Shown in pieces: positions 1 to 64,000 of a stretch of 64,000 nt of DNA. Position 1 is the first letter of the stretch. Every line of letters begins with the position of its first letter. This stretch comes from Sipunculus nudus (Eukaryota > Annelida > Sipuncula > Golfingiida > Sipunculidae). The stretch is taken from the NCBI GenBank assembly GCA_026874595.1, contig CM049307.1:36810862-36874861 (forward strand), in the 5' to 3' direction. The translations under genes and the position numbers were made by a program. The notes under the pieces are model-generated. The model was not told where the DNA came from. It saw only the letters and a list, made by a program, of their open reading frames with translations, and searched no databases.

Positions 1-2670
1 GCTGGAGTGATCAGGAACATTCCATGGCCTTTGGCAGCTGTTGCCAGCTGGTGCTAATCGCAGTCAAATTTCATATATATGTACTGTGATTTTGTCTGCT
101 GAAACCAATTCATATACATCAACATCAAACTCAGTATTGGAACGGAAATAATTTTAAGCATGAGAATTTTATCCTTGTTCAGATTCACCAATGATTTTGT
201 CAGATATACTTGGCCCTGAACAAGCCTCAAATCTAGCGCACATTCAATATGGCGGAAACGCCGGGGTATTCAGGAGCATTCGGGGCGTTACGCACCTGTC
301 ACTGCTCATGCAAACCTCTTGTCCACCATGTTTATACAGTGAAAGGACTTGAGTCAACCAATGTTGATGCTCATTGGTCAAGTCAGTCATGTGATACAGA
401 ATTCCCTTGATTTTCCGCGAGGTTCTCTGAATGCATCTAAATACGTGCCTTTCTATCACGGCATGCATTAAGCGTCCTGCAGAGCTGCTCTGCTGGTAAC
501 TGGGGACAGCTTATATATTGGACATGCATGTCAGTTCATGACAGGATTTTGTGTCAAACTGCCGCTGCCGCCAAAACATGACTGTCCCTGTCTGTGTTAA
601 GCAGGTGTCTGCTCATGACAGATCAATTTCAATAGCAAATCTGACTGTGTCTGACTGTCCGTACATTGAAGGTGTTCGCTCATGGTAGGGTCCGCTGACA
701 GCAGGTCCTGTCGTATAAATCCATTAAAGTGTGTTTGTAAATGCATGAACCTGTTATACCACATATCTGCGTAATAAGGATCTTTCTGCTTAGAATAAAC
801 CGATATAACGTTTATAGGCAAATGAAAAATAGGCTTCAAATTTGTGCCAGAAGCATCACCTGGTGTCTGATTAAAAAACTAAATATAAGGACTATACATG
901 AGGGTGTTTCACTGTATTAACAATGATTGTTAAACAAACACATACTCCATTGTTTTCAGTGACATATCATACAAAAATTAAGATTTTGTCAGAGTAAAAG
1001 ACATTTATTTGGAACTACTTTGCATTGAAAACATACCATTATCATTTCTATGTACTTTAAGACAAACAATTTTTCAGCATTCTGCTTGACCAGGGCGATT
1101 CTGTGCACTACCAATCCCGCAATTTGTTCCATTTTCCACGCTCGCAGAAAATCAGTGCCCCTAGACCAGTAACTATAATTGGCTAAATATTAACTAATTT
1201 CCACCCCAAATTCCTGGGTGGGAATCTTGTAATGTACCTTTTCAGAATTGATTGGAATTAATTAGGCCTGGTTTAATTAAGGGAAGGTGTCTCCCAGGTC
1301 CCATCCTCGTGCAGTGTGTATATACTACAGTTATGCTATATTTCCTTTGCTGCTTGTTTTTGCATGGTTTGCTGGGTTTAGATCAGCACATGGAGTAGCT
1401 ACAGACTTTGTAATTCAAATTCAGTTGTAAAATTGTTTTTTTTTTTTTTTGGTCAAGTGCTCAGAACTGTATAAAGTGTGTGTTTAAACACTGTTTCAGT
1501 TTTCCTTGAAAATAAGTAAACTGCTACTCTAGGACCAATTGACATGTTCTGGTACTTATTAAGAAACCTAAAATTATTCTCTAATGTGGCATATAAATCT
1601 CTCCAAAACTGATTTTCATTTCAAGGGTTTAAAATAAATTTTATTTGTTTTACGTAGTTTTACTTTAAATTCGTATTTTTTTCAGTCAATAATAGATATA
1701 CATTTTTGTTCTGTGACCAGGGTATAATTCTACAGTGATACAGTACTTCATTTTATGGATTTGGTATAATTCTGCAGTGAAATTTTGTATTGATGGTTAA
1801 GGTACAGAGCTACAGTGGTACTTAGATATCATTTTCATGTGTGGAGTCACCACTAGATGGCACATGATAAACACAATATTAGTGACAAAGTATTAATATT
1901 CAGCCATGCTCTACCAATACATGATTTCTTGTTTAATGTGTTGAAGTGCTGCCTGTAGGCAGAACTGTTAAAAAAAATATTGGATATTCATGAAGGTAAC
2001 ATAGCAATCCAGAGACCTACAGAATTAGACATGTTAATTATATCATTAACACTTAATATTTTTACCTAAACTACTAGAATTTATTTTTCATAAGTTTGTA
2101 AAGAACATGCTTAATATTATTGATATTAATATTAAAAAAAGTAATATCTTCTGTATAGAATACTTTTAGATGCATTACACTTTAGGTAATTTTATTTTAG
2201 AGGCAGATATATAATCATACCATATTCCTGAAAATTTGGATCCTGAGGAGCTTATGGAAAATGCAGATTGAATTTGCCTGTAGTAGGAACATTATCTCTG
2301 CATACTGTACATGGTATTCTTCAAAGGATCATGTAAAATAGCATTAAAATTTATATTAAAATGAATTTTCAAAATTTTACCAAATGACTTGTGCTTAAAA
2401 TGTTCTTCACTCCTTCACAGCAAATGTTGGCATCAGTTGGGCAGTGATATAATTTTGCCAAGATAGCTTTGTTCCCTTTTGGTCCATATCTGCCAGTGAA
2501 GTTATTCTGATATAAAATACTGGCAGCCAAAGCCCTGTTTATCCTTGCCTCCTGAAGCCATGATCACAACCTGCTTATGACCATCAGGGCTGATCGATCT
2601 GGATTTGAAAACTTTTCTATAAAAATAATCCACTATTCCATGTGTAAAATATTACCATACTGTTTAATAA
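1..2670. other. AT-rich non-coding sequence, nothing recognised
   Basis: No protein-like reading frame, RNA gene or repeat family is recognisable here. Open frames are short and interrupted on both strands. The only low-complexity tract is a poly-T run at about 1436-1450. It is most likely intronic or intergenic DNA. Confidence 0.6.
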
Positions 2671-2673
2671 CAT

Positions 2674-3075
2674 GAATAGCTGCCTAAGATAAGCATGTAT
2701 ATGCTTTATATATGTTTTGGGTTGATTAGATGACATAAAATCTATATCTGCAATTTTACAAGGTACTGGTATACCATGGATTTTCTTTATGCACATGTTT
2801 CCAGACCAGTATTCAGCAGACGGACATTCTGTAGAACTAGAACATGTGTATAATCTCAAGCCTGGTTATTTCTGATTCTGATATAGCTGCATAAGATATA
2901 CTTGAATGGTAAATAAGTGTTGTGGGTTGAATAGATGAAAAAAAAAAACAAATATCACTAACTGCAATTTTGCAAAATATTTTTTCAAACCATGCACATG
3001 TTTTCAAACCAGATCTACAGAGACAGTCTGAAGAACATGCATGCAGTCTTTAGCCTGGTTATTTCTAGTTCTTAT
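2674..3075. repeat. Diverged tandem duplication, about 200-bp unit
   Basis: Unit 1 (about 2674-2880) and unit 2 (about 2881-3075) share the same order of words: ATAGCTGC..TAAGAT, then GGGTTGA(T/A)TAGATGA, then CTGCAATTTT(A/G)CAA, then GCACATGTTT, and finally AGCCTGGTTATTTCT. They differ at many positions and by small indels, so the duplication is old. No coding capacity is seen in either unit. Confidence 0.7.
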
Positions 3076-3476
3076 GCCTTATCATCCTGGGAAACACTGG
3101 GTCAGGCCTTGGCCTCACCTGATGGTTTCTCATGTCTGTCATGTTGACTGGTCTTGACCCTTAATATATCACGCCTTTCTCTGCAATGTGAAGTTACCAG
3201 AGGCCAGAAAACTTGTAACTGTGGTCACTGGGACACATTCTCAGTGTAACCTTGTTTCCACAGCCTTCTCATATGAAACATGGTTGTCACACTATGTGGC
3301 CATTTCAGTATAATGTGTCATACTTAGCTGCCAGTGACCTGAGCACAAGGACCCAACTTTGCACCACAGAATAATAGGACATTGGGCCATTTGTATGTGT
3401 AAATGTTCCCACATGGAGATTCACAAATTTTGTTCCTAACAAAAACTGTGTTTGTGACCGTTGACTAAAATCATGT
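3076..3476. other. Unique-looking non-coding sequence
   Basis: This is the flank to the left of the hAT insertion. I see no gene or repeat. Confidence 0.5.
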
Positions 3477-3484
3477 GAAAGAGC
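3477..3484. repeat. 8-bp target site duplication, left copy
   Basis: GAAAGAGC is identical to 5484-5491 on the other side of the hAT element. This fixes the element boundary to the base. Confidence 0.9.
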
Positions 3485-5483
3485 CAGGCTTGGGTCAAGT
3501 ACAGGGGGTCAGTACTTGAGTACAAGTACAAGTACTGCAGAATTTGTCAAGTACAAGTACAAGTACACAATTTTTCAATGTACTTGAGTACAAGTACAAG
3601 TACAGGAGGTCTGTACTTGAGTACAAGTACAAGAACTTTTAATTAAAAAAGCAATTTTTCTGAATATTTATTGATAAAACAATTATCTATATTATACACA
3701 CTGTTACACAGTCAGATATCAGTACTGGTACACAAAAATGTGGGTTGATGCTCCAGTTGCTGAAAGTTTTTTTTTTGTTATTATAGGTAATCCAGGGTGA
3801 CAGTCTTAATGGCCTTTCAGTATTTATATACACTATTACACAGTCATATATCAGTACACAAGAAATGGTGCTTTGATGCCTATTCTGAATGACTATTCTG
3901 AATCTGCCAATTCTGTCACTTATTATATAGTGGCTTTAGAGTCTCTGTACTAGTCTGTCAGGTGTGTAAAAGTCACAGCTGCTCAGCTAAACAGTCCACC
4001 TGAGGGTTGTGTATAGTTCAGCTGTGACAACTCAATACCAGATTTACTCATTACCAACTAGTGGTGGGCCGATTGAGTTTTATCGAAAGTCAGTCAGTTT
4101 CCTGCCACTTTCAAGCGCTCGATTAACAAAGGCAACTATCCATTACATCATAATCATGACTATTTTTTCCCAGAATGCCTATTCTCTTATAGGCTAAAAT
4201 TATTCTTCCATTTTTTACAACATTTAGCGCTTCAATCAATGAGTCTTTGTTCCCATATTAACTTCCGTATGTAACCGAGTATAACACGGTAGATGCAAGA
4301 ACAGAGGACTTAAAAAACATCTGTGAACTGCCAGGGAGCTGCAGAATTAGCGTGGAGTTTTGTAACAGATGTGCATTGCACAGTATGGGCGGTATGGCAT
4401 TAAAATGCTCCATAAATTCGCTAGTTTTATCCAGCAAGTAGATGTCCTGGATAGTGGTTTAATTCTTGTTTATCATAAATAATTAAAATGAAATTTTGAA
4501 AAGCATATCTTACTGATAATAGGAAAATATAAATACGGCAAAACTTCTTTTCTTTAGGTAGAATTACTAAGACATGCAGGCTGGGTTAAAAAAGTACAGT
4601 TTCACAGATAATTGCATATTTCTTTATAAATGCCTGAACCGATTACTAATCGATCATTGATCGGATTGCTTAAACCGATGATCAATTATGAAAAGGGAAC
4701 CGACTCCCACCACTAATACCAACCTGACCTTCTCAGTTACCACGGCTAATTAGCCTGGTGCATGAGCAGATGTAACCTGGGACAAACTTACTCAGCAGAA
4801 CTATTAAGTAGGTAGTGTTTCCACAAGCTGTTCATATAATCAGATCTGAGGATAGACTATTACAGCTTTTTCCATGTAATAGTAATAGTAATAGACTAAA
4901 AAATTTGAGCTGTAATAGAAATAGTAATAGAAACAGAAGGCAGAGTAACAGAGTAATACATATTACTTTCTACTACTTCCTGTGAGCCCCTTGTTCATGA
5001 AGCATATCAGCAAATAATGCTGAACAGTAATTGCCCAGGATGTGCCTATTGTGGAGGCAAGCATGGGCCAGCAGCCACACTGCTGGTGACCACTGGTGCT
5101 AATTATATAAGAGCACTGGACAGAGTAGGTCACAGCCAAATAAGTTGCCTGGCACAATCTGACCTTTGATTTGTAAACCATGGATAAACAGAGGCATGTT
5201 TGATGTTAAATAGTGTAGGCTATTATTATTGTGACATGTACATCTTGTCTCACATCCATCAATCCATATGCTCTGTATTCAAAATAATTTTAAAAAAAAA
5301 TACATGTACTTGACTAGTACTTGAAATGTACTTGATTTTTCAAGTACATTTTTAGCAAGTACAAGTACAGAACAAGTACTGTACTTGGTAAAAAGTACCA
5401 AGTACAAGTACAGGCCAAGTACTGAAAATTTTGTACTTGAGTACAAGTACCAAGTACAAGTACATGTACTTGACCCAAGCCTG
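3485..5483. mobile_element. Non-autonomous hAT-type DNA transposon, 1999 bp
   Basis: The ends are perfect 19-bp inverted repeats, CAGGCTTGGGTCAAGTACA at 3485-3503 and its complement at 5465-5483. The element is flanked by an exact 8-bp direct repeat, GAAAGAGC, at 3477-3484 and 5484-5491. CAGG-type ends plus an 8-bp target duplication are the hallmark of the hAT superfamily. Next to each end lie many copies of the hexamer AAGTAC/GTACTT (about 3498-3640 and 5305-5475). In hAT elements, short subterminal repeats are usually transposase binding sites. There is no transposase reading frame, so it would have to be mobilised in trans. A second element is nested inside at 4059-4715. The right flank is a (TA)n tract. 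Confidence 0.9.
4059..4715. mobile_element. Nested hAT-like MITE, 657 bp
   Basis: It begins TAGTGGTGGG and ends CCCACCACTA, giving 10-bp inverted ends. The flanks are TTACCAAC (4051-4058) and ATACCAAC (4716-4723), which match at 7 of 8 bases and look like an aged 8-bp target duplication. TAGTGGTGGG-type ends with 8-bp duplications fit hAT. Subterminal motifs such as CCGATTGA and TGATCGGATTG also occur in inverted orientation. No transposase frame is present. It lies wholly inside the 3485-5483 element and so inserted later. Confidence 0.75.
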
Positions 5484-5489
5484 GAAAGA

Positions 5490-5491
<2 letters not shown>
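5484..5491. repeat. 8-bp target site duplication, right copy
   Basis: GAAAGAGC is identical to 3477-3484. Confidence 0.9.

Positions 5492-5547
<56 letters not shown>
5492..5547. repeat. (TA)n microsatellite
   Basis: About 56 bp of alternating T and A abut the right target duplication of the hAT element. Confidence 0.95.
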
Positions 5548-5549
<2 letters not shown>

Positions 5550-6757
5550 CTATATCATGTAGGAGGTTTGAATAGAATCCATACTCATGACACAGGTGAT
5601 TTTATATAAAACAGGTACAGTGCTGATGGCACATAGTGCTCTGAAATACCACCCCCATCCTCATCCTCCCAAAGACAGGTCTCGTGTAACAGCTGGTGTG
5701 TTCTTTTTAGGGTTAATCTTATCAGGCAGAATATGGCAACAGAACATACCATAATTCATTCACAAAACCAGTTTGTTTGTTAGATGAATTAATTAGTATT
5801 CACAGTTGATAATCATGATATCAGTACACTTTCATCATCTTGGTTAAAAAAATTTCAACTGAGGTTATTTGTATACATGTACTGTATATTGGATGCTCTC
5901 TTTTAAATTTATCAATAATTAATACGGCACGTCTGTGCTGCTGTAAGAATCCATGAATTAACAAAATAACACCACATGTAACTTAGGCTATGTTTGGGTA
6001 TGGCATAAATTTTGCATAGTTTGCCCAAGCTGGTAATTGTACTGTGTCACTAGTACAGACCCATCACTAATAATTAGCTGGACATGTCAAGATTTTACAA
6101 CAAAATTGACACAAACATGCATTGTATGATGGCCCTGATAGTGTTAGGCCTGTGTGTAGGCTCAGACAAACAATTACAATGAACCATTGTTCTGATTCTC
6201 ACTGGTTTTAAAGCCAGCTATTCACCTGCCTATTCTGCAGAATTTATGTGATTTCTGGCTTCTGTGATGGGAGTATAACCTTTTAATCTCCAAGCTGTTA
6301 GTAAACACACCCATATTGACAAACAAAAATAGTGTATGCAACTGATCAAAGGTAGTTGGTTGCATATTTGTGTAATTTGAAAGATCACTAGTTACAAAAT
6401 GCTGAAACTCTTTTTTCTTTGTCAGATTTGCCACCAGATGTCCTTGTTGAATGTGTTTGGACTATTTTGATGGGCCCCCACATGTTATAAACATGTGGAT
6501 ATAAACAAAATCTACAGCCTGTGTACCGTGGCATCTGCATTTTCTGGCATATTTTATGAATGGTACAAAGGATTATCACCAGTTAATAGAAATCAGATAT
6601 TGGAATAGACCCCTTTAATAAATATGACCCATGGTGCCATACATGATCCATGTTCAAATATTGCAAAGAATTGTTATTTTAATGTCAATAACAGTTTCAC
6701 GTTTCCCTAAATAACTTGCACTTTACAAGTTTGATTGCATATAAATGCCTGCTTGTG
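5548..6757. other. AT-rich non-coding sequence, nothing recognised
   Basis: No gene, RNA or repeat family was recognised. Open frames are short and do not look like proteins. Confidence 0.5.
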
Positions 6758-6885
6758 AAATTCCCAGTTTGCATTCAGTTTTCTTCTTAATGTAAATAAA
6801 AATAATTCATTCCTTTTTCAATTCCCAGTTTGCATTCAGTTTTCTTCTTGATGTAAAAAAAATTATAACCTTTTTCCATTTCACA
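6758..6885. repeat. Local tandem duplication, 62-bp period
   Basis: The words AATTCCCAGTTTGCATTCAG and TTTTCTTCTT(A/G)ATGTAAA occur twice, starting near 6759 and 6820. The copies are nearly identical, so the duplication is recent. Confidence 0.85.
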
Positions 6886-7077
6886 TATATCTCTAATGTC
6901 CATTTCAAGCAACTCAGACTCTGTTTTAAATTTAGAGCTGGCTGCACTATGTGACACCAGGCTCTCATTGGTCTGATTACACTATTTTGCTCTGTGCCCT
7001 GGTGGTCAGACCCAGAGAATGTTGCTATACAAAGCAGCTGTTACACAAAAAGGTCTTTGACGACCGCCGTGTTAATG

Positions 7078-8954
7078 TACCGTATTTATGCGTGTATAAG
7101 ACGACCCCCAATGTTGAGCCTCAAATTTTGGTTCAAATTATTTTTCAGCATCTTAAGTTGGAGCTGCCAGCTACTGAAGATCACTTTGTTAGCATAATGA
7201 TAACTTTAACACTGATGATTGAAATTTTTGATTCCTAAAATGGTCAGTGGTATATTTTTTGTTTATGATGCTACAAGTGAAAACAGGAAAGTAATATAGA
7301 AAGGTATGAAGCAGACCAAAACGGAATAAATTAAACATATATCAAAGAATGAGTATTATGCAACAATTCAAATAAATATCATAAGAGACATCAAAGGGTC
7401 AATTTTAGGGCCCAAATTTGGGTAATAAATTATTATCCAGGAAATGGCACCCACTAAGAATTAACATGTCAAGAGAATGTGCATTACAGGGCATTGAAAC
7501 CTTCCTCTTTAAAAAAGATAAATTCATTTCAAAGAAATGTCAGTCTTCTGCATAATTTGAGGGAGATCACCCCAAACACCCACTGCATTTCAGCGTCCAC
7601 GTTTATAAGTGGCTTAAGGTAGACAAGTGACAGCGCATGAAACCAAGGCTTCCATGATGCTCTACTTAACTAGGCTACCTCATTTATTATTCCATGTTAA
7701 TCTTTAACTATCGAAAATTACATTTACCTGGCCTGTCCACAACCATGTCACATTCACCATATTTTCCCACAAAATGTATCACGTTTGCTTAAACGACGTC
7801 GGTCAGGTTCGAATTTATTCCGTTGTACCAGTGAGGAAGGAAAAACGTTATTAGGTAATGACCCAGTAGGACTTTCGTGAACTACGTTATTTTACGACAT
7901 TAACTGTGTGCAAGTTCAATGCTACCTTGTAGAAACTAGGGTTTCCATTCCGGTACTATTTAAAAGGATATACGCACCAAATCCGGGGTTTCGTTATAAA
8001 ATTGTGAGGAAATTCGTCATATTTATATCCCGCGGAAACTCGGTCCCTTTCTTGAACTTAGTTGACCCGTTATAATAAATTCATTTCTTGGCGTAGTCCA
8101 ATAATACAAGCTTGACAAACATTGAATTTCGCGTCACCTGAGGAAAGGCCGCTTCTTATTTATAATTATAACACGCTACTGGTTGTCTTGTAATCGAAGT
8201 GCCATGTGCGAGTCTCCGTGTATGTCAGTGTGCAAGCCAGCTGACAGCGTCCACATTCACTGGACTCGTGAACATTTTACGCAGTAATTATGGCACCATA
8301 TGAAAAAATCATCCTTGTATTTATATGCATATTACGTGCTACTGGATGGCATTAACAAGTTCCCAGCATCCCTTGCGCTGGTGCTGTACTCTTGGATCTT
8401 GATTACATGGGTAAGCCCCGCAAGCTGATAGCGGCATCGACAATTATATCACTGCGTACCTGTTTAAAGTGATTTGCCCAGAAATATACTATAATATACT
8501 ATAAAATATACTATAAAACTTGGATTGGGAATTCCGTTTCGGTCTGTCAGTTCCGCGAATCCGTCCGCTATCGCGGGAAATCACTGGCTCTACTGTCATT
8601 AGGGCTTTCATATATTGATTCCGTTAAAATTCCTGTGTCAATGCGGAAAGGCAAACCTTTTCTTATCAATTATTTAACTATGTGTGCATGTAAATCTGAT
8701 GTATAAACAATAAATTTAAACAAAAACAAAGCACTGTAATGTTCTTTATTGAGTGTACATTACCACCATACGGACATGATCACCGATATTCATGCCGTCC
8801 AGTTCGACCGAAGTAATAATGCTGATTGCCGTAAATTATCCTCGGCGGCCCTGAGGACACCGAAAAACTTGTACCCTTGTATAAGACGGCCCCCCTTCTT
8901 TGCCAAATATTTTTAGGATAAAATTTGTTGTCCTGTACACGCATAAATGCGGTA
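7078..8954. mobile_element. TA-flanked inverted-repeat element, TACCGTA type (E1)
   Basis: The left end reads TACCGTATTTATGCGTGTA (7078 on). The right end (up to 8954), read on the other strand, is TACCGCATTTATGCGTGTA, so 18 of 19 bases match. The outer TA on each side is the likely target duplication. Just inside both ends lies a second shared word, TATAAGACG(A/G)CCCC. The interior is richer in CpG than its flanks and has no reading frame of note. TA duplication suggests a Tc1/mariner-like or other TA-targeting mechanism, but the superfamily is not resolved. It is the longest (1873 bp without the TA) of three elements of similar design in this window. Confidence 0.75.
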
Positions 8955-9929
8955 TACCCCCTGTGTGTGGAGTGTAAATGTAGTATGCACTTTTCTCATT
9001 GTAGTACATGGTTTGTAGTTCTCTTTATGTTGTGTTTAAACAGCTGTGTTTAAATCAATAAGACCCCACCTATATTGAAAAATAAATATCCAGGGCTTTT
9101 CTTTGCCGGGTCGAGTTGTAGAAGAAAATAAGACGTGGAAGCAGTGTCTTCTTGTTCTGAGTGCAATCAGGAGTCAGAGCTCAATGACCAAATGTCAACA
9201 GTGATCATAAAACAAAAAAGGTCATCCAGTATGTCAGAGAAATCAGTAGCCCAGTAAGTGTTTCGCTCTCATGTACAACTTAACCATGCTCGGTCAATGA
9301 AACAACCGGTGTGGAATATTGATCAGTGATGGATGGACTACAGTGTGGCAGGTCACTATGTTTACCTGGACAGGTGATCGTATTGACCATCAGGTGTTCT
9401 GTTTACTTTGACAGAAGTTAGATCATCAATATCATTGATTCACACATCAATAGATGGACAGGTGCTGTTAAGCCTGAGCCAAAAAAAGGGGTATGGTTCT
9501 CAGGCACTTTGTTTCAAATATCAGTGCAGGTTGGCAATATTCTACTTTTACATTCTTTTGTATGTTTCGAAAAAATGCCATATGATCAGGGAAAAGCATG
9601 AAAATAACAGAATTTTTTTGCTGAATACTCAAAGCACTACATAAAAAAAGGAGATATAATCAAAATTGTTTTATTTAATCTTCTTGATAGTTGAAAATCA
9701 AAAATAAAAATGTTTGATGCGGAGGGTTAAAACTGATGCAAGAGGTGTCTGAGAACCATACCTTTTATTTTTTTGGCCTTAAGTAAAACTTTTGTGAGTA
9801 GACATGCATAAGTATCAGTGTGTGTATTACTACATCAAGTAATGTATTCTCCTTTTAAGTGGCTACTACCAGTAGGCTCAGCTGTAATGATTTAGCGAAT
9901 TTTGGAAATTGGCCAGTGTGACCAGTTTT
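8955..9929. other. Non-coding sequence, nothing recognised
   Basis: No supported feature was found. A 78-codon open frame at 9408-9644 has no recognisable motif and no splice context. Confidence 0.5.
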
Positions 9930-10470
9930 TAGCTCAGCTGACTATAAGTCAACTGAGCTATAGTGAATTAGCAATGGTCCTTTGATCATCGGCCGTCTGT
10001 CCGTTAAACTGGCACATTTTGAAACCGTTTGACCTACAGACCTGATGAATTTCAGCATACACTTAAATGTCCCCAAAGTCTCTTACCATACCGAAAATTT
10101 AGACACTATGACTTGGTTCCTTCAAGATATTAAGGAAAAACCTCAATTTTCCATTTAAAACCCCATTGTAACACTTCAAGACGGCCTAATAACAAAACCA
10201 CTGATCTTTTTTTGATCATATCTAATAAAAAATATTCTTGTATATAAATTTCCTATGTACATACCAGAAATTAGGTCGGTACTGTGAAATTTCTTGAAGT
10301 TATTGGAACATAATGCACTTGTAAAAATCAGGAAAGATATTTATTCACTTAACATGAGAAATATTGAAGCTAGAGACTTTTGGTCAGTGACAATTTGATT
10401 TAATCAAGATTCAAATGTATACCCAAAATTTGATCTGAATTTCGCAAATTTTAAGTTATTAGCATAAATG
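9930..10470. repeat. Hairpin-headed dispersed repeat
   Basis: It opens with a self-complementary head at 9930-9961 (TAGCTCAG..TGAC, a short loop, then GTCA..TGAGCTA), followed by GGCCGTCTGTCCGTTAA. This layout (hairpin, CCGT-type words, then ordinary AT-rich body) is the same as in other repeats at 11501, 11886 and 25347. The right limit is uncertain. The words near 10440-10470 (AGTTATTAGCATAAAT) recur at about 13467, which supports repeat status. Confidence 0.5.
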
Positions 10471-11134
10471 TAAAATCAGTACCTTAAATTGTTTTGCCAT
10501 TGTACGTTTTTTCCCTGTAAGCATTGTTGATTTAATTTTCATATCATGCACACATAAGGATATCAGCTTCTAAGTTCTGAAATTTGAAAGGAATCCGCCA
10601 AAAAACTGTAGCTTTTATTAAAGTTTTATGAGACCATGACATACTTACACCAGGGCTATACTGAAGCCCCTTTTCAGTCACCTGCATGTACCCTTGTTGA
10701 CCTTTCAGGCTTATTATACATGCTTGATGAAGCAAGGCATACTGGGCACCCAGCCAGCTCTTGGCTGGCCATAGCCAGCTACAAGTGTCCAATCCCCCTT
10801 CTCTAGTAGTTGTTTTGGCAAATAACATAACAATATTGAAATAACTTTTTATTGGTTTATAATAACAACTTTAAGAACAATTAATGGAAAAGGAATTTAA
10901 TAGTGAATGAGTAACAGGGTATTACCATGCAATTACTGATGTTTTGTGATCTTTTATTGATGGCCCTAGATGTATTCCAAGTGACACCTTTTGTCACCTT
11001 TGTGTATTTCAAAGTTCAATTTTAATAATGAAAAAATATTGTTCTTTACTGTTAGCTATTATATGAAGCAAATTAATGATAGAAAAGGATGCAGTTGATT
11101 ATATACTAAATTTATCTTAATTTCCAGGCCTGTT
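10471..11134. other. Non-coding sequence, nothing recognised
   Basis: No gene or repeat was recognised. A 94-codon minus-strand open frame at 10544-10828 has no motif or splice context to support it. Confidence 0.45.
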
Positions 11135-11325
11135 CCAAGTGTTTCAGTTTGTTTATTTATATTTATTGCAAAAATTTTTAAAAAATGTGAACAATTTAAA
11201 ATTCTATTCAGATAAGTACTCATAAAATATGTCAATATGTGTGACTAATGACATTTAGACTCATGGCTGTATCAGCTGTCAAATAATACTATGTAAATAA
11301 CAACAATTTATATTACTTTTTTTCA
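11135..11325 (+). repeat. Diverged fragment related to the core of the GATC-ended element
   Basis: The words CCAAGTGTTTCAG, AAATATGTCAATATGT, CATGGCTGTATCAGCTGTCA and ACTATGTAAATAA occur in the same order and spacing as in the elements at 17285-17480 and 19225-19415. Similarity is clear but much lower than among those copies. It is either an old copy or a relative of the sequence from which the element core was built. Confidence 0.65.
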
Positions 11326-11500
11326 AGCTTAAAAGTGTTAAACTGAATTTACTGTTAGAAGCTGGTAATTACCATTCAGATATGTTTAATTCTGCTACCA
11401 GCAGTGATTTGTTAATCAGTTTATTTGTTTTGATGGGGGTAATTTAAATGTTTATGTGCATTCTTCTGGTTAAACAATGAAATTAGTGGACATACATTTT

Positions 11501-11880
11501 TAGCTCAGCTGCCTGTAAGTCATCTGAGGTATAGGAATGAGGCTTTGTCTGACATTCTGGTCATCCTTTAGCAGGGCACAAATCATTACTGTTGGTCCTA
11601 GAAACCTCTAAGTGAATATCCAGGGAGGTCAATAAATATTCTTTGAAACCTGAAATAGGGTCACTGCGACCTGTATACTTCGAGCTATGGGGCTTTTAAG
11701 TACCCCCTCCCCCCCCAAGAATAATAAGATATTCGATACAAACCCTCCAGTATCTTGATAATTAATGCATGGATTGTCATAAAAAACTTGCCTTGAATAT
11801 TGACCATGAAAATTTTTGTCAGTTCCCGACAAGTGGTGTTGCCACCTGTATTTTTTTCTTATTTTTACAAATATTTTTCT
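11501..11880. repeat. Single diverged unit of the ERE-bearing repeat family
   Basis: The head TAGCTCAGCTG..GTAAGTCATCTGAGGTATA resembles that at 9930. It then follows the same word order as the array at 22920-24835: GGTCCTAGAAACCTCTAA, GGGAGGTC, TTGAAACCTGAAAT and an inverted AGGTCA-like pair, here GGGTCACTGCGACCT at 11658-11672. It is a lone copy of that family. Confidence 0.6.
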
Positions 11881-11885
11881 AATTT

Positions 11886-12893
11886 TAGCCCTCAGCCCTT
11901 AGGCTGATGGGCTATTGTCGTCACCCAAGCTGTCCGTCCGTCCGTCCGTCCGGCGTCCATTAACTTTTACCTTGTGAGCGGGATATCTTGAAAAGGATTC
12001 ACCATCAGAATTTTATTTCCTTGGTAAAGATGTATATCGACAAAATCTCGGTCAAGTTCGAAGATGGGTGACCTTGACCTATTTTTCTACATTTTAGAGC
12101 TGATTATAGAAAAACACTTAGATGCTTATTACTCAGTAACCATTAGGTGGATTTTCACAAAACTTACTATGATTATTCGGACTGATAGTCTGTACCTAAT
12201 ACACAAGTTTGGTGGCGCCATCTACAATTTCTGATTTTTAATTAATTTTTATCTTATTTTTCAACTTTGTCCTTGTGAGAGGGATATCTCTAAAAGGATT
12301 CACAATAGGAATATTATTTTTTCGGTGAAGATGTATATTGACAAAATCTCGGTCAAGTTTGAAGATGGGTGACCTTGACCTATTTTTCTACGTTTTAGAG
12401 CTGATTATAGAAAAAACATTTAGAAGCTTATTTCTCAGGAACCATTTAGTGGATTTTCACAATACTTACTATGATCATAGGGACTGATGGTCTGTAACTG
12501 CTGCATGAGTTTGGGGGCGCCAACTACAGTTTCTGATTTTTAATGAATTTTTCTTGGATCTTTCAACTTTGTCCTTGTGAGCGGGATATCTATTAAATGA
12601 TTCACAATAGGAATTTTATTTCTTTGGTGAAGATGTATATCGACAAAATCTCGGTCAAGTTCGAAGATGGGTGACCTTGACCTACTTTTCAAGGTCACAG
12701 AGCTTATAATAGAATAAAACTTAGAAGCTTATATTTCAGGAAGCATTTGGTGGATTGTTATGAATCGTGGTACATACCTCTCCATTTTAAATTTATAACT
12801 GAGACATGTACAGATATACATCCATGTGAGAACAGATATTTAGTGCTTGTTACTGTTACCACCTCTAAACACTGTTCTTTTGGCTGAGGGCTT
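11886..12893. mobile_element. Hairpin-headed element with three 302-bp units
   Basis: The left head AGCCCTCAGCCCTTAGGCTG..GGGCT is self-complementary. The right end GGCTGAGGGCT (about 12882-12892) is the complement of the left AGCCCTCAGCC. After the head come four CCGT steps and three tandem units of about 302 bp, recognised by GATGGGTGACCTTGACCT at about 12063, 12364 and 12666. Each unit also carries ATCTCGGTCAAGTT and GTGAGCGGGATATC or a variant. TGACCTTGACCT is a DR0 pair of AGGTCA half-sites on the other strand. No protein is encoded. It resembles bivalve pearl-like repeats. Confidence 0.65.
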
Positions 12894-12989
12894 TTGTCAG
12901 CTTCTGCTGATATTCTAGTTTTTTTTTACCATGAAATGACAACAATCAAGTCACTTTCTCAGCTGAGATTCCATCTTGTGTCCCAAAAA

Positions 12990-13440
12990 CGGATGTGTTT
13001 ATTGATCACAAGTGGATGCCCTATAGAAATCACCCTATCTGTCTGTCTGTCTGTCTTACTATCCGTCCATCCACACAAATTTGTTTCCAGATGGTAACTC
13101 CAGGTTGGATTGACTTATGGATTTCAAACTTGACTTACATATAGCAAGGACCTCTATGATTTTCGGGTCATGAGGTCAAAAGTCAAGGTCACAGGAATCA
13201 CATACTTAAAAAGATTATACCTGCTTTTTAAGCCATGCTTTTCATCCTAAACTTTCTATCTTGTAGAATTAGCTGACTTGCCATTATTGGGAGAGCATAC
13301 ATGTATTTTGGGTTACAAGGTCAAAGGTCAAGGTCACAGGGGCCATCTGTTCACAAATTGGTTTGCAGATGATAACTAAAGTTTAGTTTGACGTATTTGT
13401 TTTAAACTTAACTTATATTTGGCTCACCACAAAATTAAAA
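12990..13440. repeat. CTGT-headed AGGTCA repeat, copy 1
   Basis: A short (CTGT)n tract at 13039-13055 is followed by units with GGATTTCAAACTTGACTTA and GGTCAAAGGTCAAGGTCACAG. The same layout recurs at 56440-57290 and 58535-59240. A perfect AGGTCAAAGGTCAAGGTCA sits at 13318-13336 and a variant at about 13170-13190. Confidence 0.65.
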
Positions 13441-13486
13441 TGATCAAAAGTTTGTGAATATTCGAAGTTATTAGCATAAATATAAA

Positions 13487-13490
<4 letters not shown>

Positions 13491-13537
<47 letters not shown>
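13491..13537. repeat. (TA)n microsatellite, left border of the triple array
   Basis: About 47 bp of alternating TA lie directly before the first GTCAAGGCCCAG terminus. Confidence 0.95.
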
Positions 13538-13540
<3 letters not shown>

Positions 13541-16500
13541 AAGGCCCAGTTCGCGATCTGGACGGATCTTAGATCTGTCCAGCCCAAATTGCGATCGCAG
13601 TTCAGGCCGGCCCAAACTGCGATCATAATCCAGGCTGGTCATAGATCATAGATCTGTCCAGCCTAGATTGCGATCGCAGTTTAGTCTGGCCCAGACTGCG
13701 ATCCTGTCTTTCTTGCTTCAGGATTGCAATCTGGTCTGGACAGATCTAAGATCAGTCCAGCCGAGATTGCAATCCTAAACTTGACCAGCCCATATTGCGA
13801 TCCATGCTTTTAGGATCACAGGAGTGAAACATTGGTTGTTTTACCAACTCATTTGGTATTGCATTGTACCATTTTCCCATAATAAATACAATTATAATAC
13901 AGAAAGGCAATTTTCACTCCTTCATATCACAGGAGTGAAACATGGGATGTTTCACCAATTCATTTAGTATTGCATGGATGTTGAAAAAAGGTAACAAGGA
14001 ACCCATGGGTTTTATATGCTCACAAAATATGATTTGAAAGAGGAGGTAGGCAAGTGCAGGTTTTGTGTGGTAATATAAGCTGCATTATGAGCTGATGGTG
14101 TTTAACTCAAGTTACCGTAAAATCTGTGAAATTTCGTACCTCGATGAATTTGGTACACGGTCTTTCTTCAGTAATCATAATTATTAAAATGACATGTTAA
14201 ATTTCGAACTGCCGATGGTCTGTTACGCCATATTTGGCGTTAGCAAGACTGCCGTGAATGTAACATTGACGTAACCTCACCCTATTATCAGGTTTTGAAC
14301 AAGCCTACCGGTCCGATCGATGTGAATGCCATGCTATTAAAAATTAATATGAATTATAGCCCTAGCACCCGTCCTCTCTTACTATGCTACGCTGTGCGAG
14401 AGCCCTAGAAGATGACTTGAGGAAACTGGAGACATTCCACATGACAATTAAATTCTTATATTCCGTCTTAAAATGTCGTATTCGTTAAGAAATAAAGATA
14501 TTCTTATCAAATACGCATATAACATACCACTTAGACAGTGTTTGTCCACTTTAAATGTTGATTAGAAGAATATGTATTATCCTAATAAACGGTGATATAC
14601 GGGGAACGATGTCTGCTCTGGCCGGCAGCCTCCGGTGTAACCAGTGGTTACGGGCCGTGTTGGCTCAGCGAGCAAAGGTCACACAGTTCATCGTTTCAGA
14701 TTCTGAGAAAGTTTCAAGCGCCAGCGATGCAAAGTTTTAAAAGTGCGTCTTGTTTACATACTAAAACATAATATTTAGCTGAATTTCTTGGTCATTCGAA
14801 TAAAGTACTATATCTCCCTTAGAATACTTAAAGTTTCCTTGTCATAAATGTACTATTTGATTTTACACGATTTTTTTTCCGCCAAGTGTTTGAAGTTCGC
14901 CAGTTTACTCTGAAGCTTTTTTATGCGGCAGTATCCATGGTCCTGAATACCGCCGCATTTAATGCAGTTATATGAATTATATCTACATCATATAGAATGT
15001 AATTTGACTGAAAACTAAGATTTTTGTTTCCAGCGACAATAAAAAAAACTTAAAATATCTCGAATGTGAGTTGCTTTTTTGTCCGCGATGCGAGCGACAT
15101 GCCGTGAACAACTGGCAGACGTCCATGAAGTTTGACGGAGGTTGGAAATTGGATATTGGATAATCAGGATTAACTCCGTAAATGATCTGAAGACAACTAG
15201 CTTTACGTGCACCGTACAGGGGGATTTCCATGTGTAAGCCAAATTGGTCTCTTTCAAGCAAACTCAGCGCTCCGATGTGTATGTAATGCCAATGTTAATC
15301 AGTTTGAAAATTAATGCTAATTTCCATTAAAACATTTACAATAAATATCTTGAATGTCACACAAGAACGACTCAGTTTCGAGTACCCGGGCTCTGTATCG
15401 CCAAACAAACAAGGTCACACGAGGTCAAACGGTACGTACATCAAAGCGCTGGCAGACGTTCATGAAGTTTAACAGAGGTTGGATACTTGATATTGGATAA
15501 TCAGGATCGATTAACTCTTTAAATGATCTAAAATGCTCTAGCTTTTTGTGCACCGTTAGTGGGGATTTCCATGCGTAAGCCACCTGAAAAACGATCTCTC
15601 CGGGTAAAGCCCCGGATGTCACGAAAGCATATACGGGTGTCGAGCTTCATGACAGGATTAAATCCTTCAGATATACTTTTCAGATTCCTTTCCATACTGA
15701 TTTTAATATAAAATAAACAACACAAGTATAGAAAATAATGTTTTTATTCATGAAACTTCATGGTTCACACGGATGAATGCAAAATCGGCGAGTGAATACT
15801 TGAGGCTCCTATTATCGCCCACTGCCGACGAGGCATCTTAAGTTGTCACGACCATAATTTTAAAACTGCTGAAATTGACTGTTAAATTTCGGACTTCCAC
15901 AAATTAAATTATTTTTTTCTGTACGAAATTTCACAGATTTTACGGTATGTAAGATTATGATAATATCCTGGAGACAGGGAAGAGGATTGATGTCATTTAT
16001 TTTATATACAGCTGGAAGTGGTGTGCTGTTTTCACATAGGTTTGGACTTGGCCATATAACTTTATCTACATTGCAGTAGAATTATTTGAAAAAAACCTGT
16101 CCATTATCAGTCATGGTAATTCAGATTTTTACAAATGAGAACTTTTATTTAATAATTACTGGTTATTCCTACCCAAGAATAAAACTCAAATAATATAACT
16201 ATTTATTGTAAATTAATAACAAATATTGTGTCAAATATAATTTAAATTAAAAATAATAACAGCATCATATGAAAAGATCTTTGAATAATAAAATTGAAAT
16301 AAATGATTATTAAAATAATATAATAGAATATATTCATGAATACATTCATGATTACATTTTGAAAGTATTTGCATTTGTATTCAAATACTTTCATTTATAC
16401 CTGTATTCCTATTTTTATGCATGAAATTATGGAGTACATATATTCATATTTGCATTCAAATATATTTACAAAGTATTCTTATTATGTCTGGTATTTATTC

Positions 16501-17011
16501 AGTTTCAGCAAAACAAAGTTCTTGAGAATCCAGAATTTACAAATTTCACAAATTGATCATAAGTATGATCATAATGATCATAAGTACCTGGTTTTATGGC
16601 TTTAATTTATATTTAAACATAAAACTATTATATTCACTTTGGACGACTTTAACATCAATCTAAGCACTAGACATAGCAAAAGTCTTATGACAATTATCAA
16701 CATTACAGAAATCATAACGAGAACTTGTCTAAGATCTGATTTTTTATCATATTTAAATATTTTTATTTAAAAAAATGTAAAAAAAATTAAAAGCAATCTC
16801 AGCTATGAAACCATTATAAGAATAAAAAATAACTCAAGCATAAGAACACCCTATAAATTGTATAAGGAGAAAACTAAAGATGGGCATATTGACATATTTA
16901 ATCAGTACTTGTCTTAGTAAAATTTTAAAATTTTGACATATTTTATTTTTTTTTAAATTTTAAAATAACTATAAATTGACAAGCTGAAACACTTGGATCG
17001 CATGGATCGCA
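13538..17011 (-). mobile_element. GATC-ended inverted-repeat element, copy 1 (inverted, interrupted, right end lost)
   Basis: It starts with GTCAAGGCCCAG and a roughly 270-bp terminal block built from palindromes such as GATCTTAGATC and GCGATCGC. The AT-rich core follows. The core is inverted relative to copies 2 and 3. It is split by the 14113-15947 insertion. The right terminal block is missing except for the stub GGATCGCATGGATCGCAATAT, after which copy 2 begins. Removing the insertion leaves about 1.64 kb, which matches a roughly 1.93-kb full copy lacking one terminal block. No transposase was found. The superfamily is unknown. Confidence 0.8.
14113..15947. mobile_element. TA-flanked inverted-repeat element, TACCGTA type (E2), nested
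   Basis: The ends are perfect inverted repeats of 27 bp including the TA: TACCGTAAAATCTGTG.. on the left and its complement on the right. The target is TA. The empty site is visible in the sister copies: copies 2 and 3 read CTTACATAACTT(G/T)AGTTAAA, on the other strand TTTAACTCAAGT-TA-TGTAAG, exactly what remains if one TA and 14115-15945 are removed. The 1831-bp body is CpG-richer than the surroundings and encodes no recognisable protein. It inserted after copy 1 split from copies 2 and 3. Confidence 0.9.
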
Positions 17012-17021
17012 ATATATATAT

Positions 17022-18950
17022 GTCAAGGCCCAGATTGCGATCTGGACGGATCTTAGATCTGTCCAGCCCAAACTGCGATCGCAGTTCAGGCCGGCCCAAA
17101 CTGCGATCGCAATCCAGGCTGGCCAGGTCTTAGATCTGTCCAGGCTATATTGCGATCGCAGTTAAGTCCGGCACAGATTGCGATCTTGTCTTTCTTGCTT
17201 CAGGATCGCAATCTGGACTGGACAGATCTAATATCTGTCCAGTCAAGATTGCAATCCTAAACTTGACCAGCCCATATTGCGATCCATGCGATCCAAGTGT
17301 TTCAGCTTGTTAATTTATAGTTATTTTAAAATTAAAAAAAAGTAAAATATGTCAAAATTTTTAAATTTTACTCAGACAAGTACTGATTAAATATGTCAAT
17401 ATGTTTCACTAATAATATTAAGACTCGTGGCTGTATCAGCTGTCACAAGACTATGTAAATATTCAAAATCTGTATTGCTGGTTCCTCAATTTATGTTAAT
17501 AAAATTAAACTTGCCCATCTCTAGTTTTCTCCTTGTACAATTTATAGGGTATTCTTATGCTTGAGTTATTTTTTATTCTTATAATGGTCTCATAGCTGAG
17601 ATTTCTTTTAAATTTTTTTTACATTTTTTTAAATAAAAATATTTAAATATGATAAAAAATCAGATCTTAGACAAGTTCTCGTTATGATTTCTGTAATGTT
17701 GATAATTGTCATAAGACTTTTGCTATGTCTAGTGCTTAGATTGATGTGAAAGTAGTCCAAAGTGAATATAATAGTTTTATGTTTAAATATAAATTAAAGC
17801 CATAAAACCAGGTACTTATGATCATTATGATCATACTTATGATCAATTTGTGAAATTTGTAAATTCTGGATTCTCAAGAACTTTGTTTTGCTGAAACTGA
17901 ATAAATACCAGACATGATAAGAATACTTTGCAAATATATTTGAATGCGAATATGAATATATGTACTCCATAATTTCATGCATAAAAATAGGAATACAGGT
18001 ATAAATGAAAGTATTTGAATACAAATGCAAATACTTTCAAAATTTAATCATGAATGTATTCATGAATATATTCTATAATATTATTTTAATAATCATTTAT
18101 TTCAATTATATTATTAAAAGATCTTTTCATTTGATGCTGTTATTATTTTTAATTTAAATTATATTTGACACAATATTTGTTATTAATTTATAATAAATAG
18201 TTATATTATTTAAGTTTTATTCTTGGGTAGGAATAACCAGTAATTATTAAATAAAAGTTCTCATTTGTAAAAATCAGAATTACCATGACTGATAATGGAC
18301 AGGTTTTTTTTCAAATAATTCTGCTGCAATGTAGATAAAGTTATATGGCCAAGTCCAAACCTATGTGAAAACAGCACACCATTCCAACTGTATATAATAT
18401 AAATGACATCAATCCTCTTCCCTGTCTCCAAGGATATTATCATAATCTTACATAACTTGAGTTAAACACCATCAGCTCAAAATGCAGCTTATATTAACAC
18501 ACAAAACCTGCACTTGCCTACCTCCTCTTTCAAATCATATTTTGTGAGCATATAAAATCCATTGGTTTCTTGTTACCTTTTTTCAACAACCATGCAATAC
18601 TAAATGAATTGGTGATACATCCCATGTTTCACTCCTGTGATATGAAGGAGTGAAAATTGCCTTTCTGTATTATAATTGTATTTATTATGGGAAAATGGTA
18701 CAATGCAATACCAAATGAGTTGGTAAAACAACCAATGTTTCACTCCTGTGATCGTAAAAGCATGGATCGCAATATGGGCTGGTCAAGTTTAGGATCGCAA
18801 TCTCGCCTGGACTGATCTTAGATCTGTCCAGACCAGATTGCAATCCTGAAGCAAGAAAGACAGGATCGCAGTCTGGGACGGACTAAACTGCGATCGCAAT
18901 TTGGGCTGGACAGATCTCAGATCCGTCCAGATCGCAATCTGGGCCTTGAC
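17022..18950 (+). mobile_element. GATC-ended inverted-repeat element, copy 2 (complete)
   Basis: The left terminal block runs about 17022-17290 from GTCAAGGCCCAGATTGCGAT. The right block runs about 18765-18950 and ends GGGCCTTGAC. The right block lacks one internal module of about 76 bp. Between them lies an AT-rich core of about 1.45 kb with no believable gene. The element is bounded on both sides by short AT runs (17011-17021 and 18951-18960), which suggests insertion into, or duplication within, a TA microsatellite. Its core is nearly identical to copy 1 in reverse and copy 3 in direct orientation. Confidence 0.85.
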
Positions 18951-18960
18951 ATATATATAT

Positions 18961-21565
<2,605 letters not shown>

Positions 21566-21574
21566 TATTTAAAG
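21566..21574 (+). promoter_or_regulatory. Possible TATA-like box of an alternative promoter
   Basis: TATTTAAAG lies about 104 bp upstream of an ATG with good context and about 30 bp before a plausible start of transcription near 21598. Such sites are common in AT-rich DNA, so the call rests on the exon that follows. Confidence 0.25.
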
Positions 21575-21669
21575 AGGACAGTATCTTGCGGCACACCACA
21601 GTCGTCCGAGACGCTACCTGTACTACCCATCCAGCCTTACATACAGACTAACAATCTCACGGCCCAACA

Positions 21670-21687
21670 ATGTTTCATCCATTTTTG
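21670..21687 (+). CDS. Possible short first coding exon (six codons)
   Basis: An ATG with A at -3 (CCAACAATG) is followed by five codons (MFHPFL) and then a strong donor, TTG|GTGAGT. The intron phase is 0, the same as that of the better supported first exon at 48373-48435, so both could splice to the same downstream exon as alternative first exons. Only six residues are encoded and the product is unknown. Without transcript data this remains weak. Confidence 0.3.
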
Positions 21688-21693
21688 GTGAGT

Positions 21694-22683
21694 ACAGAAT
21701 TTGCTGACCTGGAGTAAAGTTAGACAGTTTGTAATCCTTTGTTTTATTTGTTGCTATATGGTGTCTTGTCATACATAGTTTTTTTATCTGACCCAAGCTT
21801 GAGCTGGATGCTGCACAGTTAAACCAAAATAAGAGGGTGGGGAGGAGGGGGATGGTTGTTTGGGGAGGTTTCTTAACTGAACCAAGCTTGGACTAAAGGC
21901 TACCCAGTTGGACTCAACAGGTGTCTCATACAGGTAGACACTCATTTATGTTGCTCTGCCATATTTGTTACAGTTTACGTTTGTCTTAAAAACTGTCTTG
22001 AAGTGCTAATTGAGTTTACAATGTCTTCTGCCTGTTATAATTATAACAAACTAAAAGTTTCTTTAAAAATCACAGTAAAAGTTTCTTTAAAAATCACAGT
22101 ATAAATAATATTTAAGTACACAACTAATTAGAATACATCTTGATGTCACATGGTTTACTTTAGGACTGGATAATGCAAGTTGTGTCATGAATATTATTAA
22201 CACATGAACTTTGTGATTGCCTTATGAACCTTGGTTTCAGAAAGTCAGCTATTTAACATTCCTACTGCTAATCATTACAATTCATTGCCCCTATTATACT
22301 GGATGGCTGTAGAAATAAAAGTTTCACTTTTTCTCTAGCTGAGGACTGCTTGTTCAGTGACCTGGAATTAAGGCAAGGAACATCCAGCTAACATGGGTAA
22401 ACAAACACACACCATGATAAAGAATCTTTCAGGCTTTAACAAGCTACCCTTACTAGACCACATAAGGTGTAGTTTAGTAGTCTTATGGTTAAACAGGGTT
22501 GTGACATAGTCATTATTTTATATTGGCTCAATAACTACCTCAGTCAGCAGCATTTTCATAGTGAGGCTAGTTTAAGTAAATTAATCATAAGAAAATTTGC
22601 CCCATTAATATTAGTAAAAACTGAAATCTGCATTCCAGTGAATGCAAGCCTCTTCCATTTTCTTAGTTAGCCCATATTCCCAG
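21694..22683. other. Non-coding sequence with one 26-bp duplication
   Basis: AAAAGTTTCTTTAAAAATCA is repeated in tandem at about 22051-22101. Nothing else was recognised. Confidence 0.5.
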
Positions 22684-22860
22684 GATCATTCTTGTATGTA
22701 AGTGATCATGTGCTGGATCCACACCTAAATCTATTTGATTCTTCAATGGCCCATTCCTGTAATGTCCTGAAATTTTCATTGGATTCTGTTCATGATTGCC
22801 CGAGTTATGTTGTGAATACACACTCAAACACAGCAAATGGTGCAGTTTGGGAATTAAAGG
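22684..22860 (+). CDS. Weak candidate internal exon (58 codons, no identity)
   Basis: A frame open for 58 codons runs from a plausible acceptor (TTCCCAG, AG at 22682-22683) to a moderate donor (AAG|GTAACT). It would begin with two bases of a split codon (phase 1 upstream) and end in phase 0. The upstream phase does not match the two phase-0 first exons, so it could not follow them directly. There is no known motif. A chance frame of this size is quite possible in 64 kb. Confidence 0.15.
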
Positions 22861-22919
22861 TAACTCTTGATTAACATTGTTTGACTTTGATCTACTTGTT
22901 TTCCTCCAGTACTCCTCAG

Positions 22920-24835
22920 TAGTAGTTGTTTTTCGGAACTTCTAACTGTACATCCAAGGAGGTCCTGGGCAAATCTCCTTGGAAACCCTAAATTAGGGCA
23001 TGGTGACCTATATTTTGTGACCTACAGGCCGAAAACATGATTTTGAGAATCCAGACAGTCAGACGGGGCACAAATTGTATCCATTAGGCCTAGAAACCTC
23101 TAACCATTTTGGGAGATCCTAGGCAAATGTCCTTTTAAACCTGAAACGAGGTCACTGTGACCTATATTATCCAACCTATAGGGAAAAGATGTCTTATGAG
23201 CACCCTGAATGTCAGATGGGGACAAATCATATATGTGGGCCTGGAATCTTCTAACACAATATCCTGTGAGTTTCTAGGCAAATCTCCTTGGAAACCTGAA
23301 ATAAGGTCATGGTGACCTATATTTTAGAACCTACGGGCCAAAAAACAAGGTTTTTTTTAGCATCCAGACAGTCAGACGGGGCACAAATTGATCGATAAGG
23401 CCTAGAATCCTTGAAAGTGACATTTAGGGAGGTCCTAGGCAAATCTCCTTCGAAACATGAAATCAGGTCATGGTGACCTATATTTTGTTACCTAAAGGCC
23501 AAAAAGATGATTTCGAGTACTCTAAATGTCAGATGGGACCAAATGATGGGGACAAATCATATATGTGCGGCCTAGAATCGTCTAACTCAGTATCCTGGGA
23601 GTTTCTAGGAAAATGTCCTGGGAAACCTGAAATTAGGTCATAGTGACCTATATTTTTATGACCTATGGGCCCAAAACATGATTTTGAGCACCCAGACAGT
23701 CAGATGGGGACAGATAGTATCCATTTGGCCTAGAATCCTCCAACATGATATTAAGGGAGGTCCTTTGCAAATGTCCTTGGAAATCTGAAATTAGGTCACT
23801 GTGACCTATATTCTGCGACTATAGGAAAAAGATGCCGTATGAACACCCTGAATGTCAGGTGGTGACAAATCGTATCTGCTAGACCTTCTTCCTACACAAT
23901 ATCTTGAGAGGCTCTAGGCAAATCTCCCTGGAAACATGATATCAGGTCATGGTGACCTACGAGACAAAAACCTGATTTTGAGCCTCCTGAATGTCAGATG
24001 GGCACAAATATATCTGTTAGGCCTAAAATCTTCTAATGCAATATCCTGGGTGGTCCTGGGAAAATCTCCTTGGAAACCTGAATTTAGGTCATGGTGACGT
24101 GCATTTTGTGACCTACAGGCCGAAAACAGGATTTTGAGCAACCAGAAAGTCAGGCAGGGCACACATTGTATTTGTTAGGCCTAGGATCTTCTAATGTAAC
24201 ATTCTGAGATGTCTTTGGAAAATATCTGTGGAAAACTTGGTCACCTTGACCTATATCTATATCTATATTTCGAAAAGATGTCATATCAGCACCCAGACAG
24301 TCAGACAAGGCATAAATTGTATCCATTAGGCCCAGATGCTTTTAACATAAAATTCAGGGAGGTTCTAGTCAAGTGTCCTTGGAAACCTTAAAATAGGTCA
24401 TGATGACCTATATTATGTGGCATATGGGCTGAAAAATGGTTTTGCGCACCCAGACAGACAAGGCAAAAAATTGTATTCATTAGCCCTAGACTCTTCTAAC
24501 ATGACATTCAGGGAAATCCTTGGCAATACTCCTGGGAAACCTGAAATTGGATCATGTTGACCTGTATTCTGCTAGCTATGGACCAGAAACATGATTTGGA
24601 GCACCCAGACAGACAGGGTACAAATTGTATCCATTTTCCTTGAAACGCTGTACTGTGAAATCCAGGGGGGTCCTGGGCAGGTCTCCTATGAATCCTGAAA
24701 TTTTTATTATCTGACCATTTTTTCAACACTGTAACTTTAGCCTTAGGCTATTCTCACAGGCAATATATAACATTGATAAAAAAAAATATGAGCACCCAGT
24801 CAAAATTAGCTGAGCGTCATGGCCCATGGGCCACT
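22920..24835. repeat. Tandem array of ~155-bp units carrying palindromic estrogen response elements
   Basis: About eleven units follow one another. Each has the order GGCCTAGAA.CCTCTAAC, GGGAGGTCCTAGGCAAAT, TCCTTGGAAACCTGAAAT, AGGTCAnnnTGACCTATATT, GAGCACCCAGACAGTCAGA and GGGGCACAAATTGTAT or variants. Seven units have a perfect AGGTCAnnnTGACCT (starts 23149, 23304, 23465, 23635, 23793, 23944 and 24395). Three more differ at one base (22995, 24086, 24238) and one is more diverged (24549). Spacing is 142-170 bp. Units alternate in their tail sequence, hinting at a two-unit higher-order repeat. The array ends near a GGCCCATGGGCC palindrome (24820-24831). It encodes no protein. Confidence 0.9.
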
Positions 24836-25346
24836 TGATAAATCCATCTGTTACTGCTGCAGCTATTTGTTTCATTTTATGAGCATAGTGCTTTGTTTTC
24901 AGCTATTGTGATTTTTGTATTCACTTTGATGCTAGCCCATAGGAGGAGCTGCACTGTACCTTATGGGTATATCACATTTGTATTACATATTCAGACTTGT
25001 TTATAGAGATGAATCTTCATTTGAGATGAATATTCATGTCACATTTGAATTGATACTGTGTACTTTATTCCTAACCTTGGTTTCTGGTTTGATACATGCA
25101 TTTTATTATTAATTAGTAATATGCATATTCTGGTAATTTATATTGTTTTAACTAGCAGGATATACTGAAGGTTTTTGTGTATTTAAGAACACACATATCA
25201 TAGCATATCATTGTTTACATCTGCAATAGCTGGATTTTGCTACCCAATTCGGCGGGATGTCTTGGTAAGATCTGTAATTTTTTTATTGACTCTTAGTTTC
25301 TGTAGCAGACAAAAATACTGATTCTAAAACTAGTAAAGGCATTTTT
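24836..25346. other. Non-coding sequence, nothing recognised
   Basis: AT-rich sequence between two repeat arrays; no feature was found. Confidence 0.5.
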
Positions 25347-26353
25347 ATGCCCGGCCACAAAGTGGCCGGGGCATATAGTTTTACCCATGTCCGTCCTTCC
25401 ATCCTTCCGAAATCAAACAGTTGTACGGACTTTTTTTCGCAATGTCTGCAGATATTGGCCTGATTTTTGGTGTGTGGGCAGATATAGACCAGTTATAGAT
25501 CGAGTTCGCGTTTCGTCCCTGTTGACCTACTTTTGACCATTTTACGGCTCCTAAACTTAGAAAATTTCATGAAAAATAGAAATATTCATGACAGATACAC
25601 ATGTACAGATTTTTTTTGCAATGCCTGCAGATTTTGGCCTACTTTTTGGTGTGTGGGCAGATATAGACCAGTTACAGATATAGTTCGCGTTTCGTCCCGG
25701 TTGACCTACTTTTGACCGTTTTACGGCTACTGAACATAGAAAATTTCATGAAAAATATGAAATTTCATGACCAATACACATGTACGGACTTTTTTTCGCA
25801 TTGCCTGCAGATATTGGCCTGATTTTTGGTGTGTCTGTAGATATTGACCAGTTACAGATGGAGTTCACGTTTCGTCCTTGTTGACCTACTTTTGACTGTT
25901 TTACGGCTCCTGAACATAGAAAATTTCATGTAAAATATATATTTTCATGACAAATACACTTGTACAGACTTTTCTTCACAATACCTGCAGATATTGGCCT
26001 GATTTTTGGTGTGTGGGCAGATAATGACCAGTTACAGATCAAGTTTGCGTTTCATCCCGGTTGACCTACTTTTGATTGTTTTACAGCTCCTAAACATAGA
26101 AAATTTCATGAAAGACAGAAATTTTTATGGAAAATGCACATGTATGGACTTTTTTTCACAATGCCTGCATATACTGGCATGATTTTTGGTGTGTTGCTTG
26201 ATAATGACCCGTTACAGATTGAGTTTGCATTTTGCTCTTGTTGACCTTCTTTTGACCATACGACACCTCCTGAACTTAAAAATTTTTCCAAATTTTACAA
26301 ATGTTTCTAATTTGCCCAAGGCGGGGGAATTCGTGTCGTTCCGACAAATCTAG
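25347..26353. mobile_element. Hairpin-headed element with five 180-bp units
   Basis: The head ATGCCCGGCCAC-AAA-GTGGCCGGGGCAT (25347-25374) is a strong hairpin, followed by CCGTCCTTCC. Five units follow with starts at 25423, 25603, 25782, 25962 and 26142, a period of 179-180 bp. They are marked by GTACGGACTTTTTTTCGCA, CCTGCAGATATTGGCCTGAT and GTTGACCTACTTTTGACC. The right end is GGCGGGGGAATTCGTGTCGT..CTAG. The layout matches other bivalve-type repeats with tandem cores. TTGACCTACTTTTGACC is a spaced pair of half-sites. Confidence 0.7.
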
Positions 26354-29300
26354 TTTTCTGATGTACTGTGCCAGTTCATGTGGCTATACTTCTAAAAAAA
26401 AAACTTTCCCCCATGAGCAATTTTAAACAGATTGTTGCAAATCATGCATCATTGCTATCAAAGAAAATTCATTTATAAATCATACAGTATTCTTCAGAAA
26501 TACATGTCCCTATAGACATTGCTCCTAAACAATGATATATGAATTATCAATAAATAAAGTCATGCAGTTTGTATTGGTTGTTTGAACAGGAACCTCATTA
26601 TGTATCAGGCTGAACAGGAATTGTACGCTTAGTAGTGGATAAATCAGATATAAAGGATAATACTGGTCATTGTACTGTCTATAGTCTGTAGGCCACTATT
26701 TACTGAGAATATCTACCTGATACAGTAACCTGAAAACAGGATGGTATCAGGGGGTGCATCTTTAATGCATGTAAAAGGCTTCTGTCTGGTTTTCTCCTGT
26801 TCTTGTTTCAAGTAAAACCATAATACATAATTTTTTTCATATTTCTTATTCCATATTAAGTGACAAGGAGCAGTCTGACACTATTATTTGGATATTCTAT
26901 CTTGCAACCCCAGCTCCAGATTACCTTCAAAGAGGAATTCACACATAACTTTTATTGGAGAATAATTACATTTTCTCATTGATATAGACCATTCATATGG
27001 TCATATTCCAATATTGGTCTGTATTGTATACACACTTGTGCTGATATTTAGAAAATTAGCAGGCATTTTTTACAAGGGCATTATATCAATCATGAATTGT
27101 ACATTCAGATACTTTATAGCAGTGGTTACATTCAGCAAAGGGGAGGTTATATTTATACCCATGTTTGTGGGTTTGAATGTCTGCCTGTTGGTGTACAAAT
27201 TTTCATTAGAGAAGTTATGGATAGATGTTAATGAAGTTTTGTGTGGTAAAGTGGTAGGGCTATGATAAAATAAGAGATTACAGTTGATCAAAGGTGTGAT
27301 TTAGATCCAAAGTAAATGCACAGTCCATATTTTGTCTGTTTGGACAAATGTTTTTCTTAATCATGTGTCTCATGCTGGCATCTAATGGAATACATAAATT
27401 TATTAAAGCAGCTGATTAACAGCTGAGTAACTATAAAAGTAGTTTCTGTTTGAATGCATGTCTGTAAATCAGGGGTTATTTATAGGGGTGTGGCCTCTAG
27501 ATGGCATGAGGGCAATTGGGTAGGTACCGGGTATGTAGCCTGACGGTATCTTATAGTTTGTAGCACTTCATGGGTTCCTGTCCTCAGGTGACCACACCCT
27601 ATTGGTCTGGCATCAAATGGGTCATCACCAGTACCTGCGTCATTATACGCATACCCTGCCCATGTGCTGTGACGGGTCAGCTGTGACGGAGACAGTAGCT
27701 ACCCTCAGAGGTCACTGTCACCCTCTCCTTGGTCACGGTTCATCCATTCAAATCTACAATTCTGTTATAAAAAGAAACCGGCTCAGAGGTCAAATGATTC
27801 AGTCAGAGTACTCAAGTGTGAAATATGGAAATTTAAGTTCTCAGCCTCCTTTTTAGGTTTGGGCTGTGATCTACCCTGCCTGATATTATATTCAGTTTTA
27901 TTGATTATTTAAGAATGTTAAAGTACATCATTTGTAATAAGTTCACTAGACTTGTACATGGTCAGATGTGATCATGGTAAAATTTATAAAGTATACTAGC
28001 ATCTGGGTTCTTTATAAATTGTGTGTAATTCATTTTAAGTTATTTTATCAACTTTTATTATGAAGACTATTATCAGATTTATTTATTAAATATTCTATGT
28101 GCTGCCACTAAAATTCTTGTTAGCAAAGTTTATTTAGCACTTTATTTATGACTTCTCAGAAAGTACATCATTAGCATTTATAAGAATGATTATTACTTGG
28201 AGCATATAATATACATGATGGAAGATCATCTGCATGAAAAATCTGTGAAGTAGCAGTGAAAAGCATTCTTCTTCTGGGTGAGACCCATAGAAAGATAAGC
28301 ACAATAGTGATTCTCCATTCTATCTCCATTCTATATTGAAATATTTGAATTAATTTCTGAAACCCTTAAGACAAGTTCTGTGGTTCCTACCACATAAATT
28401 TTTTAATATCACAGTATCAGCTTTATAAAGCTGTAACTTTTATATGTGTACAAATTTTTGCTAATACTGGTAGTTAAAGAGAGTTTGAAGAAACTTCTGA
28501 AAGAAATTGTTCTTTCACTGATAGTTAAATGATAAAATAAGCCCTGATCACGTGTAAACATATGCTATCTAACCTGTGTATTCGTGATTTATTGACCTTA
28601 TTTTACAGTACCTTATCCAGAAACCTGATTAAAATTAAACAGTTTGCCTTCCATATGCATAATTGATTTAAATGCATGTTCATGTGCCTGTCAGTGATAT
28701 GTAGTGACCTGGGTTCATGTTACCACCTTTGACAAGTGTGTATTCATACAGGGATGCCAAAGGACAGTTTACAGGGGGAGTCATACAAAGCTCTGCCATA
28801 GTGGTTTTAAAAGATAAGATTTGAGAAATGTAGCTTTGATGATGAATGCAGACATGAGGTTAATTCTTAATTGAATTGGATTTGAAGGGGAAAATAATAT
28901 GAATTAGAATTGAATTGATAGAAATGAAATGAATTTTAAATCCACAGGCTTCATAAAGAACTTTTCCAGCCAGCGATAATATTATCTCACATATACAATT
29001 AACATTGCATATATAGGATTTGCCCTAAAATTCTTGGAGTAGTAAATTTTGCTGATCATGCAGCAATTCCTCTAACAGGTACTACAGTGTGCTGAAATTT
29101 ATCTCCACCTTAACTTTGTGTATCAACGCCCTTGTAAGTGATTTGTCTTTATGTTAAAAGATTGCAACTTCTGTTTTAAATTTGAACTGAATTTGAAATG
29201 AATGAAGATGATAGATGATTTGAATTTATTAAGATTGAAATTTCATAAAAATACTTGAAGTGGAACTTGATTGAAAATGAAGAGAAAATTGTATTAATTT

Positions 29301-30890
29301 GTGATTTAATTAATTTTGAAAATCAGGATTAACCCCAGGTCATGATGAACATATATGCAGATATAATGGAGTACCAGAGGGATTGAGAGCAGATTTGATA
29401 TAATTTAAAACAGGCCTAATTCTTCATTACAATTTGTCCTACTTCTTGATTTTGAACTGCTCATTTGACAAAAAGTGACCATAACAAGTGGGCCCACATG
29501 GTGTAGTAGTTGACTGTAACAGATAGGGGAATTATACATCTGGCTGTCAAACCACTGATTAAGCTTGGTAACAGATGTTAAACAGTCATGTCAAAACATG
29601 CTGTATACACACTGTGTGGGAGATTGATTCAGAGATGACAAACATTATTGAACACAGTAGAAAGGAAGGCCATAGTGGAAGTATGCTGGTTTGTGCTTTA
29701 CCTGATTTTTCCCTGGTAGACCAGTAGTTCTTGTTGTACCATGCATGCTATACAACAGAGCACCAAAACATAATGCAAGTTACTCAATTTCTTCTTTGTC
29801 ACAGCAAACAGTTTCTGTTTCCTCTTTCACACAGCAAATGCAAAGTGAGCATACATATGGTAGTCCAAAACATTTTCAACAGGTATTGGCCAAACTTATT
29901 CAAATCCAGCTCAGCTAGGAGGTGGTTTCAAACTTTTTCCAATGCAAATCAAATTATCTCCTTGCTAAAGTGCCATGTGAACGCTCAATTTGCATTCTAA
30001 ATTGTTAAGTCATGTTAAAATTTGAAACAGCAACTGGACCACAGCACAAGTGCAAATGCTTGTGGCACCATGTTGTTACATTGTTACACATATGCAATGT
30101 ACACCTTATGCATTGGCGCTAGATACCCTTGTGGCCACACAATACAGTTTGAAACTGATTTGATTAATCCGCTTTGCCCAAAATGTTTTAAAACTGTTTG
30201 AGTGAGAAATGGATGTCAATAAGGTTATTTCCTTATAGGCACAGATGCATATCATCTGTTCTTGTATGTGACATAACACGTCCAGTAAGTGAAAGCCACT
30301 TGATCTTTAACAGACAGTGACACTGAGATGACATTGATGTGGATTAAGCATCAACATATGGAAGGGACTACTTTTTAACTTCTTTTCCAATAAGCTGAGC
30401 AGAGCCAGTCACCCTAAGTATATTTAGGAGTCCATACACAATAACTAACATGTTCTTTGTACAGAGATTGCTATGCTATCTAATTAAAATAATCAATTAC
30501 AATGAAATTTTCAATTTCAATGATTATTCATGTGTTTCTAACCAAATTATTTCAAATATACAATAAAAATATGAAACACAATAAGCCATCATAAACATAT
30601 TGAATTTGGAAGGGTCATTCAGTGCAAAGAACATTTGCTTTCTCCACCAATGAAAAATTGGTCTCCTGAAAAAATTGATATACGACCCACCAACAGTTTT
30701 AACAGGCTGCAGAAAATTCAAATGATCTCAAATAAAATCTGTAAAACACCTCTGAAAAGAAGTTATAAAAACCTTTCTTTTAAAAAAATTTATATCACCA
30801 TATATCATAATTAAATTGAGATATATGTCTTTGTAAACAAGGAATAATTTTTGCCATTAAGGCTGTGACTTGTGGATTGATTTCAGGGCA
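26354..30890. other. Long AT-rich non-coding stretch, nothing recognised
   Basis: About 4.5 kb without a convincing coding exon, RNA gene or repeat family. Open frames (for example 27014-27265, 27602-27856 and 29731-30000) lack motifs and proper splice flanks. It is probably intron. Confidence 0.55.
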
Positions 30891-30896
30891 TACTGC

Positions 30897-31490
30897 TTGA
30901 CCAGGACCTTATATCCTGCACATATGGCTCACCCACCCATGGATGAAGAACCCTATTGGCTTTGAGGTCATATGGCTCACCCACCCATGGATGAAGAACC
31001 CTATTGGCTTTGAGGTCATGGGGGTCAAAGGTCGCAACCACAGGACCTACTTGAAAAACTTGTGGACCCATTTTAAGCCAAACTGCATGTTTGTCCAAAA
31101 TATTTCATCTTGCACATATGGCTCACCCACCCACAGATGACAAAACCTTTTGAGTTTGAGGCCACATAGTCAAAGGTCACAGCCACAGGACCCATTTCTT
31201 GAAAAACCTTTTCGACCCATTTAAAGCCAAAGCATTTGACCAAAATCTTTCGTCTTTCATATATGGCTCACTCATCCACAGATGACAAACCCTCTTTGAG
31301 TTTGAGGTCACAGGGTCAAAGGTCACGGCCACAGGACCCACTTCTTGAAAAACCTTATCGACCCATTTTAAGCCAAAGAATTGACCAAAATCTTTTGTCT
31401 TTCATATATGGCTCACCCACCCATGGTATCATTCTGGACCCTATTGAGTTTGAGGTCACAGGGTCAAGTTAACAGAGCAGCCTTCATTTT
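30897..31490. repeat. Tandem repeat, 146-bp period with a 55-bp sub-duplication
   Basis: The phrase CATATGGCTCACCCACCCA recurs near 30920, 30970, 31115, 31259 and 31404. The first two copies are a recent 50-55-bp duplication (GGATGAAGAACCCTATTGGC). Each later unit adds TTGAGGTCAC.GGGTCAAAGGTC and CAGGACCCA.TTCTTGAAAAA. Single or paired AGGTCA half-sites are present in every unit. Confidence 0.8.
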
Positions 31491-33635
31491 CACACTGTTT
31501 AATACACCCATTCTATTAAGCCCCATGCCAGGGATTGCTCCTCTTTGTATTGACCTTATTATAACATACTTTACAATGCTTGCCTGTAATTTTCCTTTTT
31601 GAGAAAGGTCTGTCACTATGTTAGTTTCATTTTCTTATTATTTTTTAATCATTGTAAAATATCTATCAAGCACTTTGTGGAAGAATGGTTTAAATGTGTA
31701 AATATTTTAAATTTTGTAAGGATTTTAGCCCATCTATGCATGGTATTAGTAAGACAGTATTCAGGATTTTGTATCTGGAGAGATCATATTCAGAATCTGA
31801 GAACAAGCCTGTGTTTTGCACAGAAATATGCTCATGATTACAGATGATAATATTCAAATATAGATCAAAATGCTTACAAGCTATCACAACTTGTTCTGTA
31901 CAGATACAGTATCGGCCTTTTGTATCAGTAGGCCTCCACAGATGGCATATATCAGAAGAGTATGATATGATAATTGATGGGTATATAATAAGGTCTGCTA
32001 CCTCTTTATCTCTGTTATTCTCATGAATAAGTAGTTTCATTCAGCAGATATGGTGACCTGCTCTGTTTATTTCTCTCATGTTCTTCTTTCTTGTTTGACC
32101 TGTTTTTATGCCAGGAACTTTCTGCAGCAATGTACTGTGATCATTTTAAACCATATCATAGCACATAGAATGTAACTGTTGTATCATTCTGAACATTCAG
32201 AAGTGACATTGATTAGATAGCCGTAGTAGCCAACTGGTGCAGTTGATTTGAATATTACTACTCTACTGCAAAATGCACTCTATTCCTGTTGATTTGAAGT
32301 CATTATCTTTACACTGTAACAGTGTATGTGTTTATAAATGTATAAGGAAATTGACAATACTGATCAAATCATAATGTTATGATAATGATCAGTACATTCC
32401 AATTTCTGTGAACTCTAATTTAAACCCTTCAGTATTTATAATGTTTTGATTCTGGTCACCTGTATGAACCACCTTGTAGGTCATTGTTAGTCCATTCAAA
32501 GTATCTGGTGTTCATAAGATGTATGTGTGCATGTTGTTTCTGTGTGTGTACACTGTACAGAGGGAGAAGAATGTGGTCGGCAGCCAGCACTAGTGGAAAC
32601 AATAAAATCCACATCTGTTCTTGCATGTGATCCAGAAAGCAGTGCACAGTACACAGTGCATTACTGTTTTCATTAACAAGCTTGGAGTGGTTTGTATTCA
32701 GCTAAGGGGGGGGGAGGTGGGGGGTTGTATAGAAGTCCTAACTATAGCAACTCAGAGAATCAATTCAGTCTACACTTAGTATTTTCATGCAGTTGACTGC
32801 TTCTTTTGTTCAGGGGCTGAAGGTTCGTGATGTGATACTTCCTGCTGTGCTGTCAGCCTTCCTCACCAGTAACTGTCTCTTACTGTGATCTCCTGACAGC
32901 TCGTTGAAGTAGTAACATATGTGTTTTGGTGCCTTCTGAAATTATTTTCCCACTGTCATCTTTAATTGGGGTAATATCTTGTATCTCAGTGTTATTTTTA
33001 TCAGTCAGTCACTGTAATGGAATTAACTTTTTTGGCTGTCATGGCCTATTCTTCTTTGATGGCCAGGGAAATGTGTGGCACGCAGTGATAAATGTGTCCT
33101 GCTGGCCGGATTGTCTGTGGGTTGATAATGTCTGTATTATGGGATTGATATTTTCCTAGGGGATCATGTAATCTGTTCAGATGCATTGTCTTTTATTGTC
33201 TTTTTCTTTTACATTTGTCTTATATAATATACCATTCGTGTGTCGGTTTAGTTGATTGTTACATTTTCTAGAAGAATTATCAGTAGCAGAACTTGCAACC
33301 TGAAAACAGGAGGGTGGTGAAAATATTTGTATTCAAAAGTGCAGTGATTAATTATAGAGTTTTTACCTGTTTGCTGTTTTTCCATTAGCTAAATTTTTTT
33401 TGACAAGTCTTATCTTTACATTTCTGTAGTAATGTTTATTTGAATCTTCCCTTGACACATGTTATTGGCCTCATAACCAGACAGCTTAACTATTGATTGA
33501 TGTCCATAGATATCTGTCCTCATTACCTGGTGTTCATCAGACAGGTGCCCTAAAGATTAATGTTTCTTAAAAAAAGATGTCCCATTGATCATTGTGCCCT
33601 GGAGAAAAGTCCTATTGACCAATTTTATTGGATAA
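31491..33635. other. Non-coding sequence, nothing recognised
   Basis: AT-rich sequence with a G-rich tract at about 32706-32725. No supported exon was found. Confidence 0.5.
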
Positions 33636-35360
33636 CTAGAATACGGGTAGTCGACAAGCGACTACGTGTATCCGCCAAAATCAGAGAAGGACGGGTGAAG
33701 TAAGGCATTGATTGAGTGGCAAGGGGATATAGAGTTACATGTGTTAAATATTAGAATGGATCTCTGCCACATAAACATGATTGTAGGTGGCGCCACCTGT
33801 TATTTGAACGAGAAACTATCCAAGATATATACACATGCAAAATTTCATGTGGAAAAGTCAAACCACTGCAGAGATATGAGTAATTTTATCCTACAGCAGA
33901 CAAACAGATGGACGCTGTGCAAAAATGGCTGCAGGTTGCGCCACCATTTTTGTTCATGTTATAAAGCTATCCAAGGACTACTTTGTGTAAAATTTTTTTC
34001 CTGATTGGTCAAACGGTTCCCGAGATATGAGCTTGGATGTCTGCAGCATAAACGTGAATGTAGGTGGCGCCACCTGTCATAAAATCAAGAAAGCTATCTA
34101 GGATGTATACACATGCCGAATTTTAGGTGAATTAGTCAAACCACTGCAGAGATATGAGTGATTTTAACCCCAGGCAGATTAACAAATGGACACTGTGCAA
34201 ACATGGTTGCAGGTGGCGCCACCTTTTGTTGTGTATGTTATAAAGCTATCCCAGGGCTACATTTGTGTAAAAAAATTTTCCGGATCGGTCAAACGGTTCC
34301 TGAGATATATGGATTTATGTGTGGAGTGTTAACGTGAATGTAGGTGGTGCCACCTGTCATTAAATCAAGAAAGCTATCTAGAATGTATATGCATGCTGAT
34401 TTTTAGGTGAATTAGTCAAACCACTGCAGAGATATGAGTGATTTTAACCCCAGGCAGATGAACAAATGGACACTGTGCAAACATGGTTGCAGGCGGCGCC
34501 ACCTTTTGTTGTGTATGTAATAAAGCTATCCCAGGGCTACATTTGTGTAAATTTTTTTTCCAGATCGGTCAAACGGTTCCCAAGATATATGGGATTATGT
34601 GTGAAGCGTTAACGTGAATGTAGGTGGCGCCACCTGTCACAAAATCGAGAAAGCTATCTAGGATGTATATACATGCCGAATTTTAGGTGAATTAGTCAAA
34701 CCACTGCAGAGATATGAGTGATTTTAACCCCAGGCAGATGAACAGATGGACACTGTGCAAACATGGTTGCAGGTGGCGCCACCTTTTGTTGTGTATGTTA
34801 TAAAGCTATCCCAGGGCTACATTTGTGTAAAATTTTTTTCCTGATCGGTCAAATGGTTCCCGAGATATATGGGATTATGTGTGGAGCGTTAACGTGAATG
34901 TAGGTGGCGCCACCTGTCACAAAATCGAGAAAGCTATCTAGGATGTATATGCATGCCGCATTTTAGGTGAATTAGTCAAATCACTGCAGAGATATGAGTG
35001 ATTTTAACCCCAGGCAGATGAACAGATGGACACTGTGCAAACATGGTTGCAGGTGGCGCCACCTTTTGTTGTGTATGTTATAAAGCTTTCCCAGGGCTAC
35101 ATTTGTGTAAATTTTTTTTCCGGATCGGTCAAACGGTTCCCGAGATATATGGGTTTATGTGTGGAAACAGACGCACAAACGGACGCTGGGCAGAGACGAA
35201 AGGTCAGAGGTCAAGGTCACTTGGTTAGGCACCAGTTCACATGTGACCCGATAATTTGTGTAAGTTTCGGAAAAATCTGCCCAGTAGTCTCAGAGGAGTT
35301 CTCCGGAAACGAACACGGTGGCGGCGGCGGCGGAACCCGGTCAAAAACATAGTATCCGCA

Positions 35361-35409
35361 AAACTTCGTTTTGGCGGATACAATTATTGTATCCGCCAAA
35401 ACGAAGTTT
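35361..35409. repeat. Perfect 49-nt palindrome at the centre of the foldback element
   Basis: The stems are AAACTTCGTTTTGGCGGATA-CAAT and its exact complement, separated by a single T at 35385. On either side lie GC-rich CGG/CCG trinucleotide runs (35321-35334 and 35412-35429) that extend the symmetry imperfectly. Confidence 0.95.
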
Positions 35410-36490
35410 CCACCGCCGCCGCCGCCGCATTCGTTTTCGGAGAACTCCTCTGAGACTACTGGACGGATTTTTCCAAAACTTACACAAATTACCGGGTCAC
35501 ATGTGAACTGGTGCCTAACCAAGTGACCTTGACCTCTGACCTTTCCTCTCTGCCCAGCGTCTGTTTGTACGTCTGTTTTCTCACATTAACCCATATATCT
35601 CAGGAACCGTTTGACCGATCAGGAAAAAAATTTTAAACAAAAAAGTAGCCCTTGGATAGCTTTATAACATACACAACAACAGGTGGCGCCACCTGCAACC
35701 ATGTTTGCACAGTGTCCATCTGTTCATCTGCCTTGGGTTAAAATCACTCATATCTCTGCAGTGGTTTGACTAATTCACCTAAAATTCGGCATGCGTATAC
35801 ATCCTAGGTAGCTTTCTTGATTTTATGACAGGTAGCGCCACCTACATTCACGTTCACGCTGTAGACATCCATGCTTATATCTCCGGACTCGTTCAACCAA
35901 TCAGGAAAAAAATTTTACACAAATGTAGCCCTGGGATAGCTTTATAACATACACAACAAAAGGTGGCGCCACCTGCAACCATGTTTGCACAGTGTCCATC
36001 TGTTCATCTGCCATGGGTTAAAATCACTCATATCTCTGCAGTGGTTTGACTAATTCACCTAAAATTCGGCATGCGTATACATCCTGTATAGCTTATTTGA
36101 TTATATGACAGGTGGCGCCACCTACATTCACGTTCTCGCTGTAGACATCCATGCTTATATCTCCGGACTCGTTAAACCAATCAGGAAAAAAAATTTACAC
36201 AAATGTAGCCCTTGGATAGCTTTATAACATACACAAAAATGGTGGCGCCTCCTGCAACCATGTTTGCACAGTGTCTATCTGTTCATCTGCCATGGGTTAA
36301 AATCACTCTTATCTCTGCAGTGGTTTGACCAAATTACCTGAAATTTGGCATGCATATACATCCTAGATAGCTTTCTTGATTTAATGACAGGTGGCGCCAC
36401 CTACATTCACGTTCATGCTGCAGACATTAATGCTTATATCTCCGGAACCATTTGACCAATCTGGAAAAAAAAAATACACAAATGTAACAC

Positions 36491-36732
36491 CTGGGCCTGG
36501 ACAGCTGAGCGGTAAAACGCTTGGCTTTCTCCGCTGGCGACCCGGGTTCGATCCCCGGTGTGGCTATGAGAGTGGGTTGTAGTTGCCCGTCCAAGGTCGG
36601 TGGTTTTCTCCGGGTCCTCCGGTTTCCTCCACCCTTACCGACTACCGAGCGCCAACATCCGAGCCATGGAGAGTGCCTCGTATTAGTTATAATAACTAGT
36701 TGTACAATCCATGTAAAATAAAGTTTATATTA
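36491..36732 (+). mobile_element. tRNA-derived SINE inside the right foldback arm
   Basis: The 5' part is tRNA-like, with an A-box-like CAGCTGAGCGGTAAAACGC and a good B box, GGTTCGATCCCC. It is followed by GGTTTTCTCCGGGTCCTCCG and GTTTCCTCCACCC, a motif that, from memory, occurs in the central domain of widely distributed invertebrate SINEs (possibly MetaSINE type). The tail is AT-rich (AAATAAAGTTTATATTA). TAACAC at 36485-36490 and 36733-36738 is the likely target duplication. The corresponding place in the left arm has no insertion. It would be copied by a LINE partner not present here. Confidence 0.85.
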
Positions 36733-37077
36733 TAACACTTGGATAGCTTTATAACATACACAAAAATGGTGGCGCCACCTGCAGCCATTTTTGCACAGCG
36801 TCCATCTGTTTGTCTGCTGTGGGATAAAATCACTCATATCTCTGTAGTGGTTTGACTTTTCCACATGAAATTTTGCATGTGTATACATCTTGGATAGTTT
36901 CTCGTTCAAATAACAGGTGGCACCACCTACAATCATGTTTATGTTGCAAAGATCCATTCTATTATGTAACACATGTAACTCTATATCCCCTTGCCACTCA
37001 ATCCATGCCTCACTTCACCCGTCCTTCTCTGATTTTGGCGGATACACGTAGTCGCTTGTCGACTACCCGTATTCTAG

Positions 37078-38992
37078 TTTATTTATCAGTGTTCTACAGC
37101 CTCTTGTTCTCCTGCATAGTTTACCCAGACATACATTATAGTGAATGGTGTTATTTGGTATAATGTTCCTAAAGGTAATGAAACACACAAATATTACCTG
37201 GATATTCCTTGACAGATTATGTGTCAGTCATCACTCCCTAGAAATCATGCAGAGTATTATTTTGACAAGAAAGGTTTAAATAACCAGTAATCCCTAGTCA
37301 AATGTTCTGATGTCCACAGGTACCCATAGACTTTTCTTTGTTTCTGTGACTTTTCACTGATTTTATTCAATAGAATAAATGTTTGCAATTTCGACAACAA
37401 AAGGATTTGCAGTATCAGATTGCACAGATCAAGTGATATGTCACATATTACTGGATTATGCAGGTAAATTTTACCTATACTGTAGTGCCTGTGCCACATT
37501 TGATTTATTTTTAATTATTCCAGATCTGTATATTATGGTCATAAACCTATACATGTACCATAGTGGCCAGGTATATTATTATATACAGCTGACTGGGTGA
37601 CATGATGGTATATCACAGTACCATCAGGATATATCTTGGTAAAACAAGAAGATATAATAACAGCAGATCATTCATGATTTTGTTCCTTGTTCTTATGTAG
37701 AAGAAAACTAGATAACATAAATATGTGATGGTAAATGCTAAACAAGACAAAAATTACCATCGTTTTTCATAAGCATATGATAAAAGCTGGATATACTGAA
37801 TTATGTATGTTATCTGCCTGGCCAGGGAAACATGACTGTCATATCAACTCATGGAGTTATGCTGGTGTACACGTGTATAATGATGTCCCCTGAGAACACC
37901 ATCACTGACTGGTCTGTGACGTGGTCTTCAATGTTGCATTGTTCATAAAGTCACTGATACAGAGGCATGATACCAGTGACAGGCTAGCCTTACACGTGAA
38001 ACTGATCACTGTTTTTGATATGCTGTGTTTATGTATGAAGGCTTTTTCCTTATTATTTCAGTTGTTATTTTTGAGCACCAATAAGAGTTTGGTCAGCCTT
38101 TTCAGGAAGAATATGTATTGCAATACACTTGAAGTGATATCTGGTACATATTTATGATACACTTCAGTCTACACTAAACTGAACACGCTGCTGATATTGA
38201 AATCTCAATCTTATTTAACCCTTTAAATAAATAAAACTTTATATAATATTTTTATGTTTACACAATTTTTATATATTTCCAGTAAATTCCAGAATCCTTT
38301 TAAGTGCATTTCCCTTTATTTATTTTATATTCCCCAAGGCTTTGACCAATTATAATCATTGATTGCACAGGTATTAATGTACCATGAGAAATGTCTGTGG
38401 TAATGCTTAAAATAAAATAATGGATTACAAAGTAAAATATGTACCCAACTGAGTAAACAAAATGATAAAATTATATATTGAATAAATGGTAACAGTATGT
38501 AAAATGAGCATCAACGTTACTAAAAACAAGGTCCTGAAGAGATATGGCTAATCACTGGATCTTGTTCAAGTCATTAAAGGCCAAAATAAGAAATACAAAG
38601 TAGCTTGAGATTCATACTCAGACTCAGTTTATGCTGTAGTTTTTGGGTTAGAGTTGTATCTATTTTTATCAGCATCCCATGTATCTGTGATACAACAACG
38701 CAGGATGCAGAATGTATCAAGAACCATATCAACATAGCAACTTGATTAGTATAGATGTATCAGTATATCAATTCAGCCCTATATGCACCACACACTGTGA
38801 ACCTGTCTGAAAGATTACCTGCCAAAGTAGACCACCTGTCTATCAGTATTAAGACCACACCAGTATGAATCAAGAACACTTTTTACCAGTCCCATGGGTG
38901 GTCTTATTACACAAGTTCCACTGTGTTTATAATATGTTTTAATCAAGTTTTGGGCCACTGTTGAGAAGAACATGTATCACTTGCGTTACATG
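37078..38992. other. Non-coding sequence, nothing recognised
   Basis: About 1.9 kb of AT-rich sequence without a supported gene or repeat. Confidence 0.5.
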
Positions 38993-39742
38993 TACCGTAA
39001 TGTCTACATCAGTTCGTATCCTTCATTAGTTCGCACACTATAAATTTCCTGAATCATATTTTTCTATATTACATATATGAATTCGTACACCAACATACTG
39101 TGCCGATATTAGCTATTGCCGGTGACCACCGGCGGTCCGTATGAACAGTAATTATAGCTATGATTAAAAAGGCTTTGCATGCGGAGATGAATCAAATGTC
39201 TACTCTGTTCACCTGATAACAACACATCTTTATGTCTTAGTGCGAGGAAGTAACATGATAATTTATCGGAACAATTTTATCAGATTTGCGACTTCATGTA
39301 TGTAAATAGGAAAAACTGTCGCTTAACTGATACCGTTGGGCCATCTTTGCTTCAGACTTGTTACAGCATGAATGTGATTTGAACAATAGAACTTGAGGTA
39401 AAAAAAATTGTAATCGATAAAATTTTGTTTACTTAATAATATAATAAGAAGGATTTGTAAGTGGGACAAAAATCACATTAGCTGATGATCATATACTAGT
39501 AATCCACTTGGGACAAACCTCGCACGGACCGCTGATCACAGGCATGACCTGGTGCTACAAGACATCAAAGGTTAAATGGAGATCGTCAGAGTGCTTTGAA
39601 CCGCAGCTACAAAGGATATACCGCTGTCTTCAAGGGTTTTAATTTGATAAATCCCGGTTATGTCCCTGAAATAATTTATTTTTTTTCCCGCTGTATAAAT
39701 CTTATTAGAATCTCCCAAATAAAAACGTCTGCATTATACGTT

Positions 39743-39815
39743 GGTTCCTGTGGCCATTTGGTTAAAGCTGCATGAACTGCTTTAGTGTGAACTATGTGCC
39801 CCTAGTTCAAACCCA
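39743..39815 (+). repeat. Decayed tRNA-like (SINE head) segment
   Basis: TGGCCATTTGGTTAAAGC resembles an A box and TAGTTCAAACCC a B box, at the spacing expected of a tRNA. A SINE head is more likely than a working tRNA, because neither the acceptor stem nor the anticodon arm is convincing. Confidence 0.35.
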
Positions 39816-40537
39816 CCAATTTTTATCCCCTTTTATGTTACTCCCCCGTCCATGTTTAAAAATATGATAAACATATATTTTTTTCATTTATTTCTTTCCA
39901 ATGAAATTACCAAACGGGTAAAATAAACAATTTATTGAAATATATAAATAAATCTGCTGAGATTACATATTCACGGCTGTAATAAGTTCACTTGCCGCCA
40001 GGTGGCACCCCGAATAAATTTCATTAACGCCCTAAGAAAATCACCATTACCATTTTATTAGGGCGTATTCTGCAATCCATACAAATATTGTTTGTAAATG
40101 AATTAAATGTTGCCATGAAGTATTACAAAACAATAGCCCATTTTCTTACCACTAAAGATGCTACGCACCGCTGTAGGCCGTGAGAGACCCCTGGCTAATG
40201 ATGTTTTCCTTTCATGTCCAAACTGTGAAACACTTCGTTGCTTGTTTGTTTACCAATAATTTATTTGATGTGTAATATTAAGGTGATCAGTGACTCCTGT
40301 CAATTTTGTTTGCACCACAGCCGTGATCAAATATATTTGTTAACATACTAATGAGGTACAAATTTAACAGTTTGGGGTAATGAATTACTGAAGTTCTATT
40401 GCCGGTAGCTGGATTTTTGACGATCTTTATGATCTTTTGTGCCGGTCTGTGTGTTACGAATGTTAAGTCTGTTACGGCCGGCAGTACAGGCCATCCCGGT
40501 TACCCCCGACCGGTGCGGCTAAAACCCTGTATATTAT

Positions 40538-40542
<5 letters not shown>

Positions 40543-40625
<83 letters not shown>
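40543..40625. repeat. (TA)n microsatellite inside element E3
   Basis: About 83 bp of alternating A and T with one AA interruption at about 40578. Confidence 0.95.
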
Positions 40626-40631
<6 letters not shown>

Positions 40632-40814
40632 CGGTTTATATAATTAACATGGGAGTTGCCGTACATCATCTATTATGGCCCATCGCCGGTTCTCAGGTGT
40701 CAAACGATCTTCTCTCCTGCAATATTCTAATTTTTCATATTTTACATATATTAATTCACACACTGAGAAAAATAATTATTTTTTCCTGTACGAATTCAAG
40801 TAGACATTACGGTA

Positions 40815-41514
40815 TGTCCAATTTTGAAGCAGTTATTTGATGCATATTTAGGTAATAGGTTATGTAGTCTTAAGTTTGGCAGTCAGTGCCACTCATTAAC
40901 TTAATAAAATCACCAGGAATATATGTGTTGTGTTTGTATGTGTATTATCTTTGGAGTATGTGTTTTAAGATTATTAATTCACATTCAGATCAAAAGAAAA
41001 CTCAGGTCAGAGCAACAAAGGAGGTGAAACTTAACATATCTACTGATTAGGACAGCCATCTCAGAACCAAAATAATTACCAAAGGGGTACACTATATATG
41101 CATTGTGATAAAGGTTGGCTGTATACATCAGCATGATTCTGCATATTTCATCCCATGACTTTGTCCATGAATTAAAGGATACACATGGGCATATCACCTG
41201 ATGAACCACATAATACTACACCAATACTGGGATCCTTGTATCCTTCATAATGAATACTGTGAGATAGAAACATCAGTTTAAACTGTAAATGGTTTAGTTG
41301 TTGTGATTCAATAAAATGTATGATATATAACAAATGATTCAGTAATTTGAGGTATAAACACCTCCATAACATTGACCAGGTGAATATATACAGTTAAGGT
41401 TTCACCTTGCTCTCAGGAATATAATTTTGTCACAGGAGTGGAAAACTCCTGATGCTGAGGAGTATCTTTGTCCTTTAGTTTTGTATTATTTTCTTGTCCA
41501 GTAGTGTAAACCAT
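40815..41514. other. Non-coding sequence, nothing recognised
   Basis: No supported feature was found. Confidence 0.5.
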
Positions 41515-41995
41515 GACACAAGAGGAAGGGAGAAAGTGAAAGAAAGAGATAGAGACATTGTCAGAGCAATAGAAAGGAATTAGAGTAAAATAGAGAAACA
41601 AAGACAGACAGGGCAAAAAAGAAAGACCAACACAAGATCAGCAGATAGACAGACAGAGGGATAAAAAATTATACAGACACAGAGGTAGAGAATCAGAAAA
41701 GGAGTAAAATAGAGACAGAGAAACAGGACAACAGTGAGTGAGAGATGGAGAGAGGCATAAAGACAGAAGAAGACAGAGATGGTGAAAAAGATTAAAATAG
41801 ACAGAGGTTGACAGTGGGAGAGAGAAAAAAGACAGAGAAACACAGACACAGGATGACAGAGAGATACAGAAAGACAGATAGAAAGAGGCAGAAACAGAGA
41901 TAGACAGGCAGAAATAGAGAAGATAAAACAGAAATACAGGAGAAAAATAAAGGGATGGAAACAGAGAGAGACAGGAAGACAGAATCAGAGATGCG
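41515..41995. repeat. Purine-rich GACAGA/GAGA low-complexity tract
   Basis: Nearly 500 bp in which the + strand is overwhelmingly A and G, with recurring GACAGA, AGAGA and AGAAA words. The long minus-strand frames across it (41580-42070) are an effect of composition and not evidence of coding. Confidence 0.85.
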
Positions 41996-42742
41996 TGAGT
42001 GCTTCACATTCATCAGTACCTGACATACTTGTGTCATGGTCAGCAATTGTTTACCTGATACACGTGGCATGATAGTGATACCTGTAGGAGGCCAGGGTAT
42101 TTTATATGAACTGTTAAATTTGCATACTTAACAAGTTGTGGAGTCATACTCCTAAGTGTCAGGATCCCCATTTGTCCTCAGCTGGGTCAGCTAGGAACAG
42201 GAATATCTATCACCAGTCATGGTGAGTAAGTTCCCCTAATTTTCCTGTTGTAATAATTAAGTATTATAGGTTATTTGTCAGATATATATCATCATTACTT
42301 GTTAATGGGCAACAGTGTATATTTATTGGCAAGTAATGTGTACCTTTTGTTTTGTATTTTTGTTTTCTGCAGAAAGACTGTGGAAGCCCTTACTTTATAC
42401 TCATATATATGCATTTATGTGTAACATATGAAGGGCACACTAAGGAGTATAAATGTTTTCACAAATATATGTACCTTTTTATGTTAGGTGAAGTAGGTAT
42501 ATTAAAGATTATTAATATTCATTAGTGATTTCTAGCATAATACTTTACTAAGAGTTCCCATACTCCTAAATCATATGTTTAAATTAGTGTTACCATTCAA
42601 GAATTGCCATAGATTCATATATATGAGTAACATGTATTACCATTTTGAATTTGGTACATGAAAGTTAATGTATTATCCAGCATCTGAACATTTTTTTGGT
42701 TGTAGAGTAAAATTTGTAACATTTAAGAAACATATTATAAAC
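41996..42742. other. Non-coding sequence, nothing firmly recognised
   Basis: It contains a 40-bp segment (42182-42221) flanked by AG and GTGAGT that could be a micro-exon, but nothing else supports it. Confidence 0.4.
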
Positions 42743-42985
42743 TGGCTTCTGTGGCTCAGGGTAGAGCACAGGACTCAAAGCCTGGATATAGTGAGTTCGA
42801 ATCTCAGCCAAGGCCATGGGATATTTCACGGTTAGCCCCTGCCAAGGGTGAGCACTCTGCAAGCTTAATGGAAGGCGGTGCCCAATGGCCATGTTTCATT
42901 CACAAACAAGTTGGTTTATGCAGTCAGGTGTCAAGTTTCTCATAAAATTGATATTGTTCTTGACTCATTGTCTTCATCAACCCTT
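42743..42985 (+). mobile_element. tRNA-like SINE
   Basis: The head has an A-box-like TGGCTCAGGGTAGAGC and a good B box, GAGTTCGAATCTC, with tRNA-like spacing, ending CCAAGGCCATGGG. The body continues to about 42985 with no recognised reading frame. Its sequence after the head differs from the SINE at 36491. The exact 3' end and target duplication were not found. Confidence 0.65.
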
Positions 42986-45978
42986 TTCCCCAGCAAATTC
43001 TTGGTGCACCTATTTGGCTTAGTATTAGGCAATAATTCTTAAAGTATTAGGTAAGAGTTTATCTTCTGAGTGCTATTAAAATATAAGTATGAAGACTTTA
43101 TACAGGTACAGGACCTACTATATCTAAACATCTGAGAGGCAAAACATTTTCAAAACAAGATGTCGTCCAATTAAAACTATTTAAGTATTGCAATATATGA
43201 GTATTTTATTGACGTCAGAGCAGGTATGTCAGTGATAATGATGTATAAATTATTTCATCTTGAATCTAATATCTGCTTTCAAGCAGTGTTTGGATACACG
43301 AGAATGTGTCTTGTCTGTTTTAAACCTCCTAGATACAAATATAAATCACAGTAAAAAAAACACCTGGTTTTAGCTGTTAGTGTCATTAACTTGTGGATGG
43401 CTTTAGCAGGGAAATACAAATTATGTTGATTGAAAGTACAGGATACCTGTCTATACAGGTTAGGGGGAGGTGAAGGCCTCAGGGTCAGCAGGATACAGAC
43501 CATATGACAAAGTGTTCATGGTAAATTGATGGCTGAGATCAAGGGCAGGTCGGCACCCTGAATTTTCACTGTTGCTCCTTTCATTAGGAACCATTTCCAG
43601 GTCTGTCCATTCCATCACTGTGAAGTCATCACCAGTGTTTGTTTGTTGTGGGTATATTCTCTTATACAAATTCAGACTGAAAACTTTACCAGTAGATTCA
43701 GATAATCTTGACATTACATGGAATGTTTGGTCCCGCTAACATGATCAGTGGGAAGAAGACATTAAATGTAGGTGTTTATCTAGGAAAAAGATGAAAAAAT
43801 GAAAAAAGATAAGAGGTTGAAAATGCTCAGAAACATTGAAAAGTGTAAAAAAAAGGCATATGAAAATACTCATTTCACACCTTGGGCTGTAGTGCCTATA
43901 GGCTGTCCTAAACACAGTTATCTCACCATAAATATGATCCAGGGTTAGATCCATGAATAGGTATTCTGGTAGTGATTCTTTCTTCACATGGGCTTGATAG
44001 TTTAGGCTTGGCAGAAGTTATTTTTTCATAGACTGCCCTGTACTGCTTGTTGGAGGGGAGGGGAGGGAGACTGAGTTTACCGTACTGCACTTGATCTAGG
44101 TATAGGTTCTAATTCATTTATGACCATACTTAAGTTCTATCTTAATTATGGGAGGTGTAAACGTGAGTATCTACCCTCCATATGTAGTGTTAATACCAAA
44201 GTATCTCAGCAGGAGTTCTACTGACAACAGAAATCACATGATTTTTCTGTTATTGAATGTCAGCAGTTCAAGCAGATTAATTGATATATACCCTCCAAAG
44301 ATTCCCTACCTAGAGTTCACAGGTTTCTTTTCCTCTTTTCTCAAGGGGCTGAACAAATTATGTGCATTTAGGATAAAAGTTTAATGAAGTAGTCTGATCA
44401 GTGATGTACTTGTCAGGTGTGTTTTCAATTGATAAATGTACATCATACCTGGGTAGATTTCATCTGACAGTGCCCAGTTAGAATTTTAATATAAAAAAAT
44501 AAACTCCTGCCAAAAAAAAAACATTGTGGTAAAATATGATAACCTGTTGTGTTTGCTAAAATGCCAGGGATAATATGAATATATTGTACCTCTTTTAACC
44601 TTCAGTATTTTTATCAGAACAACATCTTGTTGTGCCGTTTTGTAAGCAGATTCAAGTGGTTTTTGCCATTTAGTATGTCACAAAGACCAGTTGAGCATAG
44701 CAAATTAATGTAAATTTGTTTCTTTGAAAATAACATTCATGATTTATTAAAGGAAAAGTATATATGTAAACAGGTAATCTTTCTGTGAACTTTGAAATGC
44801 AAGAAGCATCCCCTCTTGTTAATTCTGGATATGACATATTTTACAATATATGCCTTTTAATTTAAAACCTTGTTCATTACACAGAAATAAACTTTTTAAG
44901 CTAACTTAGGACTGCTGTATGTATAAACATTTGCATTATACTGTCAATTCATAATGACTGCATTATAGCACTGTAAAAAAAATTATCTGATGCAATTCTA
45001 AATTGTTGAAACAAGAATATCATTAAATACTTATGAAAAGTAATTAAAGTTTTGTACTTAGGAGTTGAATGAGTCCAGTATAATTTAGATCCATAGTGAA
45101 AAAGGAAATGACACTAACTTAATTAGGTTGAGGAATTTGCATCATCATCATGATGTCATGAGCATAATCACCTTGAGGTTAAATGATGATATCTGATGAT
45201 GTATTGTGTTTTACCTGGTAGCCAAGTTAGTTAAGGTCATCAAGTAGACAACAGAGACATGTAAGGTTGAGCATATATAGGACAATCAGTCAGAATATAG
45301 GTATATTCATACCAGCCAGCAAGGGTCAGATTGTAGGATTTGCATTGTCATTCTTTAAAGTCATTAGTGTGCCATTGCATTGACAAAAAAGTTCTAGTCA
45401 GAATACCACACGTATAATTCAGTTTAACTTAGGATTGTCAGGTACTTGCAATACATGTAGTACTGATATCTGATAACATCATTGTAGGTTGCGTAAGAGT
45501 TATTACTTTTTATCTGATTAAAAGTGATGATCAACTGGTAAATCGATTAATATAAATATGGACTAAATAAACCTGTGATGAAAGAGGGACTCTGAGTGTG
45601 CAGTTATTTTGATTATATGGAAACAGTTTTTAACCTTTTCAGCTGCAAGTCACATGAGAACAGTTCTCTCCACTGACATAGCTGAACTTGTATTTGACAT
45701 ACCTGTTCTGCAGATTTCCTGTGCCTACCTAGTGATCATAATTTAAACATATCTCCAGTGCTTAACTTAATATGCAAAATCCTATCATTAGGATTGTTAA
45801 AGCTGTGAAAGACAATCCTCTGGTGACAACACAGCAAGAAAGCTTGTCTAAATCATGCCTGACCTGTAGTAGCTTCCAGTGTTTTTATGGTCTAGGAGCT
45901 GATTCTAAAAACAGCATGTGCTGAAGATCTTTATCTGTGGATTCAGAATTGTAAACTTAAGGTTCACATCTGAGACAA
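42986..45978. other. Non-coding sequence, nothing recognised
   Basis: About 3 kb, AT-rich. Short open frames (for example 43460-43714 and 43745-43987 on the minus strand) have no motif or splice support. Confidence 0.5.
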
Positions 45979-46442
45979 TACTGTGGTTGGCTTCATATTC
46001 ACGAGGCTGGAATTTCGCGATTTCTTAATTTTGTATGTTTTGCGAGGTTTTCATTTTCACGTAGCACCAGAGTCTATGAAATCGAAGTACAATAACATTT
46101 ACATTTATTATAAAATAAAAATAAATCCCACAGTACCTAAGTCATTACCGTCATAGTCATTGTATTATAACCTGTCTCATAATCGATGTTTTGACAATTA
46201 TCATAAAGTGTTTGTGTGAGAAGGTTGCTATACCATCCACAGATTATGTTGTTGATTTACAAACCTTGTTTTCAGAGGTGTGATAACGAATTAATTTGTG
46301 CAGAATCTGCAGATGCATCATATCCTCTTGTTCATCCTCGATAAAAGGGCACTTATTCCCCAGGGTTTCATATTCACAATTATATTCCATTCCCGAATAT
46401 CACAAAAATAAAACCCTCTCGAACAAAAAGGCAACCACAGTA
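45979..46442. mobile_element. Small TA-flanked MITE, 464 bp
   Basis: The left end TACTGTGGTTGGCTT and the right end (other strand) TACTGTGGTTGCCTT are inverted repeats with one difference. TA lies at both edges as the probable target duplication. Inside, both ends carry TTCGCGA/TTCGAGA-like words and AT-rich runs. TACTGTGG-type MITEs are common in molluscs (from memory). Two open frames that cross it are by chance. Confidence 0.7.
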
Positions 46443-48240
46443 TCATTAGACAAATGCCAGGGCTATGATATCGATAAGTACTCGATGTACATAAAGGAGG
46501 GTTGTCATTATACTAGCATGAATTATTGCATGTGGAATTTAATATTTGCTCATGCATTATGTCCGTTGGTGCCCTGTCAGCACTTGGACATTTCTTTGGA
46601 TTCCTATAGATTTGCACATAAAAAGGGTCTGTTTTATGGTACTTATAGACATGTTGAAAATCTCAGCTCACAGAATGAAAATAGGATCTCACATTTTGCT
46701 AATAACTGAATCTGTTATAATGTACCAAATAATATAAAACAGTTGACTAAAACCCAACAAGGTATAAAGAAGAATATTTATGTAGAAGACTTGGTTATAG
46801 GTTAATTATAGGTATTCTTAGACTGTGTAGCAGTAGTATGATATGTGTGATAGGAGAATAAACAGGTCACACAAAACTTTTAATATGGTTGGATTTTTCA
46901 TTTCACAAAGCTTTCAAATTCACAATATTCATGAAAGGGATATTATCTTGAAAGTGTAACCATTTTTAAGCAGTTTTCCTTTCTCCTCGGGTGGCAGTAA
47001 TTTGTGTCTATTTGCCTTGCCATAAAAATAATCATACTATACAATTTATGAATCACCAGGCAATCACTGGCAGTCCCCCAAGTAGGTCCATCCACAAAAA
47101 TTAATGCTTTACCCAAATAGAAATATAGAAATAAACCTATCCACCCCTGTAAGGTTTCCTGTCTTATCAGGGGAGGCTTAAAAAACAGGTGGACAGGGGT
47201 AGTTGAAAGGATAATAGAATATAAAATTTATGCCATTTCCCTTTCTGGGTTGGAAGCAATATATGTTAATAAATCATGTGAATGTCAAAGTGTTTATTCC
47301 ATACCAGATCTGCAGGTGATCTTAATCTTAAAGTTTCAGTAGATCATTCTGTACTTTTATGGTGTATAGACATTCCCTTCATTCACGAAAACTTCCCAGT
47401 TCTCACACATAAAAGTGGCCATACCTTTGGACAGTATCATTATAAGATGCATTATTTTACATATTCCATTCATTATTACATTAATAATGTTTTATATATT
47501 ACATATACTTATATAAGAAATAAATTGGATATGTTCAATGTCTGACATGTTGGGTATTATTTTAGAGGTTATTTGGAGGCCAGTATTGTCAGCCTCTTTA
47601 CTTTTAGGGGTGTGGTTTTGAGCAGGAAAGTTTTGACTGGGTGGGTCTGGTCTTACATCTGGGCCAGTCATGAATGTAACTAAAATGTACATGTTGCTGA
47701 ATTAATTTCAGAATTCTGTAAATACTAATATTCATATATGGACATGTCTTGCTTTTTTCCATAGAATATAAATAAATCAAAATATATGTGCAACAATAAT
47801 AATAGAGAAATATAAATATATGCACTATACATTTAGTATGTACATGTGTTTTGGTGTTGATGGTTAGTTATATGTTTATTTGGCATAGGTGTGGGCTGGG
47901 TGCGGTACAGCTGGGTCTGAACAGAACATAAGATGGTTATCAGAGTATCATAATGATGGCCATCAGTGTTGAACCAGATGCTGATACAGTAACAGTTAAC
48001 GCAAACGTGGCAGTATGCTGGCTCCACGTCAATCAGTCAATGAGTCTGCTGTAAACCACAATTACCCTTGAATTTATCCTCTATTAACCATGCGTCATAT
48101 AAAGCATGCTACCCCTGCATTCATACTCCATTGACCCTAAATCATGAGGTCAACACTGCCCTTCCCCCTCCCAGTCTGATATAGATAGAGGTGTGGCCCG
48201 AGCCCACATCGCTGAGTCCACCACGCCTGGCTTGTGTTGT
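46443..48240. other. Non-coding sequence upstream of the promoter
   Basis: Mostly AT-rich. The last 150 bp become less so and include CCACGCCTGG (48221) and CCCTCCC (48168), possible GC/CACC-box type sites near the TATA box at 48241. Confidence 0.45.
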
Positions 48241-48248
48241 TATAAAAG
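48241..48248 (+). promoter_or_regulatory. TATA box of a + strand gene
   Basis: TATAAAAG, preceded by a less AT-rich segment with CACC/GC-type words and followed about 30 bp later by TTCAGGTTCC, a plausible transcription start region (about 48271). A coding exon with good start context lies about 130 bp downstream. A TATA promoter suggests a tissue-specific or inducible transcript. Confidence 0.65.
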
Positions 48249-48271
48249 CCTCTGAGCACAGCTTGTGGAGT

Positions 48272-48372
48272 TCAGGTTCCATTTAGAGCTTGATAGTGAT
48301 AGTACTCTTGTGTGTGTGTGTTCACTCACTGGTATATGTGTCTCCACTGAGGGTGTGTCTTATTGTGCCACA
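48272..48372 (+). other. Probable 5' leader of the first exon
   Basis: About 100 bases run between the inferred start of transcription and the ATG, including a short TG run (48309-48320). The reading frame of the ATG is open upstream through most of the leader, so a longer N-terminus is formally possible if transcription starts further upstream. Confidence 0.5.
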
Positions 48373-48435
48373 ATGCCGGGACCGCAAATATACAGCACCA
48401 ACGAGAAGGATTTTGTTGATTGTGCTTACCGCCAG
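48373..48435 (+). CDS. First coding exon of an unidentified gene (21 codons)
   Basis: An ATG in good context (CCACAATG, A at -3) opens 21 codons starting MPGPQIYSTNEKDFV and ending in CAYRQ. They are followed at once by a near-consensus donor, CAG|GTATGT, in phase 0. Composition changes here: the exon is clearly less AT-rich than its surroundings and uses C-rich codons. It lies 125 bp downstream of a TATA box. I do not recognise the protein; the peptide is polar with no signal sequence or membrane segment. The rest of the gene would lie downstream, possibly beyond this window. Alternative: a short non-conserved upstream frame, but promoter, start and donor together make a real first exon likely. 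Confidence 0.6.
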
Positions 48436-49285
48436 GTATGTAATACACGGATGTAATCTGTGTAGGAACTTAGTGTGCTCTGACGGTGGGGTGTGTTTGG
48501 TCTGTTCATACTGTAGCACTGAAATTCATTCATAACCCTTGGCTGCCACTGTATCTCTGAATAGAATCAAAACAGTTCATGTACTCGCCTACTTTTCATA
48601 ACTAGAGGGCTTAACCAAATAATTCACCACTGGTACGAACATAACTCAAGTTTTCTTTAACAAATTTATGCCTTACCAAAATATTATTATTACCAGTAGA
48701 AATGAATACTTCAAATAATTCACAGAGTCAACATATTAAGTTCTTTATCTTATGTTAAAATAATAATAGGGGTTCACTTAACAAGACTCAAATAGAAATT
48801 TCCTAAATAGGTTGTAGTCAGGCAAACATGTATATGTGATAGCTACATGTTAATAAATAATTATACATATATGTGCCTTTGTATGTGCATAGATATACAT
48901 GAATTTAGAATAAAAAAAATTACAGCCAGTTGGATAAAGGTGACTCAGTCGTGAACAAGCCTAGACTTGTTTCTGACCCTGTAGGAGTTCAGCCCATGTA
49001 ATCTGTGTATTTTAACTGGTTTTTTTTTGCTCAATTTATAGCCTATCACAAGAGTCAGACCTGTTCCACAAGAACACCTCATTATGTTGTGACTGTGCAG
49101 CTCATACATTACTGTAAGGTGGTTCACACATAGCATTGCTCTTTGGATGGTAAAGCACTATTGTGTATTGCCTTATGCTAAATGAATCTGACTGATAATT
49201 CAGTTGACAGTTTCTGCAGATTCTTGAAAACTGTGAAAAACATGACAGAAAAAGAATATATTTTACAAATGAGTATATATATATA
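48436..49285 (+). other. Start of the intron after the first coding exon
   Basis: It begins with the donor GTATGT. The rest is AT-rich and otherwise featureless, ending in a short TA run where the Helitron inserted. Confidence 0.45.
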
Positions 49286-50457
49286 TCTAATACTTATAAA
49301 AGGAATTCAGTTCACGTTTGTTCGCAATGTTCTCTAAAACCGCGCTGTGTACAATATTGTGCCATACGTCATTTTAAAGGTTATTATCCTCGCAGTGACA
49401 TAGGCGATATGAAAATAGATAATTTTAATATACATATAATTTTGAGTGATTTTCCCGTTTTTTTACCGAGCACAGCCCAACTGCCTTCGGCAATCACCGG
49501 AATGCGTGCATCGTGGTCACTTAACCTCTAACACTAAGGACTATTGTTCATATGAATAACGCTTGCTTTCAATGAGGGATTTGACCCACGTGCGTGGTCA
49601 GTAAAAGAGAAAAACACGTTTCTCGCTTTATGAAATGGAGAGTTCAACCCAGGAGGATTAATGACAAAACCTAATTCAAGGTCCCAATTTCAGGAACAGG
49701 AGTGGGGTGGGGTGGAGTGGTGTCTGGGGTTTCAGGCTTCAAAATTTTTCTGATACGATGAAAAAAAAAACATTGCGGTGGTTCAAAATTAATCCCTATG
49801 CATGGAGTCCCGTTGGGTCCGCTTCTGCTACTTACGAGGTATGCATATTTCTGCTTCTTTCTTCAGGAACAGTTTTCTTGCAACGTATATTTAATAAATC
49901 TTTCATGTGTTCCTCATATCAACCTAATCTTTATACGTCCACCGATAGAATCCAGTCAAATATCATCAAAAACCTGAATGCCCCTGCGTCCCCTCCCGGT
50001 TTGCAATGTCAACACCATCACTGGCGAGGTCATCAAGGTAAACATACCAGGGTATAAATTTAATGCCACGAGGACAGAATCACAAAATAAATGTTAAAAA
50101 TATTGGAGCGACTGCAGGATCACTCACGCACTGTCTCCACCAGATTATGAGTTATACGGACGGACGGTATGATGTTAAGGATTCATGTAATTTAAAAGTA
50201 AGTGGCAAAATTAAGATACAAGCAGCTGCACATAGAAACGTTTTCTGTTCACAGAAGTGTTGTTCCTCAGAGAGGTGCGTGAGTTATTCTGCAGTCACGC
50301 CAAAATGTTTATACATATCTATGGAGACAGTTTCCCACTGAAAACCTATATTTTCTGTTAATTTTTAGAATAAAAAAATGAGCCAACATTCACATCTCAG
50401 TTAATAAATCTCCCCACACCCTCTTAATAAGCCCGGTATACCGGGTCTATCAGCTAG
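49286..50457 (+). mobile_element. Non-autonomous Helitron, 1172 bp
   Basis: The 5' end is TCTAATACTTATAAAAGG, preceded by A. The 3' end is CTAG (50454-50457), followed by T, with a perfect 14-nt hairpin palindrome CCCGGTATACCGGG (50432-50445) eight bases upstream. TC start, CTAG end, 3' hairpin and A/T host site without target duplication are the Helitron hallmarks. The host site is a TA run, continued on both sides. No Rep/helicase protein is encoded. The interior is richer in CpG than its surroundings. It contains exon-like pieces, such as a frame reading VCNVNTITGEVIK followed by GTAAAC (about 50037), which may be captured gene fragments. Confidence 0.9.
50432..50445 (+). terminator. Helitron 3' terminal hairpin
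   Basis: CCCGGTATACCGGG, a perfect palindrome 8 nt before the CTAG end. In Helitrons this hairpin signals the end of rolling-circle transposition; it is not a transcription terminator. Confidence 0.85.
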
Positions 50458-50508
50458 TATATATATATATAGAAAGAGAAAAGTGCCTAAGTTTCATTTG
50501 AATTATGT

Positions 50509-50524
50509 CCCCCCCCCCCCCCCC
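50509..50524. repeat. (C)16 homopolymer
   Basis: A run of about 16 C residues close to the right side of the Helitron. Its length is likely to vary and may be imprecise in the assembly. Confidence 0.9.
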
Positions 50525-51544
50525 AGGGAGTTGTTTTCAGTGCCATTGTCTGTTGGTCATGATGGCGGAGGTGTCTGTAAGATATCTAGTTAAAGCAATA
50601 ACTTTTTTTAAGGGCTGCATATTTTCCTCCAAAATTTTTAACATTCATTGTTGAAACCAAAATCTCAGACAAGTTCAAAATCTGTTAGCCTTGACTATCA
50701 TCTTCATGGTCAAACCTGCCGAAATGTAAAATTCTTGTGAACCCCATAACTTTTGAAGGGCTTCACATCTTTTCCTCAAATATGGAACACAAATTGTTCA
50801 TACCAAATTCCACATATTAAGTGTTTTACTAAACTAATGATTAATTTATTACATAAGTACTGAGACAATCATTAAATTTGAGTCGCTATACAGATGTACG
50901 ATCATACAAGGTTGAAAATTCTCATGTACTACTTACAGTCAGATGAAAAGGTTTACATTGTGAAATATAGGGCTGTATCAATACATTATCTCATCAAACA
51001 ATATGTTTTGCAATATTTTTTTTCATAGTATACACGTTTACAACCATACTTAAGCAGTATTTGAGTCCAGATTCCAAGTTTTGCATTGTTTAAGTTTACC
51101 ATCTCTTGGCTGTGCTCCAATGGAAAAGCAGCAGCTTTCCAATCAGATATTGGCTTCTGTTCCAATTATGATTCTCCCTACATCGCTGGGCTGCTGACTA
51201 TCATTAAATGTTCAAGGTCGTAAATTAAAATATTGGATGGTCATATATCATCAGTGTATTTATAAATACAGGGACAAATGATACCTGTACAATATTTTAA
51301 CTTATATAGTGATACATCAGTGCTCAGCTGAATCATTAAAAAATAGAAATGATGCTGCTATTTTTAGGTGGTATATTTATCTGTTTTACTTTGGAATGTG
51401 GCAATAACAAAATTTTATATCATATGATCATATATTGTAATAAAATGACCATGAAAATCATATAAATAAACTTGTTACACTCTTATTTGAGTTAGAGCTA
51501 TTTAATGTGCTTTAAATTCTTTTCTTGCCTTTACTATCTCTTAG
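50525..51544. other. Non-coding sequence, nothing recognised
   Basis: AT-rich. It ends in a pyrimidine-rich run (TTCTTTTCTTGCC..) that could be the tract of an acceptor at 51544. Confidence 0.45.
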
Positions 51545-51644
51545 GAAAGAATGGAACCAAAAAAATTTAAAATTGAATTATCAGTTACACAAGCTAGATA
51601 TGTCATTGCAATTACTTGGATTTCTTCTGGATGATGTTTTGAGG
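51545..51644 (+). CDS. Candidate internal exon, leucine-rich, unidentified
   Basis: It is bounded by a good acceptor (pyrimidine tract, then CTATCTCTTAG) and a full-consensus donor, GAGG|GTAAGT. One frame is open across the whole 100 bp, giving 33 codons after one leading base, including NYQLHKLDMSLQLLGFLLDD, which has the leucine spacing of an amphipathic helix. It would need an upstream intron in phase 2, whereas the first exon at 48435 ends in phase 0. It therefore cannot follow directly and would need an intermediate exon. A chance occurrence is possible. Confidence 0.35.
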
Positions 51645-53469
51645 GTAAGTTATTTATAGAAAGCTTGTTACTGTCAGCATCTCAGGTCTACTGACCCAGT
51701 TCACAACATTGTTTCTGGGGGAGGTTTAAAGAGATACAGATGTAGGTCAGAAAAACCCACATAAGAAGTCGGTTCGACAGAATCTCTTGTTGCTGCTTTC
51801 TGTTTCACACTTCCTACTTCTGTCTATGTGGATGTGGCTGGTTTAGGGCCCAGAGTACAGTAAAGGAGTGTCACTCAGAGCGTCACTCAAAAAGTCACTC
51901 AGAGACCAACAGTGTCATCCTTGTAGTGTTGATGCATTATGCATGCATTTTTAAAATTGTCTGGAAACTGAACTGCCTCAGAATTTAATCTTTTAAGTTC
52001 TTTCTGTATAGCTGCTTGTGGTAATGCCACTCTCATTTTCTGCTGTAAGCATAAACAAAATAGACATAGTAATCTCCTGCTCCATGGAAAACCATCAGTT
52101 CAACCACCTGAGCCCCTCACAGTGGTCCTGGACACAGTGTTTTGACTAAGATGTTTTTCACATTGTTGAGCAGCTACAGATTGCTGTGGTCAAGACCCCA
52201 GCCCTGTGCACTCCTTGAGCATAATTTTGAGAATTATGTGATGCCATCAAGCCAAGCAGGGAGCCTCATTATTGTTGTTTAAAATAGATCATGGCACATT
52301 GAATTTCTCTGTCGACATGAAGATAAGCACACATTGAACATAATTCCCAAGTAGAATGTAAATCAGTCACTGATTCATCAATACAGAATTGTTTCAAGTT
52401 ATTTGTAAGAGCAGATACATTCACATATACGCCATTATTATTGATCATGTGTGATAAGCAGACAGCTGTTTATTGGGCCAGATTAAAGGTAAAATATAGC
52501 TAATGCTAACACAGGTGTTAATGTAAAACACGCTTGCCAGTTTGGTTTCATGCAGTAGTTTTATGTAGGTTGAGCTTGTACTGGGCCAAGAGCCACTGAA
52601 TGTACACACCAAGGCTTGCTAGGGATTTTTACGAGCTATAAAGAGATAAGAATAATTTACTACCAGTCTACTCCCAAGAGCTGCCCAGTTAAAGCCCTAA
52701 CCTAAGTATTAAATAAACAGGCTTCATGTTAAGATACTTGGTGTAACGTAGGTTATGGGAGGTCCATATCAAGTATTCCATGTCTGCTCTTCTTCTAATT
52801 CTAATTCTTTAATCTTGCAGGTTTTAGAATAGGGTCCATTTTTATGAGTATCACAAATGTTCACTCTTTACTTTAGATTTTGTTTAAATAATTTAATTTC
52901 ATTTTCATTTTCAAAAGTGCTCAATGCTTCTGAGTCAAACTAAAAGTTTAATATGGTAATATTGATCAAAGGTATGACTATGAAAATTAAAAAGGGAAAA
53001 TACCTGTCCAAATGATTATTAATGAATTGATAAATAAGTAGATCTTTTTGTCATCTTGATATATGGGAATCTTTGTCTGTTTCATTGGCTTTGTTTGGTA
53101 ATATCTTACTTTTATCAACAGGCTCGTAAACACAAACTGTTATTAAAATATTAGTTTTGTACTTGTCTCTGATGGTAATATTGTGCTCAGTGATTTAACA
53201 TCAGGGCTTGAAAATATGGAGACACACAACAAAAAAGTTTGATATTTGAATTTTCTTAAATGTGGAAATTATTTAATAAATGTTGAAAAATATTTAGTAA
53301 AAAATGCACTCAAATAAAAAAGCTGGATGTTATTTGAGGTGTAAAAGTTCATCTGGTGGCAAGGTTATTCGCATATTTTGTGACAGCAAATACATTTTAG
53401 ACAGTGATAGTTAAGACTATGTGGTTTGATAATGCCAGGTGGGTGTGTGAAATGGTTGTAAGAAATCAA
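51645..53469. other. Non-coding sequence, nothing recognised
   Basis: AT-rich sequence with no supported feature. Confidence 0.5.
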
Positions 53470-53625
53470 TCTGGAATCCCTCACTGATCCCCCTACCCTG
53501 TCTGGTGCTGCTGCAGACTTCTCCAGCCCAGCCTACCCAGCCAGCCTGATGAGCTGAGTACAAACTGTCTGACTGGCCGGTTACTGGGCCAGACCCTGCC
53601 AGAGATTCCCGGGTCACCAGGTGGA
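53470..53625. other. GC-rich island in AT-rich surroundings, function unknown
   Basis: This short segment is markedly richer in G and C than its flanks, with words such as CTGGTGCTGCTGCAGAC, GGCCGGTTACTGGGCCAG and CCCGGGTCACC. A minus-strand frame is open across it (53417-53617), but no motif is evident. It could be an unrecognised exon, a regulatory element or the remains of a repeat. Confidence 0.3.
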
Positions 53626-56439
53626 AAAGAGGTCATTATGGATTGTATTTAGTCAGGTCATCCCAGCTTTCACAACTAAATCTGATTTTTCCCCACATTC
53701 AAATACAAGTTCCCATCAATTCATCATACATTTGTATTGTGATTTGTAATTTCTCTTTTTGCTTTTTGTCTCCAAATCCATACTGCATTCTCAGTTCATC
53801 TCAGAATACCTTATACACATATTTATACAGATTCCAAGTCAGGCATATATCAGTCTTGATAATTGTTGTTGGGCAGGACAGAATTAACCATTTAATTCCA
53901 TCCTGCCAAAGATTTTCTTCACCTGCATCTACAGGTATGCCTATTGTGGGATCCTGTGAATGGAATTAGTTTTTGTGTATATTTGTATTAGACATGTGGA
54001 ATTTCAGATCTCAAGTTTTCTTAAGTCATTGATTGAGGTAGAAAGAGCTTATAGTACTGATACTAGCGTTCAGTGACATGTTATCATGATATATCATTTG
54101 ATCCGTGTGATATTCAGTTTATATCACAGCATTTAAATATCAACCCCAGAGATATTAACATACTTCTTGCATTACTAGTCCAACATTTATCTAACTTCCT
54201 TCTGAATGTTCTGATTAATAATATTAAACTATTGCTCATAAATCTCAGTCATCTTACTCAATTCAGGCAGTTGATTGCAAGAATCTTGTACCTTTTGAAA
54301 AACAAAGCCTGTTCATTTCAGGACAACTGTGGTTGTACATAACATTTCTGTTGGTGTAATATTCCATTGTCCATACATTACAGAAAAAAACATTAAGAAA
54401 GCAGGAGTTGAACTACAGTGAAACTCTATAGAGAAAATCTCTACAATACTTGTACTTTAATACCATTTAAGATAATAAGTGTTAAACAAAAATACCAGTA
54501 ATGGCCCTGCAGCTCTGAACTGAAAAATCGACTCGCCCTCCATGACTGACTCCCAATATAGAATATCTCTGTACATTCTTTTGTAATAGTGCTTCATTTA
54601 ATTGTTGTACACACATGCTCCCAATTTCTCTGTGTCATATTTAATAATATTACCCTGATATCATCAGATTATGTTGATCAACATCAAAGTCCTGAACAAA
54701 AACTATTTGATGGTGAATGTAAGCCTAGAAAATGATCAGTAAGGTATTTTAATATACCTGATCTGAAATCAGTTGATGCGTGTCAAACTGCCACACCCAT
54801 AGGATGTGGGTGAAGCCCCGCCACGCCACGTGTAAGAATGGCTATGTGTACACTTTTCAGTTTGATTGTCCATTCTGTAGCTTAGAATGTTCTTTGAACA
54901 AACAAAGGACTGAGTCACATCAGCAAGTGGAACATAAAATATCCAAATAAATGAAACACCTATGGCATTTTAGTATACAGACTTAATTTAAAAAAATGTA
55001 TAGAATTGAGGGATATATTTGAATAAGGGTCAACTCTGTCAACCAAGCTGCTCAGACCTAAAAATTAAAAATAACTCATTAAATGACATTTATTTAATTA
55101 AATTTTGAAAGTTAATTGAAGTAGTAGAATATATTTTTACAGCAAATGATATAAGTGAGTTAACATCTGTTGATATAAAATTATATACTGTAAAAAGATT
55201 TAACATGTATATATAACATATATTTGGTTAAATATTAAAATTTGCAGTATACATATTTATAAAGCAGTTCCAGCGGACTGTGTATTTCCTGTGCAGGTTG
55301 AGGCCACCCACACAGTTTTCTGCAGTTGGGCTTACTCAGTAGTTGTTAGGCTGGTATACAGGCTTCAAAGTGCAGCAAAAAGTGAACCAGATAAAACTGT
55401 TTATATGATACATATCTGATTTCCTTGCATGCAGTCATCTACCTTCATTGTATCAGACACACTATTGTTATCACTGAATGTGTACTAAGAATGACATCAG
55501 AAGAAGTCATGTGATCTGTAAAGTTAAACACTTCATGTAGTGAGCATGTGAGTTGACTACTGAATGTTAGATGATAACAATAATTGTACATGTTTAGCCA
55601 GGGCCAGTACAGTTTATAAATGCTACAGTGGTGATTGTGTTAACATCCACACTATCTCCTTGTTTAAAGGGGAGCAACACTGTCTTTTAACATTGCCAGA
55701 AGTAAATAATTGATAATGCATATTTTGAGGAAGAATTCCTGCCGTCTCTCTGCTTGTGTTAAGTTAGATGTCCTAAATTATAACAGGAGAATGTGTAAGA
55801 ATTCAGGGGACCAATCTGGTATAGACAGTGCCTTCTATTTCAGATATTACAGTCTTTATTAAGCCTCATGAAATTCTCATTTTCATATTCATTGTTGGCA
55901 TGGTTAGTCATAATAATCACTTATCATGAAATAAATGTGATCTGAAATGAAGGATTCAAATAATTCAGAAGAGTTATTGAATTTGGAAATTTGCTTAAGA
56001 GAAACTGTGTTAGTTGCTAATATGGTCAACAGGTGTCACTACAGGCTTACCAATTGTATGCAGTCCCCAACTGAAAAATCTTCCTTTTGTATTATTCATA
56101 AATCAATAATGAGCTCTTGATCAATATAAGAAAAAAAATAAAAATGCAGTTGAAATAATATATCATTATTACTGTTATTGATAAAATGCTTAAAAAATAG
56201 TAATAATAGTGATGATGATAATAATAACTTAATATAAGTATTGTTTATGGTAATATTTATCATAAGTGCTTTTACTCAATAACAAATATTAATATTCATA
56301 ATCAGAATTACTTATTATAAATGTCAGTTTGTTATGTTTATTTTCAGTGATTAAAATTTCATCGAATTGGCCCACATCAGTATGGTATATTTTAAATCTG
56401 AAAAATGTATTTTCAATGAATAATTTGGGCCTCATCTTA
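53626..56439. other. Non-coding sequence, nothing recognised
   Basis: About 2.8 kb, AT-rich. Open frames at 53643-53969 and 54073-54342 have no motif or splice support. Confidence 0.5.
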
Positions 56440-57290
56440 ATAGAAGGGGGTGTCCTATGGTAATCACCCTGTTCATCTGTCTGTCTGTCAGCAAATTCAT
56501 TTCCGGATGATAACTCAAGTTTCGATTCACATATGGATTTAAATTAAACTTAATGTATAAATGGCCTACCACTAAAGCAAGAACCCTATTGATTTGGGGG
56601 TCGTGAGGTCAAAGGTCAAGGTGTCAGGACTCGCATTTATAAAACTTTCTTGATGCATTTTCAGCCAATCTTTCCATGCCAGTCTTCAATCTTACACATA
56701 TATGACACATGCCAACAGGGAAACATCTCTATCAATCTTGGGGTCACAAGTTCAAAGTTCAAGGTCATAGGAGCCATCTGTCCACAAATATATTTCCAGA
56801 TGATAACTCTACTTGGGATTCACATATGGATATCAACCTTAATATATAAATGGCCCACCACTAAAGCAAGAACCCTTTTGATTTGGTGTTATGAGGTCAA
56901 AGGTCACATTCCCCACATGTTTAAAAAGATTGTGGATGCATTTTAAGCAAAACCTTTCATACCAGAGGTTCTATCTTACACATACAGCTCACATGCCAAT
57001 AGGCAAATATCCCTTTCCTTATTGGGGTCACAAGGTCAAAGGTCAAGGTCACAGGAGTCATCTGTATATGAACTGATTTCCAAAACCTTTCATAACTCTA
57101 GTTTGGATTCACATAAAGATTTCAAACCTAACATATATATCATATGGCCCACTTAAAAAGCAAGAACCCTATTGATTTTTGGGGTCAAGAGGTCAGAAGT
57201 CAAGGTCTAAGGACTCATATTTCTAAAAATGTGTGAATGCCTTTTAAGCCAAACTTTTCATGCCAGTCTTTCCATCTTGCTTCAGTGTTT
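56440..57290. repeat. CTGT-headed AGGTCA repeat, copy 2 (several units)
   Basis: It opens with GGGGTGTCCTATGGTAATCA and (CTGT)n, like the copy near 13009. About four to five diverged units follow, each with GGATGATAACTC, TTTCAAACCTAA or similar, a GCAAGAACCCTATTGATTT phrase and an AGGTCA cluster. Perfect AGGTCAAAGGTCA is seen at 56606 and 56894, and AGGTCAAAGGTCAAGGTCA at 57033-57051. Confidence 0.75.
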
Positions 57291-57966
57291 AAATACTGTT
57301 TTGGGTCAGTTTCCTCTGTCTCTGCATGTAATCAGGTCTTTTATTATATTTTTCCAAGCATCACTCAGCCCACACTAGAAGTCTATGGGCCTTCAGCGGG
57401 GCCCTTCCTGGCCTGTCACTATTCATCAAGTTTTGATGTTGCAGCCACCCATTCCGTTTTTGTACACTTAAAGGATAATACCTGTGTGTCCTCTGAAAGT
57501 AAATATGTTAATCTTCAGCAATTTAGATATCTCTTTCCTCCTTAAGTAGATTTTCTGAATTGCGAATTCAGTTTGGGTTACCCAGTTGTTGAGCCTGTCC
57601 AGTTTTCATCTAACATGATATTTGCCAGTCCCCCATCAAGTAAGGTAGGACTCCAGTCTAGACTGACTTAAAGGTGCCAAGTCACCTACCTTTTGAAAAA
57701 GAATTTATGTGATTTCTGACTTCCTCTGTATATATATTAATGATCTAAGGTAATTTTGTTGTGAAAAGTTTTTACAAGACCTTCGTGAAGGATGTATGAA
57801 CTTGTTTATCAACAAAATGTTTGTAAACACAGCAGTGTTGATAAACGGTAAAAACATGTAACCTTAAGTGGGAGGTTGCATATATACGGAGGTAGAAAGG
57901 TCACTTGTAGCGAAACGCCATTTGCAAAGCTCTGGCTTATCTGACTTGCTCCCAGATGACTTTATT
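57291..57966. other. Non-coding sequence, nothing recognised
   Basis: Slightly more GC-rich around 57365-57420; no supported feature. Confidence 0.4.
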
Positions 57967-59287
57967 GTATCCCCAGACAAAGTCGGGATACTATGGTTTC
58001 ACGACGGTCCCGCAGCCGCCGCAGAAAAACCTTGTGAGCGGGATAACTCAAAAAATATTTCATTGATCTTTTTCAAACTTTACATTTGTATAGATATAGG
58101 TAAGGGGATGAAGCCTTTTTAAAATGGGGTCATGACCTATGCTAGGAGAGTGACATTGACCTTGAATAGGTCCATTTTTGCTGAAAATAACACAAATTCT
58201 TGAATATCTCATGTAAGCTTGCATGGACTGGTCCAAAAATCAAGGTGACTGAAGATCTTGGATAGCCTTGTGATATACCGGAAACTGGTGGCGCCACCTA
58301 TTATCCTTTTCTTGTTTTTACGCCTTTTAATACCCCCATAATTGCCTCTTGACAGTACTGTAAGCATTATAAGTCAAAAAGTAATGGACAGATTTCTTTC
58401 ATATTATACACATGTAGAGAGATGGGTTAGGGGATGAGGACTATTTACATTTGGGTCATGACCTTTACAATGAGTGGCCTTGACCTTTAATGTGTCCATA
58501 TTTGGTGAAAATCACACACCTCTTATGATATCTCCAGTGTTGATAGCCATATGGATTTCAAACGTGACTTATGTATGGCCCACCACTAAAGTAAGAACCC
58601 TATAGGTTCTAGGGTCATGAGGTCAAAGGTCAAGGTCACTGGACTCGTGTATCTTAAAAGATACTGTGGATGCATTTTAAGCCAAACTTTCATCCCAGGT
58701 CTTTCATCTTGAATATATAGCTCACTTGCCAATAGTGGATGATCCATATCAATTTTGGGGTCACAAGGTCAAAGGTCAAGGCCACAGGAGCTATCTGTCA
58801 AATAAAATTAGTTTCTGGATGATACTTCCTGCCTTTATTGATGTATTGATTTCAAACTTGACTTATATATGTCCCATTGAAAAAGCAAGACTCCAATTGA
58901 TTTTGGGGTCATGAGGTCAAAGGTCAAGGTCACAGGACACATCTTTAAAAAAGATTGTGGACGCATTTTCAGCCAAACATTTCATCTCAGACCTTTCATC
59001 TTGCACATATAGTTCATCTGCCAATAGAGGAAGACCCCTATCTTTTTTGAGGTCAAAAGGTCAAAGGTGAAGGTCACAGGAGCCATCTGTTCAAAAATTA
59101 GTTTCTGGTTGATAATTCCTGCTTTTATTGATGTATGGATTTCAAATTTGACTTGTATATGACCCATTGGAAAAGCAAGACCCGAATTGATTTTGGGGTC
59201 ATGAGGTCAAAGGTCAAGGTCACAGGACACATCTTTAAAAATGGGGGCTTATTCTTAAAGGGGGGGCCGTACTATGTCTGGGGATAC
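57967..59287. mobile_element. Inverted-repeat element with GTATCCCCAGACA ends and internal AGGTCA units
   Basis: The left end GTATCCCCAGACAAAGT (57967-57983) is the complement of the right end (59271-59287) with one difference. The left head continues CGGGATACTATGG, making a small hairpin. The first part (58030-58520) carries GTGAGCGGGATAACTCAAAAA and GGTGGCGCCACC, words shared with the elements at 11886 and 33636. The second part (58535-59240) is a CTGT-family AGGTCA array that appears to be nested or fused. There is no protein. Edges are uncertain beyond the inverted ends. Confidence 0.65.
58535..59240. repeat. AGGTCA repeat, copy 3, within the 57967-59287 element
   Basis: AGGTCAAAGGTCAAGGTCA occurs at 58620-58638, 58914-58932 and 59204-59222. 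Close variants are at 58766 and 59058. The unit of about 290-295 bp consists of two alternating halves, one with GCAAGA(C/A)CC..ATTGATTTTGGGG and one with AGGAGC(C/T)ATCTGT. Confidence 0.8.
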
Positions 59288-59570
59288 TCTGGCAGCTGCG
59301 GTGCCAAGAAATGTCTAGTTGAATTTGTTTTGATTATTTTGGTGGGCCCCAACATATAATAAAATAAAACAAACAGCCTGTGTGCAGTTATTTCCACATT
59401 TTCTGGCCTATTTTTACAAAATCTCCAAGAGATTAACTTAATTTTATAAAGGTCAGATAGGTGATTGGGTTCCTTAATTTAAGTCTTGGATTCTGGCTGA
59501 GTCTGTCTCAAGTTCAGTAGATAAAAAAATAGAAAGACATGTATGTAAGAACTACTATGCTTGGGCGTAA

Positions 59571-59706
59571 AGGAAAGGAGAACCTTGGGTGTGAGGGGAA
59601 CACAGACTTTGGGTGTCAGGGAAAAGAGAACCTTGGGTTTGAGGGAAAGGAAAACCTTAGCTGTGAGGGAAAGGAAAACCTTAGCTGTGAGGGAAAGGAA
59701 AACCTT
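59571..59706. repeat. 24-bp minisatellite, about six units
   Basis: The unit is of the form GGAAAGGAAAACCTTAGCTG-TGAG. The last three units are almost identical; earlier ones are diverged. Because the period is 24, all three + frames stay open and encode 8-residue repeats (for example KENLSCEG), so the open frames here are a by-product. Confidence 0.9.
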
Positions 59707-61179
59707 GCTTCAGCATTTAACAGAGGAAATGATGTTTAAGGGACTTCGCTATTAATGAGTCACATTTGTCACATTTGCCACATTTTCTCTCCCCAGAAAT
59801 TGTAGAGTAACTTCTGTAAATTCTGTTCTAAAATATACTGAGAGAAAAATACTTGGATGAGCTATATATATTTTTTTTCAGAATGTTTCTATAACATCAG
59901 GAAATAAATACACAAGAAAACAAAGAGAAAACAACACTCCTGTATATTCATAATAGGTTCTTAACACTATTCTGATGAACTGTGTATCATATTTATGTTG
60001 AGGATTAAACATAACCATTGTGGTAGTGGGGCTTCAGTGGTGATGTCACAGACTTTAATCCTGTCTTTAATGGACAGACAACTGGCTGCTTGACGTGGCT
60101 GTGTAAGCTACAGTAAGTTGATGGCCCTATTCTCCTCCAAATGACTCTAGTGATCAGCCATGCATGAAGTGAGCTCAGTAACAAACCAGTCACATGTGTT
60201 AATCGATAAAGCCCAGGTTTTGCGTCATTCTGACAAAAAACAAAGCCCCCACAGCCAGTAGAAAGATATGTGGTTTCAGAATATAGCAGGGATGCGGGGA
60301 CAGTGTGTATTTTTACATTGTGGGTGGCAGAAGATAATAAATTAACTGACTCTCCATTTATCTTTTTCTTTAATGAAACAACACTGAGCTTACACAGAAA
60401 TTCATTCATCACTCAGTAAAGTTCTGTTAACCTTGTAGGCACACTTGTTTGTATATGAATTAAGTTAGAATGGGACACTTTACTTGTAGCATCTAGTTTC
60501 AGCAGCATTAACCTGACCACCTTACCTATTGGTATATTTCTTTAGGAATGTTTGATAAGAGGTATCATTGATCTTTGCTGACTAGCCATTCCTTTCTTTG
60601 TCATGGGTTTCTGTAAAGAGAGTTAAGATGCAGTCATGAAGAAAAACTTTAAGTTCTGTATATGTCTTAAGTTCTGTATATATGTCTTAAGTTCTGTATG
60701 TGTCAGTAAGATGTTAAAGGTCTAAAACACCTTGTTTTGCTATCATATACATCTGCAGTGGCTGTTACTTTTAAAACATAGATATAAGGTTGGCTTGGCT
60801 GCCAAAACTTTACTGTAAAAAGATGCATTGTAGAGATCAGACTGTAAGTTCATTTAAACACTACAAAAATATACTTGTCTATTTTCTCCCGTGCAGTGCA
60901 GATAAATTCTGTCTGTTCCACAGTCTATTTTGTTATTTAATCAGTAATTTAACCATGCAGTTATGTTTCTCACATTGGTGATTGAGGATTGCTACACATA
61001 AATATCAGATACAGTGGAATACTCATATTTGTTAACCAGAACTGTATTACCATTGATGAGACATTTTAATTGGCTGACCTCTGTATAAATGTAATATAAT
61101 ACCAAAAAAAAATTAATTGAGCTACAAAAGGCATTGTTATTTTGACTTTTAGACAAAGCAATAAAATTACCAAAGTTTT
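59707..61179. other. Non-coding sequence with a 20-22-bp triplication
   Basis: TTAAGTTCTGTATATGTC is repeated three times at about 60648-60712. A 135-codon minus-strand open frame (60005-60412) has no motif and is probably chance. Nothing else was recognised. Confidence 0.5.
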
Positions 61180-61545
61180 AATGGGAGGTGGGTTGCTTTG
61201 GGCTGCTGTGGTTACGTAATGTGGCGGGCGGTGTGCGTGCTTCAGGTTTGACGTGTGGGCCGCCCGCTGGTGGGATGTGCTGGAGAGTGGGGCTGATGAT
61301 AAATCGTACCTCTGTCAGTCGGCAGCCAAGCAGAGAGCAGAGGAATGCCAGGATCCCCAAAATCAATAATCTAATTAAATACCAAAATTATTGAGTTCAA
61401 GCCGTTTGTGACAATCTGCTGTCTGTAAAAGCTCTCCCGAGGTTTATCAGTGATGGCGGTAGCAGCAGACTGAGCTTTCTGACAATTATTGATATTTATT
61501 TGCCCGCTGTGAGACATTCATTTTGAATTGATGTTGTTCCCTTTG
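61180..61545. promoter_or_regulatory. Candidate conserved non-coding element
   Basis: A GC-rich block (61180-61335) gives way to a complex, non-repetitive segment (61345-61545) that stands out from the AT-rich background. It holds dense homeodomain-like and related words: CTAATTAAAT, CTGACAATTATTGATATTTA, ACATTCATTTTGAATTGATG, and GATGGCGG (YY1-like). The texture resembles deeply conserved developmental enhancers. This is a judgement by eye; no alignment was possible. It has no long open frame and no splice signals that would make it an exon. Confidence 0.35.
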
Positions 61546-63334
61546 GTTTCTTTTATATATGATACATATCACTTATCAGCATCACGATGTCCACTTCCTC
61601 TTCCGGGATATATGATATTTTTGCTTAATTTAAAGAAAACATAATTAAATTTCTGATACATTTCAGAGGTTTTATAAAATTCTTGAAAACATTTGTTGGT
61701 GCTGCAGCACTGATTTTGTAACTGATCAGTTGGGTTTATGTATTACAGATTATTATATTTCACTGATCAGTAAATAAAGTTTGCTTTGCTTCTGTACATT
61801 TCTTCAATTTGTGAACCCTTAAGAGCTTACACGGCCACACAGGGTGGCTCAAGATTGACAGTTAGAACTAAGTCTTTGCATTTTGCCAGATGCTACCTAT
61901 GTTTAGTATTCCAGAACAGGTGAAGGAAATAAAACTCACTTTGGAGTACAGGATAAATTGATGGAGAATAAAGTGCTTGGGTTAATATAAAGTTATGTCC
62001 AGATGTTGTGGTTCTTTTATCAGTGGAGATTAGACCTGATTTCATTATGCTGTTTTGATTTATACTCTGTTAAGTGGAGTGGCAAACTGATAACAGCAGG
62101 CTTTTTCCACATGTTTTAATCAATATGTTACTGTGCCAGAATCCAGACAGTAGTAGATCAGTTTGGTCATCATTTCAGTTAATATCACTGCAAAAAAAAT
62201 CTGTATAATTAAATGTTACCTGAATCACCTCACCAAACTTTTTACAGCATTAATAATATAAACTTATCACTTAATTAAGAGTGCCCAGAAACTGTATGAA
62301 GTAGGTTGGGATGAGACTCAACTTGCAGCATTTCAGGGATAATTATTATTAGCTAATTAACAGTGATTAGTTGTAGGATATTAACACATCACATATATGT
62401 TACACCTGACTGATCAGAATCTGGGCAACCAAGTTTCAGGCATGTATGGGCCCACATGGCAACAAGTAAATATTCTGTCTTCACATGTTTAGCTGGTCAC
62501 CAGGAGACATGGCTATATATACTGATATATGGAGTATCCTGAGAACGTGCCATTTTGTCTTGAGGAAGAGACTTAAAGAACTGAGAGAGTACAAGGTTTA
62601 CTGCATTGACAGCTTGCCCTTTCACATCTTGTGCAGTAGCGTCACTGACAGTGATATAAGTCACTTATCCATTATCAGAGGAGTATAAACATTTGTGTGT
62701 AGAAGTTTGAGAAGAGAACAAGGATAAATAAAACTTATCCCAACAAAATGATTGTAAGTACCAGCAGCACTGACCAGTGCATAATATATAATATTTATCA
62801 TTTGTAGAAAGTAAAATGCATTTCTTAGTAGACACCAGTTGATATCATGTAATCTTTCAATACCAAGAAAAAAATATTTGGTATACATACAACATCCAGT
62901 AAATATGATTTATATATCATATTTTTCAGTAACCAGTGTATAGATCACCAATAAATTTGCCCATGGTGACCAGATAAATACATTGTTAATATTTTTAATA
63001 ATACGGTTATATTCTGAGACTTTAAAGCCTGCCAAAGAAACATGGAAGAGAAGATTTGAAAGAATCCTTATCACTGGCTCTTAATTGTACATTTAATTAA
63101 ACTCAGCATTATGTAAGTAATTAGAGACAATAACATTTGTTGGTAATTAAATTATTGTTCATTAAAATAAATGGAAATTTTGAACATTAGCACCTTCTTA
63201 GCAGTCCATGCAGCATATATATGCTAATTGTCACTTTTTAAATGCTTTGGCTTAAATCTTGAAATCAGTTGATATAAAAGGCCTTTCTGACACAGTGTCA
63301 CTGACAGGTCACAATACTCCTAACCAGAGGATCC
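61546..63334. other. Non-coding sequence, nothing firmly recognised
   Basis: AT-rich. The stretch 63085-63180 is dense in TAATTA/ATTAAA and ACAATA words and could be regulatory, but base composition alone may explain it. Confidence 0.4.
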
Positions 63335-63410
63335 GGTACAACCAGTCACTTGTGATGTGAAAAACCCGTCACTTGTGATGTGGAAAATCAGTCACTTGTG
63401 TTGTGAGAGT
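63335..63410. repeat. Three copies of a ~25-bp repeat
   Basis: GTCACTTGTG(A/T)TGTG.. is repeated three times in tandem with small differences. Confidence 0.85.
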
Positions 63411-64000
63411 CCAGACATTCATGTTAGCTGTTCACCGTGTCATGTAAATTCCTAATAAAACATCTCACCTGATTCCAGTGCTGCCTTTGAAGGTTATACC
63501 ACATCTGCTGACATTAAATGGGCACTCACTGCATCTCAGGTTGTCTGAATTTCATGATTTTTCTAACCAACCTGCAGTATATTCTTGGCCTGAAGTTATA
63601 TTCATGTGGGGAATATCATATACATTGGCACTTTTGGTCTGGTTTACCGTTGGTTGATTTTGTGAGGATGTTAAAAATGTAAATGATGAATAAATGTAAT
63701 TTGTTTGCCTAAATTTAATTTTAATTTTTTTAATTAAACATGAAGTATTTAATTTTTTTCTTGGAATTGATCTGAAATAAAATTTGAAATACCCAGTATA
63801 AGTTTCAACCCTAAAATATTTTAGAATAGTGAAATTCTGTATATACTTGTAGTCCCTAATGAATTATTGCTTACTTCATCAGTACTCAATTAAGGTGTAT
63901 AAAGGAAGTAGGACAGAAGTGTGATCTGGATTTAGAGTTTAGGGATGACATGTACAAATCTTGCAATTGGAGACACCATTTTGTGACAAAGGTAAGAGAT
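63411..64000. other. Non-coding sequence to the window end
   Basis: AT-rich. A short open frame (about 63904-63991, containing DDMYKSCNWRHHFVTK) ends at a donor-like AAG|GTAAGA, but no good acceptor precedes it. It may be the tail of an exon, with low confidence. Confidence 0.3.

Follow-up and report, generated by a model that had tools for sequence, protein, structure and literature searches.

Structure of the array

The stretch of DNA analysed here (the window, 64,000 nucleotides from Sipunculus nudus) contains, from position 22920 to about 24640, eleven tandem units of 142–170 bp each. Every unit carries one site matching the IR3 motif AGGTCAnnnTGACCT, with up to two mismatches. On the forward strand, a motif scan located perfect sites in seven units (unit 2, 23149–23163; unit 3, 23304–23318; unit 4, 23465–23479; unit 5, 23635–23649; unit 6, 23793–23807; unit 7, 23944–23958; unit 10, 24395–24409), sites with one mismatch in three (unit 1, 22995–23009; unit 8, 24086–24100; unit 9, 24238–24252) and a site with two mismatches in unit 11 (24549–24563), whose GGATCA half is common to a subtype seen in 12 arrays. 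Tandem Repeats Finder independently called a 155-bp period at 22958–24188 and a 154-bp period at 24298–24702, and a partial twelfth unit ends at 24702, where the 3' flank of an element starts (see below). The whole array thus spans 22920–24702 on the forward strand, and homologous units occur in 20 arrays fetched from the genome. A preliminary description of this locus had reported the array, its 142–170 bp spacing, the seven perfect start positions and the likeness of the motif to the estrogen response element; the direct scan and Tandem Repeats Finder agree on the array, the scan returned the same spacing and exactly the same seven starts, and AGGTCAnnnTGACCT does match the estrogen response element.

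Scanning the entire window, we obtained 20 matches to the motif with at most two mismatches, nine of them outside the array, as compared to a mean of 2.46 and a maximum of 8 in 100 shuffled windows. The half-site AGGTCA itself appears 114 times in the window, with 31.9 occurrences expected, and the hexamers ranking above it belong to A/T simple repeats or, by eye, to single repeat families. A chance origin of the motif is ruled out by the shuffles together with the reversed-pattern control described below. An RNA gene was likewise discarded, with no tRNA and no Rfam match, and four of the nine open reading frames of at least 120 amino acids were scanned, yielding one weak, sub-threshold Pfam match. 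Among the eleven window units, divergence from the consensus is 3.8% for half-site columns, 27–36% for the spacer and 18.6% elsewhere; the core-masked alignment of the 188 units described below counts six of the eleven as perfect, versus seven by direct scan.

Dispersal of the units in the genome

Among the possibilities raised in the preliminary description was a repeat that spread such sites, to be checked by searching the host genome for the unit and counting IR3 sites. The count gave 13,608 perfect copies of AGGTCAnnnTGACCT in the assembly (1.43 Gb, 153 contigs) versus 93 for the reversed pattern, and the search found the units dispersed, which bears out that suggestion; spacings of 4 to 10 bases (IR4–IR10) together yielded 1,409 occurrences versus 669 for the control. 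With one window unit as query, we retrieved 3,733 first-look candidates, 40 of which were scored and produced 54 matches, including the query itself, with 75–100% identity and distributed over 14 contigs, ruling out a single local array. We then ran a profile with masked core on the 20 fetched arrays and the window, obtaining 218 unit matches in 21 arrays, of which 30 covering less than 85% of the unit were dropped and 188 were kept.

In a 200-kb sample, drawn as 20 stretches from fixed positions along ten contigs, the core-masked profile identified 23 units, as compared to zero when the sequence was reversed. Such units contain the five perfect IR3 sites of this sample, all in array L016, and also the perfect sites of L001–L004, loci that were picked by the motif. 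The core is perfect in 1,363 of 4,502 flank-intact copies (30%), versus 50% among the 188 units. The unit and the 5' end of the element gave no matches against viral contigs, and a search of genome contigs returned a single match, of 18 bases, to a cyanobacterial MAG. In all, the S. nudus genome seems to have received thousands of hormone-receptor-like candidate sites from a mobile DNA element.

Element ends and a sister family

The flanks of 20 arrays, including that of the window and leaving out L044 and secondary arrays, could be aligned once oriented by their units. At the 5' end they contain, in order, a T-run (at most of the junctions seen), AGCTCAGCTGACTGTAAGTCATCTGAGCTATAGCGATCACCCTTTGTCCGG, a GTCC microsatellite and the array, and at the 3' end, the subterminal repeat AGCTGAGC followed by the palindrome TGGCCCATGGGCCA. 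By eye, the 5' flank is whole or nearly whole in 16 arrays, partial in two and absent from two (the window and L032), with TTTTTAGCTCAGCTGACTGTAAGTCATCTGAGCTAT followed by GTCC repeats in 16 of the 20 and absent from the window copy; the 3' end is present in 12, limited to its first part in two and absent from six. The window copy retains the 3' flank (24703–24837, forward strand), with 94.8% identity to a consensus typed from the flank alignment, and in it, by eye, AGCTGAGC at 24808–24815 and TGGCCCATGGGCCA at 24820–24833, both on the forward strand; we found no 5' end adjoining its array. Other copies have, by eye, the reverse complement of AGCTGAGC, GCTCAGCT, at their 5' end.

The HINE element of Crassostrea gigas (Cg_HINE) is described, in the passages of its report that deal with structure, as consisting of a 5' subterminal repeat, an inverted repeat, a microsatellite, central tandem repeats, a 3' subterminal repeat and a palindrome (PMC7492417). 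The copies aligned here likewise have a 5' subterminal repeat with a nearby inverted repeat and then a microsatellite, central repeats in a single orientation with respect to the ends, and a 3' subterminal repeat plus palindrome (24808–24833 in the window). Judging from these ends, the window array forms the tandem-repeat centre of a 5'-truncated copy of a dispersed element with the layout of Helentrons and HINEs ("Pearl"); we saw nothing setting the window copy apart from the many others.

In a sister family, whose unit measures about 336 bp, a 12-bp box that neighbours the core, AAACCTGAAATT, is kept and AGGTCTCTGTTACCC stands in place of the IR3 pair, as in the arrays at L014 1877–3318 and L005 8582–10000. 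This family has spread too: its units turned up in L005, L008, L012 and L014, four of the 20 stretches of the sample, versus one (L016) for the IR3 family, and L008 additionally includes a single unit whose IR3 has one mismatch. In L014 we observed both ends of the element, which are common to the IR3 family.

Conservation of the site

Across the 188 units from 21 arrays, divergence is 7.3% for half-site columns, 22–37% for the spacer and 17.3% for other columns (median 11.9%), so that the core is better kept than most of the unit, as anticipated in the preliminary description. The core is intact in 94 of these units, and any of 101 other 6-3-6 combs in at most 37% of them. We built a parsimony tree from which the core columns were left out. 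Total steps on it, per column and sequence, came to 0.061 for half-sites and 0.068 for the rest; of 20,000 base-matched column sets, 1,821 were as low, and the half-site value is not significantly low. A split into internal and terminal branches, made after this test, gave 10.42 terminal changes per column for half-sites versus 9.56 for the rest. On internal branches, half-site columns changed 0.92 times, as compared to 4.00 in the spacer and 3.40 elsewhere, and not one of 20,000 base-matched sets reached so low a value. Columns left out of a tree could look different for that reason alone, and we therefore rebuilt the trees leaving out other blocks: 35 blocks clear of the core showed a mean of 3.49 and a minimum of 1.75, as compared to 0.92 for the core, and the block AAACCTGAAATTAGG, three columns of which overlap the core, tied with it at 0.92. 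The 12-bp box AAACCTGAAATT is as constrained as the core. When arrays were split in two sets, values for half-sites and the rest were 0.25 versus 1.93 and 1.08 versus 2.20.

According to the preliminary description, its reading would be refuted if the core mutated no more slowly than the rest of the unit; this is what happens on terminal branches (10.4 versus 9.6), but not on internal ones. Purifying selection after insertion is ruled out by the decay of half-sites at an ordinary rate on terminal branches. The pattern is as expected if the site mattered to those copies that went on spreading and not to the others. In the same line, 13 of 14 subtype consensuses (subtypes being clusters of at least five units at one cut-off) contain a perfect IR3, with differing spacers. 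The lone exception reads GGATCATGGTGACCT and is apparently the unit adjoining the 3' end, as deduced from unit 11 of the window and from L016, which has a similar unit at its end.

Extended half-sites

Sites of the ROR and Rev-erb receptors (NR1F/NR1D) have an A/T-rich consensus, WAWNT, 5' of AGGTCA. The 94 units with a perfect core show WAWNT as the majority bases at both half-sites, as in ROR/Rev-erb sites. The positions of this extended palindrome, which were picked after seeing those majority bases, underwent 0.80 changes versus 3.67 for columns off the block (Mann-Whitney, 3e-6), with terminal changes alike; column 73, supposedly a free position of the extended palindrome, changed once only. 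Of the 233 AGGTCA hexamers in the 200-kb sample, 67 have WAWNT directly before them, versus 1–10% for five control hexamers, and 34 of these 67 come from one 180-bp array. Without the four stretches containing 155- or 180-bp arrays, it precedes 7 of 147, like the controls; WAWNT thus belongs to the 155- and 180-bp families and not to AGGTCA generally.

Other repeat families

We found 29 long-period arrays in 264 kb; the consensus of several of them, differing in sequence, includes AGGTCA arrangements. For the initial choice of motifs, conservation ranks were 2/149 for the 180-bp family and 5/280 for the 302-bp family, and the motif first chosen for the 146-bp family was absent from its consensus. 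After altering the motif limits, a second ranking gave 0/149 (180 bp), 10/277 (302 bp), 3/121 (146 bp), 2/268 (290 bp), 10/114 (137 bp) and 6/255 for the palindrome GGTGGCGCCACC of the 280-bp family; these ranks are for families selected for holding a motif, disregard the kinship of units and come in several cases from 7 to 11 units or one array, the 146- and 290-bp families being related and from the window only, and 35 of the 57 units of the 180-bp family being from one array.

The best-conserved 18-mer of the 180-bp repeat (window 25422–26257, L005, L009 and L021) is GTTGACCTACTTTTGACC, a direct pair of receptor-like half-sites spaced by five bases. The 302-bp repeat (window 11962–12756) contains AGGTCAAGGTCA, a direct pair without spacer, and a HINE-type 5' end is found upstream of it, at 11497–11534. 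Direct pairs spaced by one base, AGGTCAAAGGTCA, GGGTCAAAGGTCA or AGGTCAGAGGTCA, occur at 30970–31467, 56499–57203 and 58550–59242 in the window and at L014 9375–9682. Repeats of about 280 bp (window 33774–35165 and 35594–36486, also L005, L007, L019 and L021) carry the palindrome AGGTGGCGCCACCT, which is among the better-conserved blocks of the unit and part of which resembles half a CTCF core motif. The palindrome GCGATCGC, or one near it, occurs in 28-, 77- and 99-bp repeats at window 17066–17124, 18981–19224 and 20800–20943. A minisatellite elsewhere in the genome (G000, C1:3360225–3362484) contains inverted AGGTCA pairs with a 7-base spacing at multiples of 27 bp.

Candidate receptors

The genome yielded 67 matches to nuclear-receptor DNA-binding domains, with a recognisable finger in 17 of the 20 exon regions examined out of 40 selected. 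We take the P-boxes CEGCKAFF and CEACKAFF to be of the estrogen receptor (ER) and ERR types, respectively. CEGCKAFF within one exon occurs nowhere in the assembly, and no match to the human ER DNA-binding domain exceeds 56% identity over its length, short exons aside. The best of the short-exon matches (74% over 34 residues, at C3:3612701) contains the only CEACKAFF in the assembly, and the gene there therefore looks ERR-type. The assembly has a single KC[YF]EVGM motif, and the finger lying about 0.8 kb away from it reads ESCKAFF. Most first fingers examined stop at CEGCK ahead of an intron; a split ER would therefore escape the P-box search, but not the protein search. The best PDB match of a second-finger exon at C4:12193250 was ROR-gamma (E 1.7e-17), followed by the retinoic acid receptor (5.1e-16), indicating, on one exon, a ROR-like receptor in the host.

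The reader of the site proposed in the preliminary description, an estrogen receptor, was not supported: the assembly contained neither an ER P-box nor an ER-like domain, a split P-box or a gap aside, and an ERR-type P-box was found instead. The receptor here is probably not an estrogen receptor, and an ERR or a ROR/Rev-erb-type receptor would be better candidates. According to the part of one study that bears on this, a mollusc ER bound the estrogen response element and its ERR apparently did not, the data not being shown there (PMC3778743).

Why the site is kept

We propose, giving it about an even chance, that this is a non-autonomous Helentron-like family whose IR3 pair was selected during its spread, most likely through a host nuclear receptor. 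The array would be the central repeat of one 5'-truncated copy of a HINE/Pearl-type family with thousands of units, each of about 155 bp and with one inverted AGGTCA pair, three bases apart and with A/T-rich 5' extensions (WAWNTAGGTCA). Selection would have held the pair within the lineage that continued spreading: a host nuclear receptor binding it may help the element where its activity is needed, for example by opening germ-cell chromatin, and inserted copies would then decay neutrally. Beside the observed motif, dispersal, element ends and pattern of constraint, the cause of that constraint would most likely be a protein, a nuclear receptor in particular; most copies are probably now inert for the host. 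This explanation is favoured by the few internal changes in the half-sites and in the extended palindrome and by the good conservation of AGGTCA in other families, and is weakened because the total steps of half-site columns are not significantly low, because AAACCTGAAATT ties with the core, because the sister family spread without the site and because only 1,363 of 4,502 copies are perfect.

In another explanation, a real possibility though with the balance against it, a block of about 35 bp that includes the IR3 is constrained for other causes, such as replication of the element, nucleosome positioning or some other protein, and the IR3 would resemble a receptor site only by coincidence. The box is as constrained as the pair and is what the sister family retained, and the length of the unit is close to nucleosome size; however, the 3-bp spacer is free inside the block while both 6-bp halves are held, and families of other sequence keep non-palindromic AGGTCA layouts, which a role as DNA palindrome would not predict. 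It is improbable that the IR3 of an ancestral monomer was simply copied without selection, a founder effect that would agree with the ordinary rate of terminal decay and with total steps that are not significantly low, but not with subtypes that diverged outside the block and kept, in 13 of 14 consensuses, a perfect IR3 while the spacer changed. Very improbable is a cluster of enhancers, or a sink, for an estrogen receptor, in spite of the textbook IR3 sequence and of a mollusc ER domain reported, in the portion of the study concerned, to bind GGTCAnnnTGACC without ligand (PMC3778743), since one-exon CEGCKAFF and ER-like matches to the human domain are missing from the assembly and its sole KC[YF]EVGM lies by an ESCKAFF finger.

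Returning to selection through a host nuclear receptor, it is conceivable, if rather doubtful, that such dependence is a trait common to the tandem-repeat transposons of this genome, each family retaining AGGTCA arrangements (the IR3 of the 155-bp family, and direct pairs with spacings of 0, 5 and 1 in the 302-bp, 180-bp and 137–146/290-bp families, respectively). If so, these elements would track host receptors and would have seeded the genome with receptor sites by the thousand, in a species where no estrogen receptor was detected.

Comparison with known elements

We know of no explanation for why Helentrons carry central tandem repeats; a receptor-like site held while spreading, and not afterwards, would be a direct and testable reason. 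Our searches of the openly accessible literature turned up no account of Helentron repeats carrying nuclear-receptor sites. In mammals, transposons carrying estrogen response elements disperse receptor sites; unlike them, the element described here has one site in each tandem unit and comprises several such units, and no ER was found in its host genome.

The DINE-1/Helentron elements of Drosophila are, like the element proposed here, non-autonomous and with central repeats, as far as they are treated in PMC4067079, which also recounts that in D. miranda the male-specific lethal complex binds sites supplied by DINE-1-like elements. That case concerns a site useful to the host and another protein, whereas the site here is nuclear-receptor-like and any use to the host would be conjectural. 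From the structural account in PMC7492417, Cg_HINE and bivalve Pearl elements share with this element the general layout and central repeats of 140–180 bp, and, like the elements of this genome, include families whose ends are related and whose central repeats are not. HINEs are characterised by insertion into T-rich sequence without target-site duplication and by mobilisation through an autonomous Helentron with matching ends; among the copies here, a T-run stands at most of the 5' junctions seen. The term "transcription factor" is absent from the main text of that paper. The likeness is one of described layout, and the conserved IR3 pair is a feature of the central repeats in S. nudus.
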